DNA from: Lachnospiraceae bacterium | GTDB lineage: Bacteria; Bacillota; Clostridia; Lachnospirales; Lachnospiraceae | Length of the DNA stretch: 64,000 bases | Assembly (NCBI GenBank): GCA_011959805.1 | Contig: BLMC01000008.1 | Span: forward strand, 1-64,000 | Direction: 5' to 3' | Program-made: the position numbers and the translations under genes | Part shown: positions 1 through 64,000 of the stretch, one piece after another | Layout of the letters: every line of letters starts with the position of its first letter | How positions within the stretch are numbered: the first letter of the stretch is position 1 | Notes under the pieces: model-generated | What the model was told of the DNA's origin: nothing | The model's input: only the letters and a program-made list of their open reading frames with translations | Database searches by the model: none

Positions 1-145
1 TAGAGCGAGGGCATCGCTCAATTAGCTAATTTGATGATTTTGCGACACCCCCTTTATTTTGGACATATTATTAACTAGATTCTTTCATGACTTGTATTTC
101 ACACACTATTTGTACAAACAGAAATCTTTTTCGGCTAAAGTAAAT

Positions 146-496
146 TTATAAAGACTGTACATCAATAGCCTTTCCATCGCGCCAGATACGTTCTAAATCA
201 TAAAAGTTCCGACTCTCACGATCAAATATATGCACGAGAAAATCATTATAATCCATCAATATCCAATTTGCAGTATTATATCCTTCAATATTTCTTGGAC
301 GGATTCCATCAATCGCAAGTCTTTCTTCTACATTATCTGATAATGCCTGAATCTGACTTACATTTGTACCATTTGTAATGATAAAATAATCTGCAACTGT
401 TGAAACTTCACTAATATCAATTAATTGAATATTTTCTGCTTTTTTATTCTCAAGAGCATCAACAATTTTTTTCAAAGTATTATTTATTGTATTCAA
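146..496 (-). CDS. rsfS: Ribosome silencing factor RsfS (YbeB/Iojap family)
   Basis: RsfS binds ribosomal protein L14 on the 50S subunit and blocks joining with the 30S subunit when nutrients are short. The 116-residue protein has the usual family length and the family core around residues 20-105, including VADYFIITNGTN near residue 33 and the NWILMDYNDFLVHIF stretch. The start is TTG, about 8 bases after an AGGAGG ribosome binding site. It is the last gene of the obgE-yhbY-nadD-yqeK-rsfS run, the common order in Firmicutes. The family assignment is secure; the role is inferred from the family. Confidence 0.95.
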   Translation of the reverse strand: MNTINNTLKKIVDALENKKAENIQLIDISEVSTVADYFIITNGTNVSQIQALSDNVEERLAIDGIRPRNIEGYNTANWILMDYNDFLVHIFDRESRNFYDLERIWRDGKAIDVQSL

Positions 497-551
497 GCAA
501 AATTCCTCCTTTTACATGCCATGCAAAAGACTCTAAAAATCTATTACAATA

Positions 552-1166
552 CTAACGATTCAAAGCTGTCGTTTTATATGAGCTAATGACAGTTGGCCTT
601 ACATAGCTATCATATGTGATTTGTGTCATCTTGTCTATAGGATTTCCTTTTGATTCTAAAAATTTTAAAGTATTTGACAATATTTTTTCCATTGCCTTAT
701 CAATATCAATAAATGCAAGCTGTCGAATTAAATCAAGTTCTGGTATTGGGTTGCGATTTGGTTCTATATAGTCTGCTATAAAAATTATTTTTTCAAGAAG
801 AGACATATTTGGACGTCCAGTTGTATGCCACGTAATAGCCTGAAGAATCTCTTCGTCATGAATGCCAAACTTTGTCTTAGCAATATAAGCACCTACTTTA
901 CCGTGTAAAAGATAAGGATGACTTAGCTCGAAATTATTACACGGAAGTTTGTTTTTCTCACATATATGAAGCTTTTTATCGTTGTCCATACACTTCGCAC
1001 AATCATGTAAAAGCCCGGCAATCTCAGCTCTCTTTACAAAATCAGAATTATTTAAATTAGGATTATATCGCATAGCCATTGCAATTGCAATATTTGCCAC
1101 ATTAAGTGTATGATGATAACGATCTTTTGTTAGATGTTTCTTTAAATACTTCTTAATCTTCTTCAT
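552..1166 (-). CDS. yqeK: YqeK family HD-domain hydrolase (symmetrical Ap4A hydrolase-like)
   Basis: This is an HD-superfamily metal-dependent phosphohydrolase. YqeK proteins are known to hydrolyse diadenosine tetraphosphate to two ADP. The metal-binding HD pair is visible in GLLHDCAK near residue 52, after an upstream histidine in DRYHHTLNVA near residue 17. The length, 204 residues, is normal. Its start overlaps the end of nadD by 14 bases, so the two are translationally coupled, as is typical for this cluster. The AGGAG site is about 9 bases upstream of the ATG. The substrate is known from the family, not seen here. Confidence 0.92.
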   Translation of the reverse strand: MKKIKKYLKKHLTKDRYHHTLNVANIAIAMAMRYNPNLNNSDFVKRAEIAGLLHDCAKCMDNDKKLHICEKNKLPCNNFELSHPYLLHGKVGAYIAKTKFGIHDEEILQAITWHTTGRPNMSLLEKIIFIADYIEPNRNPIPELDLIRQLAFIDIDKAMEKILSNTLKFLESKGNPIDKMTQITYDSYVRPTVISSYKTTALNR

Positions 1167-1764
1167 AATATAAATGCTCCTGTTCTATATAGTTTGCAAC
1201 TTCTGGTGGAACCAATCCATGAATTGATTTTCCATCTTTGACTTTTGCCCTTATATCTGTCGATGAAATATCCCATTTGGGAGTATTTAGATAGATTATT
1301 TCTGCTCCAAACTTTGCTAAGACTTCTCCTTTCTTATAAATTCTATCAAAATCATAATTATCTCTAATTGCACAAATCAGTATCGCAAATCGAAAAATTT
1401 CCTCTGGACTCTTCCACTGCTCAATCTGAAATAAAGAATCTGCTCCAATAATAAAATAGTATTGCGTATCTGGATTCATTTTTGTTAATTGATATAACGT
1501 CTCACAAGTATAGGTATTGCCTATTTTTTTCGCTTCAATTAATGACAATTCAAATTCTGAATATTCTTTAATCGCTAAGGCAGTCATCTCAACTCTTTTT
1601 TTCGTATCGAGAACATTTTTTTTCATGTAAGAATATCCACTTGGCATAAAGAGCACTTTATCTAGCTGAACTTGCTCTTGTGCCTTTTGTGCTAAGTGCA
1701 GATGTCCATAGTGAATCGGATTAAAGGTTCCTCCCATAATTCCAACGCGCTTTCTGCTTTTCAT
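1153..1764 (-). CDS. nadD: Nicotinate-nucleotide adenylyltransferase
   Basis: NadD adenylates nicotinate mononucleotide to deamido-NAD in NAD biosynthesis. The nucleotidyltransferase signature GGTFNPIHYGHL (with the T/HxGH-type motif) is at the N-terminus, and ISSTDIR, the second nucleotide-binding motif, lies near residue 167. At 203 residues it has the standard length. A GGAGG site sits about 6 bases before the ATG. It lies between yhbY and yqeK in an apparently co-transcribed cluster. Confidence 0.96.
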   Translation of the reverse strand: MKSRKRVGIMGGTFNPIHYGHLHLAQKAQEQVQLDKVLFMPSGYSYMKKNVLDTKKRVEMTALAIKEYSEFELSLIEAKKIGNTYTCETLYQLTKMNPDTQYYFIIGADSLFQIEQWKSPEEIFRFAILICAIRDNYDFDRIYKKGEVLAKFGAEIIYLNTPKWDISSTDIRAKVKDGKSIHGLVPPEVANYIEQEHLYYEED

Positions 1765-1778
1765 AGCGTTCCTCCGCT

Positions 1779-2069
1779 TTACTTGGGCAAAATAATCTTT
1801 GGATTTTCTTTAAATGGTTTATAGAGCACAAATTTCTTCCCGATGATCTGAACCACCTGAGAATGTGTGCGCTCTGCGACAGTAGTCGCAATTTCTTTTG
1901 GATCATCAATACAGTTTTTCAACACAGCAATTTTCACAAGCTCATGTGTGTTAAAAACCTCTGAAATTGCCATAACATTTTCTGGTGTAACAGACGATTT
2001 TCCAATCTGAAATAAAGGCTCTAAGCTCATCGCCAATCCTTTTAAATAAGCTCTCTGTTTACTTGTCAT
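1779..2069 (-). CDS. yhbY: Ribosome assembly RNA-binding protein YhbY (CRM domain)
   Basis: This 96-residue protein consists of a single CRM RNA-binding domain, which associates with pre-50S particles during large-subunit assembly. The family signature LKGLAMSLEPLFQIGKS is at residues 9-25, and a C-terminal VVQIIGKKFVLYK strand completes the fold. It follows obgE by about 48 bases. The ribosome binding site is weak (an AAGAATAAAAT context), which may mean translation depends on coupling. A 62-codon ORF overlapping it in another frame is a shadow. Confidence 0.93.
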   Translation of the reverse strand: MTSKQRAYLKGLAMSLEPLFQIGKSSVTPENVMAISEVFNTHELVKIAVLKNCIDDPKEIATTVAERTHSQVVQIIGKKFVLYKPFKENPKIILPK

Positions 2070-2117
2070 ATTTTATTCTTAAAACAGTCATTTCAACTGT
2101 CTTTTCCTTTCCTAAAT

Positions 2118-3413
2118 TCATTCTTTATAATAGCTGAATGCAAAACCATACATTCGTACTGTATCGCCTTCTTGAATATTAAGTGCTTCCAATTCTTCCA
2201 ATATCCCATTATCTTTCAAAAATTGTTGAAAAAATTTAAAGCCACGCTCAGACTCAAGATTCGTATAACCAAGCATCTTCTCTATACGAGGTCCCTCAAT
2301 AATATATACGTCATTCTTCTTATCATACTCAACTGTAAATGGTTCATTTGCTACAATGATATCTGTATCAGGATTAAATTCAGATGCAAAAACAGTTGGT
2401 GCTTCATCAATTTGGGATAACATTTCTGCCACATAATATAAAAGCTCTTTTAATCCTTGTCCAGATACTGCTGATATTGGAAATACTCGAATACCTTTTG
2501 GCTCAAATTCTTTTTTCATTCGATCAACTGGATTTTCTTCATCAACAACATAGATTGCATCAATCTTGTTAGCAGCAATCACTTGTGGTTTATTTGCAAT
2601 ATCCATGTTATAAGCTTCCAGTTCCTTATTGATTGCATAAACATCTGCAATAGGATCTCTCCCTTCTATAGAAGCAGCATCGACAAGATGAATCAAAACT
2701 TTTGTTCGTTCAATATGCCTTAGAAACTCATGTCCTAGACCAACACCATCTGAAGCTCCTTCAATTAACCCTGGAATATCTGCAATAACATATCCTTTTT
2801 GACCATCGAGATCTACTACCCCCAGATTCGGATTAAGCGTTGTAAAATGATAATTTGCTATTTTAGGTTGTGCATTTGTAACACGAGATAATAGTGTAGA
2901 CTTTCCTACATTGGGGTAGCCAACCAGACCCACATCTGCAATAACTTTTAATTCAAGAAAAAGATTTAATTCCCTTGATGGTTGTCCAGGTTGAGCATAT
3001 TTTGGCGCTTGCATAGTTGCAGTCGCATAATGCTGATTACCATTTCCACCTTTTCCGCCACTTAAGATTATCTGTCTATAATTTTCTCCTGACATGTCAG
3101 CAATAATTTTACCTGACTCTAATTCTCTTATAATTGTTCCCTCTGGTACTTTCACAATTATATCTAAACCATTTTTTCCACGGCAATTTCTTTTTCCGCC
3201 TTTTTCACCATCCTGTGCACAATATTTTCTAATGTGTCGAAAATCAGTCAGCGTGTTTAAACCTTTGTCAACTTCAAAAATTACACTTCCGCCATCTCCG
3301 CCATCTCCGCCATCTGGTCCACCATTGGGTACATATTTCTCTCGTCGGAAAGATACATGCCCATCTCCTCCTTTGCCACTTCTGATGTATATTTTGGCTC
3401 TGTCTGCAAACAT
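2118..3413 (-). CDS. obgE: GTPase Obg (CgtA), 50S assembly GTPase
   Basis: Obg is an essential GTPase that acts in late 50S maturation and stress control. The glycine-rich Obg fold covers residues 1-157 (GGDGGDGGS and GGKGGNGN are visible). The G domain has P-loop GYPNVGKST, switch II DIPGLIEGAS and NKID, and a C-terminal OCT domain follows. The ORF track starts at a TTG at 3422. I prefer the ATG at 3413, which gives MFADRAKIYIRSGKGG and sits 9 bases after GAAAGG, for a 431-residue protein. A hairpin with a short T-tract separates it from rpmA. Confidence 0.97.
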   Translation of the reverse strand: MFADRAKIYIRSGKGGDGHVSFRREKYVPNGGPDGGDGGDGGSVIFEVDKGLNTLTDFRHIRKYCAQDGEKGGKRNCRGKNGLDIIVKVPEGTIIRELESGKIIADMSGENYRQIILSGGKGGNGNQHYATATMQAPKYAQPGQPSRELNLFLELKVIADVGLVGYPNVGKSTLLSRVTNAQPKIANYHFTTLNPNLGVVDLDGQKGYVIADIPGLIEGASDGVGLGHEFLRHIERTKVLIHLVDAASIEGRDPIADVYAINKELEAYNMDIANKPQVIAANKIDAIYVVDEENPVDRMKKEFEPKGIRVFPISAVSGQGLKELLYYVAEMLSQIDEAPTVFASEFNPDTDIIVANEPFTVEYDKKNDVYIIEGPRIEKMLGYTNLESERGFKFFQQFLKDNGILEELEALNIQEGDTVRMYGFAFSYYKE

Positions 3414-3450
3414 TAATTTCAACCTTTCTTTGATCTGACAATCATATGCA

Positions 3451-3479
3451 AAAGGCTTCAGGTGAAACCTGAAGCCTTA
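3451..3479 (-). terminator. Intrinsic terminator between rpmA and obgE
   Basis: A perfect 12-base inverted repeat, AAGGCTTCAGGT/ACCTGAAGCCTT with a 3-base loop, is followed on the minus strand by TTTT. It lies downstream of rpmA and upstream of obgE. It probably ends much of the rplU-prp-rpmA transcript, with some read-through into obgE. The T-tract is short, so termination may be partial. Confidence 0.75.
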
Positions 3480-3499
3480 GTAAATCCGTAAATATAACA

Positions 3500-3787
3500 C
3501 TATTTCTTCTCTACAGGATAAACGGAAGCCTGTTTTCTATCTCTTCCTTTTCTTTCAAATCTGAGTACACCATCTACTAATGCAAACAATGTATCATCTC
3601 CTCCGATTCCAACATTCACGCCCGGATGAATCTTTGTTCCGCGCTGTCTATATAAAATGTTGCCTGCTTTTACGAACTGACCATCTGCTCTCTTTGCACC
3701 CAATCGCTTAGATTCAGAGTCTCTACCATTCTTTGTAGAACCAACTCCCTTTTTATGAGCAAAAAATTGAAGATTTAACTTCATCAT
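3500..3787 (-). CDS. rpmA: 50S ribosomal protein L27 with cleavable N-terminal extension
   Basis: L27 reaches towards the peptidyl transferase centre of the 50S subunit. The sequence begins MMKLNLQFF and then AHKKGVGST. The LNLQFF extension is the known Firmicutes-type leader that must be removed by the cysteine protease Prp before L27 works. Mature L27 would begin at Ala10. At 95 residues it is full length. Its GGAGGTG ribosome binding site overlaps the last codons of prp, so the protease and its substrate are translationally coupled. Confidence 0.97.
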
Positions 3788-3791
3788 GGTA

Positions 3792-4145
3792 TTACACCTC
3801 CTTGATTATGAGCTCGAAATAACACTTTTCTTTTAAAAAAAGTCTTTTTCGTTTTCCGTAATTTTGTTCGATTTCTTTTAAACCCATTACCAAAGAATCC
3901 ATTAATAACTTTGTCTTGTCATTGATTTCATCAGGAAACTGACACTCAATATAGGCTTCTTTCTCATCACTCTCAGTAATCATATGCTCATTTGCCAACG
4001 ATTCAATAGCATTAAGCGTATTGATTACCAATATAGAAATAGAAGCACATACAATATCATTTCCAGACCGTCCAAAGCCTGCATGTCCCATACAGGTAAA
4101 TCCTTTATAACTGTCATTGGATTTAAAAATTACAATCGTAGTCAT
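3792..4145 (-). CDS. prp: Ribosomal-processing cysteine protease Prp
   Basis: Prp cleaves the N-terminal extension of L27 in Firmicutes and relatives. The 117-residue protein shows the catalytic histidine in GHAGFG (His21) and the catalytic cysteine in DIVCASIS (Cys33), at the spacing known for the family. It lies between rplU and rpmA, the diagnostic gene order. The ribosome binding site ahead of its ATG is weak, suggesting low or coupled translation between two highly expressed ribosomal protein genes. Confidence 0.95.
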
Positions 4146-4167
4146 AATATTTCACTAACAACATTTA

Positions 4168-4473
4168 TTAAGCGTTGATTTTATCAATCTTAACCTGTGT
4201 GTATGCTTGTCTATGACCATTCTTCTTGTGATAGCCTGTTTTTCTCTTATACTTGTAAACGATGACCTTTTTACCTCTGCCCTGTTCCATAACAGTTGCG
4301 GAAACAGTTGCATTTGCTACATCAGCGCCCACTTTAAGAGACTCATTGCTAACAGCAATAACATTGTCAAAAGTTACAGTGTTTCCAGCTTCTACATCAA
4401 GCTTCTCTACCTTGATAACATCCCCTTCGGAAACCTTGTATTGCTTTCCACCTGTTGCAATAATTGCGTACAT
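4168..4473 (-). CDS. rplU: 50S ribosomal protein L21
   Basis: L21 is a structural protein of the 50S subunit that binds 23S rRNA. The 101-residue sequence starts [18 protein letters not shown] and ends with the basic [14 protein letters not shown] segment typical of L21. It is the first gene of the rplU-prp-rpmA operon, with a GGAGGTG site 5-6 bases before the ATG and a near-consensus promoter about 100 bases upstream. Confidence 0.97.
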
Positions 4474-4548
4474 ATTGCACCTCCTAAATAATTACTCGCT
4501 AACTTTGGTGATACCCTTAATATACTTAAACCTAGTTATGCGGCATAC
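4474..4548 (-). ncRNA. Candidate L21-type mRNA leader
   Basis: About 75 bases of transcribed leader lie between the predicted transcription start (near 4548) and the rplU start codon, with no ORF. Firmicutes rplU operons often carry an autoregulatory L21 leader RNA here. The leader contains CCGCATAACTAGGTTTAAG and GTTAGCGAG segments, but I could not derive a convincing fold by eye, so the family assignment rests mainly on position. Confidence 0.4.
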
Positions 4549-4554
4549 TCATAT

Positions 4555-4583
4555 ATATTAACATTGTTGCAAGCACTTGTCAA
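4555..4583 (-). promoter_or_regulatory. Sigma-A promoter of rplU-prp-rpmA
   Basis: On the minus strand TTGACA (4578-4583) and TAATAT (4555-4560) are separated by exactly 17 bases, close to the housekeeping consensus. The predicted start is about 7 bases downstream, near 4548. Such a strong promoter fits a ribosomal protein operon. Confidence 0.85.
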
Positions 4584-4707
4584 TAATTTTTTCAGAACCT
4601 ATCTACAACCAATTATATCACAACTGATTTTTTCGTTTTCCTTAGGACTGTTGTGTTTTTAGATATTATACTTAGTGTGAATTTTAATATTTCTTAGAAA
4701 ATATCTT

Positions 4708-5946
4708 TTATGATACTTCCAACTGTTCCGCTAACGATTTTGTTGTCTTTCTGCGTGTAATTTCTACAAGACCAAGCGCGGTAATATCAACAATTGTTGT
4801 CTGAATACGATCTTTTTTTGCGAAAGCTCTTAATTCCTGCAACAACGCCTCTACTTTTTCTTCCTCATCCATATTAATAAAATCAATCAAAATCATTCCT
4901 GTTAGATTTCTAAGGCGAATCTGTCGCATGATTTCATCTGCTGCTTCGAGATTAATCTGAAAAATATATTCTATAGCATCTGTTTTAGTAATATTTTTCC
5001 CAGAATTAACATCTATAACATACATTGCTTCTGTTTTTTCAATAACAATATATGCACCAGATCTAAGCCATACTCTACTTGAAATCAATTCCGAAAGATG
5101 CGTTTCTACACGATAAAGTTTATATAACGAATAAGTATCATCCTGATATAAAGAAATCTTCGCCAACTGTTCTGGCATATAAAGCTCTACAAAATCTCTT
5201 AATTCATCATAAAGTACATTACTATCAGTGATAATTCGTTCATAAGTAACTCCCTCATCTCGCATCATTGTTAAATAAGAAGGCGGAGATTGCCAAATAC
5301 GACTATAACATGTTCTACAAATACCCTCTTGAATTAATCTAGTCATCTGTCGATTTAGATAATTTATCTCGTCTACGACAGGTTGTAAAATATCAGAAGA
5401 TTCATCTAACTCCGGCGACTGCAATAGCGATATCGCGTTCGTGCGAATCACAATCCCATAATCAATGTTTTGTGGAATAGCGGTTCTAAGCAATTCTCTT
5501 TCTGCTTTTGTACATTTCTTTGAGACCCCTTTATAAGTATTGGCATAGGAAATTACACTGTATTTTCCAGCCAAAGACAAGTTTATTGTAAATACGGGTT
5601 CTTTTGTTCGCACTGCCTCTTTCTCGAGCTGAACGATAATTTCATCTCCCGCTAATATTCTTCCATCATATTTCCGGTTCGTAATAATTGGTATATATTC
5701 TGTAGAAATAGGAAGATATCCTTTCTTGTTCGGTGCATATGCTATAAATGCCGCATGAATCTGTTTTACTACATTTATTACCTTTGCTACAAAAATATCT
5801 CCAATCGTAATTGTACTGTTTAATTGATTTGATGGCGAAAAATTTACAGATTCCACTTTTCCAGTTTTCATGTCAAGAGAAAATGAAAGTATCCCTTTTT
5901 TCTCACGAAAACAATATTCAGTAATAATATAGCGTAACTCCCTCAT
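4708..5946 (-). CDS. rng: Ribonuclease E/G family protein, short form
   Basis: RNase E/G enzymes cut single-stranded RNA in rRNA maturation and mRNA decay. An S1-like N-terminal domain includes IGDIFVAKVINV near residue 47, and the DNase I-like catalytic region has its metal-binding aspartates in DVNSGK and ILIDFINMD. At 412 residues it stops at LAEQLEVS, just where the family usually continues into the zinc-link CPxCxG motif, so the zinc-link and small domain are missing. The start overlaps the preceding stop codon (TAATG), showing translational coupling. Activity without the zinc-link is plausible but uncertain. Confidence 0.9.
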   Translation of the reverse strand: MRELRYIITEYCFREKKGILSFSLDMKTGKVESVNFSPSNQLNSTITIGDIFVAKVINVVKQIHAAFIAYAPNKKGYLPISTEYIPIITNRKYDGRILAGDEIIVQLEKEAVRTKEPVFTINLSLAGKYSVISYANTYKGVSKKCTKAERELLRTAIPQNIDYGIVIRTNAISLLQSPELDESSDILQPVVDEINYLNRQMTRLIQEGICRTCYSRIWQSPPSYLTMMRDEGVTYERIITDSNVLYDELRDFVELYMPEQLAKISLYQDDTYSLYKLYRVETHLSELISSRVWLRSGAYIVIEKTEAMYVIDVNSGKNITKTDAIEYIFQINLEAADEIMRQIRLRNLTGMILIDFINMDEEEKVEALLQELRAFAKKDRIQTTIVDITALGLVEITRRKTTKSLAEQLEVS

Positions 5947-6653
5947 TAATATTTACTCCCAACTGCCCCAAGTGGTTTTAACTGAATAACATCCTTAGTG
6001 CCAACATTTGTATAAGTCTCTTCTCTTGTAATCAACAATCCAAATTCGTCAAATTCCTGTTTGTTTGCCTCGTATAATGTTCTAACAACAAGTGATGGTT
6101 TAATATTATTTGCACTACTTGCATCAACTATCAATTTTAAGGAACAATTATTTTCATCAAAGCTACATAAAAAAATGTAAGGCTTGATATCAAAAGTCGA
6201 TTCGCTTTTTTTAGTCTTTTTTGTCACAATAATCTCATTTTGATTCATAAAGTTTTCTACTACTGACTGTGTCAAGAAAATTGGATAATATCCCTGACGA
6301 AATGAAATAGTATAACTTGCTGCAGCAACACTTGCCATTGCATTTCTCGCATTATCTGGAAGAAGACACACTTCGAGAACTTTAATGCCCTCTACCATCT
6401 GCCTATTAAGTGCATCAGCAAACTCTTGTGCACTTGTCAAAGAATTAACTTCGATATCCATATATTCACCATTACTCTCAAGCCCTACACCAAGCGGTGC
6501 CGCAAAAGACATAATCTGATGTGGACTAAATCCTGTCGAATAAGCAATATCAACACCAGCCCGACGTATCGCTTTCTGAAAATATCGCATGACATCCAGA
6601 TGTCCTATAAATTTAAGTGCTCCATGTTTTGAAAATTTTACTCTTAATTTCAC
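5946..6653 (-). CDS. TIGR03936/DUF2344 radical SAM-associated protein
   Basis: This family is encoded next to, or fused to, TIGR03960 radical SAM enzymes; its biochemical role is unknown. The 235-residue protein begins KLRVKFSKHGALKFIGHLDVMR, the usual N-terminal signature, followed by YSTGFSPHQIMSFAAPLGVG. The start is GTG, 5 bases after AGGAGG. It lies between the radical SAM gene (44 bases upstream) and rng (1-base overlap), so the three genes probably form one transcript. Confidence 0.9.
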   Translation of the reverse strand: MKLRVKFSKHGALKFIGHLDVMRYFQKAIRRAGVDIAYSTGFSPHQIMSFAAPLGVGLESNGEYMDIEVNSLTSAQEFADALNRQMVEGIKVLEVCLLPDNARNAMASVAAASYTISFRQGYYPIFLTQSVVENFMNQNEIIVTKKTKKSESTFDIKPYIFLCSFDENNCSLKLIVDASSANNIKPSLVVRTLYEANKQEFDEFGLLITREETYTNVGTKDVIQLKPLGAVGSKY

Positions 6654-6697
6654 AAAAACCTCCTCGATTTAACCCGAATATGTGATGAAAGTAATTC

Positions 6698-8563
6698 TTA
6701 ACGTTTTGTGTTGCAGATACCACAGTGAAATTTGGCGGCACCACATACATTGCACTGTTGCTGACAATTGGGAGTTGTCTGTTCCTCCAACGCACGCTGC
6801 CACTCTCTTTTTAAAAATTCTTTTGAAACACCACAATCAATAAAATCCCACGGAAAAATTTCATCAAGACTTCGCTTTCGTGTCGTATAGAAATCTATAT
6901 CAATCCCACATTCCTCAAAGGTTTCCATCCATATATCATGTTTATAATACTCTCCCCATGCATCAAAGATACACCCTTTTTGATACGCCTTTAAAATTGG
7001 CTCACTCAAACGTCTATCACCGCGAGCAAAAATCCCCTCCATAACGCTTGCATCTGCTTCATGCCAGTTATACTTAATACTCTTTTGATTAAGCTGTTCT
7101 GAAATCGCTCTCCGTGTTATATAAGCTTTCTCCAAAAATTGTTCTTTTGTGCATTGAGAAGCCCACTGAAACGGTGTAAAAGGCTTAGGAATAAAAAATG
7201 ATGTGCTAGCAACAATCTGTACTTTCCCCTTTCTTTTCTCCTTTGGTACTGTATCATAAAAAGCAATGGCAATCTTGTTAGAAAGTTCTGCGATACCGCG
7301 AATATCCTCCTCAGTCTCTGTTGGTAGTCCCAGCATAAAATAAAGTTTAACTCGATTCCATCCGCCCTCAAACGCCAATGTAGCCCCTTTTAATATAACT
7401 TCTTCTGTTAAACCTTTGTTAATGACATTTCTTAAACGTTGACTTCCAGCTTCCGGCGCAAATGTCAAACTGCTTTTTCTAACATCTTGAACCTTTTCCA
7501 TAACATCAAGAGAAAAAGCATCAATACGAAGAGAAGGAAGGGAAATATTAACCTTCTTTTCTTTACATTTATTAATCAGAAAAGCAACAAGCTCCTCTAA
7601 ATGTGTATAATCACTAGAACTTAAAGAACTAAGAGAAATTTCATCATAACCTGTATTGTCAAGCATTTTAACCGCGTAGTCCTTAAGCATCTCCACATTG
7701 CGTTCCCTTACAGGACGATACAATTGTCCAGCCTGACAGAAACGGCATCCTCGTATGCACCCTCGTTGAATTTCAAGTACAACCCTATCCTGTGTACATT
7801 TAATAAACGGTACAACAGGTTTTTCAGGATAATATGTGTTTGATACATCTGTGACAATTTCTTTCACAATTGTTACAGGAATATCTGGTCGTTTAGGCAA
7901 AAAAGATTGAATTGTTCCATCTTGGTGATAAGTTACTTCATAAAAATATGGTACATACATTCCAGGTAGCTTTGCAGCTTCTGCCAAAAATGCTTCTCTG
8001 GACACACTATTGCCACGACACTTTTTATACAAATCCAAAAGTGCACGATATTGTGTCTCTCCTTCTCCAATATAAAAAATATCAAAAAATTCTGCAATTG
8101 GTTCTGGATTATAACTACATGGACCACCTCCAATTACAATTGGGTGATCCCAAGTACGCTCTGAAGCAATCAAAGGAATCTGTGACAAATCTAATATCTG
8201 CAAAATATTTGTATAGCACATCTCATATTGAATCGTAATCCCCAAAAAGTCAAATTCTTTAATTGGATCTTGTGATTCCAGCGCAAACAATGGTATCTTT
8301 TTCTCACGCATAATAACATCTAAATCCGGCCACGGAGAATACACTCGTTCACACCAGGTATCCTCAAACTGATTAAACATATCATAGAGAATCTGAATCC
8401 CAAGATGTGACATACCAATCTCATAAACATCAGGAAAACACATTGCAAATCTGACACAAATGTCAGATTTGCTTTTAATTATACTATTTACTTCATTTCC
8501 AATATAACGTGCAGGCTTTTCAACCCTCATTAAAATTTCATCGCTCAATGCTAAATTTTTCAT
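6698..8563 (-). CDS. TIGR03960 family B12-binding-like radical SAM protein
   Basis: The N-terminal part (to about residue 200) resembles a cobalamin-binding domain. The radical SAM core has the iron-sulfur motif CIRGCRFC (CxxxCxxC), and a C-terminal cysteine-rich tail has CQQQCNVCGAAKFHCGIC. The substrate is unknown. The ORF track starts at 8611, but the ATG at 8563 (MKNLALSDEILM) follows a good GGGAGAG site and removes a non-conserved leader, giving 621 residues. The pairing with the DUF2344 partner is the standard arrangement. Confidence 0.9.
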   Translation of the reverse strand: MKNLALSDEILMRVEKPARYIGNEVNSIIKSKSDICVRFAMCFPDVYEIGMSHLGIQILYDMFNQFEDTWCERVYSPWPDLDVIMREKKIPLFALESQDPIKEFDFLGITIQYEMCYTNILQILDLSQIPLIASERTWDHPIVIGGGPCSYNPEPIAEFFDIFYIGEGETQYRALLDLYKKCRGNSVSREAFLAEAAKLPGMYVPYFYEVTYHQDGTIQSFLPKRPDIPVTIVKEIVTDVSNTYYPEKPVVPFIKCTQDRVVLEIQRGCIRGCRFCQAGQLYRPVRERNVEMLKDYAVKMLDNTGYDEISLSSLSSSDYTHLEELVAFLINKCKEKKVNISLPSLRIDAFSLDVMEKVQDVRKSSLTFAPEAGSQRLRNVINKGLTEEVILKGATLAFEGGWNRVKLYFMLGLPTETEEDIRGIAELSNKIAIAFYDTVPKEKRKGKVQIVASTSFFIPKPFTPFQWASQCTKEQFLEKAYITRRAISEQLNQKSIKYNWHEADASVMEGIFARGDRRLSEPILKAYQKGCIFDAWGEYYKHDIWMETFEECGIDIDFYTTRKRSLDEIFPWDFIDCGVSKEFLKREWQRALEEQTTPNCQQQCNVCGAAKFHCGICNTKR

Positions 8564-8620
8564 ATTAATTACTCTCCCATACCGCCTTAAATAGAATATG
8601 GAACCGAACACTTCTAAAAC

Positions 8621-10192
8621 CTACTGTGGCGGTAGTTGTTGTGGTAAAAGCTGTTGTGTCAAATCCTGCGGCAACATTTTCCCATCTACATCAAATAGAT
8701 AAGGAATTCCGTCAATTTCAACAATTCCTGTCTGCATGTTTCCGTTGCTATCAAAATAATAAATATTATCACTAATTGTTGTCAAACCAATTGCCATATG
8801 CCCATCTGCCTCATAAAACTTTGCAGAAATTCCATCATTATACCATCCTGTATACATAACTCCATCTGGCGCAAACAAATACGAAAGACCATTTAATGTC
8901 ACTGCTCCTGTCATCATACGCCCCAATTCATCAAACAAATATGTTTTTCCTTCTATAGGCTGCCAACCTGTAACCCTGTGCCCATCATCCATAGATAGAT
9001 AATAACTATATGCGCCATCATTAAACCAACCACGTACCATAGGGCCATCTGCCGCAAAAAGAAATGTTTGCGCTCCAATGGTCTGCCATCCTGTCTGTAA
9101 ATATCCATTCGCATCAAAATAATAATTGTTATTATTAATTGAATTTAAACCAATTAACATATGTCCATCTATAGAGAAAAAGCGCTTTCCATCTGGAAAA
9201 TCAAGAAATCCCGTATACATAACACCATCTTCTGCAAAATAATAATAAAGACCATCTAAATTTTGCAAGCCTGTAAGCATTTTTCCATCTATGCCAAAGC
9301 AGTACATTCCCAATCCAATTGGAGTAAAACCAACAGCCATAACACCATCTGACTGCAAATAATACATACCATCTTCGAGCGGAAGCCATCCAGTCACCAT
9401 TCTACCAGCTGGATCAAGATAGTATTTTGCCGTACCTAAGTCAAGCCAACCACGCTGCATTTTATAATTGATATAATAATATAAAAAACCTTTTCTTGGA
9501 ACCCATCCAGTATTTACAATGCTTGTAGAAAAGTCTTTAAGCGCGTAGTCCAAATCAACATCACCTTTAATTCCCGGAATCCTACCCTTACAAGAATACT
9601 GCCATACTGCAGCATCTGGAATCTCACATGCCTCTGCCCACTGAGCTACCCATTTATCATAAAATATTGGGCCTATCCTGTCCCGATACCAATTAGTGCT
9701 AGAATACACCATTGGATAATATCCTTCCGCTTCCAATGTAGCACAAAATGTATTTGCCATCAGCGATAACGTTTCCGGTGAAAGTGTTTTATGTACATTG
9801 TCCTCAACATCCCACACCACAGGATATGATACTTGAACATTCTGAATCGCATCTAATACAAACTGTGCCTCAGCTGCTGCCTCCTGCACATTTTTTGCGT
9901 AAGAATAAATATATACGCCTGTCTTAATACCTGCTTGCTGTGCAGCAAGCATATTGTAATAAAAATACTCGTCAATTCCCTTACGAGTTGAACCTACTCG
10001 AATAAAAGCAAACTGAACACCACTCTGTGCAACTTCTTGCCAATTAATAGCACCCTGCCACTTAGAAACATCAATTCCTGTTTCTACAACTGCTGCATTT
10101 GCTGAAACAACTGGTACATTACTAAAAATACATATTACCAATAATGTACATAAAATACGCATAAATCCTTTGTTTAATCTTTGTTCTCTCAT
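8621..10192 (-). CDS. Secreted GH25 lysozyme with choline-binding-type repeats
   Basis: A signal peptide (hydrophobic ILCTLLVICIFSNVPVVSANA) leads into a GH25 muramidase domain at about residues 37-225. The catalytic-site motifs GIDVSKWQG, VVWDVED (Asp and Glu) and DVDLDYAL are visible. From about residue 230 to 500 there are roughly a dozen 20-residue aromatic/glycine repeats such as TGWLPLEDGMYYLQSDG, which bind cell-wall or surface polymers. A Gln/Pro-rich tail ends the protein. It probably cleaves peptidoglycan at the cell surface. Its ribosome binding site lies within the end of hisB, only 3 bases separate the genes, and no separate promoter is visible. Confidence 0.93.
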   Translation of the reverse strand: MREQRLNKGFMRILCTLLVICIFSNVPVVSANAAVVETGIDVSKWQGAINWQEVAQSGVQFAFIRVGSTRKGIDEYFYYNMLAAQQAGIKTGVYIYSYAKNVQEAAAEAQFVLDAIQNVQVSYPVVWDVEDNVHKTLSPETLSLMANTFCATLEAEGYYPMVYSSTNWYRDRIGPIFYDKWVAQWAEACEIPDAAVWQYSCKGRIPGIKGDVDLDYALKDFSTSIVNTGWVPRKGFLYYYINYKMQRGWLDLGTAKYYLDPAGRMVTGWLPLEDGMYYLQSDGVMAVGFTPIGLGMYCFGIDGKMLTGLQNLDGLYYYFAEDGVMYTGFLDFPDGKRFFSIDGHMLIGLNSINNNNYYFDANGYLQTGWQTIGAQTFLFAADGPMVRGWFNDGAYSYYLSMDDGHRVTGWQPIEGKTYLFDELGRMMTGAVTLNGLSYLFAPDGVMYTGWYNDGISAKFYEADGHMAIGLTTISDNIYYFDSNGNMQTGIVEIDGIPYLFDVDGKMLPQDLTQQLLPQQLPPQ

Positions 10193-10195
10193 GTA

Positions 10196-10783
10196 TTATA
10201 AACTTCCTTTCGTAGAAAGCACATCTTTAATACGTCCATCAATAGACACTGCCTCATCAAGCGCTTTCGCAAATGCCTTAAATAAAGCTTCAATCATGTG
10301 ATGGCTGTTCTCACCATTAAGCATCTTAATATGTATATTCATCGCCGCACTATAAGACACTGCATAGAAAAACTCCTTTACCAATGATGTATCAAAGTCA
10401 CCGACCATATTCGCAGAAAAACTACAGTCAAATTGCAAATAGGGGCGACCACACAGGTCAACAGCACACAACGCCAAAGCATCATCCATTGGCAAAATAA
10501 AAGAACCATACCGCTTAATTCCCTTTTTATCACAAACTGCCTCTTTAATTACATTCCCTAGCACAATTCCAGCATCCTCAACGGTATGATGTCCATCAAC
10601 CTCTAAGTCACCTTTAATCTCAATAATTAAGTCAAAAAAACCATGTTTAGAAAATCCTTCAAGCATATGATCAAAAAAGCCAATTCCTGTATTGACAGAA
10701 GATCTACCTTCACCATCCAAATTCATTTTCATATAAATATCTGTCTCTTTTGTCTTTCTTTTCACTTCTGCAATTCTTTCCAT
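10196..10783 (-). CDS. hisB: Imidazoleglycerol-phosphate dehydratase
   Basis: HisB dehydrates imidazole glycerol phosphate to imidazole acetol phosphate in histidine synthesis. The manganese-binding motifs HHTVEDAGI and SHHMIEA are both present. The ORF track begins at a GTG that overlaps hisD. The ATG at 10783 (MERIAEVKRKTKETDI) has AGAGAGG about 8 bases upstream and matches the usual start, giving 195 residues. It is the last biosynthetic gene of the hisZ-hisG-hisD-hisB operon here. Confidence 0.96.
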   Translation of the reverse strand: MERIAEVKRKTKETDIYMKMNLDGEGRSSVNTGIGFFDHMLEGFSKHGFFDLIIEIKGDLEVDGHHTVEDAGIVLGNVIKEAVCDKKGIKRYGSFILPMDDALALCAVDLCGRPYLQFDCSFSANMVGDFDTSLVKEFFYAVSYSAAMNIHIKMLNGENSHHMIEALFKAFAKALDEAVSIDGRIKDVLSTKGSL

Positions 10784-10800
10784 GATAGTATCCTCTCTTG

Positions 10801-12093
10801 TCACGCTTCAAAACGCACATGAATTGAATTTGCATGTGCAGTCAACCCTTCTTCTCTCGCAAAAAGTTCAATATCTTCATGAACCTTTTCAAGAGCTTCC
10901 CTAGAATAACAGATAACACTTGATTTCTTCACGTAATCGTCCAAATTTAATGGAGAGAAAAATTTTGCAGTTCCATTTGTTGGAAGAACATGATTTGGAC
11001 CAGCATAATAATCCCCCAACGGTTCTGAAGAATACTCTCCAAGGAAAATCGCCCCGGCATTTCTAATTTTTGTCATCGTATCAAATGGATTCTTTGTCAA
11101 AATTTCAAGATGCTCAGAAGCAATCTCATTTGTTGCCTCAATCGCACTATCCATATCAGGAGCCACAAGAATATATCCATAATTATCAAGAGATTTCTGT
11201 ATAATTTCCCTGCGCTCAAGAACTGTAACAAAACGTGCAACCTCATCAGAAACTTTTTCTGCCAGTTCTTCACTTGTCGTAATCAAAATTGCAGAAGCCA
11301 ACTCATCATGCTCTGCCTGAGACAAAAGATCTGCTGCCACATATCTTGGCGTAGCACTCTCATCAGCAAGCACAAGAATTTCGGAAGGACCTGCGATAGA
11401 ATCAATACTAACATGTCCATATACAGCACGCTTAGCTAACGCCACAAAAATATTTCCTGGTCCTACAATCTTATCAACTTTAGGTATCATTTCGCTACCA
11501 TATGCAAGTGCTGCAATTGCCTGTGCTCCGCCAACCCTATAAATAGCATCCACACCCGCAATATCAGCAGCGACAAGTGTCGCTGGATTAATTTTTCCAT
11601 CTATTCCAGCAGGCGTAGTCATAACAATATTAGAAACCCCTGCTACTCTCGCCGGTATAATATTCATCAGAGTTGTTGATGGATAAACAGCCTTCCCCCC
11701 AGGAACATAAACACCGACTGTCTGCATAGGTATAATCTTCTGCCCTAATATCGTTCCATCTTCCTTAGTATCAAACCAACTATTTCTCTTTTGCTTCTCA
11801 TGATATGCATAAATATTCGCAGCAGCGTTTTTCATCACCTGTATAAAATGAGCATCAACCTCTTGATAAGCGAACGCAATCTCTTCTCTTGTAACTTTAA
11901 AATTTTCTTTTGTTGTGATACACTTATCAAACTTTAAAGAATACTCAAATATAGCCTCTTCTTTGCGCTCTTTTACATCAGAAATAATATCTGCTACTAC
12001 CTTCTCATACTCACTATAATCATTTGTACTTCGTTTTAATAAACTTTCAAGCAAATTATGTTTAGTATCATTCGTTAATTTTATAATTCGCAC
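10801..12093 (-). CDS. hisD: Histidinol dehydrogenase
   Basis: HisD oxidises histidinol to histidine in two NAD-dependent steps. Conserved segments include [23 protein letters not shown] and the zinc/catalytic [11 protein letters not shown]. At 430 residues it is full length. It starts with GTG, about 10 bases after AGGAGG, and its start lies inside the 3' end of hisG (13-base overlap), so translation is coupled. Confidence 0.97.
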
Positions 12094-12731
12094 TTCTGTA
12101 ATTCCTCCTTTAATGCTTGTAAAATTTTCTTAATTCGCTCTGCCTCCATCTTCATACTCACCTGATTAACAATCATACGAGCCGAAAGTGGGCAAATTTC
12201 CTCCAAAACTTCCAATCCATTTTCTTTTAGAGTAGATCCTGTCTCAACAATATCAACAATCACATCACTCAACCCTACGATAGGTCCAAGTTCGACAGAA
12301 CCATTCAATTTAATAATATCAACTGTCTGATGTTTTTGATTATAAAAATAATCTTTTGCAATCATTGGATATTTACTAGCAACACGAATCATCTCATGAT
12401 GTTGTAAAAGTTCCTTTGCCGAAGCCGGACCACAGACACACATACGGCACTTCCCAAATCCAAGATCTAAAACTTCATAGACTCTTTTATTTTCCTCTAA
12501 AATAGTGTCACTCCCCACCACACCAATATCCGCGGCACCATATTCTACATAAGTTGGCACATCTGAACCTTTCGCCAAAAAGAACTTTAACTTTCGCTCC
12601 TCATTGACAAAAATCAATTTCCTCGAAGACTTATCCTTCATCTCCTCACAAGTAATACCTATTCGTTCAAGAAGTGCCAATGTTTTCGTTGCAAGCCTTC
12701 CCTTACCAAGCGCAAAAGTAAGATATCTCAT
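12081..12731 (-). CDS. hisG: ATP phosphoribosyltransferase, short (HisZ-dependent) form
   Basis: HisG catalyses the first step of histidine synthesis, joining ATP and PRPP. It begins MRYLTFALGKGRLATKTL and contains the PRPP-binding EICPLSARMIVN region late in the protein. At 216 residues it lacks the C-terminal regulatory domain of the long form, which matches the adjacent hisZ. I chose the ATG at 12731, which has GGGAGG 8 bases upstream, rather than the GTG three codons earlier. It starts one base after the hisZ stop. Confidence 0.96.
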   Translation of the reverse strand: MRYLTFALGKGRLATKTLALLERIGITCEEMKDKSSRKLIFVNEERKLKFFLAKGSDVPTYVEYGAADIGVVGSDTILEENKRVYEVLDLGFGKCRMCVCGPASAKELLQHHEMIRVASKYPMIAKDYFYNQKHQTVDIIKLNGSVELGPIVGLSDVIVDIVETGSTLKENGLEVLEEICPLSARMIVNQVSMKMEAERIKKILQALKEELQKCEL

Positions 12732-12732
12732 A

Positions 12733-13944
12733 TTAAACACCTCCCTTTTCTACAGCAATCGTATCCAAGCATACCACTTCAGAGAAATAATTATCCGCAG
12801 CAAACTTCAAATAGTGCTCTTTTGGTTGCTCCATCTTCATAAGTACAGCAGAATTTCCATGCTTCCGATACTTTTTTGCTTTTTCTAATGCATCCTTGAA
12901 ATCTCCTGAATACAATAGCAAAAAACTTTTATCATTAGAAGTTGGACAAATCTTTTGTCTTGTAAGCGCTGTCACAAGTTCATCTATCATAACGACAAAA
13001 CCTGTCGCAGGCGCAGATTTACCAAATTTCTCCAAGAGATTATCATATCTACCGCCTTTCGCAATAGCACTTCCAGCCTGATATGTATATGCATTAAAAA
13101 TAACACCTGTATAGTAATTATATTTACTAACCATTGCAAGGTCAAAAGAAATATAGTTTTCCACCCCATATAATTTCAATCGTTCATAAACTTCTCTTAA
13201 TCGCATAACTGCCTTCTGTGAACGCAAATTCTTCGCATATTCTTGCGCTCTATCTAAAATCTCATATGTACCAAACAAACTATTTACTGCCAAGAGTGCT
13301 TCCATCGTTTTTTCAGGTATCTTTTTATCCAATAAAAGTTCCTGCGCACCAAATTCATTTCTGTTTGAAATATACTCACGCAATGCAAATTCTGTCTCTT
13401 CATCGAGTTCTGCATTAGCACACAATCCCTTAAAATATTCGACCTGTCCAACCGATATTTGAAATTCTTTTAAACCAGAACTACAAAGTGCCTCAACAAG
13501 CATCGCAATCATTTCTGCATCCGCCTCAGGTGATGCATCTCCAATCAATTCTGCCCCCATCTGTGTTGTTTCTTTTAATTTGCCTTGCAAATTACTAGTA
13601 TTAATAAAATTATTTCCGGAATAGCAAAAACGAAGGGGAATTATCTCATCCATAAAATACTTAGCTGCACACCGGGCAATAGACGGCGTAAAATCTGGTC
13701 TTAAAACTAATGTATTTCCTTCCTTATCAAAAAACTTATAAAGCTCTTTTGATGGTATTGTACCGATTTCACGGCTAAAAACATCAAAAAATTCAAAAGT
13801 CGGAGTCTGAATATTTTGATAACCATAGCTGTGCAGTTTATCGCCAAATAGCTTTTGCACCATCTGTTTATTAGCATACTCCTTGCCATAAATGTCCCGC
13901 ACACCCTCTGGTGTATGCAGCAGTCTTTTTCCATCTAAACCCAT
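12733..13944 (-). CDS. hisZ: ATP phosphoribosyltransferase regulatory subunit HisZ
   Basis: HisZ is a catalytically inactive histidyl-tRNA synthetase paralogue that forms a complex with short HisG and confers histidine feedback control. The class II synthetase-like fold is evident from LLHTPEGVRDI, LVLRPDFTPSIAR (motif 2-like) and GGRYDNLLEKFG. At 403 residues it lacks the anticodon-binding domain of true HisRS. It is the first gene of the operon, with a promoter and palindrome just upstream. Confidence 0.93.
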   Translation of the reverse strand: MGLDGKRLLHTPEGVRDIYGKEYANKQMVQKLFGDKLHSYGYQNIQTPTFEFFDVFSREIGTIPSKELYKFFDKEGNTLVLRPDFTPSIARCAAKYFMDEIIPLRFCYSGNNFINTSNLQGKLKETTQMGAELIGDASPEADAEMIAMLVEALCSSGLKEFQISVGQVEYFKGLCANAELDEETEFALREYISNRNEFGAQELLLDKKIPEKTMEALLAVNSLFGTYEILDRAQEYAKNLRSQKAVMRLREVYERLKLYGVENYISFDLAMVSKYNYYTGVIFNAYTYQAGSAIAKGGRYDNLLEKFGKSAPATGFVVMIDELVTALTRQKICPTSNDKSFLLLYSGDFKDALEKAKKYRKHGNSAVLMKMEQPKEHYLKFAADNYFSEVVCLDTIAVEKGGV

Positions 13945-13974
13945 TATAAATCCCCTCTCTGCCCTGTCGTCACT

Positions 13975-13994
13975 TTATTACATTAATGTATTAT
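13975..13994 (-). promoter_or_regulatory. Candidate operator palindrome upstream of hisZ
   Basis: A 20-base near-perfect palindrome centred on TACATTAATGTA (two mismatched pairs) lies about 20-40 bases downstream of the predicted start of the his transcript and 31 bases ahead of the hisZ ATG. Its position suits a repressor operator. I cannot name the regulator from the sequence. Confidence 0.45.
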
Positions 13995-14019
13995 CGGATT
14001 AACATATTATATCAATCGA

Positions 14020-14048
14020 AGTATACCTATTTTTTACTGTAGTGTCAA
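14020..14048 (-). promoter_or_regulatory. Sigma-A promoter of the his operon
   Basis: On the minus strand TTGACA (14043-14048) and TATACT (14020-14025) are separated by 17 bases. The predicted start is near 14013, leaving a leader of about 70 bases before hisZ. The -35 box begins immediately after the recU stop codon. Confidence 0.85.
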
Positions 14049-14054
14049 CAAATA

Positions 14055-14588
14055 CTATGCTCGATCATTAAGATCTATTTGAATCATATCCAAATATGGT
14101 ACCATCTGACCTCCTTTGTGTTTCATAAAATACTTTTCCTTCAACTCTTCATACCGAAAACTTTTCCTTCCACCATTTTTCATTCGGTCCCAAAAAACAT
14201 TCATTTCGCGAATACTCATATAATACATTATATCGCGCGCTGTAAAATAAATTAGAAAAAAGGCGATTCCGCCCTGTTTATCAAAATCCCGCATAAATTG
14301 AACTTGATGTGGGTGTATCTTTTGAAGTGCAAACAAATCCACTGCGCACTCTTTGGCATCAAAACAAACAGGGATTCCCTGTACTGCTCCTATATAATCA
14401 ACTGTACTTTTCTGCTCAAAATAAGCAAGTGTAATATGTCTTGACTTCTTATCAATTGCAATTGGCGTAATCGGCGTAGGAACCTTTTGTATCAATGCAA
14501 GCCCACTATCTCGATATTTCTCATTTGTCATATTAACCATTTCTTCCAAAAGCGAACCGCGCAATCCACGAGATTTCCATGTTGGCAT
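14055..14588 (-). CDS. recU: Holliday junction resolvase RecU
   Basis: RecU is the Firmicutes Holliday-junction endonuclease that acts after RuvAB in recombination and chromosome segregation. The nuclease core is recognisable in VDYIGAVQGIPVCFDAKE, holding the Asp/Glu/Lys metal-binding residues, and in the FFLIYFTARDIMYYMS region. The ORF track extends to 14618. I prefer the ATG at 14588 (MPTWKSRGLRGSLLEE) with AGGAGG 9 bases upstream, giving 177 residues. It sits 4 bases from the pseudouridine synthase gene upstream. Confidence 0.9.
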   Translation of the reverse strand: MPTWKSRGLRGSLLEEMVNMTNEKYRDSGLALIQKVPTPITPIAIDKKSRHITLAYFEQKSTVDYIGAVQGIPVCFDAKECAVDLFALQKIHPHQVQFMRDFDKQGGIAFFLIYFTARDIMYYMSIREMNVFWDRMKNGGRKSFRYEELKEKYFMKHKGGQMVPYLDMIQIDLNDRA

Positions 14589-14592
14589 TCCT

Positions 14593-15606
14593 TTATTCCT
14601 CCTGCAAAAGTTTATCAAATATAACGGGAACTGGACATTCTAAAGCTTTACCTGACAACTGAACAAAGTCCCTACAAGAAGACACTGGAAAAACAATCTT
14701 GTGCGCATGAAGAAGCTGATTTTTTACACCTTTTTGCAAATAAATCTGATTCATTTTAGCATCACCATACTTAAAATCTCCAATAATCGGATACCCCAAT
14801 GCTGCTAAATGTGCGCGAATCTGATGTGTCTTTCCAGTAAAAAGTTGCACTTCCAGTAATGTTCTATTATATCCAGTGCGAACTGTTTGAAATGCTGTAT
14901 CAATATACACCACTTCTTTCTTTATAGATTCGGGAATCTCACATTCTCTATGATATACTTTCACTTTATTCTGTAAAAAATCTTTATACAGATATCCTGT
15001 AACACGTTCGTTCACAGTAATTTCTCCCGAAACCAAACAATAATAATACTTTTCAAGAGATTTATCTTGTATAATTCTACTCAAATATTGGCTTCCTGCC
15101 AACGTTTTCCCACAAACCACCATTCCAGATGTATTTCGATCCAATCGATTGCAAACAGATGGTTTAAATGTAGAAAGTGAATTTTGTGTAATGCAACATT
15201 GAAAAAGCAAATAGCCAATCAACCATTCATTGACACTGATTTCGTCTGGTTTTGACTTTTGTGATAAAACTCCTGAAGGCTTATTTACCACCAAAATATT
15301 CTTATCTTCATATACAATATTCAAACCATAAAGCTTTTGATATGCCTGCTCGTATAATGCAATTTCTAAATTATCAATCTCTGTCTTTCCACAGAATTTT
15401 TCAAAGGTTTCATCAGCAAGAAAAAACTTCACAGTATCATTAAGACACAATTTTTCTTTTCCATCCGCTTTTTTTTCATTCAAAACAATATTTTTCTTGC
15501 GAAGCATTTTATAAATAAAGCTATCTGGTGCATCCTTTAATAGCTTCTTGAGATACTTGTCAAATCTTTGCCCTGCTTCATTCAAAGAAATCGTTTTGAT
15601 AATCAT
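14593..15606 (-). CDS. RluA-family pseudouridine synthase
   Basis: This enzyme isomerises uridine to pseudouridine in rRNA or tRNA. An N-terminal S4-like region (RFDKYLKKLL, KMLRKKNIVLNEKKA) precedes the catalytic domain, where CNRLDRNTSGMV carries the essential aspartate, and TGKTHQIRAHLAALGYPIIGD is the family's C-terminal motif. At 337 residues it has the usual RluC/RluD-type length. The exact target site cannot be read from sequence. Confidence 0.93.
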   Translation of the reverse strand: MIIKTISLNEAGQRFDKYLKKLLKDAPDSFIYKMLRKKNIVLNEKKADGKEKLCLNDTVKFFLADETFEKFCGKTEIDNLEIALYEQAYQKLYGLNIVYEDKNILVVNKPSGVLSQKSKPDEISVNEWLIGYLLFQCCITQNSLSTFKPSVCNRLDRNTSGMVVCGKTLAGSQYLSRIIQDKSLEKYYYCLVSGEITVNERVTGYLYKDFLQNKVKVYHRECEIPESIKKEVVYIDTAFQTVRTGYNRTLLEVQLFTGKTHQIRAHLAALGYPIIGDFKYGDAKMNQIYLQKGVKNQLLHAHKIVFPVSSCRDFVQLSGKALECPVPVIFDKLLQEE

Positions 15607-15685
15607 ATATTGTGGTCTCCATTTCTACCCGAAAATTTACAAAGAAAATTTCTTTAAAATCCAATCTAAAAACTTACCTAAAAAT

Positions 15686-16255
15686 TTACAAAGAAATGTC
15701 GCATAACAGCGTTAAAATCTCAGCCTCTTTTTTTCCTGGCTCCAATACTTGAAGTTGTGCTAACCGATCTATAAAACGCGCTTTCTCATGAAAAATCTTG
15801 ACAGTAATATTTTGCAAGCTATTTTGTTTCAAAATCTCTTGAATATGCTTCTCGCACGCAGATACATTACAATTTGCAAACTCTGTATATCCAATCAGAT
15901 TATTGCCGCGCACAGCAAAACAGTTTATTGGGAAATTTAATTTATATGAGGTTAAATACATACTATAAATTACTGGCACTGCTTTCTCCTGTTTGGAAAT
16001 CTCCTGATAAACCAATTCATTAAATTTTGGAATTCTAAAATACATTACAACGGATACCAAACTTTTGCTGGAAGGCAGCATTCCTAAAACAGCAACTATC
16101 GTCAAAAGATTATCTGGTTTTCCTGTTGAAAAATACCCCAACAAAAATACTGACATAGAGATCAAAAAATAAATTGCTGTGCGAATGATTACTCTTTTTC
16201 GCTCATAAGGAGGATACCCAAAATCTCCTTTTTTCTGCCTTTGTGCTTTCTTCAT
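15686..16255 (-). CDS. Uncharacterised membrane protein
   Basis: I do not recognise a named family. The 189-residue protein has a basic N-terminus, two adjacent hydrophobic segments at about residues 25-42 and 48-64 likely to span the membrane, and a soluble C-terminal part of about 120 residues. An ATG follows GGGAGATAG. It sits between the short-chain dehydrogenase and the RluA-type gene. A 16-base stretch covering its stop codon is repeated 49 bases downstream. Confidence 0.75.
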   Translation of the reverse strand: MKKAQRQKKGDFGYPPYERKRVIIRTAIYFLISMSVFLLGYFSTGKPDNLLTIVAVLGMLPSSKSLVSVVMYFRIPKFNELVYQEISKQEKAVPVIYSMYLTSYKLNFPINCFAVRGNNLIGYTEFANCNVSACEKHIQEILKQNSLQNITVKIFHEKARFIDRLAQLQVLEPGKKEAEILTLLCDISL

Positions 16256-16307
16256 CTGCTATCTCCCGATTTTCAATATATTTTTTATATCCATCTCAAA
16301 TAAATTT

Positions 16308-17069
16308 CTACTTCAAGAAACGCATTCCCTCCAAAAGAACTCGATGAGGGATAATCTTTGCCAAAATTTCAAAACTCCTCATCCATATTCCATATACCGA
16401 ACGCTCACGTTTATAATAAGAATCCTTAATTGCTTGCTCGACTACCTGGTCTGCGCGAACTAACGTAAGTTTTTTTACTGCAAGTGTACTGCCTGTTCTT
16501 TCTGCAATGTCAAAAAATGGGGTATCCACAGGACCCGGACACACTGCGGTCACATAAATTTTTTTTCGACGCAATTCCTGGTTTAGCGCCCTAGAAAAAC
16601 TATACACATAAGATTTTGTAGCCGCATAAACTGCAAAATTAGGCTGTGGTAAAAAAGCTGCACTGGATGCAAGCTGAATCACACGACTATTTTTTCTCAT
16701 ATAGGGAAGACATAAATATGTCATCTGCGTTAGCGCTTTACAGTTCACCTCTATCATACCAAGTTCATCACTGATATTGGAATCAAAAAAGTCTCCCAAA
16801 ATACCATATCCAGCACAGTTGACAAGCATACGAATCACTGGTTTTTCCTCTGCAAGTAATTTTTTCAGTCGCTCTATTGGTTCTTTTTTTGTGAGATCCA
16901 TATCCAAAACTCTTGTTGTGTGCTCCAGATGTTGTGCTACTTCAAGCAATTCTTTTTTTCGGCGTGCAATCATCCATATTTCATCCATATTTTGGAAAAC
17001 ATTATCCAACTGTAATGCAAATTCCACACCCATACCAGACGATGCGCCTGTAATCAAAACAATATTCAT
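16308..17069 (-). CDS. Short-chain dehydrogenase/reductase (SDR)
   Basis: This is an NAD(P)-dependent Rossmann-fold oxidoreductase of unknown substrate. The cofactor motif TGASSGMG is at residues 6-13, NCAGYG near residue 87, and the catalytic YAATK near residue 148 is preceded by the serine in LASSAAF. At 253 residues it is a classical SDR. GGAG lies about 8 bases before the ATG. Its neighbours do not point to a pathway. Confidence 0.92.
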   Translation of the reverse strand: MNIVLITGASSGMGVEFALQLDNVFQNMDEIWMIARRKKELLEVAQHLEHTTRVLDMDLTKKEPIERLKKLLAEEKPVIRMLVNCAGYGILGDFFDSNISDELGMIEVNCKALTQMTYLCLPYMRKNSRVIQLASSAAFLPQPNFAVYAATKSYVYSFSRALNQELRRKKIYVTAVCPGPVDTPFFDIAERTGSTLAVKKLTLVRADQVVEQAIKDSYYKRERSVYGIWMRSFEILAKIIPHRVLLEGMRFLK

Positions 17070-17143
17070 AGTTCAATCTCCTTTATTAATACAATGAATT
17101 CTCATTATATTTCCCAATCATATAGATTATCCTCTTAAGTTTA

Positions 17144-19063
17144 TCAATGTCCTTTGACAACTTGCTTATGAACATTTCGTATCTTTTTTTTCTTTACAGG
17201 CTTTGACTGTGGTTTCTTTCTATATTGGTAATCCTGTTTATGCATAGACTCACCAATTATTTTTCTTGGCTTAATCAAACATTTTTTGTCAAATCCAATC
17301 AAATCCTCGCGCCCTGCAAGTTTTAATGCTTCGCGAACAAGACCATAATTTTTCGGATTGCGGTATTGTATCAAGGCGCGCTGCATTGCCTTTTCATGCG
17401 GATTTTTACAGACATAGACAGATTTCATTGTCACAGGGTCAACTTTAGTATAATACATAACTGTTGACATGGTTGATGGCGTAGGATAAAAATCTTGTAC
17501 CTGCTCTGGCATATAGCCAGTATCCCGCAAATACTCTGCCAAAGCAATCGCTTCCTTGAGCGTAGATCCTGGGTGTGACGACATCAAATAAGGCACTAAA
17601 AACTGATTTTTTCCCATTTTTTGATTCAATCGATAATACTTTTTTGTAAAAGCTTCATAAATGGCATTTTCTGGTTTTCCCATTCTGGATAAAACAGCAT
17701 CACAGATATGTTCTGGTGCTACTTTAAGTTGTCCACTAATATGATGTTCCACAAGCTCTTTGAAAAAAGTATCATCTTTATCAAGCATCAGATAATCAAA
17801 GCGAATCCCTGAACGTACAAAAACCTTTTTGATGCCCGGAAGCATTCGCAATTTGCGTAGAAGAGACAGATAATCTGAATGGTCTACTTCTAAGTTTGGA
17901 CAAGGATTTGGATACAGGCATTGTCTATGTTTACAAACACCAACATTCAACTGTTTTTGGCAAGACGGTTGTCTAAAGTTGGCTGTTGGACCACCAACAT
18001 CATGAATATACCCCTTAAAATCTTTATCCTGCGCAATCTGTTTTGCCTCTTCTATAATTGATTCGTGGCTGCGTACTTGTACTGTACGTCCTTGATGAAA
18101 TGTAAGTGCACAAAAATTGCATCCGCCAAAGCATCCTCGATTGCTTGTCAAAGAAAACTTAATTTCTGAAATAGCCGGAACGCCACCTTGCAGTGCATAT
18201 GATGGATGATATGTCCTTTGATATGGCAGCGCATAGACATCATCCATCTCCTGCATAGAAAGTGGTTTTTGTGGTATATTCTGTACAATATAAAGTCCAT
18301 TTGCATATGGCTCTACTAATGTTTTTCCACAAAAAGAATCTGTATTTTCATACTGTTTTTGAAAACTTTTGGCATATAGTCTTTTGTCTGCCAGCATCTC
18401 ATCATAAGATGGCAACAATTCATAATCGTATAGATTAGAAATATCGTTTGTTTTATAAACAGTTCCTGCAACAAACGATAAATCTTTGACAGCAATACCA
18501 TGGTTTAAAGCATCTGCAATTTCAATAATTGATTTCTCCCCCATACCATATGAAATTAAGTTCGCCTGACTATCAAGCAAAATCGAACGCTTAAAAGAAT
18601 CAGACCAATAATCATAATGTGCCATACGGCGGAGGCTTGCCTCAATTCCTCCAATAATAATTGGTACATTTTTATACTTCTTACGGATAAGATTACTGTA
18701 TACAACGGTAGCATGATCTGGTCTTTTTCCAACTACGCCCCCAGGGGTATAAGCATCCATCTCGCGACGTTTCTTAGAAACATAATAATGATTTACCATA
18801 GAATCCATGTTGCCAGAGGAAACCAAAAAACCAAGACGAGGAGTCCCTAATATTGTAATGCTATCTTCTCTTTTCCAATCTGGCTGTGATATTATTCCAA
18901 CATGATATCCATGTGCTTGAAGGAGGCGTGTGATAATAGCATGTCCAAAAGATGGGTGATCTACGTAGGCATCTCCTGTGACATAAATAAAATCCAGTTG
19001 TTGGATTCCAAGTTTTTGTACCTCTTCCATTGTCATTGGAAGAAAACCATTTGCAACTGACAA
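17144..19063 (-). CDS. YgiQ family radical SAM protein
   Basis: YgiQ proteins are large radical SAM enzymes of unknown substrate. The N-terminal YgiQ domain (residues 1-290) includes [19 protein letters not shown]. The iron-sulfur motif CFGGCNFC follows SNRGC near residue 310, and additional cysteines occur in [13 protein letters not shown]. The tail is rich in lysine. It starts with TTG, 8 bases after AGGAGG. At 639 residues it is full length. Confidence 0.92.
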
Positions 19064-19081
19064 TTCACAATCCTCCTAATA

Positions 19082-19795
19082 CTATTTTGGTAATTTTAAT
19101 TCCATAACTTCTGGCTCTGTAAGTGGTCTATATGCTCCTTTTGGAAGTGTAGAATCCAAATATAATGTTCCCATTGAAAGACGCTTTAAATAAATAACAG
19201 AACTTCCCACAGCTTGAATCATTCGTTTTATTTGATGAAAACGGCCTTCTGTAATCGTTAATTGCATAGAACTAAATCCTTCTGACCGTGATAGACAGTT
19301 TACTTTCGCTGGCAATGTAATGGTAGCATCTCCAATGTCTACACCGCATTCCAAGTGTTCAACATCGGAATCTGTAATCTCACCCAAGCATTCTACATAA
19401 TAGGTTTTTTCCACATGTTTTCCAGGAGAAAGCAAGTTATGCGCTAATTCCCCATCATTTGTAATCAGCAACAATCCTTCTGTATCTTTATCTAATCTGC
19501 CAACCGGAAATAAACCTTTCCCGGCAGCACCAATCAACAATGTCATTACAGTAAGCTCTTGATTATCCATTGTTGCAGTAACATATCCGGCTGGTTTATG
19601 AAGCATGTAATAATATTGCTTTTGATAAAATAACCTTTTTCCCATATAACAGACAAGATCCTTCTCTTCGTCTACTTTAATCTCTGGCTTTTTTACAATT
19701 GTATTATTTACAGAAATAAACCCCTTTTTAATAAATCCCTTTACTTGGCTTCGGGTTCCAATCTGCATATCACATAAATATTTATCCAACCTCAT
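19082..19795 (-). CDS. RsuA/RluB/RluE/RluF-family pseudouridine synthase
   Basis: This enzyme makes pseudouridine in rRNA. An N-terminal S4 domain (RLDKYLCDMQIGTRSQVKGF) precedes the catalytic domain with HKPAGYVTAT and GRLDKDTEGLLL, the latter carrying the catalytic aspartate, and GRFHQIKRM near the end. The ORF track starts at 19834; the ATG at 19795 (MRLDKYLC) follows AGGAG and matches the family start, giving 237 residues. A promoter lies in the divergent region upstream. Confidence 0.93.
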   Translation of the reverse strand: MRLDKYLCDMQIGTRSQVKGFIKKGFISVNNTIVKKPEIKVDEEKDLVCYMGKRLFYQKQYYYMLHKPAGYVTATMDNQELTVMTLLIGAAGKGLFPVGRLDKDTEGLLLITNDGELAHNLLSPGKHVEKTYYVECLGEITDSDVEHLECGVDIGDATITLPAKVNCLSRSEGFSSMQLTITEGRFHQIKRMIQAVGSSVIYLKRLSMGTLYLDSTLPKGAYRPLTEPEVMELKLPK

Positions 19796-19857
19796 ACTGC
19801 TCCTATTAATGATAGCAACAATTCCTACATACATGTTTAAATGTTAATTCTTATTCG

Positions 19858-19885
19858 TTTATACTGCTAAAGTGCTATTGATCAA
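19858..19885 (-). promoter_or_regulatory. Promoter of the RsuA-type pseudouridine synthase gene
   Basis: On the minus strand TTGATC (19880-19885) and TATAAA (19858-19863) are separated by 16 bases. It lies in the 172-base divergent region shared with the YlbJ-like gene. Confidence 0.6.
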
Positions 19886-19905
19886 TTCAACGATAGTTTC
19901 ATAAA

Positions 19906-19934
19906 TTGATTCACGTCATTATAAAATATAATAT
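19906..19934 (+). promoter_or_regulatory. Promoter of the YlbJ-like gene
   Basis: TTGATT (19906-19911) and TAATAT (19929-19934) are separated by 17 bases, about 34 bases before the ATG. The -35 box departs from consensus only at the last two positions. Confidence 0.6.
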
Positions 19935-19967
19935 ACCGAAATTCCACAAGAAATATGGAGGATACTT

Positions 19968-20927
19968 ATGTTGTTGAAAACGTTGGCATATCTGCTGCTA
20001 ATTATTATTATATTGAGTCGTCCAGATGCTGCATTTCAATATGCCTATGAAGGTTTATACCAATGGGCTACAAAAATGGTCCCTACACTCTTCCCATTTA
20101 TGATGATTAGCTCTATTATGGTCTACAGTGGTGCTGACTTGGAACTTGGCCGTATGCTTAATCGTATTTTAAAATATATCTACCGTTACAGCAGCTATGG
20201 ACTATATGCAATATTTATGGGATTTTTCTGTGGTTTTCCTATGGGTGCAAAAGTAGTAAGCGAACTATACGAAACAAAAAGACTCAGCAAAACAGAAGCA
20301 GAAACCCTGCTTGCTTTCTGTAACAATATTGGTCCAGCATACTTTGTAGGTATTATTATACCAATATTGCATACATGTGGACATCACCAAATCCTTCCAT
20401 TTTTATTTGGTATGTATGGCATCCCAGCACTCTATGGTATTTTTATACAATATATCACTGCTGCCTCCAAAAACAAAAACCCCAAAAAACAAAATATAGA
20501 TATATATTTTGTAAATTCTAATCAAAATTCCCTGGAAACATCAAAAATTTCTTTAATTACTGCTCTTAAAAAATCCTGTATAGACAATACCCAGTCACTT
20601 ATTGTCCTAGGTGGTTATATTACCTTTGCAAACGCTTTTCGGATACTGCTTGATTTCGTACCATTATCCCTCAACAGCAAAAATGTTCTATCCAGTTTTT
20701 TAGAGATTATAGGAGGGGTTCAAGCAATCTATATAACTTCTATTCCACCAGCACAAAAAATCTTTTGGATTATGACTGTGCTTTGCTTTGGCGGTATATC
20801 TTGCATCCTACAGACAAGCAGCTTTTTAGAAAAAACTGGATTGTCCATTGTAAGTTACCTAAAACATAAAATTATACTTACTATCATCTCTGCAAGTTAT
20901 TATTTTATCCTTACAAATTTTATTTGA
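19968..20927 (+). CDS. YlbJ-like nucleoside-recognition (Gate) membrane protein
   Basis: This 319-residue polytopic membrane protein has about eight hydrophobic segments. It carries the YlbJ signature: VPTLFPFMMISSIMVYSG early, then FMGFFCGFPMGAKVVSELYE and LLAFCNNIGPAYFVG, matching the GFxxGYPMGAK and SFxNxxxP blocks of sporulation protein YlbJ. It is shorter than Bacillus YlbJ (about 400 residues), so it may be a paralogue. GGAGG lies 5 bases before the ATG. Its 3' end overlaps the convergent amidase gene by 8 bases. Confidence 0.8.
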   Translation: MLLKTLAYLLLIIIILSRPDAAFQYAYEGLYQWATKMVPTLFPFMMISSIMVYSGADLELGRMLNRILKYIYRYSSYGLYAIFMGFFCGFPMGAKVVSELYETKRLSKTEAETLLAFCNNIGPAYFVGIIIPILHTCGHHQILPFLFGMYGIPALYGIFIQYITAASKNKNPKKQNIDIYFVNSNQNSLETSKISLITALKKSCIDNTQSLIVLGGYITFANAFRILLDFVPLSLNSKNVLSSFLEIIGGVQAIYITSIPPAQKIFWIMTVLCFGGISCILQTSSFLEKTGLSIVSYLKHKIILTIISASYYFILTNFI

Positions 20928-21957
20928 CATCAGTAAGTCTTATCGGATTCGAGTCTGTACTTTTGTCATATAGATTATATGCTTTAAAAATTAAATTTTC
21001 TTTCTTGCCATATTCCATATTGATAGATATTGTGATTGTCGGATTTCCCTTTGTCCACGGTTGAAGCATTGACCACGTCAAACCATTATCATAAGAATAG
21101 GAATAATACTGAATTGGTGATTCTGCATCCAGCGCTGTCAGTTCCACAGTGGCATATTTTCCCGTTTTATCATAGGATAAAAGATTTGCGCTTACATGTG
21201 TTGGCGCTGTGGTATCATTAACGACACGACTTGTAGGAACTGGCACAGCCAATGGAGCATATCCACTATAATCCGTTTTCCCATCTTTTGACACAAGTCC
21301 AAAATACCTAGCAACTGCCTCTGCATCGCGAATTCCAAACTCCTTAAGTTGCGATTCCATATAAGGCGCATCATTACTATGATCCACATGACAATGTTCC
21401 ACAATCACTGCAGGTATATTGCGCAAAGCACACTGACGTATAATACCATAATAATCTGCTCCTTTACTGCCAATCCGAGTTTTTATACCGCGATTAAAAA
21501 GTCCCATCTCCTCAAACTGTGTTAGAAATTCATTTGCCACCGAATACCCTTGACTATATAGCGAACCCTCTGATGGCACCCATACCTCACTGCCATAAAG
21601 GATATGAGAAATAGACATATTAAAGTGTAATGAAAAAACAAAATCTGCATTGACCTTATCTGCAAATTCTGCTCTCTCCTCCAACGACATATCAATATCC
21701 TCAGAATGTGTTAGATATACTTGCACATTCTGATAGTTCTCCAGTTGCTTCTTCATATACATTGCCACTATCATCGTGTAATGCTTTTCTGGAATTGGCA
21801 AATAATCTGTTCCTAAATTAGAACCGCCATGGCCTGGATCAATAACAACCACAATAGGTTCTGCCGCATTCACACTAGGCATATGCCCAGTTGACAACAC
21901 TGTGGCAACAATTGAAAGCGATAAAATAACCGCCGTTAGTCTACGTTTAAATTTCAT
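20920..21957 (-). CDS. Secreted N-acetylmuramoyl-L-alanine amidase (Amidase_3)
   Basis: This enzyme cleaves the amide bond between muramic acid and the stem peptide of peptidoglycan. A signal peptide (RRLTAVILSLSIVATVLS...) precedes the zinc amidase domain at about residues 34-220, with the zinc ligand in DPGHGG, a second histidine in FSLHFN and the catalytic glutamate in VIVEHCHVD. The C-terminal 100 residues (TAPTHVSANLLSYDKTGKY onward) look like an extracellular beta-rich module. It converges on the YlbJ-like gene with overlapping stop codons. Confidence 0.9.
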   Translation of the reverse strand: MKFKRRLTAVILSLSIVATVLSTGHMPSVNAAEPIVVVIDPGHGGSNLGTDYLPIPEKHYTMIVAMYMKKQLENYQNVQVYLTHSEDIDMSLEERAEFADKVNADFVFSLHFNMSISHILYGSEVWVPSEGSLYSQGYSVANEFLTQFEEMGLFNRGIKTRIGSKGADYYGIIRQCALRNIPAVIVEHCHVDHSNDAPYMESQLKEFGIRDAEAVARYFGLVSKDGKTDYSGYAPLAVPVPTSRVVNDTTAPTHVSANLLSYDKTGKYATVELTALDAESPIQYYSYSYDNGLTWSMLQPWTKGNPTITISINMEYGKKENLIFKAYNLYDKSTDSNPIRLTDVK

Positions 21958-21987
21958 GCTTTTTCTCCTTAATTTCCTTTCACTACC

Positions 21988-22590
21988 CTATATCAACGCA
22001 ATACTCCCTGTATCCGTCTGTACTGTCGGCTGAACCTCTCCCATTGAATCATCCGCTGGAACAAGCTCTGCACGATTTGCAGTTACAACATTTTCTATTT
22101 CCTGAAGATTTCCTACCAAAGTGTTATAGTCACGGGTAGCAGTCGCTATCGATTCTTTCAAGACACTTTCAAGATTGGCAAGCATACTATCTGTGTACTG
22201 CATTGCAGCAGATTTTACAGCGTTTGCTTCAAGAGTGGCATTATCCAAAATTTCTTGTGCTTGTCTAGTAGCCATCTCTACAATCTCATTTGCCTGTTCA
22301 TATGCTTGTTGCATAATCTGATGTTCACTTACCAGCTCATTTGTCTGTACAGCTGCGTTATTCAACAGTTCTTGTGCCTTTTGTTTTGCATCATTTAAAA
22401 TCGCCTCTTTATTAGTAATAATTTTCTGATAGCGCTTGATCTCCTCCGGTGTTTTCATACGCAATTCGCGAAGAAGATCGTCAATCTCCGCCTTATTTAC
22501 CATAATCACGTCTGTTGAAAACGCCTTGTACTTGCAGTTGTCTATGAACTCTTCTATTTCATCTATTAACTGCTCTATCCTGCTGCTCAT
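21988..22590 (-). CDS. Coiled-coil protein (DivIVA/ATP-synthase-B-like)
   Basis: The 200-residue protein is almost wholly predicted coiled coil from about residue 50 to 160, with heptad-like stretches such as KQKAQELLNNAAVQTNELV and TRQAQEILDNATLEANAVK. Families with this profile (DivIVA-like, ATP synthase b-like) act as scaffolds at the membrane, but the role here is unknown. I start at the ATG at 22590 (MSSRIEQLIDEIEEFI) with GGAGG upstream, not 22617. It follows coaD by about 40 bases. Confidence 0.8.
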   Translation of the reverse strand: MSSRIEQLIDEIEEFIDNCKYKAFSTDVIMVNKAEIDDLLRELRMKTPEEIKRYQKIITNKEAILNDAKQKAQELLNNAAVQTNELVSEHQIMQQAYEQANEIVEMATRQAQEILDNATLEANAVKSAAMQYTDSMLANLESVLKESIATATRDYNTLVGNLQEIENVVTANRAELVPADDSMGEVQPTVQTDTGSIALI

Positions 22591-22630
22591 GTTATTCCTC
22601 CATAGCTCTATCGACAAAAGACAGAGCCTT

Positions 22631-23119
22631 TTATTCTACTACTCTAAATTTTTTATATACAAGTTCTGCCACAAAGTCAGGCACACATTGTGAAATATCT
22701 CCATGAAATGCTGCAATCTCCTTTACACTTGACGAACTAAGATAGGCATACTCTAAACTCGTCGTCAAAAAAACAGTATCAAGCTCCCCATTTGATAGCT
22801 TTCTGTTTGTCTGCGCAATCTGCAATTCATACTCAAAATCTGTAATTGCACGTAATCCGCGCACAGAAATATGGATATTTTTTTGTTTTGCATAGTCAAT
22901 TAAAAGTCCATTAAAAGAGTCAACTGTCACATTCGGCAATTTCTTTGTAGCTTCTTTTAATATACTAACACGTTCCTCAACAGAAAACAACGCATTCTTT
23001 GCCTTATTATCCAAAACACTTACCGTCAATTCGTCGAACATCATAGATGCACGCTCAATAATATCAAGATGTCCAAGCGTCATTGGGTCAAAACTTCCCG
23101 GGTAAATCGCAGCATTCAT
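22631..23119 (-). CDS. coaD: Phosphopantetheine adenylyltransferase
   Basis: CoaD transfers AMP to 4'-phosphopantetheine in coenzyme A synthesis. It shows the nucleotidyltransferase motif YPGSFDPMTLGHLDII (TxGH) and the C-terminal SSSSVKEIA motif. I start at the ATG at 23119 (MNAAIYPGSFDP), giving 162 residues, the normal length; the ORF-track start at 23152 adds a non-conserved leader that overlaps rsmD. The rsmD-coaD pair is a common bacterial arrangement. Confidence 0.97.
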   Translation of the reverse strand: MNAAIYPGSFDPMTLGHLDIIERASMMFDELTVSVLDNKAKNALFSVEERVSILKEATKKLPNVTVDSFNGLLIDYAKQKNIHISVRGLRAITDFEYELQIAQTNRKLSNGELDTVFLTTSLEYAYLSSSSVKEIAAFHGDISQCVPDFVAELVYKKFRVVE

Positions 23120-23148
23120 GGTATCTATTTCCTCCAAACAATTTATTC

Positions 23149-23703
23149 TCATAATTCATCTTTTCTGATGAATACATGCTTACTCTTACTGTACGTTTTC
23201 TCTCTCTCAACAACAAATCCCAATGTTTGAACATAATCAAACGAAGTCTCTATAGAAGCCTCCACAATAATCAGTGTGTCTCCACTCACAAAAGAAGCAT
23301 CCTGCAACAATTCCAAAACCCGCCTGTCATACTCCTGATTATAGGGCGGGTCAAGAAAAATAATATCTGCAGTATCTTTTATGCTACCTCTAAGCACTGA
23401 AAAAACATCCTGTTTTAACACAACAGACTTGTCCGTCAGATGTGTATGCTCTAAATTTTCCGTAATACATGCAATTGCCTTTTGATTATTTTCTACAAAA
23501 TACGCTTTTTGCGCTCCCCGACTAAGCGCTTCTATACCAATCCCACCGCTGCCAGAAAAAAGATCTACAAACACGGCACCTGGCAACGCTGGCATAAGAA
23601 TGTTAAAAAGTGTCTCTTTGATCCGGTCTGTCGTCGGGCGCGTGTCCAGACCTTCTGGCGTTTTAAGCAATAAGCGTCTGGCTGTTCCTGCAATCACTCT
23701 CAT
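23149..23703 (-). CDS. rsmD: 16S rRNA (guanine966-N2)-methyltransferase RsmD
   Basis: RsmD methylates G966 of 16S rRNA using S-adenosylmethionine. The SAM-binding motif VDLFSGSGGIGIEALSRGA and the catalytic LDPPYNQ are present. The ATG at 23703 (MRVIAGTARRLL) has GGAGG upstream and gives 184 residues, the usual length. It is followed by coaD. Confidence 0.95.
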   Translation of the reverse strand: MRVIAGTARRLLLKTPEGLDTRPTTDRIKETLFNILMPALPGAVFVDLFSGSGGIGIEALSRGAQKAYFVENNQKAIACITENLEHTHLTDKSVVLKQDVFSVLRGSIKDTADIIFLDPPYNQEYDRRVLELLQDASFVSGDTLIIVEASIETSFDYVQTLGFVVEREKTYSKSKHVFIRKDEL

Positions 23704-23752
23704 AATAATCCTCCAATAGTTTATCTCTTGCCAATACAATCTGTCCTTTTTA

Positions 23753-25990
23753 TTATACTCTGATTTTTGTTCCTTTTGTATCCCTTTTGTTTAATTTTAT
23801 CTTACTAATGGGTACTTGTTTCCCTTTATATAAAATAGAACCATCTGAATTTGGCAAACAATAATTAACCGTCTCGATAAAATCCCCCTCTCCAAGTCGT
23901 ATTCCCCGCACACCAATCGCAGTCTTTTTTAACTCTGCAATTTCATCAGTATCAAATCTCAGAAAATAACCATCTTTACTCTGCATTATCAAATGCTGAT
24001 GCTCTGTCATTAGCGCAATACTGATTACTTCATCATCTTCCCCTAACTTTGTCGCTGCAACAGTTCGTTTCATCACATCAAATTCGCCGCCACTCACAAT
24101 TTTGCACATTCCCTGTCTGGTAACAAAAATCAACCGATAAAGATTCAATTCAGACTGGCTCGCAATAATAAGGATATCTTCTGTAATAGAACTGTAATTG
24201 CTAATATTATCCACAGGAAGTCCTTTATCCCGAAATTTTCCAAACGGAATATCTGCTACCTTAATTGTATGTAACTGTCCCGTGTTGGTAAACAGACAGA
24301 TTCTACCTATATTACGACACTTCACAACATATTTAAAGTCTATATGTGCCGCCTCCTTATTTCTTTCATAAGTAGCCATATCGATTGTCTTGCAATAACC
24401 AAATTTGTCCATAAGAAACATAATATCCATCTCTTCAAGCTTCTTTTCCTCATAGACAGCCTCCTGTGCATTCTCAATTAATGTCCTGCGTTTTCTTGCA
24501 TACGCTTTCTTTAGCGCATCTAAGTCTTGTATAATTACCTGCGCCATCGAATCACGTCGATCAAGAATATCTTCATATCGATAGATATTTGCGTTCGTTT
24601 CTTTGTTTTCCTTCATGAGCGCGTCAATTTCCAAACCAATTAACTTATACAAACGCATATCCAAAATTGCATTCGCCTGACGCTCTGTAAAATTCAACTG
24701 CTGCGCCATAACAGAAGATTCCTTAGAACGAAACTTAATCCCTTTTATCTCTCCGCTTGTCAGACAATTTTTTACCATATTTCTATCCTTAGAACCACGC
24801 AAAATCTCAATAATTAAATCAATAATATTGCAAGCGCGAATCAAGCCTTCTTGTATTTCTCGTTTCTCTAATTCTTTGTTTAATAGCGTTGTATATTTTC
24901 TTGTAGCAATTTCATATTGAAAAGCCACATTCCGCGCAATAATACTTTTTAACCCTAATGTTTCTGGTCTTCCATCAGCGATAGCAATCATATTCACGCC
25001 AAAGGTGTCTTCCAATCGCGTCTTTTTATACAATAAATTTTTGAAATTATCAACATCTGTATCTTTCTTTAGTTCGATTACAATCCGAATCCCTTCCTTT
25101 GAAGATTGATTTGAAATATCCAATATTTCAGGTGCCTTTTTCTGTTCATACAAAGAAGCAATATCCTGCAAAAATTTGCCAATATTAGCCCCTATCATAG
25201 TATAAGGAATCTCTGTAATAATCAAGTTGAGCTTTCCGCCTTTTACCTTTTCAACCTCTACTTTACCGCGGAGCTTTATCTTTCCAACTCCAGTTTCATA
25301 AATCGATAAGAGATCATCTTTGTTGCAGACAATGCCACCCGTAGGAAAATCTGGTCCTTTTACATACTTCATTAATTCTTGTGTGCTAATATTTTCATTC
25401 ATCATATAGGCTTTTGTCGCCTCAATCACTTCTTCAAGATTATGTGGTGGAATACTTGTCACCATACCGACAGCAATTCCCTCAGAACCATTTACAAGCA
25501 AATTTGGAAACCTACATGGCAATACACTTGGTTCTTTCTCCGTCTCATCAAAATTCGGAACAAAATCAACAACATCCTTATCGAGATCTGCCAAAATTGC
25601 TTCCTGAGAAATTTTCTGTAGCCTTGCTTCTGTGTATCGCATAGCTGCAGCGCCATCCCCTTCAATATTGCCAAAATTACCATGACCGTCAATCAGCGGA
25701 ATTCCTTTCTTAAAATCCTGCGTAAGAACTACCAGCGCATCATAGATGGAACTATCTCCATGTGGGTGATATTTACCCATCGTATCTCCAACAATACGAG
25801 CACTTTTTCTGTATGGGCGGTCATATCGTATCCCCAACTCATGCATATCATACAAAGTACGCCGCTGCACTGGTTTTAACCCATCTCTAACGTCCGGCAA
25901 TGCTCTAGCGATAATGACACTCATGGCATAGTCGATAAATGACCGCTGCATGGTCTCTGAATACTCAGTTTTTATAATTCTTTCTTCCAT
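23753..25990 (-). CDS. parC: Type IIA topoisomerase subunit A (ParC/GyrA-like)
   Basis: This is the DNA cleavage and religation subunit of a type IIA topoisomerase. The breakage-reunion domain begins RSFIDYAMSVIIARALPDVRDGLKPVQRR, with the active-site tyrosine in AAMRYTEARL. The C-terminal DNA-wrapping domain is short and lacks a clear GyrA box, although FGKFRDKGLP is a degenerate candidate. At 745 residues it is shorter than typical GyrA. Together with the absence of a GyrA box, this favours topoisomerase IV. It lies 18 bases after its partner gene parE. Confidence 0.85.
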   Translation of the reverse strand: MEERIIKTEYSETMQRSFIDYAMSVIIARALPDVRDGLKPVQRRTLYDMHELGIRYDRPYRKSARIVGDTMGKYHPHGDSSIYDALVVLTQDFKKGIPLIDGHGNFGNIEGDGAAAMRYTEARLQKISQEAILADLDKDVVDFVPNFDETEKEPSVLPCRFPNLLVNGSEGIAVGMVTSIPPHNLEEVIEATKAYMMNENISTQELMKYVKGPDFPTGGIVCNKDDLLSIYETGVGKIKLRGKVEVEKVKGGKLNLIITEIPYTMIGANIGKFLQDIASLYEQKKAPEILDISNQSSKEGIRIVIELKKDTDVDNFKNLLYKKTRLEDTFGVNMIAIADGRPETLGLKSIIARNVAFQYEIATRKYTTLLNKELEKREIQEGLIRACNIIDLIIEILRGSKDRNMVKNCLTSGEIKGIKFRSKESSVMAQQLNFTERQANAILDMRLYKLIGLEIDALMKENKETNANIYRYEDILDRRDSMAQVIIQDLDALKKAYARKRRTLIENAQEAVYEEKKLEEMDIMFLMDKFGYCKTIDMATYERNKEAAHIDFKYVVKCRNIGRICLFTNTGQLHTIKVADIPFGKFRDKGLPVDNISNYSSITEDILIIASQSELNLYRLIFVTRQGMCKIVSGGEFDVMKRTVAATKLGEDDEVISIALMTEHQHLIMQSKDGYFLRFDTDEIAELKKTAIGVRGIRLGEGDFIETVNYCLPNSDGSILYKGKQVPISKIKLNKRDTKGTKIRV

Positions 25991-26008
25991 AAGTCAATCT
26001 GCTCCTTA

Positions 26009-27937
26009 TTATATATCAAGTTCTGCCTCTGTAGCATGTTCATAAATGAAAGTTCTTCTAGGAAGAACATCAGTTCCCATCAACAATTCTGTAATTTCTG
26101 ACGCCATACGTGCATCTTCAATCTCTATCTGTTTTAGCATCCTTGTCTCTGGATTTAATGTTGTCTCCCAAAGCTGCTCAGCATCCATCTCTCCTAATCC
26201 TTTATATCGTTGCAATGTAAATGCTCCTTTATGCTTTTTTCGATATTTTTCAAGCGCTTTATCATCATACAAATATTCTTCTTTTCCCTTTGCTGGCATA
26301 GCTTTATACAATGGAGGCATCGCAATATAAATATGCCCCTCATAGATTAGCTCTGGCATAAAACGATAAAAAAGTGTGAGCAGCAAATTACTGATATGCG
26401 CTCCATCCACATCTGCATCCGCCATAATGACAATCTTATTATATCGAAGTTTAGAGATGTCAAAATCATTGCCATACCCTTCAGAAAATCCACAGCCGAA
26501 AGCATTAATCATTGTTTTAATCTCGGCATTTGCAAGAACCTTATCAATGCTTGCTTTCTCAACATTCAATATTTTTCCTCGAATTGGCAAAATCGCCTGA
26601 TAATTTCTATTGCGTGCCGTCTTTGCACTGCCGCCAGCAGAATCTCCCTCCACAATAAAAATCTCACATTTACTGTAATCTTTTGACTCGCAGTTTGCCA
26701 ACTTTCCATTGGAATCAAAAGAAAACTTTTGTTTAGAAAGCATATTCGTCTTTGCCTTCTCCTCTGTCTTGCGGATTTTTGCAGCTTTTTCTGCACAAGA
26801 AATTACATTTTTTAGCACTTCAACATTCCTATCGAAGTAGCGTGGAAGTTCATCGCCAGTGACTTTGCTAACCGATTTTGCAGCATCTTGGTTGTCTAAC
26901 TTTGTTTTCGTCTGTCCCTCAAATCTAGGAGCAGGGTGTTTGATCGACACCACCGCTGTCATGCCATTGCGCACATCAGCTCCTGTAAAGTTTACATCTT
27001 TTTCCTTCAGGATATTCAATTCACGCGCATAGTTATTGATAATAGTAGTGAACATGGTTTTAAAACCAGTCAGATGCGTACCGCCCTCTGCATTGTAAAT
27101 ATTATTGCAGAAACCGAGTACATTTTCATGAAATTCATTGACATACTGGAATGCACACTCCACAGTGATATCCTCACTAATTCCAGTAAAATAGATGATA
27201 TCATGCAACGCTTCTTTATTTTTGTTCAAATCTTTGACGTATCCAATAATTCCCTCTGGTTCAAAGTAAGTAATTGTCTCTGGTTCTTCTCCACGTAAAT
27301 CAGAAAAAATAATTGTAAGTTTAGGATTCAAATATGCAGTCTCATGAAGTCGACTTTTTACATCCTCTGCCTTAAACCGTGTCTTATCAAAAATAGAAGG
27401 ATCTGGAGTAAAATTAATCGTCGTTCCTGTTTGTTTTGTCTTTCCAATCACAGGAAGAAGCCCATCAACCAACTCAACGACAGGATTTCCATACGCATAC
27501 TTATCCTGGTGAATCTGGCCACCACTTTTTACGGTAACTGTAAGTTGTGTAGAAAGCGCATTTACTACGGAGGAACCTACACCATGCAGACCACCGCTTG
27601 TCTTATATGCACTATTATCAAATTTTCCACCCGCATGAAGCGTCGTAAAAACCACACGCTCTGCACTAACCCCTTTCTGATGCATTCCAACGGGGATACC
27701 TCTGCCATTATCTGATATTGTGGCAGAACCATCTTTTTCAAGCGTCACTCGTATCTCACTGCACACCCCTGCAAGATGCTCATCCACGGAATTATCTACA
27801 ATTTCATATATTAAGTGATTGAGTCCTTTGGTAGACACACTTCCTATGTACATGCCAGGCCTTTTCCTGACCGCTTCAAGTCCTTCTAGCACAGTAATAC
27901 TAGAAGCATCATAAACCGTTTTATCCGCTTTTGCCAT
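26009..27937 (-). CDS. parE: Type IIA topoisomerase subunit B (ParE/GyrB-like)
   Basis: This is the ATPase subunit. The GHKL ATP-binding motifs are seen in EIVDNSVDEHLAG, ISDNGRGIPVG and GGLHGVGSSVVNAL. The TOPRIM domain has EGDSAGG and MADADVDGAHI, and QRYKGLGEMDAEQLW precedes the end. I start at the ATG at 27937 (MAKADKTVYDASSITVLEG), not the upstream TTG of the ORF track, giving 642 residues. It is paired with parC. A gyrase pair is expected elsewhere, so ParE is more likely than GyrB, but this is inference. Confidence 0.85.
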   Translation of the reverse strand: MAKADKTVYDASSITVLEGLEAVRKRPGMYIGSVSTKGLNHLIYEIVDNSVDEHLAGVCSEIRVTLEKDGSATISDNGRGIPVGMHQKGVSAERVVFTTLHAGGKFDNSAYKTSGGLHGVGSSVVNALSTQLTVTVKSGGQIHQDKYAYGNPVVELVDGLLPVIGKTKQTGTTINFTPDPSIFDKTRFKAEDVKSRLHETAYLNPKLTIIFSDLRGEEPETITYFEPEGIIGYVKDLNKNKEALHDIIYFTGISEDITVECAFQYVNEFHENVLGFCNNIYNAEGGTHLTGFKTMFTTIINNYARELNILKEKDVNFTGADVRNGMTAVVSIKHPAPRFEGQTKTKLDNQDAAKSVSKVTGDELPRYFDRNVEVLKNVISCAEKAAKIRKTEEKAKTNMLSKQKFSFDSNGKLANCESKDYSKCEIFIVEGDSAGGSAKTARNRNYQAILPIRGKILNVEKASIDKVLANAEIKTMINAFGCGFSEGYGNDFDISKLRYNKIVIMADADVDGAHISNLLLTLFYRFMPELIYEGHIYIAMPPLYKAMPAKGKEEYLYDDKALEKYRKKHKGAFTLQRYKGLGEMDAEQLWETTLNPETRMLKQIEIEDARMASEITELLMGTDVLPRRTFIYEHATEAELDI

Positions 27938-27995
27938 TGCGTATTCACGCCTTTCTTTATTTCCTATTTTGTCAATCAAAAAATTTGACTTTTAG

Positions 27996-28023
27996 AGTAT
28001 ACCACATTTTTACAACATTGCAA
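27996..28023 (-). promoter_or_regulatory. Promoter of parE-parC
   Basis: On the minus strand TTGCAA (28018-28023) and TATACT (27996-28001) are separated by 16 bases, with a TG-type extended -10 (TGGTATACT). It lies about 60 bases upstream of the chosen parE start. Confidence 0.6.
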
Positions 28024-28116
28024 ATACTTTTCAACAAAATTTCAAACATACGTTTTTATATCAATAAAGCGAAATAAAATTATAATATTTTTCCTGCATT
28101 ATTTTTAATACAACCA

Positions 28117-28144
28117 TTGCAAATGAATAAAATTTGTATACAAT
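28117..28144 (+). promoter_or_regulatory. Promoter of pta
   Basis: TTGCAA (28117-28122) and TACAAT (28139-28144) are separated by 16 bases. The predicted start near 28151 would give a pta leader of about 180 bases that includes a copy of the structured repeat. Confidence 0.55.
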
Positions 28145-28195
28145 AGTAATTAGAAACATAACTAAGCCCTTAAAACATCATGGTGTAAACGCTTT

Positions 28196-28287
28196 CAATT
28201 GAGTAGGAAAACATGTCTTCTCCTACTTGCGCGCCAGACGCAAACAACTTTAGCTGCATATTTCCTTTCCGCGTCCATGCGCATAAA
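28196..28287 (+). repeat. Structured interspersed repeat, copy R1
   Basis: This copy has hairpin I (GAGTAGGA...TCTCCTACTT), the GCGCGCC linker, hairpin II ending in TTTCCTTTCCGCGTCC, and the tail ATGCGCATAAA. Hairpin II is eroded on its 5' side. It lies in the pta 5' leader. Unlike several other copies it is not followed by an intrinsic terminator. Confidence 0.8.
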
Positions 28288-28332
28288 CAGACTGCAAAAT
28301 AAAAAAATAAAAGAAAAGGAAGGATTAATATT

Positions 28333-29322
28333 ATGTATGGATTTGGTACAATGATTGATCAACTGAAAAAAAACCCAAAAACTATCGTCTTCACAGAAGG
28401 TACGGACCCACGTATTCTTGAGGCGGCTTCCCGTCTTTTGGCAAGTAGTTTCCTTCATCCTATTCTTGTTGGCAATGAGGAAGAGGTTTTGAGTGCTGCG
28501 GAGGAAGCTGGCTACAATATTCGCGGTGCACAAATTATTGACAGCAAGCATTATGACCGCTTTGATGAGATGGTTGAACGATTTTGCGAACTTCGCAAAG
28601 GCAAAGGCATGACAAAGGAAGACGCAAAAAGTATTTTATCCCAGCCAAATTATTTTGGCACAATGCTTGTAGAAATGGGGGTAGCAGATTCCCTTCTTGG
28701 CGGCGCCACATACTCTACAGCAGATACAGTTCGCCCTGCTCTTCAGATTATCAAGACAAAGCCAGGCAACAATATTGTATCTTCCTGCTTTATTCTTGTA
28801 CGTCCTGGCGCAACTGGAGAAAACGAAGTTCTTGCTATGAGTGATTGTGCCATCAATATCAATCCTACAGAAGATGAACTCGTAGAAATTTGTGGTGAGA
28901 CTATCGAGTGCGCTAAAATTTTTGGTGTGGACCCAAAAGTTGCATTTCTAAGTTACTCAACACTTGGTTCCGGAAAAGGACCTGATGTAGAGAAAATGAG
29001 AAATGCTGCGCTAAAAGCAAAGGTAAAATATCCAATGACTCCAATTGAAGGAGAATTGCAGTTTGACTCAGCCGTTTCTCCGCGTGTGGCGCGTACAAAA
29101 TGCCCAAAATCAGCAGTTGCAGGCCATGCAAACACTTTTATATTCCCAGATTTAAGCTCTGGAAATATGGGTTACAAAATTGCACAGAGAATGGGTAATT
29201 TCGAGGCGTATGGACCAATTCTTCTAGGACTAAACGCACCAGTCAATGACCTTTCCCGCGGATGTAATGCGATTGAAGTATATTCGATGGCAATTATTAC
29301 AGCAGCGTTAGTAATCGATTAG
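28333..29322 (+). CDS. pta: Phosphate acetyltransferase
   Basis: Pta converts acetyl-CoA and phosphate to acetyl phosphate, the first step of acetate and ATP formation. The PTA_PTB domain fills the 329-residue protein. Conserved blocks include IVFTEGTDPRILEAA, ADSLLGGATYSTADTVRPALQII, and ANTFIFPDLSSGNMGYKIAQR near the end. It is the short Firmicutes form without the N-terminal DRTGG region. No ackA follows, which is unusual because the two genes are often adjacent. Structured repeats flank it on both sides in the same orientation. Confidence 0.96.
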   Translation: MYGFGTMIDQLKKNPKTIVFTEGTDPRILEAASRLLASSFLHPILVGNEEEVLSAAEEAGYNIRGAQIIDSKHYDRFDEMVERFCELRKGKGMTKEDAKSILSQPNYFGTMLVEMGVADSLLGGATYSTADTVRPALQIIKTKPGNNIVSSCFILVRPGATGENEVLAMSDCAININPTEDELVEICGETIECAKIFGVDPKVAFLSYSTLGSGKGPDVEKMRNAALKAKVKYPMTPIEGELQFDSAVSPRVARTKCPKSAVAGHANTFIFPDLSSGNMGYKIAQRMGNFEAYGPILLGLNAPVNDLSRGCNAIEVYSMAIITAALVID

Positions 29323-29335
29323 AAAATATTGTTTT

Positions 29336-29400
29336 CTCGCTCCAGACATCTTTCAGCTTCTGCTGACATTTTTTCCATTGGACGCCCATGTGCATAAAAA
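29336..29400 (+). repeat. Structured interspersed repeat, copy R2 (3' half)
   Basis: Only the second half of the element is present: the end of hairpin I (CTCGCTCCAGAC), the inner stem CAGCttcTGCTG, TTTTTTCCATTGGACGCC and the tail ATGTGCATAAA. The tail runs directly into the terminator at 29399-29430. It lies 13 bases after the pta stop codon. Confidence 0.75.
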
Positions 29401-29430
29401 AGCAGACCAAGAATTAGGGTCTGCTTTTTT
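29399..29430. terminator. Bidirectional terminator between pta and degV
   Basis: AGCAGACC/GGTCTGCT form a stem with a 9-base loop. There is a T-tract on the plus strand after the stem and a matching T-tract on the minus strand, so it can end both pta and the convergent degV transcript. Confidence 0.85.
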
Positions 29431-29440
29431 AATACCATTC

Positions 29441-30310
29441 TTATCTTAATTTCTTACAACATGTCACTGCTAGAGAACCTGGTCCTATGTGACATGACAC
29501 ACTCAACGATAATGGGTCCACTGCAACAATCGGATAATCTGGAAGCTGTGCTTGAACTTCTTCCTGAAAAATTTTTGCCGCCTCCTCATTTTGTGTATGC
29601 GCCATTGCCAAATAAATCTGGTTATCAGGTGAAAGACCACCAAAACGTTTCTCAATATCATTCTTAATAGCATTAATCATAATAGACTTTGCCTGATTTA
29701 CAGTTCTTGCTTTTGCAAAGGCATCTAGTTTTTCTCCTTGTATCTGCAAAACTGGTTTTAGACGCAACAGTGTTCCAAGCGCGGCTGCTGCCGGCGTAAT
29801 ACGCCCTCCTTTTTTGAGATAATACAGCGTATCAATCATAATATAAATGCTAGAATTGAATTTATCTGCCTCCAAAATCTCCTTGATTTCACTGCCGCTC
29901 TTTCCTTCTTTCATAAGTGCAATCGCATCAAATACCGACTGCTTCTGTGTGACAGAAATCCGTTGATTATTTACTACATGAACTTTTCCGTTATAGTCCT
30001 GCGCCAACATAATGGCAGTCTGACAAGAACCACTTAATCCACTCGACATGGGAATATGCACCACTTCATCATTGTCCTTTAGAAGCTTGTCCCAAAGTCC
30101 TAAAATAGACTCCGGTGATGGCTGTGAAGTGGAAATATCTGCATTCTGAGCAAGTCTTTGATAAAACTCATCCTGGCTAAGTGTAATTTCCTCATAATAA
30201 GTTTCCCCATCAATCATAAAGGGCATTGGTAGCACATGGATTCCAAGTTCCTTTGCCTGACCTTGTGTGATACCACTATTGCTATCCGTAACAATTACTA
30301 TTTTCGACAT
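29441..30310 (-). CDS. DegV family fatty-acid-binding protein
   Basis: DegV/FakB-type proteins bind a fatty acid and present it to a FakA kinase. The 289-residue protein begins IVIVTDSNSGITQGQ and shows the family's ISTSQPSPE and MSSGLSGSCQTA segments, which contact the lipid carboxylate. The FakA-like kinase gene lies about 2 kb upstream in the same direction, with recG between them, so the two may cooperate in using exogenous fatty acids. That link is inferred from family knowledge. Confidence 0.9.
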   Translation of the reverse strand: MSKIVIVTDSNSGITQGQAKELGIHVLPMPFMIDGETYYEEITLSQDEFYQRLAQNADISTSQPSPESILGLWDKLLKDNDEVVHIPMSSGLSGSCQTAIMLAQDYNGKVHVVNNQRISVTQKQSVFDAIALMKEGKSGSEIKEILEADKFNSSIYIMIDTLYYLKKGGRITPAAAALGTLLRLKPVLQIQGEKLDAFAKARTVNQAKSIMINAIKNDIEKRFGGLSPDNQIYLAMAHTQNEEAAKIFQEEVQAQLPDYPIVAVDPLSLSVSCHIGPGSLAVTCCKKLR

Positions 30311-30393
30311 ATCATCCTATCTCCCTGTTGTTATAAAATAGTTTTCCCTGTATATTGTTTTTCATACAATCATAACAGAGATCAAATATCTAT

Positions 30394-32478
30394 TTATATA
30401 TTAATAAAATCAACATTAGAAGCAATATTTGTCTCATAATGCTCCCAAAACACTTGATATTCTCTGGAATACTTTTCTGGATGCGTATAGGCATCATACA
30501 GATTTGCAGCACAGTTTTGTGCCTCTTGAAGAATTTTGGCATCCTGATAAATATCGCCCAGACGAAACTGAAATTGACCACTCTGTCGAATACCGAATAA
30601 ATCTCCTGGCCCTCTTAATCTCATATCTTCTGACGAGATAAAAAAACCATCATTCGACCGATTAAGTACCTGTAATCGCTCCATTGTATCATTCTGGGTT
30701 GTACTAGATATCAATATACAATAAGACTGGTCTTTGCCACGTCCAACACGCCCCCGAAGCTGATGCAACTGCGCAAGACCAAACCGCTCTGCATTTTCCA
30801 CCAACATCACCGTGGCATTGGGCACATTGATACCAACCTCAATAACCGTAGTAGATACCAGTACATCGATACGATGTGCCGCAAATTCCTCCATAATAAA
30901 ATTTTTTGCCTTTGGATTCATCTGACCGTGAAGATATTCCACACACACTGTTTCTGGCAATGTTTTTTTTAACTTTTCTGTGTATTCTACCACATTTTCC
31001 AGAATCGGCATATCCCCCATTATCTCATCATTTGGTTCGACCATAGGACAAATCACATAAACTTGCCTACCATTTTCCACTTCTTTTGCTATAAATTCAT
31101 AAGCTTTTTGCCGATAATTTGTATTGACAACACAATTTTTAATTGGAAGCCTATTTGCTGGTAACTCATCCATAACGGAAATGTCCAAATCTCCATATAA
31201 AATCAAGGCAAGCGTCCTGGGAATAGGGGTTGCACTCATAACAAGGATATGCGGTTGCATCCCTTTTAGCGCCAAAGTCTCACGCTGTTTTACACCAAAC
31301 CGATGCTGCTCATCTGTAATTACCAATCGAAGGTCATGAAAATCAACATCATCTTGCAACAACGCTTGTGTACCAATAATCACATTTCCAGTGCCAAGAA
31401 CAATATTTTCTTTTGCTCTGCGCTTCTCTTTTGCTGTCAACGAACCAGTCAAAAGCACTGGTTTTAACGGCAATTGATAATTTTGCACCAATTCCAAAAC
31501 AGATTCATAATGTTGTTTTGCAAGCACCTCTGTCGGAGCCATAAACGCTGCCTGATGGTGATTCATCACACACATAAGTATCGCTAAGACTGCCACAATT
31601 GTTTTTCCAGAGCCTACATCTCCCTGAACAAGTCGGTTCATTAGGCGTGTAGAGCACATATCTTGTTCTATCTCTTCCCAAACCCGCCTTTGTGCGGCTG
31701 TAAGTTTATAAGGCAGCTTACAAATTAAATCTTGACAAGCAGCAACGCGCATCATTGGCGCATCATTAGTTTCCTGTGCTGTCATATCCTTTAAAATCAT
31801 AATCGATAAAATAAAAAACAAGAATTCTTCAAATACAAGACGTTTTCTGGCAGCAGTTAACTCTATATAATTTTTTGGAAAATGAATTCCTGTTACGGCA
31901 GATTTTAATTCAGGCAGTCCATATCTTTGACAGACGCACGCCGGCAGATAATCCTGTCCCCAGTCCAGACAGTCCACTGCCAAATGCATTATTTTTGTTA
32001 TCGCGGCAATAGTAAGCCCTTTTGTAGTCGGATAAATTGGCGTGAGTCGATGCACATTTTGCGCAAATTCTTGAGCACTTACAATTTTGGGTTGGTCGAA
32101 CGTAATCATATGATTTTTCAATACAATACGCCCGCGAAAAATATATTGTTTTCCAACTTGAAGATTATTTTTTATATAAGGCATATTAAAATAAATAATA
32201 TCACATGCACCCGTGTCATCTTTAATACGCACAGTAGTAATAGACATATTTTTCCTTATATGTATCGTCTGGGGAGCACTGATAACCATAGCGCGTACCG
32301 CATGCACCTGATTTTCTTTCAGCTCCCCTATTTTCACAATGTCACGCCACTCCTCGTAATCTCTAGGATAATGTTTAATTAAGTCCTCAATGCTAAAAAT
32401 ATTTAACTTATGATAGAATATCGCTGTCTTCTCACCGATGCCTTTTAGTTCTGTAATCGGATCATTTAAACGCATCAT
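30394..32478 (-). CDS. recG: ATP-dependent DNA helicase RecG
   Basis: RecG remodels stalled replication forks and branched DNA. An N-terminal wedge/OB domain (ITELKGIGEKTA, then TTVRIKDDTGACD) precedes the helicase core with Walker A GDVGSGKT, DEQH box ITDEQHRFG, ATPIPRTL and QLRGRVGRG. The ORF track begins at 32526; the ATG at 32478 follows GGAGTG and gives 694 residues. It begins 4 bases after the FakA-like gene's stop. Confidence 0.96.
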   Translation of the reverse strand: MMRLNDPITELKGIGEKTAIFYHKLNIFSIEDLIKHYPRDYEEWRDIVKIGELKENQVHAVRAMVISAPQTIHIRKNMSITTVRIKDDTGACDIIYFNMPYIKNNLQVGKQYIFRGRIVLKNHMITFDQPKIVSAQEFAQNVHRLTPIYPTTKGLTIAAITKIMHLAVDCLDWGQDYLPACVCQRYGLPELKSAVTGIHFPKNYIELTAARKRLVFEEFLFFILSIMILKDMTAQETNDAPMMRVAACQDLICKLPYKLTAAQRRVWEEIEQDMCSTRLMNRLVQGDVGSGKTIVAVLAILMCVMNHHQAAFMAPTEVLAKQHYESVLELVQNYQLPLKPVLLTGSLTAKEKRRAKENIVLGTGNVIIGTQALLQDDVDFHDLRLVITDEQHRFGVKQRETLALKGMQPHILVMSATPIPRTLALILYGDLDISVMDELPANRLPIKNCVVNTNYRQKAYEFIAKEVENGRQVYVICPMVEPNDEIMGDMPILENVVEYTEKLKKTLPETVCVEYLHGQMNPKAKNFIMEEFAAHRIDVLVSTTVIEVGINVPNATVMLVENAERFGLAQLHQLRGRVGRGKDQSYCILISSTTQNDTMERLQVLNRSNDGFFISSEDMRLRGPGDLFGIRQSGQFQFRLGDIYQDAKILQEAQNCAANLYDAYTHPEKYSREYQVFWEHYETNIASNVDFINI

Positions 32479-32482
32479 ATTA

Positions 32483-34207
32483 TCACTCCGCAGAGACAAT
32501 ATAAGAATAGATTGGCTGTCCTCCAAACTGAAGTTCTACATCACAACTACCAAACTCTGTCCGAACCATATCAGCAAGTTCCTGCGCCTGCTCTTTCTGA
32601 ATAATATCACCGTAATATATACTAATCAGTTCATACTCATCCGACATCATTTCTTGAATCATATGAAATGCTACATCTTGCAAATTTGTACCAACTGCCA
32701 AAATGCCTTTATCACCAATTCCCATAAAATCCCCTTGATGAATCTCCTTATCATCAATCACAGTATCTCGCACTGCATACGTTACCTGACCAGTTGCGAC
32801 ATGTTGAACCTCTTCCTTCATAACAGCCTCATTTTCCTCCACGGAAATGTCTGGAACATAGTTGATAATTGCAGTAATGCCTTGTGGTACTGTCTTTGTT
32901 GGAATCACAATAATATTTTTATCATTTGTCAACTGTTTCGCCTGGTTTGCTGCAAGAATGATATTTTTATTGTTAGGGAATATGAAAATATTATCTGCAT
33001 CTAGTTTTTCTATAGCATTGAGCATATCCTCTGTGCTAGGATTCATTGTTTGACCGCCCTCAATAATATAATCCACTCCTAAAGAGCGAAAAATCTCATT
33101 CATTCCCTCACCAATTGAAACTGCAATAAATCCCGTTTCTTTATGTCCGATTACCATGTTTTCCTTGGTCTCTGGTTCATTTTTTTCTGGAAGCACAGTG
33201 CTTTGCATCTGTTTCTCCATCATATCGGAAACCTTCTCATCTCGCTCAAGACGCATATTTTCAATAATGATTGTTGTGAGAGAACCATACCGCAGCGCCT
33301 TTTGCATAGCAAGTCCAGGATCATTTGTATGCACATGTACCTTGACAATCTCATCATCTGCCACAACTACAATCGAGTCTCCTATCGAGGAAAGATATTC
33401 TTTAAAGTCCATTTCCTGCTTGATATTAAATGGTTTGCTTAACATAATCAAAAACTGTGTACAGTAACAGAACTTAATCTCTGCGTTTGCCTGCGCTTCA
33501 ATTGTGGAAGACATTGCACTCTGTTGAATAGTACCTCCTAAACTAGCTTTCGCTTTGTCAGAACTATCCACAGAGAAATCTATTTCCTTGCCAAGAAATG
33601 CATCGTAAGCACCTTTGAGTACCTCTACCAGCCCTTGTCCGCCAGAATCAACTACACCAGCTTGTTTTAATACAGGAAGCATCTCCGGTGTTCGTGCAAG
33701 CACTACATCTGCCTCTTTGATAATTTCTCCAATAAATACTTCTAAATCTTTCTCCCCGGCCATCGCAAGGTCGTTTGCCCGCTTCGCAGCGCCCTTTGCG
33801 ACCGTCAAAATTGTTCCTTCCTTTGGCTTCATAACTGCTTTGTATGCTGTCTCTACCGCCTTCTCGCAAGCCGAAGCAAGAATTGCTACATTAATCTCAT
33901 CATACTCTCGAATAACTTTTGTAAATCCTCTGAAAAGCTGTGACAATATAACGCCAGAGTTTCCCCTTGCACCTCTTAAAGAACCTGACGAAATTGCTTT
34001 TGACAAAGAAGCCATATCCGGTTCTGCAATCGCTGCCACTTCCCGAGCAGCAGACATAATTGTCATCGACATATTAGTGCCAGTATCTCCATCTGGAACA
34101 GGAAAGACATTGAGTTCATTAATCCATTCCTTCTTATTCTCCAGATTTTTTGCTCCGGCAAGAAACATCTTTGATAACATTTTCGCATCGATTACATTTA
34201 ATCCCAC
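32483..34207 (-). CDS. fakA: DAK2-domain fatty acid kinase FakA-like protein (YloV)
   Basis: FakA phosphorylates fatty acids bound to DegV-type FakB proteins. The N-terminal DAK2 kinase domain has the nucleotide/metal motif PVPDGDTGTNM and SGSLRGARGNSGVILSQ. The middle and C-terminal DegV-like domains complete the 574-residue protein, normal for YloV. It starts with GTG, 8 bases after GGAGG. It lies between the asp23-like gene and recG, the conserved Firmicutes order. Confidence 0.9.
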   Translation of the reverse strand: MGLNVIDAKMLSKMFLAGAKNLENKKEWINELNVFPVPDGDTGTNMSMTIMSAAREVAAIAEPDMASLSKAISSGSLRGARGNSGVILSQLFRGFTKVIREYDEINVAILASACEKAVETAYKAVMKPKEGTILTVAKGAAKRANDLAMAGEKDLEVFIGEIIKEADVVLARTPEMLPVLKQAGVVDSGGQGLVEVLKGAYDAFLGKEIDFSVDSSDKAKASLGGTIQQSAMSSTIEAQANAEIKFCYCTQFLIMLSKPFNIKQEMDFKEYLSSIGDSIVVVADDEIVKVHVHTNDPGLAMQKALRYGSLTTIIIENMRLERDEKVSDMMEKQMQSTVLPEKNEPETKENMVIGHKETGFIAVSIGEGMNEIFRSLGVDYIIEGGQTMNPSTEDMLNAIEKLDADNIFIFPNNKNIILAANQAKQLTNDKNIIVIPTKTVPQGITAIINYVPDISVEENEAVMKEEVQHVATGQVTYAVRDTVIDDKEIHQGDFMGIGDKGILAVGTNLQDVAFHMIQEMMSDEYELISIYYGDIIQKEQAQELADMVRTEFGSCDVELQFGGQPIYSYIVSAE

Positions 34208-34221
34208 TTCAGAAATCCTCC

Positions 34222-34578
34222 TTAATCAATCACTCGAACGCCCTCAACAAAGATGTTGATGTTTTCGATTTCGAGACCTGTGAAATTTTCAACCTTGTAC
34301 TTTACATTATTAATCAAATTATCGCACACAGTAATAATACTTACACCATAGGCAACAATCACGTGAAAGTTAAGAAGCAATTTATTATTGACAATATTTA
34401 CTGATATTCCATGCGTAATGCTTTCTTTCATCAAAAGTTTTACCAAGCCATCCTTTACATTCACTGAAGCCATGCCAACAATTCCAAAACATTCTACCGC
34501 CACACTTCCAGCGTACTGGGCAATCACTTCAGGATCAATATAGATATTCCCCATATGGGTATTCATAGATCCTTTCAT
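34222..34578 (-). CDS. Asp23/Gls24 family envelope stress protein (YloU-like)
   Basis: These small proteins attach to the membrane or cell envelope and respond to alkaline or cell-wall stress; their mechanism is unclear. The 118-residue protein carries the family core VIAQYAGSVAVECFGIVGM and the LLNFHVIVAYGVSI strand. AGGAGG lies 6 bases before the ATG. The asp23-fakA-recG order is conserved. The upstream region contains a degenerate structured repeat. Confidence 0.9.
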   Translation of the reverse strand: MKGSMNTHMGNIYIDPEVIAQYAGSVAVECFGIVGMASVNVKDGLVKLLMKESITHGISVNIVNNKLLLNFHVIVAYGVSIITVCDNLINNVKYKVENFTGLEIENINIFVEGVRVID

Positions 34579-34611
34579 AGAAATCCTCCTTCTGTTGTTC
34601 CATCATTCCAT

Positions 34612-34694
34612 AATCAAGTAGGAAATTCCTACTCACTGCACAACCTGCGCGCCTCTTGACGTCTTATTTTCTCTATACAGATCTGTGCATAAAT
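34612..34694 (+). repeat. Structured interspersed repeat, copy R3 (degenerate)
   Basis: Hairpin I is clear (AAGTAGGAaatTCCTACTC) and the GCGCGCC linker and CTGTGCATAAA tail remain, but the second hairpin no longer pairs well. It lies about 35 bases upstream of the Asp23-like start codon, antisense to that gene's leader. Confidence 0.55.
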
Positions 34695-34782
34695 TTAAGA
34701 ATGCCACCGGCATCTTGCTGTGACATGCAAATCAACTCTGCTGACATAAACTAATTCACACGCTCGCAATCTTACCAGAGGC

Positions 34783-34865
34783 TTATCTTAGTCGAAATTA
34801 TATCTAGGACAAAGTTATATTTTTTTACCACTCATAGAAGTGGAAGTCTTCTCCGACTAAGATAA
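34783..34865. repeat. Inverted-repeat element with internal hairpin
   Basis: Perfect 12-base arms TTATCTTAGTCG and CGACTAAGATAA enclose 59 bases, which contain a smaller hairpin CCACT/AGTGG. Subterminal hairpins of this type occur at IS200/IS605 ends and in their non-autonomous derivatives. No transposase or tnpB is present, so the assignment is only a suggestion. Confidence 0.5.
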
Positions 34866-34970
34866 AAAACACTAATGTTATTATTATAACCGTTTTTTGG
34901 TAAAAAAGAAACATATATTTTTATAGAATTCATTGTTTGCAAAAAAATTACATTTTTTATGAAAAATAAC

Positions 34971-34999
34971 TTGCCAAAAGCCTGTTTTTTTGATAAGAT
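34971..34999 (+). promoter_or_regulatory. Sigma-A promoter of rpmB
   Basis: TTGCCA (34971-34976) and TAAGAT (34994-34999) are separated by 17 bases. The predicted start is near 35006, leaving a leader of about 43 bases before the ATG. Confidence 0.75.
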
Positions 35000-35048
35000 A
35001 CAAATGTTGTGAGTCGAATGACTTAGTTTAGTCGAGGAGGTGCTAACG

Positions 35049-35234
35049 ATGGCAAAATGTGATATTTGTGGCAAAGGCGTTCATTTCGGTAATAACGTAA
35101 GCCATTCTCATAGAAGATCCAATGCGATTTGGAATTCCAATGTAAAGAGTGTGAAATGCAAAGTAAATGGAGCTGCTAAGAGAATGCATGTATGTACAAG
35201 ATGTTTGCGTTCTGGAGCTATTGAAAGAGCATAA
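35049..35234 (+). CDS. rpmB: 50S ribosomal protein L28
   Basis: L28 is a small 50S subunit protein. The 61-residue sequence starts MAKCDICGKGVHFGNNVSHSH and ends with CTRCLRSGAIERA, so it is the zinc-ribbon (C+) form with two CxxC pairs. The start at 35049 follows GAGGAGGTGC; the ORF-track start at 35040 lies inside that ribosome binding site. It is transcribed alone, opposite to its neighbours. Confidence 0.97.
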   Translation: MAKCDICGKGVHFGNNVSHSHRRSNAIWNSNVKSVKCKVNGAAKRMHVCTRCLRSGAIERA

Positions 35235-35255
35235 TTAGAATTATAGTGATATTAT

Positions 35256-35343
35256 CAAATAGGGGAAGGTAAATCTTCCCCTATTTGCTGTGCATGTGTT
35301 TACCAACTCTGCTAACTATTTTCTTATAAACACCTGTATATAA
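35256..35343 (+). repeat. Structured interspersed repeat, copy R4
   Basis: Hairpin I is a perfect 13-base stem, CAAATAGGGGAAG/CTTCCCCTATTTG with a 6-base loop. It is followed by a second stem GTGTTTA/TAAACAC around CAACTCTGCTAAC and a TGTATATAAG tail. The stem bases differ from other copies but still pair. Placed 22 bases after rpmB, hairpin I probably also acts as the rpmB terminator. Confidence 0.7.
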
Positions 35344-35370
35344 GAATTGATAATACTTTCTTTACTTCCC

Positions 35371-35400
35371 CGCCAAATACTTTTCTTTGGGCATCCATGT
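35371..35400 (+). repeat. Structured interspersed repeat, copy R5 (3' remnant)
   Basis: The stretch AAATACTTTTCTTTGGGCAT with the following CCATGT matches the 3' arm of hairpin II and the start of the tail in copies R2 and R8. It merges directly into copy R6, making a partial tandem. Confidence 0.5.
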
Positions 35401-35492
35401 AATCAAGTAGAGAAGATTCCTCTTCTCCTTACTCGCACGCCAGACACGGATAGCTTTCGCTGCATAGTTCCTCTCCGCGTTTGTGTACATAA
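35398..35492 (+). repeat. Structured interspersed repeat, copy R6
   Basis: This copy has hairpin I (AGTAGAGAAG...CTTCTCCTTACTC), a GCACGCC linker, hairpin II with outer arms ACACGG/CCGCGT and inner AGCtttcGCT, and the tail TGTGTACATAAA. The tail joins the terminator of the downstream minus-strand gene. Confidence 0.75.
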
Positions 35493-35533
35493 AAGAGTCG
35501 GTACTATTTAACTTTCATAGTACCGACTCTTTA
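35490..35533 (-). terminator. Terminator overlapping the end of the J-domain gene
   Basis: Perfect 15-base arms AAAGAGTCGGTACTA/TAGTACCGACTCTTT enclose an 11-base loop that contains the stop codon of the minus-strand gene. The last coding codons form one arm of the stem. The minus-strand T-tract is short and is followed directly by repeat copy R6. Confidence 0.75.
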
Positions 35534-36071
35534 AGTTTTCATACTCTGTCTGAATCAACAGCAATGTCTTAGTATCACCACATTTGTTATCTGGGTGAAA
35601 AATCTTCAGCAATTCTTTATAGCGCTTCCGCAAAGCCATATCATTGTCAACCCCTCGGAAAAAGCTTGTACTCTCATAAACACCAGACTCATACTGTGTA
35701 TGTGCTGACTTGGCACTCGACATTCGTTGACGCCGATACTTACTCTTTTCATGTTCAAAATTCAACCGTTCGCACTCCAACGCCTTCCTATCAATTGCCA
35801 ATTGCTGATATGCATCTTCAATAATTTTCTGTTTCTTAGCGATAAAAACCTCATTATCATCATATCGCTTTTGAATAGTTTTCTCACGCCTGTCCAAAAT
35901 ATTTTTATCTCGCTCAAGTTTTCGCTTTAAATCCTGTAATTCACGACTAAGCTCATGCAGCTCATCTCTTTTTGACTGAATTCTGACCTGCTCTTGAAAC
36001 ATCCATGCTTTCATCTTTTTGATATCATCTGGATCTTCAACCGCCATAAGCGCCTCATCAAAATCCAACAT
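35508..36071 (-). CDS. Coiled-coil protein with C-terminal J domain
   Basis: The first 120 residues are a long charged coiled coil (RDELHELSRELQDLKRKLER). The last 50 residues look like a J domain, with RYKELLKIFHPDNKCGD carrying the HPD motif that stimulates Hsp70 ATPase. J domains are usually N-terminal, so this C-terminal placement is unusual. It may recruit DnaK to a coiled-coil partner; that is inference. GGGAG precedes the ATG. Confidence 0.8.
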   Translation of the reverse strand: MLDFDEALMAVEDPDDIKKMKAWMFQEQVRIQSKRDELHELSRELQDLKRKLERDKNILDRREKTIQKRYDDNEVFIAKKQKIIEDAYQQLAIDRKALECERLNFEHEKSKYRRQRMSSAKSAHTQYESGVYESTSFFRGVDNDMALRKRYKELLKIFHPDNKCGDTKTLLLIQTEYENLKSRYYES

Positions 36072-36116
36072 ATTTACTACTCCCTTTTCAATCCAAACTT
36101 GTACTTTGTTTTCTTC

Positions 36117-36260
36117 TTACCTACAGTCAAATAAATAATACCCCAAAATAATAAAAAATGCAATCAAAATTAATCCAATCCAAGTGCTTCCAATAACCAA
36201 CATAAAAAGCATGCCGATTGCAATCCAAAACAAGGTATAACCTACCAACTTACACATCAT
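36117..36260 (-). CDS. Small hydrophobic membrane protein (47 residues)
   Basis: Too short for the ORF track. It begins MMCKLVGYTLFWIAIGMLFM and has two hydrophobic segments separated by GSTW, predicted to form a hairpin in the membrane. GAGGTG lies 4-7 bases before the two possible ATG codons. It sits between gerW and the J-domain gene on the same strand. I do not recognise a family. Confidence 0.6.
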   Translation of the reverse strand: MMCKLVGYTLFWIAIGMLFMLVIGSTWIGLILIAFFIILGYYLFDCR

Positions 36261-36342
36261 CTTGCACCTCGGCACATCTTTCTTTATTATATGCGCCGCG
36301 CGCCTAATTTATAATTTATTTCCCATCATTCTTTAGATTCGT

Positions 36343-36741
36343 CTATTCTTCATAATCATACTCTGGAAATGCTGCACTGACCACCTCATCATCGCTCGGC
36401 ATCTCTTCCTTTTTCGTTGTAAACCGGTCAATCAGGTCTGGAACCATATCGATAATCTTTGTCACCGTATCCTGATTTTTAATATTGACAAGCCTTACCT
36501 GCCCATTTTTAACCACAAGAACTGCACTCGGAGACATCTTGCCAGTCATTCCTCCTGCGCCACCACTTTTCTTCTCCTGGGAAGATGCACCTGCTCCAAC
36601 ACCAAATGTAACATCAACCAATGGAATGATCGTTGTATCTCCTGCCTGCGTCGGCTCACCGACTACGGTTTTAGAAGAGAGAAAACTCTCCATTCCCTGC
36701 ATCATAGAATTTACTACTTCATTAAAACTGTTATCAGACAT
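36343..36741 (-). CDS. GerW (YtfJ) family sporulation protein
   Basis: YtfJ/GerW is made in the forespore and is linked to germination in Bacillus, though it is widespread in Firmicutes. The 132-residue protein shows the family segments TVVGEPTQAGDTTIIPLVDVTFGVGAG and a glycine-rich loop, then SPSAVLVVKNGQVRLVN. It follows the DUF2953 gene by about 27 bases; this pair corresponds to ytfI-ytfJ, supporting the assignment. Confidence 0.9.
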   Translation of the reverse strand: MSDNSFNEVVNSMMQGMESFLSSKTVVGEPTQAGDTTIIPLVDVTFGVGAGASSQEKKSGGAGGMTGKMSPSAVLVVKNGQVRLVNIKNQDTVTKIIDMVPDLIDRFTTKKEEMPSDDEVVSAAFPEYDYEE

Positions 36742-36768
36742 TCTATCCCTCCAAAATCAATAAATCCA

Positions 36769-37707
36769 TTAGTTTTCCTCTCGCTTTAACAACCTAAGTA
36801 GCCTTTTAATATTCTTGTCGAAGAACAAAATACAAGCAGTCCGAATTAGCACAAATACACTGATGTGCCCTCGAAAAGAAAAATCTCCCTCCAGAACAGA
36901 TTGGTCAAACTCAGGTTGTATTGCTATATTTCCCTGATGCAATGGATAAAACATTCCCCAAACTGCGAGTACCTCTCCCATCACCGCCGGATCATCAAAA
37001 CCCAAATGCAAATTCATCTGAAATTTTCGCGGAGACACTTTGCACAGAACATATCCTAGCTGTTTCTGGCATGTTATAAACGCCTTCTTCGTGCTGTCAA
37101 GCTGCAACACTTCAAGATAATATTTTATGTTATCTTTTATTCTAACTATTGTATCATAAACTTTGTTGAATGTGAACTTTATATTTTTTAAAAAGTTTAC
37201 AAAATTTATAAAAAATTCCTTAATTTTTTGCAAGATATTTTGCTTTTTCTCCCGCGAATCAGATTTTACAGATTCGATATCCTCAACTGCCTCCGCTTCT
37301 TCTACCGATGGTTCTTTTATCGCGGCGACGATCTTTTCCTCAGATGGTTCTTGCATCGCTGCTGCTTGAATCTCATTATTATTTTCTAACTTAGTTTTTG
37401 TTGATTTTTCTTTTTTATGCTTCTTTTTTTGATTCCTCTTTTTCTGATTATCATAAACAGTAATTCCAAAAATTTTAAGATAAATATGGAAATCCTGCCC
37501 TATTTGAAACATACCCCATATTGATACGATATGCAAACACCATGATAAATTCAGTTTTGTTGAAAATACACTGTCAAAATAATTGCCTTTTCCGCGGTAG
37601 CGCACCGGCACAAATAGAACCAACAACAATATAAAAAGAACAAGTCCAAAAAGAACAAGGAATGTAATTCCTGCTATCTTTAGTACAGTGAAAAATATCG
37701 ATGCCAT
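36769..37707 (-). CDS. DUF2953 (YtfI-like) membrane-anchored protein
   Basis: A single N-terminal hydrophobic helix (ITFLVLFGLVLFILLLVLFV) anchors the 312-residue protein. A Lys/Glu-rich low-complexity stretch at about residues 88-155 is followed by a C-terminal DUF2953 core (TKKAFITCQKQLGYVLCKVSPRK). The function is unknown. It is paired with gerW, as in other sporulating Firmicutes. Confidence 0.82.
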   Translation of the reverse strand: MASIFFTVLKIAGITFLVLFGLVLFILLLVLFVPVRYRGKGNYFDSVFSTKLNLSWCLHIVSIWGMFQIGQDFHIYLKIFGITVYDNQKKRNQKKKHKKEKSTKTKLENNNEIQAAAMQEPSEEKIVAAIKEPSVEEAEAVEDIESVKSDSREKKQNILQKIKEFFINFVNFLKNIKFTFNKVYDTIVRIKDNIKYYLEVLQLDSTKKAFITCQKQLGYVLCKVSPRKFQMNLHLGFDDPAVMGEVLAVWGMFYPLHQGNIAIQPEFDQSVLEGDFSFRGHISVFVLIRTACILFFDKNIKRLLRLLKREEN

Positions 37708-37716
37708 AAGCTCCCC

Positions 37717-38031
37717 TTAATGATTAAAAAGTACCTTGACGTTGTATGTTCCATTTTCTTGATAGACATCCTCAATCATGTCTATCACAAGGTCTACTGC
37801 TCCGCTGTATCCAGCAGCAATCCCAACAATATAAGGAGCGTTTGCTTTTTTCTTATAGTAATTCTGTTTCAGTATCCCACTATGATAAATCTCCAGCAAA
37901 TCTGTATTCTTTGCAAGTGCAATAATATATACACAAGGCTGTGGCCTTCCCGTTCGCAACTTCCACATTACTTTTCTGCATTTTCTCTCTAATGACGGAC
38001 TGATATATAATCTTTTGCTAAAACGTACCAT
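37717..38031 (-). CDS. Conserved small protein of unknown function
   Basis: The 104-residue protein has a basic N-terminal part (FSKRLYISPSLERKCRKVMWKLR) and an alternating C-terminal half (PYIVGIAAGYSGAVDLVIDMIEDVY). No signal peptide or membrane helix is evident. AGGAG lies about 8 bases before the ATG. It is 9 bases from the DUF2953 gene, suggesting one transcript. I do not recognise the family. Confidence 0.75.
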   Translation of the reverse strand: MVRFSKRLYISPSLERKCRKVMWKLRTGRPQPCVYIIALAKNTDLLEIYHSGILKQNYYKKKANAPYIVGIAAGYSGAVDLVIDMIEDVYQENGTYNVKVLFNH

Positions 38032-38101
38032 TGCCTATGCTCCTATTTTCCGATAATCCAACAAAACTATTTTATCATATCATTCACGATTTTACAAATC
38101 A

Positions 38102-38130
38102 AAAAAAGGTCAGAACTGACCTTCTTTTTA
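38102..38130 (-). terminator. Terminator after the NUDIX gene
   Basis: AAGGTCAG/CTGACCTT with a 2-base loop is followed on the minus strand by a run of seven Ts. It lies directly downstream of the NUDIX stop codon and ends the CheX-like, CheY and NUDIX run. Confidence 0.85.
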
Positions 38131-38136
38131 GTTGTT

Positions 38137-38583
38137 TTAACGAGGTTTTATCCATTGTTTATTCTTCCGAAGATCCAGATATTCCTGATACGCCTGCTCT
38201 AAAATCTGTTTTTCATTGGAAAATTTGAGCAGATGATATGCCTCATGATATTTGTAATACCCCGAATCAACAAAAAATTCTTCCCGTTGTGGCTTACTGT
38301 AATAATTATCCGCCATCATCAGATACCAGTGGACTTCCTTCTCCACAATATCCTGAGGCACATTAAAGGTGTATTCACTTTTTCCGATATATTTCATGAC
38401 AGTAGCCTTCACGCCTGACTCTTCAAACACTTCTCGCAGGGCAGTCTCAACATGTTTTTCACCTGCCTCGACAGTTCCTTTTGGCAAAACCCATCCCTCA
38501 TACCTGTTTTTGAAATTTTTGTACAAAAGTAAAATTTTCCCCCTGAAAATGACTACGCCACCACAGCTAGTAGCTTGTATCAT
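38137..38583 (-). CDS. NUDIX hydrolase
   Basis: NUDIX enzymes hydrolyse nucleoside diphosphates linked to another group. The box is intact: GTVEAGEKHVETALREVFEESG, matching Gx5Ex7REUxEExG, in a 148-residue protein. The substrate cannot be deduced. It follows the CheY-like gene by about 25 bases. AGGAGG precedes the ATG. Confidence 0.9.
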   Translation of the reverse strand: MIQATSCGGVVIFRGKILLLYKNFKNRYEGWVLPKGTVEAGEKHVETALREVFEESGVKATVMKYIGKSEYTFNVPQDIVEKEVHWYLMMADNYYSKPQREEFFVDSGYYKYHEAYHLLKFSNEKQILEQAYQEYLDLRKNKQWIKPR

Positions 38584-38608
38584 GTTTTTCCTCCTGTAGG
38601 GTACCTAT

Positions 38609-38971
38609 CTAAAAATCTTTCATGCTGTCCATAATACTAATAATTTGACTTGTCTCATAAGGTTTTGTCACAAAATCTGCGGCACCTAGCTTAATCGCAT
38701 CCAACATTTTATTCTTCTGTCCAGAAGCTGTCACCATAATAATTTTGGCATCCTCATCATACTCTTTAATCTTTACAAGTGTTTCTAACCCGTCCATCAC
38801 AGGCATTGTAATATCCAGCGTTACAAAATCTGGGTTCAACTCACAATATTTTTCGTATCCTTCCTGCCCGTTCTCCGCCTCATCAAGCACTTCATAACCA
38901 TTTTCTACAAGAATATGTCGAAGCATATACCTGGATGTTTTAGAATCATCTACTATCAAAACAGTACTCAT
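38609..38971 (-). CDS. CheY-like response regulator
   Basis: This is a stand-alone receiver domain of 120 residues with no output domain. The acidic pair DD near residues 8-9, the phospho-acceptor aspartate in TLDITMPVMDG, the switch threonine/serine in MVTASG and the lysine in VTKPYE are all present. It lies directly downstream of the CheX-like gene, so phosphorylation and dephosphorylation may be paired, perhaps in motility control. Confidence 0.92.
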   Translation of the reverse strand: MSTVLIVDDSKTSRYMLRHILVENGYEVLDEAENGQEGYEKYCELNPDFVTLDITMPVMDGLETLVKIKEYDEDAKIIMVTASGQKNKMLDAIKLGAADFVTKPYETSQIISIMDSMKDF

Positions 38972-39013
38972 TTTTAATTCTCCTTATCCTCTAAAATTTC
39001 AATCAGTATATTC

Positions 39014-39886
39014 TTATTCATATACTTCTAAAACTGCCTTAAAACAATAACCATTGGCATGAACAGGAATGATGTACAATTTCTCATTGCTAACAAAAGG
39101 TCCCTCTACAGAATACTCTGGTGAATTCATATCAATCGAGAAATCATCATAACTTAGATTTGTAGCAAACAGCCCATTTACACAATTAATAAACTCTCCC
39201 ACATTATCCAATGCATCTGTATCTACTGTACAATATGTATCTTCAGTAAAATAGTTGGCAATGGCAAGCAAACCATCATCGGGTGCACTTATGTACACTT
39301 TCATATGCATATCGCCGACAATCATCTGACATGCATATTTGTCTAGCTGCAATGAACTGGCAATATACGCTTTTTCAAGATACATATCACTGTCAATCAG
39401 TCTACGAACTGTCTGAACAAAAGTGAGAATATACTCTTTTAGACGTTTAGATTTTAATGGAACAAATGCATCGACACACTGTTCCAAATCGTCATGAACC
39501 AATGCGCTGATTACAACATCACTATATCCTCCAAGCTGTTGGAATTCATCCAGACACAAATTGATTTGTTCCAAACTAAGCATTCCTTTATCCAAAAGGC
39601 TTTGTACAAACCTCATAAATGTATTTGTTTGATAAGACAAGATCTCATCCAATTTTTCGTCTGTGAGATATCCAGCCTCCACAGCAGTCTCCCCAAAACG
39701 TTCGTTATTTTTATCTATCCGCTCCAGAAGTTCATTTACGACTGCTGATGTAAGCACTCTATTAATGACTGCTATTGTCTCCACCTCAGCCTTAAACTCC
39801 TTTTGAACAGGAAGCAACTTATCAAGCTGTTCTTGTGTTATCATTTGTTTGTTTACCAGATAGTTTCCAAATAAGCGGTTGATCAT
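39014..39886 (-). CDS. CheX-like protein
   Basis: The 290-residue protein has an N-terminal helical region with two repeats of a LTDEKLDEIL/MITQEQLDKLL type. Its C-terminal domain (from about residue 150) resembles CheX/CheC-type CheY-P phosphatases in sequence pattern, with DNVGEFINCVNGLFATNL matching the conserved helix. The link to the adjacent CheY gene supports this. The chemotaxis role is inferred. Confidence 0.65.
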   Translation of the reverse strand: MINRLFGNYLVNKQMITQEQLDKLLPVQKEFKAEVETIAVINRVLTSAVVNELLERIDKNNERFGETAVEAGYLTDEKLDEILSYQTNTFMRFVQSLLDKGMLSLEQINLCLDEFQQLGGYSDVVISALVHDDLEQCVDAFVPLKSKRLKEYILTFVQTVRRLIDSDMYLEKAYIASSLQLDKYACQMIVGDMHMKVYISAPDDGLLAIANYFTEDTYCTVDTDALDNVGEFINCVNGLFATNLSYDDFSIDMNSPEYSVEGPFVSNEKLYIIPVHANGYCFKAVLEVYE

Positions 39887-40026
39887 TTTCCGGCTCCCTT
39901 CTATATTATATTTAATTTGACATCATACAAATTATACCTATATTCTAATATACACCTTTTTACAAAAAATTACAAAGAATTATTGAAATTTTTATGAAAA
40001 AACAGGCACTCACAAAAATTAAAACA

Positions 40027-42786
40027 TTAGTTCTCTTTATAATACTGTTCCAAAATCCTTCTTGCTACAGGAACAGCATATTCTCCCCCTGAACCAGCTC
40101 CTTCCATAATCACAGTAATCTGAAGTGGTTGTTCTGTATTATACGTATACCCTGTAAACCATGCATGAGAATCCGAATCCTTATTATATTCAGCGGACCC
40201 CGTCTTTCCTGCTGCACCAAATAACTGACTTTCGAGACGAGTTCCTGTCCCTTCCGCAACAACAGCAGTCATCATCTCTTGCAGTGCAGCTGCCTCTTGT
40301 TGTGTAATCTTCTGTCCTAACGACTTTGGGTTGTATTGCTTTATAATATCTCCATCCACAGTTTCAATATGGTCTATCATATAAGGTGTCATCATTTCAC
40401 CGTTGTTGGCAATCATCGCAGTGACCATTGCCATTAGAATTGGCGTGATTTGTGATGTTCCTTGACCAATTGCAGTTTGCAACATTACACCATTACTCTG
40501 AGAAATCTTATCCGAAATACTACTACTCTTTGTCAGAAAGTCCACAGGAAGTTCTCTGTTAAAATACAAACTATATAGAGTCTGCTCAAATTTCTTCCGA
40601 TTAATTTCCAAACCAATACTGGCAAATGCAGAATTGCAAGATTTTGCAAACGCTTTCTCTAAATCAACTGTACCATGACTTGTATTGTGAAAACAACGAA
40701 TTGTATGACCATCGTCCGTAAACTTCCCTGTGCACTGAAACTGGTAGTCCTTGTAAGTATCAGGATTTTCTCTAATGTACTCTAATACTGTGAGAATCTT
40801 AAACGTTGATCCAGGAGGATATACTCCTTGTGTAACCCTATTTAGCAATACAGAACTTGTTGTGTCCTCAATAATATCATCCCATGTCTCCTTGATTGTA
40901 TTAGGGTCAAAATCTGGTTTGGATACCATCGCTAAGATTTTTCCTGATGATGGTTCTGTAATCACTACTGCCCCATCATATAGTCCCAAAGCATCATACG
41001 CAATTTTCTGTAGTTTAGCATCCAATGTAGTCACAACAGTATTTCCCATATGTTTCTCGCCTGCCAAATCATTCTGCAATCGATTATTTAATGGTACATT
41101 TGAGGAAACCAAAAACATATTGGTACTCTGCTCTATCCCCATACGACCATTTGATGCATACCCAACTGCATGGGAAAAAACTTTGTCAAACGGATAATGT
41201 CTTTCCTCCGTATCAATATCTGTTGTCGCCAACACCTGCCCGTCTGCTGATAAAATATCTCCGCGTATCGTTTGCGCTGCCAAAAGATCTTGACGTTTTG
41301 TATTATAAGGATTATTAATAATGTGAGAACTATCAAAATACACATAATGAATCAAATACCCACTGATAGCTACAAATAATCCAACAAAAACTCCAGCAGT
41401 AATATTCATGCTAAGCTTTGGAAAATCCAAAATTATTTTATTGTTATCATTACTTGTCACTTTAACATTATCCTGTTTTTTCTCCTCGCAAGAATCATTA
41501 TAAATATAAAACCCCTGGACCACAGAAAACATTATTAATGTTGCCAGCACAGAACTACCACCATAACTAATCAATGGTAGGGTCACACCTGTCAATGGTA
41601 TAAACTTGCTGTTTCCACCAACCGTAAGAAATAGTTGTATAATATAAATCAAGCCAAGTCCATAAACTGCATATTTTGAAAATATCACATGACAAGAATG
41701 CGCAATACGAACCATCTCCAAAAACAAATTGACGCAAACTGCAATCAAACAAATGCCATAAATTACCCCAAATTCTTCACAGACAGCCGAAAAAATAAAA
41801 TCCTGTTCTACATAAGGTATCGAGCTAGGAGTACCAGCATCGATTCCCATGCCAAACCAACCGCCAGTTCCAATGCCAAACAAAGATTGCGCAATCTGAT
41901 ATCCCGTGGCATTGATATCTGTCCAAGGGTCAAGCCATGCGGCAACACGCACACGCACATGCGCAAACATTAAGTAAGATGCATATGCTGCGACAGCTCC
42001 TCCCAAAAATCCTGCTGCCAAATATCTTAATTTATGTGTAGATACATACAACAATACAATATAAGCGATAAAATAAATCAACGCGCCGCCAAGGTCTTTT
42101 GATGCTGTCAAAATGAAAACATGGATTGCCGCCAACACTGCTGAGAGCACAATATGTCCAAAATGCTGCGCTCTTGATAGAATTGATGCGATAAATAACA
42201 CATAGATAATCTTGACAAACTCTGATGGTTGAAATGACAATCCAAAAACAGAAAATGACAACTTAGAACCGTTTGTTATGCTTCCTCTAATCAATACAAT
42301 CCCTAATATCACTATTCCAATTGCAGCAAAAAGAAATTCACAACGCTTCAAAAGTGAGGTATATTTCATAAAAAACGGAATAATCAGTGCCACCACAAGA
42401 GATACTGCTACAATCATAAACTGTCGAATAGAACGAGTGAGAGACAACCGTGTTAGAATCACAAAACTGATAGACAGAAGAAGTGCTATATGATTCTGTA
42501 TCATTCTGTTTGCCCGCGGATAAATCACTCTCATCAAAACTAGAAATGCAAATACCGTTATCATCTGGAAAAGCGGCAAGAAAAGATATGTAAAATCTTT
42601 TCTTGATGAAAGCAGAACAAGACTTCCTACAGTGTGATTTATAAAAATCATAATATACTGTAGAACGAAAACAAAACCCCTGCGGTCTCTATCGTCACGC
42701 CAGAAGAAAACATAGCTAGTGATTGTATACAATATTATATTTACAGCCAAGATATACTTTGATAATTCGATCACTGCTCTAAGCAT
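40027..42786 (-). CDS. SEDS glycosyltransferase fused to a penicillin-binding transpeptidase
   Basis: Residues 1-430 form a polytopic FtsW/RodA/SpoVE-type (SEDS) domain with about ten membrane segments and the EQDFIFSAVCEEFGV motif. After a linker and one more membrane helix (about residues 465-485), residues 490-919 form a class B transpeptidase with the SxxK motif in PPGSTFKIL, SxN in KSCNSAFAS and KTG in GKTGSAEY. One polypeptide thus holds both peptidoglycan polymerase and crosslinking activity. At 919 residues it is a continuous ORF starting right after the U32 peptidase gene. Confidence 0.93.
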   Translation of the reverse strand: MLRAVIELSKYILAVNIILYTITSYVFFWRDDRDRRGFVFVLQYIMIFINHTVGSLVLLSSRKDFTYLFLPLFQMITVFAFLVLMRVIYPRANRMIQNHIALLLSISFVILTRLSLTRSIRQFMIVAVSLVVALIIPFFMKYTSLLKRCEFLFAAIGIVILGIVLIRGSITNGSKLSFSVFGLSFQPSEFVKIIYVLFIASILSRAQHFGHIVLSAVLAAIHVFILTASKDLGGALIYFIAYIVLLYVSTHKLRYLAAGFLGGAVAAYASYLMFAHVRVRVAAWLDPWTDINATGYQIAQSLFGIGTGGWFGMGIDAGTPSSIPYVEQDFIFSAVCEEFGVIYGICLIAVCVNLFLEMVRIAHSCHVIFSKYAVYGLGLIYIIQLFLTVGGNSKFIPLTGVTLPLISYGGSSVLATLIMFSVVQGFYIYNDSCEEKKQDNVKVTSNDNNKIILDFPKLSMNITAGVFVGLFVAISGYLIHYVYFDSSHIINNPYNTKRQDLLAAQTIRGDILSADGQVLATTDIDTEERHYPFDKVFSHAVGYASNGRMGIEQSTNMFLVSSNVPLNNRLQNDLAGEKHMGNTVVTTLDAKLQKIAYDALGLYDGAVVITEPSSGKILAMVSKPDFDPNTIKETWDDIIEDTTSSVLLNRVTQGVYPPGSTFKILTVLEYIRENPDTYKDYQFQCTGKFTDDGHTIRCFHNTSHGTVDLEKAFAKSCNSAFASIGLEINRKKFEQTLYSLYFNRELPVDFLTKSSSISDKISQSNGVMLQTAIGQGTSQITPILMAMVTAMIANNGEMMTPYMIDHIETVDGDIIKQYNPKSLGQKITQQEAAALQEMMTAVVAEGTGTRLESQLFGAAGKTGSAEYNKDSDSHAWFTGYTYNTEQPLQITVIMEGAGSGGEYAVPVARRILEQYYKEN

Positions 42787-42787
42787 T

Positions 42788-44965
42788 CTACTCTACTCCA
42801 CGTTTATAATGTCCATTTGTAAATTCTCCCAACGGAAATTTTACAGTAATTTCTGTTTCAGGACAAGTAATTTGATTGAAATAAAATTCAAGTACAGCTT
42901 TCGTCTGTTGCTTATCTTCTATTGAAAAGTCAATCCGCAATGCCTGATAATTCTTTTTTAAAATTTGTGCAAGCTGCTTGTGGAGAGACAAGGGAACTGT
43001 ATTGTAAAGGATATTGTAACAGTGCGCACAATTTTGAACAATTGTGATATCATTTTGATAACGGTCCGTCAAATGATATCTATTATTTGTACCTGTACTA
43101 TTATTTATACAATGTTCCAATGTTTTCTTTACACAATTTGCCGAAAACATCAATGGAATATACCCATACAAAACAAATACAACATTGCTGTCTACCGTAA
43201 GTTTTTCCAATTCCTTTTGATTTAGTTCTAACGGAAATGTAATTTGCGAACACTGCTTCGCCAAAAATTGAAGTGCAGCATTGTTCCACGTATACAAAGT
43301 ATAATCAGAACAAATTTCTCCTGTATAGCCAATTGTATTAAGCCATTCAAGCTCCTCAAAATTTCTGACCATCACACCCGAGAACTGACCACTGTCAATT
43401 ATCTTTTTATATGTGTCTATATACAGATAAGACCGCTTGCGAAATATATAAGGTAACGCAAGAATATACTGCTTTTCTGGCAAAAAACATTCTTCTGATA
43501 GTTTTCCTTTTAACAGTAAATCCGCATCCACATAAATTCTGCGTACCCCCGAAAAACTATTTGCAGTCAAAAGCTGTTCTGCCGTTGTGACAAGCACACA
43601 CACAACATTTGTTTCTTGATTGCAATCGTTTCTTTTGTAACGCAAATCTTCTAGGAAATGCCACCCCTTTTTATCGACGGATTGCAATCGTTCACAACAT
43701 TTTTTCTCCAATTCAGAACATGCCGCCCGCCGTAGTTCATTGAGTGCTTTCACTGGCAAAAAAGAACCATGATCTGTATCAATGGTAAGTTTTGTAAGCG
43801 AAAAGAAAGTATCCCCTAATTTGCCAAGTTTCTGTAAAATATCCTCTTCTGTCAGCGGTCTATTAACAGCTGGACTGACCAAATCCCCTTTTACAGTCAC
43901 GGATATGTCTGCTTGCTCAAATGTCAATTCCGCTGGTTCTTTTGCATATATTTTGGCAGTTCCAACTATCGGCAGCAGAATATTCTTAGAAAGATATTTT
44001 TCTCGAACAGCATCAATAACCTCTGGTACACTACCTGAATATCCTGGTTCCTTTAATGTAATCATGGATTTATCATTATGATTCTGATAATATCCACCAC
44101 AGGTATCCGAACGAATATATAACCCTCGTATACACTGTTCATCCTTTGCAGATATTTTATATAGCCTGTCTGGATTTTCCAAATATAAATCTATATATTT
44201 TCTATAGATAGCAGTTACACCGGCAACATATTCTGGGCGCTTCATACGCCCTTCAATTTTAAAAGAATCGACTCCTGCTTGTATTAGCGCTGGCAACATT
44301 GGCAAAGTATACAAATCCTTTAGGCTAAGTGGGTATTGCTTTCTTCCCTTGTTGTCCGTATACGGCAAGCGACATGGTCCTGCACACCGCCCACGGTTTC
44401 CACTCCTACCGCCTAAAATCGAACTAAATAGACACTGACCTGAATAGGCATAACACATAGCGCCATGCACAAAACATTCCACTTCCAAACCTGTCTTCTC
44501 TTTGATATCCCGGATTTCATCAAGAGAAAGTTCTCTTGCTGGTACAACACGACATACGCCGAGTTTTTTCAAATATGCAGCGCCATAAGCCCCTGTAATT
44601 GTCATCTGTGTACTTGCATGCAATTCCAATCTGGGAAAATTTTCACGAAAGTATTCTAACACACCAACATCCTGAAAAATAACACCATCCAAACCAGCCT
44701 CATAAAATGGTCTCATATACGGAATAAGATTCTCAAATTCCTGTTCTTTTATCAGTGTATTGACCGTTAGATAAATCTTTCTGCCAAAAAGATGAGCAAT
44801 TCGCAAAGCTTCCAGAATTTCATCTTTTGTAAAATTACTCGCATAAGCACGAGCCCCATATTGTCCACCACCAAGATACACCGCGTCGGCACCAGCATTC
44901 ACTGCTGCTCTAAAGCAGGCAAAATCACCAGCGGGGGCCAATAATTCCACTTTTTTAATGCTCAT
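42788..44965 (-). CDS. U32 family peptidase-like protein (DUF3656 type)
   Basis: U32 proteins of this kind are often RNA or cofactor hydroxylation enzymes (RlhA, UbiU) rather than peptidases. The N-terminal domain shows LLAPAGDFACFRAAVNAGADAVYLGG, FVHGAMC, and the cysteine cluster GRCAGPCR that could bind an iron-sulfur cluster. IEGRMKRPEYVAGV is the U32 signature. I start at the ATG at 44965 rather than 45007, giving 725 residues. It overlaps or abuts the SEDS fusion gene. Confidence 0.9.
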   Translation of the reverse strand: MSIKKVELLAPAGDFACFRAAVNAGADAVYLGGGQYGARAYASNFTKDEILEALRIAHLFGRKIYLTVNTLIKEQEFENLIPYMRPFYEAGLDGVIFQDVGVLEYFRENFPRLELHASTQMTITGAYGAAYLKKLGVCRVVPARELSLDEIRDIKEKTGLEVECFVHGAMCYAYSGQCLFSSILGGRSGNRGRCAGPCRLPYTDNKGRKQYPLSLKDLYTLPMLPALIQAGVDSFKIEGRMKRPEYVAGVTAIYRKYIDLYLENPDRLYKISAKDEQCIRGLYIRSDTCGGYYQNHNDKSMITLKEPGYSGSVPEVIDAVREKYLSKNILLPIVGTAKIYAKEPAELTFEQADISVTVKGDLVSPAVNRPLTEEDILQKLGKLGDTFFSLTKLTIDTDHGSFLPVKALNELRRAACSELEKKCCERLQSVDKKGWHFLEDLRYKRNDCNQETNVVCVLVTTAEQLLTANSFSGVRRIYVDADLLLKGKLSEECFLPEKQYILALPYIFRKRSYLYIDTYKKIIDSGQFSGVMVRNFEELEWLNTIGYTGEICSDYTLYTWNNAALQFLAKQCSQITFPLELNQKELEKLTVDSNVVFVLYGYIPLMFSANCVKKTLEHCINNSTGTNNRYHLTDRYQNDITIVQNCAHCYNILYNTVPLSLHKQLAQILKKNYQALRIDFSIEDKQQTKAVLEFYFNQITCPETEITVKFPLGEFTNGHYKRGVE

Positions 44966-45000
44966 AATATTATTCCCTTTTAGAACACTCTTATTAAATA

Positions 45001-45037
45001 TGAGCAATCAGACAAAATTGCACTGCCCGATTGCTCA
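45001..45037 (-). terminator. Possible terminator after zapA
   Basis: TGAGCAATC/GATTGCTCA arms enclose a 19-base loop, but the minus-strand T-tract (ATATTTAAT) is weak. It lies just downstream of the zapA stop codon. Confidence 0.45.
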
Positions 45038-45040
45038 AAC

Positions 45041-45448
45041 TTATTTCTTATATTCTTTAAGCTCTGTCTCAAGGCGAATGATCTGTTTGGAATTCTCATT
45101 TAACGTTTCATTTGCTTCTTTCAGAGCCTTTGACACATTGTCAAGTTTAATCTGTGTAGCAATCAACTCATGCTTCAGATCATAAAGCTCATTATCTTTT
45201 GCTTTTAAATCCTGTTCCAGAAGCTCAATCTGTTTTTTCGCCTTAAAATAATCGTCAGCGATATTTAGCTGGACAAGCATATTCTGCTTTTCAACAGATT
45301 GTCTTTTATAACTGTCCAGCTTTGCGTACTCATTCAGCTTATTGTTGATGTAAGATGCAACCCTCTGTAAATACTCAACACTTTCATTCCCGCTAACCGT
45401 CAGTACCTTTCCCCCGATAATAACCTCTGTATCTGTCCTGGCAGACAT
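45041..45448 (-). CDS. zapA: Cell division protein ZapA
   Basis: ZapA binds and bundles FtsZ at the division ring. The 135-residue protein has the N-terminal ZapA fold (TEVIIGGKVLTVSGNESVEYLQRVASYINNKL) and a long coiled coil to the C-terminus, the typical Firmicutes layout. It lies upstream of the U32 peptidase gene and downstream of ruvB. Confidence 0.9.
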   Translation of the reverse strand: MSARTDTEVIIGGKVLTVSGNESVEYLQRVASYINNKLNEYAKLDSYKRQSVEKQNMLVQLNIADDYFKAKKQIELLEQDLKAKDNELYDLKHELIATQIKLDNVSKALKEANETLNENSKQIIRLETELKEYKK

Positions 45449-45521
45449 AATCTTGCCCCTTTCTCTCTAGCTATTTCAAGATGAAAACAAACACCTTACT
45501 ATGATTATAAATTATATCAGA

Positions 45522-46520
45522 TTATTCCGGCATTTCAAGCCCAAAATGATGATATGTAAGCTCAGATACCACTCTTCCGCGCGGCGTGCGCGTTATAAAA
45601 CCATTTTTGATTAAATATGGCTCATATACCTCTTCAATCGTGCCACTGTCCTCACCAATTGCAGCAGATAAGGTTTCTAACCCAACTGGCCCTCCATTAA
45701 ATCGGTCAATCATTGTCATCAAAATTAATCTGTCTGTTTGGTCCAATCCAAGTTTATCGACATCCAACATATCAAGTGCTGTATTTGCAGCCTGCAATGT
45801 TATTTGACCATTATATTTTACCTGTGCAAAATCCCTGACTCTACGCAACATACGATTCGCAAGACGTGGTGTTCCACGGCTTCTTCGCGCAAGCTCCAGC
45901 GCACCTTGTTCATCAATCTGTACATTCAATATCCGCGCAGAATGTTGAATAATCAACTTTAGTTCATCGACAGAATAAAATTCAAGATGCTGAATCACTC
46001 CAAATCGATCTCGTAATGGCGCCGTTAAAAGTCCAGCTCTAGTAGTGGCACCGATTAATGTAAATCGTGGCAAATCAAGCCGCACAGACCTTGCTGAAGT
46101 CCCCTTTCCTATCATAATATCAATCACAAAATCTTCCATTGCAGGATATAATACTTCTTCTACTTGCCGATTGAGTCGATGAATCTCATCAATAAATAAA
46201 ATATCTCCTTCCTGCAATGCATTCAATATCGAAGCCATATCTCCTGGCTTTTCAATTGCGGGACCACTTGTCACTTTAATATGAACTCCCATTTCATTTG
46301 CAATAATCCCTGCAAGTGTTGTTTTGCCAAGCCCAGGAGGTCCATAAAAGAGCACATGATCCAGAGAATCGTTTCGCTGTCTTGCAGCCTCAATATAAAT
46401 TTTTAAAATTTCTTTTGCTTTTTTCTGACCAATATACTCCTTTAGATATTGCGGGCGCAGACTTCCTTCGATTTTAATATCCTCGTCCAAAATCTTTGTC
46501 TCAATTACTCTGGCTGCCAT
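45522..46520 (-). CDS. ruvB: Holliday junction branch migration ATPase RuvB
   Basis: RuvB is the hexameric motor that drives branch migration of Holliday junctions with RuvA. Walker [11 protein letters not shown], Walker [10 protein letters not shown], and sensor motif [12 protein letters not shown] are intact, and the C-terminal winged helix carries RTPRGRVV. At 332 residues it is full length. It follows ruvA in an operon. Confidence 0.97.
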
Positions 46521-46538
46521 ATGAACCCTCCAAATACT

Positions 46539-47144
46539 TTAAAATGTACTGATTATTTTCAGGGCTTGCTTTAATACCGCTCCTGAATCCATATTGTCTA
46601 TAATTGCTATCTGATTAACTGCCTTAAGTGCCTCCGCGGGAGTATATCCTAATGAAATCAATGCTTCTGTTGCCTCGTTTTTCGCACTGGAATTTGGCTG
46701 CACATCTTCTGTAAGCGCTTGATTTGTAGCACCAGAATACAAAATCTGAACTTTGTCCTTCAGCTCAAGAATAATTCTCTCTGCCGATTTATTTCCAATT
46801 CCGGGTGCTTTAGAGATTGCCTTGGCATCACCAGAAAGAATAGCAAATCGAAGATCATCTGCACTCATCACAGATAAGATACTCAATGCTCCTTTGGGCC
46901 CAATCCCATTGACAACAATCAATTTCTTATAAATCTCCAAATCATCTTTTGACAAAAATCCAAACAGATGAAATGCATCCTCCCGGACACTTGTATAGGT
47001 ATAAATTTTTATTGTGGCACCAATTCCTGGTAAGCGCTGTGCCACGCTAAACGGTATTCTAATGTTATAACCAATATTATTGCATTCCAATATCAAGTTA
47101 TCATCAGTGATATCAATAATTTCACCTTTTATATATGCGTACAT
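46539..47144 (-). CDS. ruvA: Holliday junction DNA-binding protein RuvA
   Basis: RuvA binds four-way junctions and loads RuvB. The 201-residue protein shows an OB domain (MYAYIKGEIIDI), helix-hairpin-helix motifs (VNGIGPKGALSIL and APGIGNKSAERIILEL) and the C-terminal RuvB-binding three-helix domain ending in EALISLGYTPAEALKAV. It starts the ruvA-ruvB pair. Confidence 0.97.
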   Translation of the reverse strand: MYAYIKGEIIDITDDNLILECNNIGYNIRIPFSVAQRLPGIGATIKIYTYTSVREDAFHLFGFLSKDDLEIYKKLIVVNGIGPKGALSILSVMSADDLRFAILSGDAKAISKAPGIGNKSAERIILELKDKVQILYSGATNQALTEDVQPNSSAKNEATEALISLGYTPAEALKAVNQIAIIDNMDSGAVLKQALKIISTF

Positions 47145-47283
47145 TTTTCACCCCGCTGTATACAATCTATTACTATTTACTCGCCCATTAAACAAACGAG
47201 ATTAAGAGTGTATCAATATTGCCATTTGTAGAAAAGCTAAAAATTATACAAACAGTAACTTTAAACTATTATAACACAGACTG

Positions 47284-47332
47284 TCAAAAAAATAAAGGAG
47301 AAAAAGAAACATATGTTTTCTCTTTCTCCCTT
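47284..47332 (-). terminator. Terminator of the ilv operon
   Basis: AAGGAGAAA...TTTCTCCCTT arms with an inner AAACA/TGTTT stem form a hairpin 14 bases after the ilvC stop codon. The minus strand continues with TTTATTTTTTT. Confidence 0.8.
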
Positions 47333-47345
47333 CCTGTATCGTTTA

Positions 47346-48431
<1,086 letters not shown>

Positions 48432-48932
48432 TTACTCAAGATGTACCAAATCTTCTGTGCCTCGTCCTAATCCAGCAATACCAGTTCTTGCAATCTCAAG
48501 AATCTCATAGTCCTGAAGAAGACCGATAAACGCCTCAATCTTTGATTGGCTTCCTGTAAGTTCCACTATCAAACTGTCTATATTGACATCGACAATCTTC
48601 GCTCGGAAGATATCTGCTACGGAAATAACTCCTTGACGTTTCTCTGGAGTTGATCGTACCTTGATTAGACAAAGCTCTCTGTAAACACTTTTCTCCGGTT
48701 TCAATTCCCGGATATCCCTTACATCAATTAGTTTTGCAACCTGTTTTTCAATCTGGTCAAGAATTTCCTCTTCTCCCGAAGTCACTATGGTGATACGACT
48801 GAAACGCGAATCTGCAGTAACACCAGCCGTAATGCTTTCGATATTATAGCCACGTCTGGAAAACAAACCCGAAATACGACTTAAAACACCAGAATTGTTA
48901 TCAACCAAAAGTTGAAATACTCTATTCTGCAT
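48432..48932 (-). CDS. ilvN: Acetolactate synthase regulatory subunit (paralogue 2)
   Basis: This is the regulatory partner of acetolactate synthase, carrying an ACT domain that senses valine. It begins QNRVFQLLVDNNSGVLSRISGLFSRRGYNIES and contains VLLQDYEILEIARTG-like C-terminal features. I start at the ATG at 48932, 8 bases after GGGAGTG, giving 166 residues. It is the second such subunit in the same operon and differs in sequence from the first. Confidence 0.92.
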   Translation of the reverse strand: MQNRVFQLLVDNNSGVLSRISGLFSRRGYNIESITAGVTADSRFSRITIVTSGEEEILDQIEKQVAKLIDVRDIRELKPEKSVYRELCLIKVRSTPEKRQGVISVADIFRAKIVDVNIDSLIVELTGSQSKIEAFIGLLQDYEILEIARTGIAGLGRGTEDLVHLE

Positions 48933-49007
48933 AAAGATACACTCCCTTATTATGTAAATCAATAAATCTTGCATAAATAACCAAAAATTATTGTAGCAAT
49001 TCTACTA

Positions 49008-49490
49008 TTAATTGTCAATACATTTAGGCAAAGCTAAAGTCCCTGTTCTTGCCACTTCCACAATACTGATAGACTTTAACATATCTAGCATAACCTTAAT
49101 GCGCTCTGGCATATCACAGATTTGTATAATCATATTGTTGTTGGACATATCGACAATATCTGCTTTCATAATCTCACAAATTTCCATAATATCGCGCCGC
49201 GTACCACGATTGTATTTTACTTTAATCAGCATAAGCTCTCGGCTAATACTATCCTTCTCATCAAAAGTTTTTACTTTGATGACATCCAACTTTTTGTTAA
49301 GCTGCTTCTCAATTTGCTCAATGGTTCGTTGATTTCCAGAACTTACAATCGTCATGCAAGAAACTGCTGGATCATCTGTCTCACCAACGGCTAGACTATC
49401 AATATTAAAACACCTTCTTGAAAACAAACCGGAAACCTTACAAAGTACACCTGCTCTATTTTCTACTAAAACGGAATATATTTTTTTCAT
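49008..49490 (-). CDS. ilvH: Acetolactate synthase regulatory subunit (paralogue 1)
   Basis: The 160-residue protein has an N-terminal ACT domain (YSVLVENRAGVLCKVSGLFSRR) and the C-terminal ALS_ss domain (RELMLIKVKYNRGTRRDI, then SIVEVARTGTLAL). It lies directly downstream of ilvB with a GGAGG site. It and the next gene are clear paralogues, so IlvB may pair with either. Which one senses which amino acid is not evident. Confidence 0.9.
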   Translation of the reverse strand: MKKIYSVLVENRAGVLCKVSGLFSRRCFNIDSLAVGETDDPAVSCMTIVSSGNQRTIEQIEKQLNKKLDVIKVKTFDEKDSISRELMLIKVKYNRGTRRDIMEICEIMKADIVDMSNNNMIIQICDMPERIKVMLDMLKSISIVEVARTGTLALPKCIDN

Positions 49491-49506
49491 ATAAATTGGA
49501 ACCTCC

Positions 49507-51135
49507 TCATTTTACCAAATCCATCGGATCTACGAGACACTCCATAAGCATGGTATTGTCCTGCGCTAAAAACTCCTTTAACTTCTCCTGCGCATGAGAC
49601 ATATTTTCCACTCGAATAAAGGGAATATCATACGCCGCCGCAAGTTTTTCAAGATTTGGCGTCCCATCTTTGATATCCACAACAGAATAGTTATCCTTAT
49701 AGGTATAATGTTGAAATTCACGTACCATTCCAAGGTAATTATTTTTTAGGACAATAATCTTTACTGGAATATGATGTTGCATGATTGTCGCAAGCTCCAT
49801 CATAGACATCTGGAAGGAACCATCGCCGCAGACTGCTACCACCTGTCTATCCATATCGCCGCGCTTGACACCCATCGCCGCTGGAATAGAATACCCCATC
49901 GTTCCCATTCCGCCTGAAGTAAGAAAACGCCCTTGCTTCACAATATGATAATTGCAGCTCCAAATTTGATTCTGTCCTACATCAGCAACATAGACTGCAT
50001 CTTCTTTCATCTCATTAGAAAGCATTGTAATAAACGCTGCTGGATCTACATATGCGGGATTTGGATTGCGTTTTTGAACCATCGTTTCACGGTAACCTTC
50101 TAGTGTCTGAATCCATGCCTCATGTTCACATTTCAATTCTTCCTTTGTAATGTCTTCAAAGATATGCCTTGCATCCCCTACAAGCGGAATGGACGGCCCA
50201 ACATTCTTACCAATCTCTGCGGGGTCCACATCAATATGTACCAAAATCTTATTGGTTGTAATCAAATCTGGTTGGCTAACAGCCCTGTCCGCCACACGCG
50301 CACCAACCATAATTAAAAGGTCTGACTCATTCATTGCACGATTTGCATAGGCCTTGCCATTATTTCCAACCATGCCAAAATACATTGGGTCCTCTGTAGG
50401 CATAACTCCAATCCCCATCATTGTAGACACAACAGGAATCCGATAATTATGGGCAAATTCACGAAGGGCCAAAACCGCCTCACTCAAATGGACGCCTCCA
50501 CCTGCACAGATAATTGGTCTTTTTGCTTTCTCTAATTCTTTGATAACCTTTTTAATCTGTACAATATTTCCCTTGATTGTTGGTTTATATGCGCGAATAT
50601 TTACTTCTTCTGGATATTTAAAATTTCTGATAGCCGCATTTTGTATATCGATTGGAACATCAATCAACACAGGACCTTTTCTGCCAGAATTTGCTATATA
50701 AAATGCTTCCTTAAATACACGAGGTATCTCCTCTACATTTTTTATCAAATAACTATATTTTACAAAAGACTCAACAGCCCCTGTAATGTCCGCTTCCTGA
50801 AAAACATCGCTTCCAATCAGTTCACTTTTTACCTGTCCTGTAATACATACAATGGGAATACTATCTGCAAAGGCTGTCGCGATACCTGTAATTAAATTGG
50901 TTGCACCTGGTCCGCTTGTCACAGCACACACTCCTACTTTACCGGTGACTCGGGCTTCTCCGCTTGCTGCGTGCGCAGCATTCTGTTCTGTTCTCACTAA
51001 TATTGTCCTAATTTCCGAATCGAGAATGCTGTTGTAAAACGGGCATATCGCCACTCCTGGATAGCCATATACTGTGGTAACGCCCTCTTTCTCGAGACAT
51101 TTTACGATTGCGTCAGCACCGATCATGTTGTTCAC
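49507..51135 (-). CDS. ilvB: Acetolactate synthase large subunit
   Basis: This thiamine-diphosphate enzyme condenses pyruvate units to acetolactate in branched-chain amino acid synthesis. The N-terminal TPP domain includes the catalytic glutamate in RTEQNAAHAASGEAR. The C-terminal TPP domain has VCGDGSFQMSMMELATI and KNNYLGMVREFQ. At 542 residues it is slightly shorter than E. coli enzymes but complete. The start is GTG, 6 bases after AAAGGA. A divergent promoter lies upstream. Confidence 0.96.
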   Translation of the reverse strand: MNNMIGADAIVKCLEKEGVTTVYGYPGVAICPFYNSILDSEIRTILVRTEQNAAHAASGEARVTGKVGVCAVTSGPGATNLITGIATAFADSIPIVCITGQVKSELIGSDVFQEADITGAVESFVKYSYLIKNVEEIPRVFKEAFYIANSGRKGPVLIDVPIDIQNAAIRNFKYPEEVNIRAYKPTIKGNIVQIKKVIKELEKAKRPIICAGGGVHLSEAVLALREFAHNYRIPVVSTMMGIGVMPTEDPMYFGMVGNNGKAYANRAMNESDLLIMVGARVADRAVSQPDLITTNKILVHIDVDPAEIGKNVGPSIPLVGDARHIFEDITKEELKCEHEAWIQTLEGYRETMVQKRNPNPAYVDPAAFITMLSNEMKEDAVYVADVGQNQIWSCNYHIVKQGRFLTSGGMGTMGYSIPAAMGVKRGDMDRQVVAVCGDGSFQMSMMELATIMQHHIPVKIIVLKNNYLGMVREFQHYTYKDNYSVVDIKDGTPNLEKLAAAYDIPFIRVENMSHAQEKLKEFLAQDNTMLMECLVDPMDLVK

Positions 51136-51199
51136 TCTTATCCTTTCAAATGTGATTTATTTTGCCGCAATCACATAAAACTGCTGCAAAACATATTTC

Positions 51200-51228
51200 A
51201 TTATACATAATATTACAGATTAAGTAAA
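51200..51228 (-). promoter_or_regulatory. Promoter of the ilv operon
   Basis: On the minus strand TTTACT (51223-51228) and TATAAT (51200-51205) are separated by 17 bases. The leader of about 60 bases is too short for a T-box riboswitch. Confidence 0.7.
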
Positions 51229-51260
51229 CCTTTATTTTGAAGAATGGTTTAATTTTCACA

Positions 51261-51289
51261 TTGATTTTGTATACATATTATGCTAAAGT
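51261..51289 (+). promoter_or_regulatory. Promoter of the lipoprotein gene
   Basis: TTGATT (51261-51266) and TAAAGT (51284-51289) are separated by 17 bases, about 110 bases upstream of the lipoprotein start. Confidence 0.55.
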
Positions 51290-51400
51290 ATGCTTATGCA
51301 ATTAATACACAATGAAGCCGATGGATATTGACCTTAACAGCTTCTTATGAATGAATCCTTTCCAGGATAGATAACAAATTTAAAAAAGGAAACGATAAAA

Positions 51401-51988
51401 ATGAACCGCATTTTACGCAATAAGAAAACAATACTAATCGTCACTGCCCTAACAAGTGCTACCTGTTTTTCCGGCTGCAACAAAGCAAGTGATGAGGAGA
51501 AAGCATTGGCCGTTTTTTCGACCTCTATCTCTGAGTTTGCAACCTACATAAAAGATACTGATGAAAAAATAAATGACCTTGATCCTAGTCAAAAAGAATC
51601 TGTAATAGAACTTTTAGAAATACTAGATGATATGGATAACCAATTTGAAAATTTTTCCTTGGTTGAACCTCCTTTGCAGTATGCAGGAGTATCAAATTTG
51701 GCAAGGCAAGCAAGCACAGATATGTCTCTTGCTGTATCTTATTATCACACGGCATATGAGTCAGAACCTTTTGACGAAAATTATGCCAATGCAGCCTATC
51801 AGTGCTATTCAAATTCCATTGAGTACATCCGGTATATTGGATATTTATTAAAAGGAGAAAAAATACCAGAAAACGACCATGTTACGGTATATGAAGAATT
51901 AAATAACGAAAATATTTTAGACAAATGGTGGTCAGGAGATGACGAAAACGAAGCGACTTTTGACAATGCATCAGAAGTCGCTAACTAA
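51401..51988 (+). CDS. Putative lipoprotein of unknown function
   Basis: A signal peptide with lipobox FSGC (cysteine near residue 26) predicts lipid anchoring at the outer face of the membrane. The remaining 170 residues are acidic and helical, with LLEILDDMDNQFENFSLV and a C-terminal Asp/Glu-rich tail. No known domain is recognised. It is monocistronic with its own promoter and terminator. Confidence 0.8.
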   Translation: MNRILRNKKTILIVTALTSATCFSGCNKASDEEKALAVFSTSISEFATYIKDTDEKINDLDPSQKESVIELLEILDDMDNQFENFSLVEPPLQYAGVSNLARQASTDMSLAVSYYHTAYESEPFDENYANAAYQCYSNSIEYIRYIGYLLKGEKIPENDHVTVYEELNNENILDKWWSGDDENEATFDNASEVAN

Positions 51989-51999
51989 AAATATTTCTA

Positions 52000-52025
52000 A
52001 ACATCGAATCATTTGATTCGATGTT
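52000..52025 (+). terminator. Terminator after the lipoprotein gene
   Basis: AACATCGAATC/GATTCGATGTT with a 4-base loop lies 12 bases after the lipoprotein stop. The T-tract is poor. It overlaps the stop codon of the convergent DUF308 gene and may serve both. Confidence 0.55.
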
Positions 52026-52602
52026 ATTCATTTCCCTTGAACTCACGCACTCTTTTATCAGTATCTTTCTGTGCCAAATAAGAGAACGCTAAAAGTGCTA
52101 AATCAGAACCACCATCATAAATCATAGCAATTCCCAAAAGAACCATTGTAATTTCATACGCAGTAAATGGATTTAACACCAACAACAGACCAACCACAAT
52201 TGTAAGAATGGCAGCAATCAATGCAATCCACCACTTATCACTTCCTGCCCTTTTAATGTCTAATGTATACTGAATATCCATCAGTCCATGAATCAATACA
52301 ATCACTCCTACAACCACTGGAACAATCGACAATACAATGCGCGGTTGTGTACAAATCCAAATGCCAAGAAGGATTAGTACAATTCCCATAAGCATATTAA
52401 ACTTATTGTAAAAGCCAAGCCGCTCGCCACGCAGAAAACCGATAAGTTGAATAACTCCCATTAAAATCAGTGCCCCACCGATCAAATAGCACAGCAAAAC
52501 GCCAAGAATATGTGGCCATATCACAAGAACAAGCCCCAATACTACCATAATTACTGCATTGATTAAATAATTGTGCTTCATATCCTGTATAATTGATTTC
52601 AT
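52024..52602 (-). CDS. DUF308 (HdeD-like) membrane protein
   Basis: Six hydrophobic segments fill the 192-residue protein (for example INAVIMVVLGLVLVIWPHIL, ILIGGALILMGVIQLI-like and IVVGLLLVLNPF), the pattern of DUF308/HdeD proteins whose function in Gram-positives is unclear. A short basic C-terminus follows. I start at the ATG at 52602, 7-8 bases after AGGAGG, instead of the TTG two codons upstream. Confidence 0.85.
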   Translation of the reverse strand: MKSIIQDMKHNYLINAVIMVVLGLVLVIWPHILGVLLCYLIGGALILMGVIQLIGFLRGERLGFYNKFNMLMGIVLILLGIWICTQPRIVLSIVPVVVGVIVLIHGLMDIQYTLDIKRAGSDKWWIALIAAILTIVVGLLLVLNPFTAYEITMVLLGIAMIYDGGSDLALLAFSYLAQKDTDKRVREFKGNE

Positions 52603-52719
52603 AAACAATACCTCCTTATAGACAGGACTATTTTTGATTTCGTATACAAGTATTGTAGCATATTATTTTAAAAAATAATACTGAATTTTTTATATATTAT
52701 TTTTCTTTGCATCTAAGCA

Positions 52720-53493
52720 CTAAAACACCCACTCATACAATATCGCAAACAGTTCTCTTGCATAATATGTTGGCAGCAGCCATAATGCTGTATCTCCTGA
52801 GGCAGCACCATGTTCCAATCCAAGACTATCTGCAACCTTTCCAGCTCTGTATTCATGAAAATTATTGGTTGCAATCGCAATCTGTTCTTTAAGCCCATGT
52901 TCTTTTATAATCTCATAAGAAAAAGCAAGATTTTCCCGTGTTGTAGTAGATTTATCTTCCTTGTATATCCGGTCAGGAGCAATACCATTATTTACTAGAT
53001 ACAGATACATACACTCTGCCTCGGAAATCGTCTCATCTATCCCTTGACCTCCTGACACAATACATGCTGAATCTGGATTTGCATTCAAATATTTTAAAGC
53101 TGCCTTCAGGCGTTCTTCTAGTGTAATACTAGGTCGTTCCCCATATACTTTGCACCCCAATACTATCACAGTAGCATTTGAAGCTGGTTTCGTATTGGCA
53201 GCTTTTATCATCAATATTGTCATAACAATCACAAGGACTATTCCCAAAAGTATCCCTGCTGCCAGAATACTTAAAATTATTCTCCCAATTCTTTTCTGCC
53301 AACAAACATGTAACAATCTGTGCACTGTTGGCAGAAACAGTGCATAAAGTATCACACAAATGCAAAACACAAGACCTGCTGTATTTCCTATATTTAATAT
53401 CCTTCTTCTAAGTACAGGAAGAAAAAAACCGCTAAAGCTGGCTGCACCAAATAAAAACAATAGCAATCTTATAATAATATTCCAAACTTTCAA
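52720..53493 (-). CDS. YdcF/ElyC-type DUF218 membrane protein
   Basis: Two to three N-terminal membrane segments precede the DUF218 domain at about residues 100-250. VIVLGCKVYGERPSITLEER, CIVSGGQG and KSTTTRENL are the conserved motifs. ElyC/SanA relatives influence envelope and lipid-carrier metabolism. The likely start is TTG, about 8 bases after AGAGGA, for 257 residues. Confidence 0.88.
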   Translation of the reverse strand: MKVWNIIIRLLLFLFGAASFSGFFLPVLRRRILNIGNTAGLVFCICVILYALFLPTVHRLLHVCWQKRIGRIILSILAAGILLGIVLVIVMTILMIKAANTKPASNATVIVLGCKVYGERPSITLEERLKAALKYLNANPDSACIVSGGQGIDETISEAECMYLYLVNNGIAPDRIYKEDKSTTTRENLAFSYEIIKEHGLKEQIAIATNNFHEYRAGKVADSLGLEHGAASGDTALWLLPTYYARELFAILYEWVF

Positions 53494-53598
53494 TACTTTA
53501 TCCTCTCTGTTAGATACTCATGTATAGTCCAGTAAAAATTACTTCCTCTACGCATTGCATTACTAATGCGTCATGTAATAACTTATTTTCTTCTATAT

Positions 53599-53698
53599 GT
53601 GCAATCGAGTAGAGACCCCTACTCGCGCGCCGGGCACCCGTCAGCGAACCGATAAATTGGTTTGATGACACATTTCACTTGGGTGCCTGTGTGCACAA
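53599..53698 (+). repeat. Structured interspersed repeat, copy R7
   Basis: This copy has hairpin I (GAGTAGaGAccCCTACTC), GCGCGCC linker, and a hairpin II whose outer arms are GGCACCC/GGGTGCC and whose inner stem is a longer AACC...GGTT type. It ends in TTTCACTT, GGGTGCC and GTGTGCACAAAA. The outer stem differs from other copies at both sides yet still pairs, which is compensatory change. The tail joins a terminator. Confidence 0.85.
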
Positions 53699-53723
53699 AA
53701 AGACGACAGATATTTCTGTCGCC
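53695..53723 (-). terminator. Terminator of the DUF4854-like lipoprotein gene
   Basis: CGACAG/CTGTCG with a 6-base loop is followed on the minus strand by a TTTTT tract that runs straight into the tail of repeat copy R7. Confidence 0.75.
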
Positions 53724-53747
53724 TAATTTTTGTTTAAAGTTTCTAAA

Positions 53748-54371
53748 TTACAATTCGTGACGAAACAGCTCTGTACCATTGCTTGTCCTATAAACAATCT
53801 GCACTACAAGATCGGAAATACCAATTGTTTCTTTCAGCTCATCACGCATTGGCTGAAACTGATCTTTAAGTCCATCAAATTGTTGCTGCATTTGTGTTTC
53901 CATTTCACTTTTCTGCTCATCTGTCAAATCACTGCCGTCTGTGCCAAGAGCCTCTGCCGAAAGTACAAAAACCATAGACAATGTATTGCCTTCTCCCTCA
54001 AACTCTGTTGTCATCATTCCATTCGACATTGCGCCAATTGTTGTATTAAGCACCTCCACATATTGAGCAGCTTCCTCAGAGCTTACCCATTCCTCAACAG
54101 TCATGCCACCCTCTGCATTCGCATTTGCTGTATCTGTCTGTGCTGTATCTTCTGTATCTGCATTTGCTGTATCTTCTGTATCTGCATTTGCTGTATCTGT
54201 CTGTGCTGTACCTTCTGTATCTGTGTTTGCTGCATCTTCTACAGTATTTGTAACTGCTGCTGACTCTGCTGGTGCCTTATCGTTATCTTTTGAACCACAT
54301 GCTGTCACTGTAAACATCATTGATGTCACAACTGCTACTGATAAAATTACATTAACAATCTTCTTTTTCAT
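53748..54371 (-). CDS. Lipoprotein with acidic Thr/Ala/Asp repeats (DUF4854-like)
   Basis: A signal peptide with lipobox VTACGS predicts lipid anchoring. After that comes a low-complexity stretch of imperfect DTEDTANA/DTANA units, then a C-terminal domain with MTVEEWVSSEEAAQYV and SMVFVLSAEALGT that resembles the DUF4854 family. I start at the ATG at 54371 after GGGGGAATTTAGG, giving 207 residues. The repeats make the antisense strand look like a cysteine-rich ORF. Confidence 0.8.
   Translation of the reverse strand: MKKKIVNVILSVAVVTSMMFTVTACGSKDNDKAPAESAAVTNTVEDAANTDTEGTAQTDTANADTEDTANADTEDTAQTDTANANAEGGMTVEEWVSSEEAAQYVEVLNTTIGAMSNGMMTTEFEGEGNTLSMVFVLSAEALGTDGSDLTDEQKSEMETQMQQQFDGLKDQFQPMRDELKETIGISDLVVQIVYRTSNGTELFRHEL
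54112..54243 (-). repeat. In-frame short tandem repeats in the lipoprotein gene
   Basis: The DNA contains imperfect repeats of GCATTTGCTGTATCT and TTCTGTATCT-type units (plus-strand sense). They encode the Asp/Thr/Ala-rich spacer behind the lipobox. Such tracts can change in length by slippage or recombination. Confidence 0.75.
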
Positions 54372-54563
54372 CCTAAATTCCCCCTTCTTATGAAAAATCA
54401 TAAATAATTGTTTAACGTCTTAACAATTTAGCAGTTTATCACTGTTTGATTAATGTGTCAACTTCCAAAACATATTTTCGGAGTGTTGTTTAGAATAACA
54501 ATAATTTCCTCCAAATTTTAGTGCACTTTATACAGTTTTAAATAAACAATAGTTTAAAATAAA

Positions 54564-54606
54564 TTTTGGTTTCACTCGCCCAATCTAGTAGGCACTGAAA
54601 CCAAAA
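54564..54606 (-). terminator. Terminator of the BlaR1-like gene
   Basis: TTTTGGTTTCA/TGAAACCAAAA arms enclose a 21-base loop 17 bases after the stop codon of the M56 gene. On the minus strand TTTATTTT follows the stem. Confidence 0.7.
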
Positions 54607-54622
54607 GAATAAAAATCTAATT

Positions 54623-57600
54623 TTATTCTTCTGGTTTGATAGGAACATATTCTACACTACTACTGTGATTAAATGGAAGCGTAATTATCCCGCTCCCCTC
54701 TGTAGCCTCCTCAATCCCCTGATGCATTAATGCTATTTTACCGCAACTATCCAGCAGAAAATAATGCCTAGATGTCCATGTATGGTCTTTCTGAAGCCGA
54801 AGTTCTGTGATAACATATCCCAATGTATCGGCATGCCCCAAAAATCCAGGGACATATGTCTTTAAAAATACAACTGGCGTCTTTTCATTCTGAAAAGTAA
54901 TTATATTGCATCCACTAATGGCATCTACAGCAATCTTTTCTCCAGAAGTTTTATTTTGTATCTCATTTTTCAATTCAACCTGATTTTGGTCATATAGTAA
55001 AGTTAGTGCATCCATCATAATTGTGGCTACAGTCTGACACGATTCCCCTTCTCCAATCTGAATCAAAAGTAGTGGTTCCTTTTCCTCTGGTTTAACATAA
55101 GTGCGAAAAATAGAAAATCCGTTTTCTTCTCTATAACCATCTGGCAATGGAATCTGTTCACCTGTTTTTGTATTTGTCACTTTTAACGCATATCCTCCAT
55201 CACCACCATTATATTTTAAATCCATTAATTCAATTTGCTCCTCTATGCCATCCCCATCCAAGTCAAGTTTTTGTGGAAAGCCCGCATTAAACGCAAATTC
55301 ATGGTGATTTGGGAAAATCGCTTCAAGCTGTTTCGCATCTTTCTGCGCAATTTCTCCCACACTTTGACTCGTAATCTCATATGGGACAATAGAATCTATA
55401 TCTGAAGCCTTTGCATTTTCTGTGCTTGGAACCCAGATACCATCTGTTCCATAAGGCTGTATCATCTGGATCGTTACCGAACTTCCATCCTCATAAAAAT
55501 CAAATGTCACAGTACAGTTGGAACTATCTGTATTAGATTTTGTCACACGCGTTCCAACTTTATTGGGATTGTTCAATAGATTCAATAGATAAATCGCTGC
55601 GGAATCTGGTTCAAACAACTTTTTATACCAATCGTTGGTTCGATTCTCTTTTGCATTTCTATTGAGAGCTTCTCCCGCTCCATTAAAGGAATAATAATCC
55701 ATCATTGTACCCGTAATACCCTCTGGATAGGCACGATTAAATTCTTCCGCAATACAGATTGCATTCATAAATTCTATTGTCTCTGATACAATAATACCTT
55801 TCTCCCCTTCCATTTCAAAGGTGAGAAATTCACGCCATACAGTCACATGTGGGTCAGATGACCATGCATAATACAATATTTCTGCGGAATGTTCTGTCAT
55901 GCTCACAATGCGATAATTGCGTGCAGTCGCATTATCTTCATTCTCTCCTCCCCAAGGCCACGGACTCGACCAGCCAAACGATACACTTTCTTCCTCATTA
56001 TCAAACGTTTGACTTAACAGCTCTCTTTCCAAAAGATGCGCCTGCACCTGATTACTGGCAAATTTTAGAATAGTCTTCGTATCACGGTTACAAAATGCTT
56101 GTGCCCACTGCTCAATCATTTCTCTTGCATTTATTGTGGACTCTTGTTTATACATGCTAGGCACTAGCGCTTCAAGTGTTGTTTCTACTCCTTTCAAGCG
56201 CTCAATAGTTGCTTTCCAATTTTGCTGTAATTGTTTTTCTTCTTTTGAGAAGGCCTGATTATCTAATGTTTCAAGTTGTTTTTGCAATATATTTTTTTCT
56301 GTCAAAATCTGTTTTTGCATTGCTTCCACATCTGTTATATTTTTCTGAAATTCCTGATTTGTTATTGTAGTGTCTTGGCGCAAATTATTGGAAATATTTT
56401 GTGTCAAAACATCTGCTTCACGCAAAAGTCTTAGTGCGTCTGTTTTCACAAAAATAGAACCGTCTATCATGAAATTATCTACATTTTGTTTTGAATCAGT
56501 CAAGAGGATTTCAGACGAATTTTTAGCATCAAATAACAAAGTACCATAATCTGTAGTAATAAATTGATAGTGATACTTTTGGTCTTCTGTAACTGCAATC
56601 AGTCGATTACCTTCAATCTCGTAATTTCCATAGGATAAATAAGAACTAAGCGCATCGTAAGAAAATGTAAATTTCCCGTTTTGGGATACTTTTAAACTTG
56701 GGATACTTTTATTTTCCTTCTGTTCATTCGACGGCAAAAAAAGACAATAATCCCCATCTATTGTGATGATTGTTTCTGCAAATTCTGTTTTATCTGTTTT
56801 CTTCTGTGTCATAAAACACACTGGAACAATCATACATACCAATATTCCTACCACCAAAATCCAAAAGGTAGGTTTTTTATAATGCAGCACATTTTTCACG
56901 CGCTCTTTGACACTAACTTCCCCAAAAGCAATTGGACATGCTGCAATCATGCAGCGATTGACTGCGCTGTTGAGAAGTGCTTGAGAATATGCCTTTTTAT
57001 GTTCCACACCAAGTTCACGGATAACACACTCATCACAAATCAACTCAATGTCCTTACAGAGTATAATATAGGCAATCCACACACAAGGATTAAACCAATA
57101 AATTGATAGAAGCACAAATCCAATAGGTTTTATTAAATAATCTTTTCTCTTTCTATGTGTCAATTCATGTCGAATCACATAGGGAAGTTCCTCGTTGGAA
57201 ATACTGTTTGGAATATAAATACGCGGAAAAATAACCCCAAATAAAAATGGACTTTCAATCGCATCACTTCGATAAATTTTTACAACGTTCTTTCCTTTGT
57301 ACCCATTATCTAGTACAATTTCTACTGGCACAGACAGTTTGACACGGCTTCTAAGACGCAACCAGCTAAACAACATATAACCAAACATCAATATCATACC
57401 GCCAAGCCAAAATCTCGTCCATATTTCCACTCTAGTAATTGGTTTATGTTTGTGATTCTCTTGCATAGGCGTATTTTCATATGGAATTGATGAATTATTT
57501 GATTGCTGTTTTTCTAACATGGTTAAATTTATATCGGGCTGCACTGTTTGGTAAATATAGTTCTCTGCCATTTGTGTATTTGGAATCAAACTAAATATAG

Positions 57601-57766
57601 ATTCAACTGAAAATGGAACCACCAAACGGATTCCAACCAACAGCCACAAGAAACTCCGCATAGATTTTGGTGCTTTTCGCAACAGAAATCGCACCAGTAA
57701 AACTGCTAAAATAAGATAACTTGCTGAGCTACTCATATGAAAAATATTGATAAATAGTTTCTCCAT
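54623..57766 (-). CDS. BlaR1/MecR1-type M56 metalloprotease with large extracellular region
   Basis: Residues 1-330 hold four membrane segments and an M56 peptidase with the zinc motif HELTH near residue 200. M56 proteases of this kind cleave a BlaI-type repressor when they sense a signal. The region after the last membrane helix is about 700 residues long and lacks the SxxK penicillin-binding sensor of BlaR1. It contains beta-like segments and a calcium-type DLDGDGIEE motif. The signal sensed is therefore unlikely to be a beta-lactam bound in the BlaR1 way. It starts 33 bases after blaI. Confidence 0.9.
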   Translation of the reverse strand: MEKLFINIFHMSSSASYLILAVLLVRFLLRKAPKSMRSFLWLLVGIRLVVPFSVESIFSLIPNTQMAENYIYQTVQPDINLTMLEKQQSNNSSIPYENTPMQENHKHKPITRVEIWTRFWLGGMILMFGYMLFSWLRLRSRVKLSVPVEIVLDNGYKGKNVVKIYRSDAIESPFLFGVIFPRIYIPNSISNEELPYVIRHELTHRKRKDYLIKPIGFVLLSIYWFNPCVWIAYIILCKDIELICDECVIRELGVEHKKAYSQALLNSAVNRCMIAACPIAFGEVSVKERVKNVLHYKKPTFWILVVGILVCMIVPVCFMTQKKTDKTEFAETIITIDGDYCLFLPSNEQKENKSIPSLKVSQNGKFTFSYDALSSYLSYGNYEIEGNRLIAVTEDQKYHYQFITTDYGTLLFDAKNSSEILLTDSKQNVDNFMIDGSIFVKTDALRLLREADVLTQNISNNLRQDTTITNQEFQKNITDVEAMQKQILTEKNILQKQLETLDNQAFSKEEKQLQQNWKATIERLKGVETTLEALVPSMYKQESTINAREMIEQWAQAFCNRDTKTILKFASNQVQAHLLERELLSQTFDNEEESVSFGWSSPWPWGGENEDNATARNYRIVSMTEHSAEILYYAWSSDPHVTVWREFLTFEMEGEKGIIVSETIEFMNAICIAEEFNRAYPEGITGTMMDYYSFNGAGEALNRNAKENRTNDWYKKLFEPDSAAIYLLNLLNNPNKVGTRVTKSNTDSSNCTVTFDFYEDGSSVTIQMIQPYGTDGIWVPSTENAKASDIDSIVPYEITSQSVGEIAQKDAKQLEAIFPNHHEFAFNAGFPQKLDLDGDGIEEQIELMDLKYNGGDGGYALKVTNTKTGEQIPLPDGYREENGFSIFRTYVKPEEKEPLLLIQIGEGESCQTVATIMMDALTLLYDQNQVELKNEIQNKTSGEKIAVDAISGCNIITFQNEKTPVVFLKTYVPGFLGHADTLGYVITELRLQKDHTWTSRHYFLLDSCGKIALMHQGIEEATEGSGIITLPFNHSSSVEYVPIKPEE

Positions 57767-57799
57767 CGCTCACCCTCCATGCTACTATTCCACTCTGTT

Positions 57800-58159
57800 C
57801 TAATCCTTATAATTGTCAATAATCTTCTGAATTTCATCAATTTCTTGTCTGGACAAATTCTTTTTTCGTGTAAATGCCGCAATAAAACTAGGAAGTGACC
57901 CTGAAAACGTTCGTTCGACAATCTCTGTACTCTCTGCTGACTGTGCATCTTCTCTGGAAACCAGCGAAGTCACGATTGCATCTTCGGATTTAATCACACC
58001 GCGCTCAGAAAGTCTTCGTATCACAGTGTATGTTGTAGACTTTTTCCACTCTAACTTTTCTCTACATAATCGAACCAATTCACTGCTTGTCACTGGCTCA
58101 TTCTCCCATAAAATCTCACAAAAACGGTATTCACTCTCAAATATTTTTGGCACTTCCAT
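57800..58159 (-). CDS. blaI: BlaI/MecI/CopY family transcriptional repressor
   Basis: The 119-residue protein has the winged-helix N-terminal domain (SSELVRLCREKLEWKKSTTYTVIRRLSERGVIKSE) and a C-terminal dimerisation part that the M56 protease would cleave. It lies directly upstream of the M56 gene and has a near-palindromic operator overlapping its own promoter, which supports autoregulation. GGAGAG precedes the ATG. Confidence 0.93.
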   Translation of the reverse strand: MEVPKIFESEYRFCEILWENEPVTSSELVRLCREKLEWKKSTTYTVIRRLSERGVIKSEDAIVTSLVSREDAQSAESTEIVERTFSGSLPSFIAAFTRKKNLSRQEIDEIQKIIDNYKD

Positions 58160-58186
58160 TTTCTCTCCTCCATTCTATACGCAAAA

Positions 58187-58229
58187 GGTCTAATGCATTA
58201 AACTCAATGTTAGTTTAACACATTAGACC
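58187..58229 (-). promoter_or_regulatory. Double BlaI-type operator
   Basis: Two related half-palindromes, GTCTAATGCATTAAAC on the plus strand and GTCTAATGTGTTAAAC on the minus strand, face each other across CTCAATGTTA-type spacer, forming one large inverted repeat. The first contains the perfect palindrome TAATGCATTA. The distal site overlaps the -10 region and the spacer of the blaI promoter, so bound repressor would block RNA polymerase. Confidence 0.7.
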
Positions 58230-58240
58230 AATGCTGTCAA
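58212..58240 (-). promoter_or_regulatory. Sigma-A promoter of blaI
   Basis: On the minus strand TTGACA (58235-58240) and TAAACT (58212-58217) are separated by 17 bases. The predicted start is near 58205, about 46 bases before the blaI ATG. Confidence 0.75.
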
Positions 58241-58262
58241 TACTATTCCATTTTAATTCCCA

Positions 58263-58378
58263 TGCCGCCTTTGGCGGCACAAATAGATAGGAAAAACGCT
58301 GTCTTTTGCGTTTTTCCTGTGCGAAACTTAATCGTTCTAAGACAGTGTCTTTCGCTGCCTTAGAACGATTAAGTTTCG
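58263..58378. repeat. Cluster of three hairpins
   Basis: Three inverted repeats follow each other: TGCCGCC/GGCGGCA (58263-58279), AGGAAAAACGC/GCGTTTTTCCT (58289-58318, 8-base loop) and a perfect 20-base pair CGAAACTTAATCGTTCTAAG/CTTAGAACGATTAAGTTTCG (58322-58378). The last two share TGTCTTT in their loops. The cluster could end anti-sigma transcription or be a mobile palindrome. Confidence 0.65.
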
Positions 58379-58486
58379 TACTACTTTCGATGCAACTTTT
58401 ATGGATTCTTTTCGATAAAAATATTCAAGCTTGTATGCTGTTATATTGGTTATTGCTTTGTTCCATTAATATAGGGTTCAACCCCA

Positions 58487-59281
58487 TTACTTTTTCATAA
58501 AATAACAGAATAACACTGAAAAAAGAATCCCTTCCAGCACAACACAAACAATCATTTCTGTCAACATTTTATAAAGTCCTGTTAAGGTAGAAAGATTTCC
58601 AAGAAGAAATAGATATCCTGCTGCCAGAGCTACTCCTGTTAGCGTTAACCCATAAATGGCTTTATGAATTCTACATCCACGAAGTCGCAAAAAATTGGAC
58701 AGAACAAAAATACCAAGCTGGGCGCCAGCTATCATTTTAAGCCATCGGTCTAAGTAAAAGCCTGTCTCCTCTAATGGTATGTTAAATATATAGTCCTCTC
58801 CTCTGCCCATTGGAATACTCCAGAAAATAATAATTGCAAAGTACACTCCAATCAACACAATGCTAATTCCAATAAAAACCCACGATAACCTTGACTTTTT
58901 AGATGGCACTATATTCCATGATGCCAAACCATATGCGATAAAAAGAAAAAATGGAAAAGACAGATACAACAAGTTAGCTCCAAGTGGCATTTGAGAATCT
59001 TGTATCGCCAAAAATCCGCCTATTATCACAATTGTCAACAATAGTATACCAAGCACTTCATTTTTCATATAGTGTTTTTTTATCTTCTTAAAATACGAAA
59101 TTTTTGTTGATTCTCCTTGCTTGTCAGTAAGTTCGACTTTCTTTAGCAACTCCAACTTTGTACGACATTGTTCGCAATTTTTCAAATGTGTATCAACAAG
59201 GTTTCTACTCTCCTCTGAACAGATTACATCCAGATACAATGGCATCAAATCTTTGATTACATTACAATCCAAATCTTTCAT
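58487..59281 (-). CDS. Zinc-finger (zf-HC2) anti-sigma factor-like membrane protein
   Basis: The N-terminal 50 residues are a zf-HC2 domain: CNVIKDLMPLYLDVICSEES then HLKNCEQC, the HxxxCxxC zinc motif that binds ECF sigma factors. After a soluble linker about six membrane segments follow (for example LGILLLTIVIIGGFLAI and LGIFVLSNFLRL). It is 264 residues. Its partner sigma factor would normally lie upstream; only a decayed remnant is found there (59282-59522), so this anti-sigma may now be orphaned. Confidence 0.88.
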   Translation of the reverse strand: MKDLDCNVIKDLMPLYLDVICSEESRNLVDTHLKNCEQCRTKLELLKKVELTDKQGESTKISYFKKIKKHYMKNEVLGILLLTIVIIGGFLAIQDSQMPLGANLLYLSFPFFLFIAYGLASWNIVPSKKSRLSWVFIGISIVLIGVYFAIIIFWSIPMGRGEDYIFNIPLEETGFYLDRWLKMIAGAQLGIFVLSNFLRLRGCRIHKAIYGLTLTGVALAAGYLFLLGNLSTLTGLYKMLTEMIVCVVLEGILFSVLFCYFMKK

Positions 59282-59289
59282 TCACGCTC

Positions 59290-59522
59290 TCATTCCTTTC
59301 TTTTTAATAGTAATTGTTTCTTCCCACGATAAAAAGTTACTCTAGCCCAGTTCTCACTTTTACCTACAATTTTGAAATATTCCCTACACAGTTCTTTCAT
59401 GTGACACCTCATTTCTATTTTCTTGTAGTCTTGAATAACGCTTTGCTAATATATCCGTTTAGAAGTGGTTCGCCACAAAAAGAAATATCAAAATTTCTAA
59501 TAAAATGTTGAAAAACTGTCAA
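59290..59522 (-). pseudogene. Decayed ECF sigma factor gene
   Basis: Two short reading frames resemble parts of an ECF sigma factor. The first (59415-59522) reads FDISFCGEPLLNGYISKALF, resembling the region 2 pattern of LSLCGDPxLAEEITQExFFK. After an in-frame TAG, the second (59290-59400) reads GKSENWARVTFYRGKKQLLL, matching the region 4 pattern GKSENWARVTYYRAK. About 90 codons between the two are missing. Position just before the anti-sigma gene is where an intact sigma gene would be expected. The second frame keeps an AGGTG site and ATG and could still be translated as 36 residues. Confidence 0.65.
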
Positions 59523-59526
59523 ATCC

Positions 59527-61428
59527 CTACTCGTCATATTGTAAAATCTTTTCTGTATACTTTCGCTCCATATCATGTTTTATTTTTCGGTTCTCCACAG
59601 ACTCAAAAATAATCGAGAAATCATAATCTGCCGGATACAATTGTTCTGCTGCCACATGAAGTTTGACACGCTTATGGTTAATCCAGATTTTTTTGTCTGG
59701 CAGCTGTACACGCAAAACACCTTTCTCATTAATAGATTCGCACACAATACCAATTTTCTGATCTGGAAATATCATCACACTATCTCCAAGATGATACTTT
59801 GTACTAAGGTCTGTTTTTGGACTAGGCTTTTTTTGTTTTGAAATCTTATATGTATTTTGCTTCCAAATAGTGTTCTCCTCGCCGTGAAACTGATAATTTT
59901 CTACGGCTGTCTCACCGTAAGCTGCCTTGACAGCCGTCCGCAACATATTTTTTGGCATACCCAGTCTGCCAGCAATATAAAATGCACAGCTCTCCCCAGC
60001 CTCTCCGATAACCATTTGATAAGTTGGCTTTAAAGTCTCTTTGTCAAAAGTCATTCTCGCATTAATAATATCTTGTGTTTTGTCCGCATATTCTTTGACC
60101 TCGGGATAATGTGTTGTAACAAGGAATAAACAATCACTTTTGCGAAGCTCCTCCAATATTGCAACAGCGATCCCCATACCCTCTGTTGGGTCAGTGCCAG
60201 AACCCATCTCGTCCAGAATTACAAGACTATCGTGGTTGACTTCGCGCAATACTTCCAGCACATTTTTAATGTGTGCGGAAAATGTGGAAAGATTCTCCGC
60301 GATATCTTGGCCATCACCAATATCGCACAAATAACTACTATTCATACAAATATCAGCTTCTTTACAAGCAACGTGGAGTCCACACTGCGCCATAAAACAA
60401 CTAAGCATGACGGTCTTAATTGCCACTGTTTTTCCGCCGGTATTTGGTCCTGTAATAATGATTCCTCTTGCCTGCTTACCAATTTCAAATTGCAGCGGAA
60501 CATTTATTGCTCTATCCATTAATGGGTGTCTTGCATCTTTTAAGATAATGCGGCGTTCTGTATTGATAGTCGGTTCTACAGCATCCATATCCAAACTAAG
60601 TTTTCCTTTTGAAAAGATAAAATCCAACTTTTCCATAACACGAATATTTTCATTCATTAATAGAACAGACTCCGCAACCATTGCGGTTAGTGTATACAAA
60701 ATACGATATACTTCGTTTTCCTCACTGATGCGCAACAACTGTAATTCTTCATAATATTTTGCAACGCTAACTGGTTCAATAAAGAACGTGTTTCCTGTAG
60801 CAGACTTGTCAATCACTGTTCCTGATATCTTAAATTTATATTCTTTTTTCACAGGAACGCAAATTCTGCCGTTGCGTGTAGTGCAATAGCTGTCTGCCAT
60901 ACACTCTTTGTTTGTACGCATTAGTTGTTCTGCCTTCTGTTTCATCTGCTCTTGACAACGTATCATATCGGTCCTAATTTGTTTGAGTTCTTTGGACGCA
61001 TAATCATCAACCGCACCATTTCTAATCTGGCGACTAATCTCCTCTCGAAGCGTTTCCACTGCGTCAAGATTTTCCTCATAATAAGCAAGTGGGTTTTCGT
61101 ACTGTTTTCCTCTATTAAGATAATCCTTTAAGCGCCTGACAGCAACCAAAACTTTTTCCACCCGCTCTAATTGATATGGTATCAGACAATCACCTTTTTC
61201 AGCAATCGCTAAAATCTCTTTTGCTTCCGCTACATTCTGTAAAGGAGGGGTTCCAAGCTTCTCCAGCAAAATTTTACTGTTGGTCGTATCTCTAATTTGC
61301 TTTCTCAACTCACCTTCTGCCAGATAGCAAGACACTCCCGCAATTGCTTCCTTTGCGCAGTCTGTGACAGCAAGCGCTTTCCAATATTCCTTTATTTTGT
61401 CAAATTCAATTTGTTTTTCGATATTCAT
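59527..61428 (-). CDS. MutS2-like ATPase lacking the Smr domain
   Basis: The 633-residue protein has the MutS2 layout: N-terminal clamp and coiled-coil region (ELKQIRTDMIRCQEQMKQKAEQLMRT), core NGRICVPVKKEYKFKISGTVIDKSATGNTFFIEP, and the ABC-type ATPase with Walker A GPNTGGKTVAIKT, STFSAHIKN, Walker B LVILDEMGSGTDPTEG and THYPEVKEYA. A KOW-like segment (HLGDSVMIFPDQKIG) follows, but the protein ends without an Smr nuclease domain. MutS2 is linked to ribosome rescue and recombination control. I start at the ATG at 61428 after AAAGGA. It sits downstream of a leader-like region. Confidence 0.88.
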   Translation of the reverse strand: MNIEKQIEFDKIKEYWKALAVTDCAKEAIAGVSCYLAEGELRKQIRDTTNSKILLEKLGTPPLQNVAEAKEILAIAEKGDCLIPYQLERVEKVLVAVRRLKDYLNRGKQYENPLAYYEENLDAVETLREEISRQIRNGAVDDYASKELKQIRTDMIRCQEQMKQKAEQLMRTNKECMADSYCTTRNGRICVPVKKEYKFKISGTVIDKSATGNTFFIEPVSVAKYYEELQLLRISEENEVYRILYTLTAMVAESVLLMNENIRVMEKLDFIFSKGKLSLDMDAVEPTINTERRIILKDARHPLMDRAINVPLQFEIGKQARGIIITGPNTGGKTVAIKTVMLSCFMAQCGLHVACKEADICMNSSYLCDIGDGQDIAENLSTFSAHIKNVLEVLREVNHDSLVILDEMGSGTDPTEGMGIAVAILEELRKSDCLFLVTTHYPEVKEYADKTQDIINARMTFDKETLKPTYQMVIGEAGESCAFYIAGRLGMPKNMLRTAVKAAYGETAVENYQFHGEENTIWKQNTYKISKQKKPSPKTDLSTKYHLGDSVMIFPDQKIGIVCESINEKGVLRVQLPDKKIWINHKRVKLHVAAEQLYPADYDFSIIFESVENRKIKHDMERKYTEKILQYDE

Positions 61429-61503
61429 TTCTTTTTTCCTTTCTATAAAATTCTGCGAAATGCGCAGCATAACACATTCTATTATTTACCTTACAACGCA
61501 AAA

Positions 61504-61546
61504 AAGACCATAGTCACCCGCCTGAACGTGTCTATACTATGGTCTT
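61504..61546 (-). terminator. Terminator T2 upstream of the MutS2-like gene
   Basis: Perfect 11-base arms AAGACCATAGT/ACTATGGTCTT enclose a 21-base loop, followed on the minus strand by a T-tract (TTTTTT). It lies 76 bases before the MutS2-like ATG, so it could act as an attenuator. Confidence 0.8.
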
Positions 61547-61570
61547 CTCTCTTGATGAAACAAAAAGCAA

Positions 61571-61664
61571 ATGCACAATCGAATAAGGCAGATTTATCTT
61601 CCTTACTCTATATTAGGCGTTTGTCAGCTTCTGCTGATATTTTTCCTTTGGACGCCCGTGTGCA
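61571..61664 (+). repeat. Structured interspersed repeat, copy R8
   Basis: This copy has a diverged hairpin I (GAATAAGG...CCTTACTC), no GCGCGCC linker (TATATTA instead), then hairpin II with outer arms GGCGT/ACGCC, inner TCAGC/GCTGA and the TTTTTCCTTT segment, and tail GTGTGCA. The tail is shared with copy R9, making a head-to-tail tandem. Confidence 0.8.
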
Positions 61665-61754
61665 ATCGAGTAGGGAAGTCTATCTTCCCCTACTCGCGCG
61701 CCGGACGCGGGCAGCATTTGCTGCTTATTTCCTCTCCGCGTCCGTGTGCATAAA
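61658..61754 (+). repeat. Structured interspersed repeat, copy R9 (best preserved)
   Basis: Hairpin I is GAGTAGGGAAG...CTTCCCCTACTC, then GCGCGCC, then hairpin II with outer arms GGACGCGG/CCGCGTCC and inner GCAGCA/TGCTGC followed by TTATTTCCTCT, then GTGTGCATAAAA. It is the cleanest copy and can serve as the model. Its tail joins terminator T1. Confidence 0.85.
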
Positions 61755-61780
61755 AAAACATGACCATACAGCCATGTTTT
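61752..61780 (-). terminator. Terminator T1
   Basis: AAAACATG/CATGTTTT arms with a 10-base loop are followed on the minus strand by a run of Ts that runs into the tail of repeat R9. It lies about 130 bases after the leader ORF. Confidence 0.75.
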
Positions 61781-61907
61781 AATGATTCAAAAATATATAC
61801 CATCATATAAAACAATTGTAAGGCGAAAACGTCAATAGCATTCGCTATCGACAATGGGCAGACTTTTAGCGCAAACATAAATAAGGCCAAAAATCACCCT
61901 GCAATAT

Positions 61908-61946
61908 TTACTTTGCAATTTTCTCCATTACAATTAAATTTAACAT
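61908..61946 (-). CDS. Candidate leader peptide (12 residues)
   Basis: An ATG preceded by a strong GGAGGAG site opens the short frame MLNLIVMEKIAK and a TAA. It is too short to be a usual protein. With a strong promoter upstream and terminators downstream it has the layout of a regulatory leader peptide. The peptide sequence does not match a leader I know. Confidence 0.45.
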   Translation of the reverse strand: MLNLIVMEKIAK

Positions 61947-62001
61947 GCAAACTCCTCCATAAAAGATAATATAACCAGTTATTTGTCAACTGTTCCTAAT
62001 T

Positions 62002-62030
62002 ATCATACGTGCAAAAAAGCTTATTGTCAA
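62002..62030 (-). promoter_or_regulatory. Strong promoter upstream of the leader peptide
   Basis: On the minus strand TTGACA (62025-62030) and TATGAT (62002-62007) are separated by 17 bases. A second TTGACA lies about 35 bases downstream but lacks a -10 at proper spacing. Confidence 0.75.
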
Positions 62031-62111
62031 GTCTATTTTATTACTATCTATATTTTAATCCTTGCCAAATATAACAAAAACTATCGTTTTTTAGCACTTT
62101 GCTAATATTTA

Positions 62112-63692
62112 TTACAGTTGCAATACTGCATCAAAGCGTCCTAATACTTCTTTACTTCTATCATGTGTTATCACAATAACAATTTTATCCTGAATACTAA
62201 AAATCATATTAAAGATTTCATTCGCTGTCTCTGCATCCAGATTGCTGGTCGGTTCATCAAACACAAGAACATCATAGTTATGCACCATAAAGCGCGCAAT
62301 ATCAATTCGCTGCTTTTCTCCAAAAGAAACTTCACCGGAATCAGATGTACCAATTTCCTTTTGCACCAACTCGCTATTAAGCTTTAAATCCTGACAAACT
62401 TGATTCAATTCTCCATTCGAGATATTTTCTCTATAAAGTACAATATTATCTTTGACAGAACCGTCAATCAGAAATTCATTGCGCTGGATATAGCCAATCT
62501 TTTGATAAACACTGTCTGAATCAATAGTTCGGATATCTTGATTATTAATTCGGACTGTACCCTCATACTCATTTTCTGTCAAATATTTCATCAACAAATG
62601 CATCAATGTTGACTTTCCTTTTCCAGATTCGCCGACAATCGCATATTTTCTCCCAGCTTCAAATGTCGTATGGAATCCCTGAAATATCTCCTTATTTCCA
62701 AACTGAAGATTCACATTATGAAATTCTATTTTTTGCACTTCCCCTAAAATCTCTTTTTCTACCTTTTCTTCTATTGTCTGTTCCTGATCAATCCGACAAA
62801 TAATTTCTTTTGTTGTTCCCATTAGATTTTTTTCTTCTACAAAAAACTGTAATGGAGAAAATACCCCATTTAAAAGCTGTACTGCTGCAATTAAAAGGCC
62901 CACTGTCATATCTCCACGAAGTACAAACCAGATACCCACAGCCATACACAAAAGCTGTGAAAGCATTCCAATTGCCATTCCTATATTATTTGATGTAATT
63001 TTTGCAAACAGATAATGCATTCTGGACTTTTCATATTCATAGTCTTTTGCATTTAACTTTTCCTGAAAAAGTTTTCCCAATCCTAAAAGCTTTACCTGTT
63101 CAAAGCCTTTTAAATAATTTTCAAGCAATGCCATGTAAACACTGTTGTTGTGCGTGTATTCCACCGTCTTTCTTGCCATAATAGTTCCTGGAATCTGAGA
63201 GAGGACTACCGTAATAAATGAAATAATAACAAAAGAAACTCCAAGCTTCCAGTTGATTACAAATATGGATAACAGACAGACAGCTGCAGATAAAATATGG
63301 GAAACAATATTGCATTTTGGCATCAAATAATTGTCTACCACAAGGTCAATATCCTTGGAATATAAACTTAAATAATGTCCATTTTTCTCAGCAAAAAATG
63401 TATTTAACTCCTTATGATAAAGTGCCTTATAAAGATTTGTCTTTAAAAAACGTACAATTTTGTTGACATAGATAATTTTTGTACAATTATATACAAACGA
63501 AACAATTAGCCAACATACCGCCATATAAATACATGTCAGCATAGATGTTTGAAGTGAATCCGTTGGGTCAATTACCACGTCAATTACTTTTCCAAGACAA
63601 AAAGAAAACCGCGCCATAAAAATTGCCGAAATAAACCCTAAAATCATTGTTAGAATATAAATTCCCCTATATTGTTTTTCCGCTGTTGCCAT
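62112..63692 (-). CDS. ABC transporter with fused membrane and ATPase domains
   Basis: Exporter-type half-transporter of 526 residues. Residues 1-300 hold about six membrane helices; the ATPase has Walker A GESGKGKST, a divergent signature VSFGEKQ, Walker B VLVFDEPTSNLD and the switch histidine in VITHD. The signature departs from LSGGQ, which is seen in some transporters but may lower activity. The cargo is unknown. It may work with the partial ABC-2-like permease gene upstream, but a terminator lies between them. Confidence 0.9.
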   Translation of the reverse strand: MATAEKQYRGIYILTMILGFISAIFMARFSFCLGKVIDVVIDPTDSLQTSMLTCIYMAVCWLIVSFVYNCTKIIYVNKIVRFLKTNLYKALYHKELNTFFAEKNGHYLSLYSKDIDLVVDNYLMPKCNIVSHILSAAVCLLSIFVINWKLGVSFVIISFITVVLSQIPGTIMARKTVEYTHNNSVYMALLENYLKGFEQVKLLGLGKLFQEKLNAKDYEYEKSRMHYLFAKITSNNIGMAIGMLSQLLCMAVGIWFVLRGDMTVGLLIAAVQLLNGVFSPLQFFVEEKNLMGTTKEIICRIDQEQTIEEKVEKEILGEVQKIEFHNVNLQFGNKEIFQGFHTTFEAGRKYAIVGESGKGKSTLMHLLMKYLTENEYEGTVRINNQDIRTIDSDSVYQKIGYIQRNEFLIDGSVKDNIVLYRENISNGELNQVCQDLKLNSELVQKEIGTSDSGEVSFGEKQRIDIARFMVHNYDVLVFDEPTSNLDAETANEIFNMIFSIQDKIVIVITHDRSKEVLGRFDAVLQL

Positions 63693-63741
63693 AATCGTAA
63701 TCTCCTTTTCTTATTCCTTTTGTATTTTGATTCCAATCATA

Positions 63742-63792
63742 AGAAAAAAGACCACAGATGTAAATAGCTTTTCATCAAGTGGTCTTCTTTTT
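63742..63792 (-). terminator. Terminator after the partial permease gene
   Basis: AGACCAC/GTGGTCT arms with a large loop are followed on the minus strand by TTTTTT. It separates the partial permease gene from the ABC transporter gene. Confidence 0.7.
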
Positions 63793-63817
63793 AAGATAAG
63801 AGGTTTATTTTAGGAAC

Positions 63818-64000
63818 TCAAACTCCGCTTTGTTTATACTTTCTCCAACTACATCCAATATAGAGTATAATTACCACAGTCACATAGAGAAAAATTCCCG
63901 GCCATACCCACGGATAATGCATCTGCATAATGTCTAATTCACTTGCTCCATTCATAATCAGTACAAAGGGAATTGTATAATAAAATGGAAAGATATGTCG
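63818..64000 (-). CDS. C-terminal part of a membrane protein, probably an ABC-2-type permease (partial)
   Basis: The frame runs off the right edge. The visible 60 residues include HYPWVWPGIFLYVTVVIILY, a final membrane helix, and a basic tail WRKYKQSGV before TGA. Such ends are typical of ABC-2-type permeases, but the identification is tentative because the rest of the protein lies outside the window. Confidence 0.6.
   Translation of the reverse strand, partial: RHIFPFYYTIPFVLIMNGASELDIMQMHYPWVWPGIFLYVTVVIILYIGCSWRKYKQSGV

Follow-up and report, generated by a model that had tools for sequence, protein, structure and literature searches.

A BlaI-paired M56 receptor protease of a Lachnospiraceae bacterium with a modular ectodomain and no recognisable penicillin-binding sensor

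The BlaR1 and MecR1 beta-lactam sensors end in a C-terminal penicillin-binding sensor with SxxK, SxN and KTG motifs, and a BlaR1/BlaI pair is usually taken as a marker of antibiotic resistance. The window analysed here, positions 1-64,000 of contig BLMC01000008.1 of a Lachnospiraceae bacterium (64,000 nucleotides), encodes an M56 receptor protease of 1047 amino acids with an ATG start (54623-57766, minus strand) and, directly upstream, a BlaI-family repressor of 119 amino acids (57800-58159, minus strand). The protease differs from BlaR1 outside the membrane.

In a Pfam scan of the protease, PF05569 (Peptidase_M56) alone passes its cut-off (E 2.2e-49; 168.7 bits against 31), covering residues 8-292 (56891-57745, minus strand) and including an HExxH...E zinc site formed by H200, E201, H204 and E241. 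These residues, together with D245, are identical in 53/53 family homologues, a mixed set chosen partly by similarity to the query. While phmmer analysis against the PDB matches the protease to Staphylococcus aureus BlaR1 (8exs; 2e-6), the NCBIfam blaR1_generic profile gives 106 bits against its equivalog cut-off of 400 bits, with the match limited to residues 16-333. The repressor belongs to the BlaI/MecI family (PF03965; E 6.6e-23; 81.7 bits against a cut-off of 22.6) and is related to MecI (PDB 1okr; 4.5e-9). S. aureus BlaR1 cleaves itself between S283 and F284, and the bond cut in BlaI is N101-F102 (PMC9834060). The former bond aligns with A280-F281 of the window protease (56924-56929, minus strand) once the phmmer alignment to BlaR1 is shifted by hand by one residue, and Phe occupies this position in 49/53 homologues, preceded by Ala or Ser in 43/53. 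The latter aligns with A95-F96 of the window BlaI, and the BlaI proteins of the orthologous loci keep the bond as IAAF or VAAF. As in BlaR1/MecR1 systems, the protease is thus accompanied by an adjoining BlaI/MecI repressor with Phe at the predicted cleavage bond. Given that both expected Ala-Phe bonds are present, the cytoplasmic half of the protease should work as in BlaR1.

The last transmembrane helix, placed by hydropathy at residues 301-319 (56810-56866, minus strand), is followed by 728 residues on the outside. The first-pass annotation had proposed that this region is devoid of a penicillin-binding protein (PBP) sensor, and this proposal is borne out. The transpeptidase profile PF00905 does not match the protease, whereas it is found in 6/53 of the homologues, with a best value of 2.1e-41 among those from the same bacterial family. 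SxxK strings occur in the protease only at about residues 537, 941 and 1007 and KTG at 867, and the SxxK/SxN/KTG set is not conserved in the ectodomain among the orthologues. A PBP fold with its catalytic motifs, named in advance as the finding that would overturn the proposal, was not detected by sequence profile, and the fold models (mean pLDDT 52 and 60) are too weak to exclude one by structure alone. These results bear on the reading in which the ectodomain is a cryptic sensor of beta-lactams or cell-wall precursors, being either a relative of PBPs that has diverged beyond the reach of profiles or a non-covalent beta-lactam binder. The combination of M56 and BlaI is common to true BlaR1 systems and the quality of the models does not allow any fold to be excluded, but the missing profile match and the unconserved motif set, as well as the fold indications for the core module discussed below, render this reading very improbable. 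Since a test for the sensor domain that defines the BlaR1 beta-lactam sensors showed it to be absent, the protease is not classed among them.

The accompanying premise that BlaR1-like proteases normally sense beta-lactams does not hold for this lineage. The STYK motif occurs in only seven of the best M56 proteins from 28 other genera, and the host genome encodes eight M56 proteins, all without a match to a PBP domain. PBP-less M56 receptors are therefore common in the lineage, which lowers the surprise of finding one here. The size of the protein is unusual but not unique, with several other Lachnospiraceae M56 frames exceeding 1000 amino acids. What is special to this protein is its size, a new core module and the clean exchange of modules among its relatives. 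No description of this ectodomain type was found in the openly accessible literature that was searched.

Comparison of orthologues of differing architecture was used to set the module borders, and distinguishes four modules in the ectodomain: a lipocalin-like barrel, a coiled coil, the core module (GW) and a C-terminal module. The barrel (residues 338-443; 56438-56755, minus strand) shows weak similarity to Lipocalin_4 (0.036), with strands predicted at pLDDT values of about 60-82, and in other genera it either directly follows the M56 domain (L047) or forms the C-terminal end of the protein (L116). The predicted coiled coil (residues 446-545; 56132-56431, minus strand) rests on a helical prediction and is poorly conserved. 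The GW module (residues 546-784; 55415-56131, minus strand) is characterised by FGWSSPWPW, YYAW.SDPHV and MMDY motifs and is conserved nearly as strongly as the protease domain. The C-terminal module (residues 796-1047; 54626-55381, minus strand) contains a DLDGDG loop at residues 835-840; the calcium-type loop noted by the first-pass annotation is thus present, and its D-x-[DN]-G-D-G pattern is retained in all eleven aligned C-terminal modules. Searches of Pfam and the PDB yielded no convincing relatives of the GW and C-terminal modules, and a profile search of the PDB with three modules was likewise without convincing relatives. The folds of the ectodomain are uncertain on account of the low confidence of the two models, and a fold search with the whole ectodomain gave no interpretable result at a pLDDT of 52.

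All complete orthologues of the genus that were examined contain the GW module, while the barrel and C-terminal modules vary. The GW module recurs in other Clostridia, in other families of both the order and the class, nearly always attached to an M56 domain. Its first half may be NTF2-like, for which there is moderate support at best: the predicted order of elements is H-H-H-E-E-E-E (pLDDT mostly about 75-88), and the matches to the CaMKII hub, AtzH and Nxf1 are weak (E 0.02-0.1), with one DUF4440 match at 0.0012. Both the secondary structure and these fold matches point towards an NTF2-like rather than a PBP fold. In another family of the order, two proteins (L095 and L157) combine an M56 domain and a GW-type first half with a C-terminal M23-like peptidase region. 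GW-type first halves are also encoded without M56 in other families, in a lipoprotein-like protein (L158, 1471-2340) and a secreted-looking one (L159, 583-1815). No relatives were found in viral contigs, and matches in a plasmid search were confined to the M56 part.

Many members of the genus carry the C-terminal module, but the remaining 298 genomes of the family sample gave no match to it. Mapped onto a tree of the M56 domains, the architectures require ten changes against a minimum of five; some of these changes are artefactual, since six of the loci (L066, L068, L071, L073, L075 and L076) are truncated at a contig end or at the end of the locus. Complete genes lacking the C-terminal module (L063, L064, L067 and L072) nevertheless stand beside others that carry it, showing that this module has really been gained or lost within the genus.

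The BlaI partner and its operator were both expected from the first-pass annotation, and both are retained. The operator is a 43-bp inverted repeat (58187-58229, minus strand; dyad with 18 pairs) made up of two TCTAATGYRTTAAA sites in inverted order, 11 bp apart. Each arm is nearly palindromic, so that the operator offers places for two dimers. It lies over the promoter (TTGACA-17-TAAACT; 58212-58240, minus strand), the -10 box of which overlaps the first operator site. In most members of the genus the operator, as GGTCTAATGYRTTAAAC-N7-GTTTAAYRCATTAGACC, precedes blaI despite the differing ectodomains. The full bipartite form is found in 21/38 genus genomes, once per genome, with no matches to a reversed control pattern, and wherever the blaI-M56 pair was located, its contig and position agree with those of the operator. 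One exception in layout is G299, where the operator precedes a SUKH-domain gene that in turn precedes blaI; in G320 the operator and SUKH gene are separated from blaI by a contig end, which would agree with that order. This SUKH/SMI1-KNR4 gene (L125, 1546-3036; probably also L138, 1-1269) would be controlled by BlaI in these genus members by virtue of its position between operator and blaI.

The search for other genes with the same operator, proposed by the first-pass annotation, identified none. Exact 14-mer sites in the host genome are confined to the blaI-M56 locus, and sites with up to two mismatches occur at control level (121/116 against 143/130). Six sites with one mismatch were inspected, of which five are intragenic and one (L050) is intergenic, with no persuasive target. 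No beta-lactamase or resistant PBP gene is encoded in the operon, and with the full operator found only at the pair itself, autoregulation is the sole visible output. What a receptor would gain from controlling only itself is not evident; either the search missed weak targets or the protease acts on further substrates, and with a host genome that is 86.5 % complete weak or missing BlaI targets are possible. The self-centred operator could also be read to mean that the protease is no signal receptor, its ectodomain being an envelope-anchored scaffold or enzyme whose amount alone is set by M56 and BlaI. The free gain and loss of domains fits this reading, as do the GW-type first halves of proteins that look secreted and lack M56. 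It is nevertheless unlikely: conservation extends to the zinc site and to the two predicted scissile bonds, and tiny, self-centred regulons also occur among Clostridium thermocellum BlaI proteins (PMC8457756).

Two neighbouring genes were also considered. Behind the protease gene, as in several relatives, is a gene for a DUF4854 lipoprotein with low-complexity TANADTED repeats (53748-54401, minus strand), whose promoter carries TTGACA-17-TAAACT boxes identical to those of blaI. Control of this gene by BlaI was rejected, as operator-like sequences score no higher than 0.5 in the window and 7.2 in the relatives, whereas true sites reach at least 14.6. A conserved TTGTTAA-GACG-TTAAACAA repeat downstream of the DUF4854 promoter boxes is perhaps the site of another regulator. 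Further along (58487-59281, minus strand) lies the gene for a membrane protein that begins with a zinc-finger anti-sigma domain (PF13490). No extracytoplasmic function (ECF) sigma gene is next to it, while an ECF sigma gene adjoins the PF13490 protein gene in a relative (L017/L139).

Compared with known systems, the pair shares with BlaR1/BlaI and MecR1/MecI of S. aureus (8exp; PMC9834060) the M56 zinc ligands, an extracytoplasmic C-terminal region and a paired BlaI, as well as, with S. aureus BlaR1/BlaI, Phe at P1' of both cleavage bonds, which are predicted here. It differs in the absence of a PBP-type sensor, in an ectodomain of 728 residues and four modules rather than about 250 residues, and in an operon without beta-lactamase or PBP gene and with the operator core TAATGYRTTA. 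The C. thermocellum BlaI proteins regulate between one and three targets, themselves among them, and bind four-protomer sites (PMC8457756). BlaI_0696 and BlaI_1845 of that species resemble the window repressor in that their regulons are very small, with their own operon among the targets, and in their four-protomer operators, but recognise GTCTAT/GACTAT repeats unlike the window operator (PMC8457756). Other PBP-less Lachnospiraceae M56 metallopeptidases similarly join M56 to an unrelated ectodomain, often next to a blaI gene, but their ectodomains are of different types, for example with RCC1 or M23 domains.

Taken together, the locus is best read as a BlaR1/BlaI-type signalling pair in which the sensor has been replaced, with the GW module most likely binding the outside signal, a reading to which a probability of roughly 70 % is assigned. 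BlaI dimers on the two sites over the promoter would repress blaI and the protease gene. An outside signal would bind to the ectodomain, most likely to its conserved GW module, the other three modules (barrel, coiled coil and calcium-loop module) being possible accessory or tuning parts. Binding would move the ectodomain relative to the membrane, and the cytoplasmic zinc protease would then cut BlaI at A95-F96 and release the operon. Since the outside part is a modular receptor in four pieces with no relation to penicillin-binding proteins, the protease most likely reports a surface signal other than a beta-lactam, in line with the different signal that the first-pass annotation had thought probable.

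With eight such proteases in the host genome and no recognisable beta-lactam site in the ectodomain, annotation as a "beta-lactam sensor" would mislead in these bacteria. More broadly, the balance tips slightly towards M56/BlaI being a general-purpose, one-step signalling chassis in the Lachnospiraceae with interchangeable ectodomains, in which the class built on GW in this genus senses a non-beta-lactam surface ligand, and calcium-loop and barrel modules are added or dropped between close relatives. The genus thereby provides clean natural domain swaps with which the transfer of an outside signal through an M56 protease may be tested.

Follow-up and report, generated by a model that had tools for sequence, protein, structure and literature searches.

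What controls the transcription of a gene that lies behind two terminators? In the window, a 64,000-nucleotide stretch of a Lachnospiraceae bacterium contig (BLMC01000008.1), a gene for a 633-aa MutS2-like protein is found on the minus strand (59527..61428, start ATG at 61428), and the features described upstream of it are on that strand as well. The region in front of the gene holds a conserved leader, a promoter, terminators, and covarying P4, P1, P2, P3 and antiterminator pairings. We consider it likely that this locus is a ribosome-mediated transcription attenuator of an Smr-less MutS2 paralogue, itself a putative translation-stress or antibiotic-response factor. Expression of the gene is probably triggered by disturbed protein synthesis, as is that of several antibiotic-resistance genes.

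A promoter, a leader ORF and two terminators precede the gene

A sigma-A-type promoter, TTGACA-N17-TATGAT (62002..62030), matches the consensus at 11 of 12 positions and has the top score in the region, as expected from the near-consensus promoter described in the initial annotation. The strong ribosome binding site and 12-codon ORF of that description are also present: GGAGG occurs just 5′ of a leader, MLNLIVMEKIAK, that runs from ATG to TAA at 61908..61946. Two terminators, likewise proposed earlier, follow before the MutS2-like start, namely T1 (61751..61780, with hairpin and U-run at about 61780-61755) and T2 (AAGACCAUAGU...ACUAUGGUCUUUUUU, 61500..61546, with hairpin and U-run at about 61546-61504). 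Both were identified by direct reading and T1 also by folding; a generic terminator scanner missed them, the U-run probably having been counted partly in the stem. T2-type second terminators are present in relatives.

The initial annotation had also pointed to two repeats between T1 and T2. The sequence is indeed there (61560..61745, paired hairpins GAGTAGGGGAAG...CTTCCCTACTC), but it is a dispersed intergenic repeat, matched 48 times elsewhere in this genome, and for this reason we rejected it as a regulatory part of the switch. The repeat is an insertion between T1 and T2, outside the switch. A BlaI/BlaR1-like pair, whose BlaR1-like protein is fused to a long extracellular region, lies downstream in the same orientation as the MutS2-like gene (54623-58159). 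Such a pair also lies downstream in two loci of relatives (L003 and L004).

The leader is conserved and has a coding signature

An exact-peptide pattern search of 397 genomes returned only the genome under study, the pattern being too strict, and the comparison turned instead to the DNA upstream of genes for homologous proteins. MutS2-like homologues with E < 1e-100 were found by protein search in 82 of the 397 Lachnospiraceae genomes. Five other Lachnospiraceae contigs carry the 39-nt leader without a single nucleotide change, always 5′ of the same gene, and so the leader is not a chance ORF; the upstream neighbours differ among these five contigs. More broadly, one leader family of 6-14 codons, with the consensus ML[SINRT][VIL][VI]V-ME..A[KN]*, is found 5′ of ~50 MutS2-like loci down to ~46% protein identity, with a promoter just 5′ and terminators 3′ of the leader. 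Conservation of the leader thus extends to relatives with the gene, a point on which the earlier proposal depended. A terminator occurs in the expected interval at 37/45 homologous loci (2% of shuffled sequences), and a TTGAC-N-TAnnnT promoter occurs at 36/45 (0.9 expected).

These data bear on the simplest alternative, in which T1 and T2 are constitutive terminators that end upstream transcription, the ORF is fortuitous and the gene is transcribed from a promoter of its own. An ABC transporter gene does lie upstream of the attenuator on the same strand, and a promoter scan of the region between T2 and the gene, where the initial annotation had held that a separate promoter would contradict its reading, found a single promoter-like match that overlaps T2. 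That match is weak (9/12), and the total promoter-like count in this region is near chance. Against this alternative, the promoter lies 5′ of both terminators here and in those 36 relatives, the leader is kept where upstream neighbours differ, and the leader pairings covary (see below). We therefore regard constitutive termination as extremely improbable.

The substitution pattern of the leader is that of a coding sequence. Its length changes in frame, with indels in threes, and its Leu and Val codons vary synonymously. The 47 copies (44 distinct) that were aligned with the first RNA model all begin the leader with ATG or TTG at the position set by the model; every one of the 47 also keeps an in-frame stop and a Shine-Dalgarno sequence before the start. 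Frame 0 of the leader has the highest synonymous share of substitutions and the mildest replacements. From the in-frame length changes, the synonymous variation, the kept start and stop codons and the coding-frame substitution pattern we conclude that the leader is most likely translated.

The leader codons pair within a four-way junction

A consensus fold of 16 sequences with RNAalifold gave, unprompted, a four-way junction in which a conserved strand just 5′ of T1, CGCCUUACAAU..., is the pairing partner of the leader codons (helix P4); this helix encloses the hairpins P1, P2 and P3. The leader codons thus double as the 5′ strand of P4, the anti-antiterminator, and their partner, the anti-leader strand UUUUCGCCUUACAAUUGUUUUAUAUGA (61803..61829), is its 3′ strand. 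P1 (UUGCAA/UUGCAG, 61899..61919) surrounds the leader stop codon, which is held in its loop; P2 (GGG ... AGUCUGCCC, 61856..61899) is supported by the consensus fold and by covariation; and covariation is strongest at P3 (GUCGAUAGC/GCUAUUGAC, 61831..61852). The initial annotation had seen a stem-loop after the leader, and this structure is present, but it actually consists of three hairpins within the larger junction. The antiterminator (61774..61813) is formed by pairing between GUUUUAUAUGAU (61813-61802) and AUCAUUAAAACA, the T1 5′ arm being part of the latter. Just 3′ of T2 we also noted GUUGUAAGG (61488-61500), which is complementary to the anti-leader CCUUACAA.

Across the 44 distinct sequences, changes on both sides were found at 29/32 pairs. 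The covariation score was 0.415 in an alignment that had been fitted to the structure, compared with 0.191 for shuffled sequences (0/500) and a maximum of 0.06 with slid partners. Own-versus-swapped pairing tests need no alignment, and their controls were null. In these tests the duplex between a leader and its own pre-T1 strand was better than that of swapped loci (z −4.8, 0/5000 permutations), as was the pairing between the strand after the anti-leader and its own T1 5′ arm (z −3.4, 0/5000), relatedness being not fully corrected in either case. The antiterminator strand showed no own-pair excess with T2 in the permutation test, and we rejected a pairing to T2 accordingly. The leader, anti-leader, antiterminator and terminator pairings are mutually exclusive, as expected for ribosome-mediated attenuation.

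Four-way junctions occur in riboswitches, and the junction could instead be an aptamer that binds a ligand or a protein, the short ORF being secondary or serving only for tuning. The junction is conserved and has conserved bases such as those of AGUCUGCCC, as an aptamer would. However, the kept start and in-frame stop in 47/47 aligned matches, the swap of ATG and TTG, the coding-frame substitutions and the indels in threes all speak for a translated leader, and both the short-leader group and distant loci retain the leader:anti-leader pairing without the same junction. Rfam searches with the element gave no match to a curated model. It would thus seem quite unlikely that a binding RNA is the sensor here.

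Early stalling is predicted to favour readthrough

In equilibrium folding with the leader masked, T1 was kept and was favoured by >10 kcal/mol; equilibrium energies alone do not reveal a switch. Since T1 always wins at equilibrium, antitermination must be kinetic. Equilibrium masking was replaced by a nascent-RNA model, in which the transcript ends in the T1 loop and a ribosome is placed at leader positions. In the window, the modelled sequestration of the T1 5′ arm was 0.14 with the leader free and 0.20 with the ribosome on the stop codon; it was 0.68 and 0.67 when the ribosome stood at codons 5 and 8, respectively. The mean over 40 loci rose from 0.24 free to 0.43 stalled (p 4e-4) and returned to 0.27 at the stop. 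By these model probabilities early stalling, unlike completed translation, favours readthrough. Together with the mutually exclusive pairings, the permutation tests and the covariation, the nascent-RNA model supports the initial annotation's comparison of this layout with translation-sensing attenuators.

The following mechanism would be consistent with these results. If the leader carries no ribosome, or one that has reached its stop codon, codons 1-9 would pair with the anti-leader to form P4 around P1-P3; P4 would then occupy the antiterminator strand, T1 would form and transcription would end. A ribosome stalled within the first ~8 codons would block P4, and the freed strand would pair with the T1 5′ arm. 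With this arm paired away, T1 should fail and transcription would read through into the MutS2-like gene, T2 possibly acting as a second lock. We infer that ribosomes stall on the leader, that a ribosome-targeting antibiotic induces the gene and that the protein splits ribosomes.

The closest precedent regulates a paralogue of another ribosome-splitting factor

The closest precedent is rli80-hflXr of Listeria monocytogenes, whose attenuator is antibiotic-induced (PMC6310831). Both systems have a short leader ORF overlapping an anti-antiterminator, followed by an antiterminator and a terminator, and in rli80-hflXr the controlled gene is likewise a paralogue of a ribosome-splitting factor (PMC6310831). 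They differ in that the factor is the GTPase HflX there and a MutS2 ATPase here, and in that the leader is 14 aa with RLR there and MLxVxVME... here (PMC6310831). The present element also has a four-way junction and tandem terminators, and its induction is a prediction. Its leader peptide has no RLR-type motif, and no named inducer can be deduced from the leader sequence. The attenuators of bmrCD, vmlR and mef/msr(D) similarly place a leader peptide and a conditional terminator over drug-response genes (PMC4191407, PMC9226507, PMC4335068), and ABC exporters are also found under the present leader. Their leader sequences are unrelated, however, and their target set is another one: here, exporters, GNATs and the short MutS2 all stand under one related leader. 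The initial annotation knew of no described attenuator for this gene, and we found no published attenuator for MutS2 in the open-access PMC literature searched.

The short MutS2 is a distinct paralogue without an Smr domain

The MutS2-like assignment is confirmed with one correction, which is that the 633-aa protein is an Smr-less relative distinct from canonical MutS2. It has the MutS2 core/lever and a MutS-type ATPase (TIGR01069, 537 bits, residues 16-517), and its fold matches that of MutS2/RqcU of Bacillus subtilis (PDB 7qv3; PMC10897456) with 34% identity and a TM of 0.72-0.77. It shares the core/lever and ATPase fold with RqcU but lacks the long coiled-coil region of the latter, the short form being ~630-650 aa, and no match to an Smr domain was found in the 633 residues. 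Structure prediction places a five-strand beta-barrel at the C-terminus (residues 550-592), which is probably KOW-like; its sequence similarity to KOW was not significant (74/1000 shuffles). Complete full-length homologues are 622-651 aa long. Separately, this genome encodes a canonical MutS2 of 802 aa, which has no copy of the element, and 6/7 canonical mutS2 genes examined had no attenuator close by, whereas the short form has one upstream. The short forms, from Lachnospiraceae, Paenibacillus, Cytobacillus, Acetoanaerobium and contigs labelled Enterococcus or Listeria phage DNA, make up one clade separate from canonical MutS2 (support 0.70).

B. subtilis cells become more sensitive to erythromycin when they lose MutS2 or its ATPase, and changes to Smr or KOW have modest effects only (PMC10897456). 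Since the latter are mild compared with ATPase loss, an Smr-less form could plausibly still work. By analogy with HflXr and HflX, we infer that the gene product is a translation-stress or antibiotic-response factor.

Distant short MutS2 genes also have leaders and terminators

Six short-MutS2 loci outside Lachnospiraceae, in Paenibacillus, Cytobacillus, Acetoanaerobium and the contigs labelled Enterococcus and Listeria phage DNA, have a tiny leader (MLGVVLN, MSVNVLN, MTTGVLN, MSVIVLL, MSVVGI or MSVAGI) with one or more terminators behind it, and 5/6 have a TTGAC-type promoter. The match to an anti-leader is clearly beyond shuffles at three of them, marginal at one and not significant at two. 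Given a leader and a terminator at these distant genes, the architecture seems older than the family Lachnospiraceae. Phage and viral searches gave short-MutS2 matches only in unannotated phage-labelled contigs that resemble host DNA; these are GenBank OR846605, OR846885 and PQ520363 (loci L157, L158 and L159), which seem to be bacterial chromosomal DNA carrying the short MutS2.

The element also precedes exporters, acetyltransferases and a methyltransferase

When the 397 Lachnospiraceae genomes were searched with a covariance model, 53 elements came up, spread over 47 genomes, and 46 of these genomes also have the MutS2-like gene (Fisher p 2e−36). About 36 of the 82 MutS2-like genomes have no model match, though some of these have short leaders, and the short-leader group keeps the leader:anti-leader pairing. 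In a set of 391 genomes from across the class, matches were confined to two genomes, both of them Lachnospiraceae. The MutS2-like gene lies within 1 kb on the same strand of 38 elements. Other elements are 5′ of a three-gene ABC-2 exporter (an ATPase and two PF06182 permeases), with or without a MutS2-like gene behind; the nearest curated family to the exporter ATPase is the daunorubicin-resistance ATPase DrrA, at a score below the cut-off. Still others precede a GNAT acetyltransferase, alone or with a MutS2-like gene, and one precedes a SAM methyltransferase and then a MutS2-like gene. Judged from these assignments, the set looks like a drug-response group.

Several individual loci were observed in this search space. 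The same leader attenuator is 5′ of the three-gene exporter with no MutS2-like gene at L121, L123, L124 and L142, and a related leader is 5′ of GNAT acetyltransferases of two different families at L122:980-1764, L144:425-1485 and L128. At L143:412-2873 the exporter ATPase behind the leader is cut off at ~112 aa, and an unrelated ORF of 510 aa comes next; this copy is probably interrupted. At L147:390-1677 the leader is separated from the MutS2-like gene by a sequence that resembles a group II intron or what is left of one.

The identity of the controlled genes also bears on what stalls the ribosome. Slow decoding of Leu, Val and Ile codons, or a general amino acid shortage, could cause a stall and readthrough, and the anatomy of such a starvation attenuator would be identical; indeed ~5/12 leader residues are branched-chain. 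Yet the targets are MutS2-like, ABC-2 exporter, GNAT and methyltransferase genes rather than biosynthetic genes as in ilv/leu, and the Val codons vary freely, with no run of a single codon. Starvation sensing is thus an unlikely explanation, though less remote than an aptamer or constitutive termination.

Implications for the Lachnospiraceae

More tentatively, and with slightly less than even confidence, we hypothesize that the short MutS2 is an ancient Firmicute paralogue that acts as an inducible antibiotic-response or resistance factor, splitting drug-stalled ribosomes without the Smr collision sensor. It would be switched on by a leader peptide with the core M-(L)-S-V-V, through an attenuator common to exporters, acetyltransferases and a methyltransferase, and would represent a second, independent HflXr-like solution. 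About 20% of the Lachnospiraceae genomes sampled have the paralogue, as do some other Firmicutes. If true, the element would be a new RNA family and the gene a new target class for antibiotic-responsive attenuation, suggesting that a MutS2 paralogue serves as a dedicated translation-stress or resistance factor. Concrete tests would be of drug stalling on MLSVV-type leaders and of ribosome splitting by the short MutS2. Through the common leader, exporters and acetyltransferases of gut bacteria that are so far uncharacterised would also become candidates for resistance genes.
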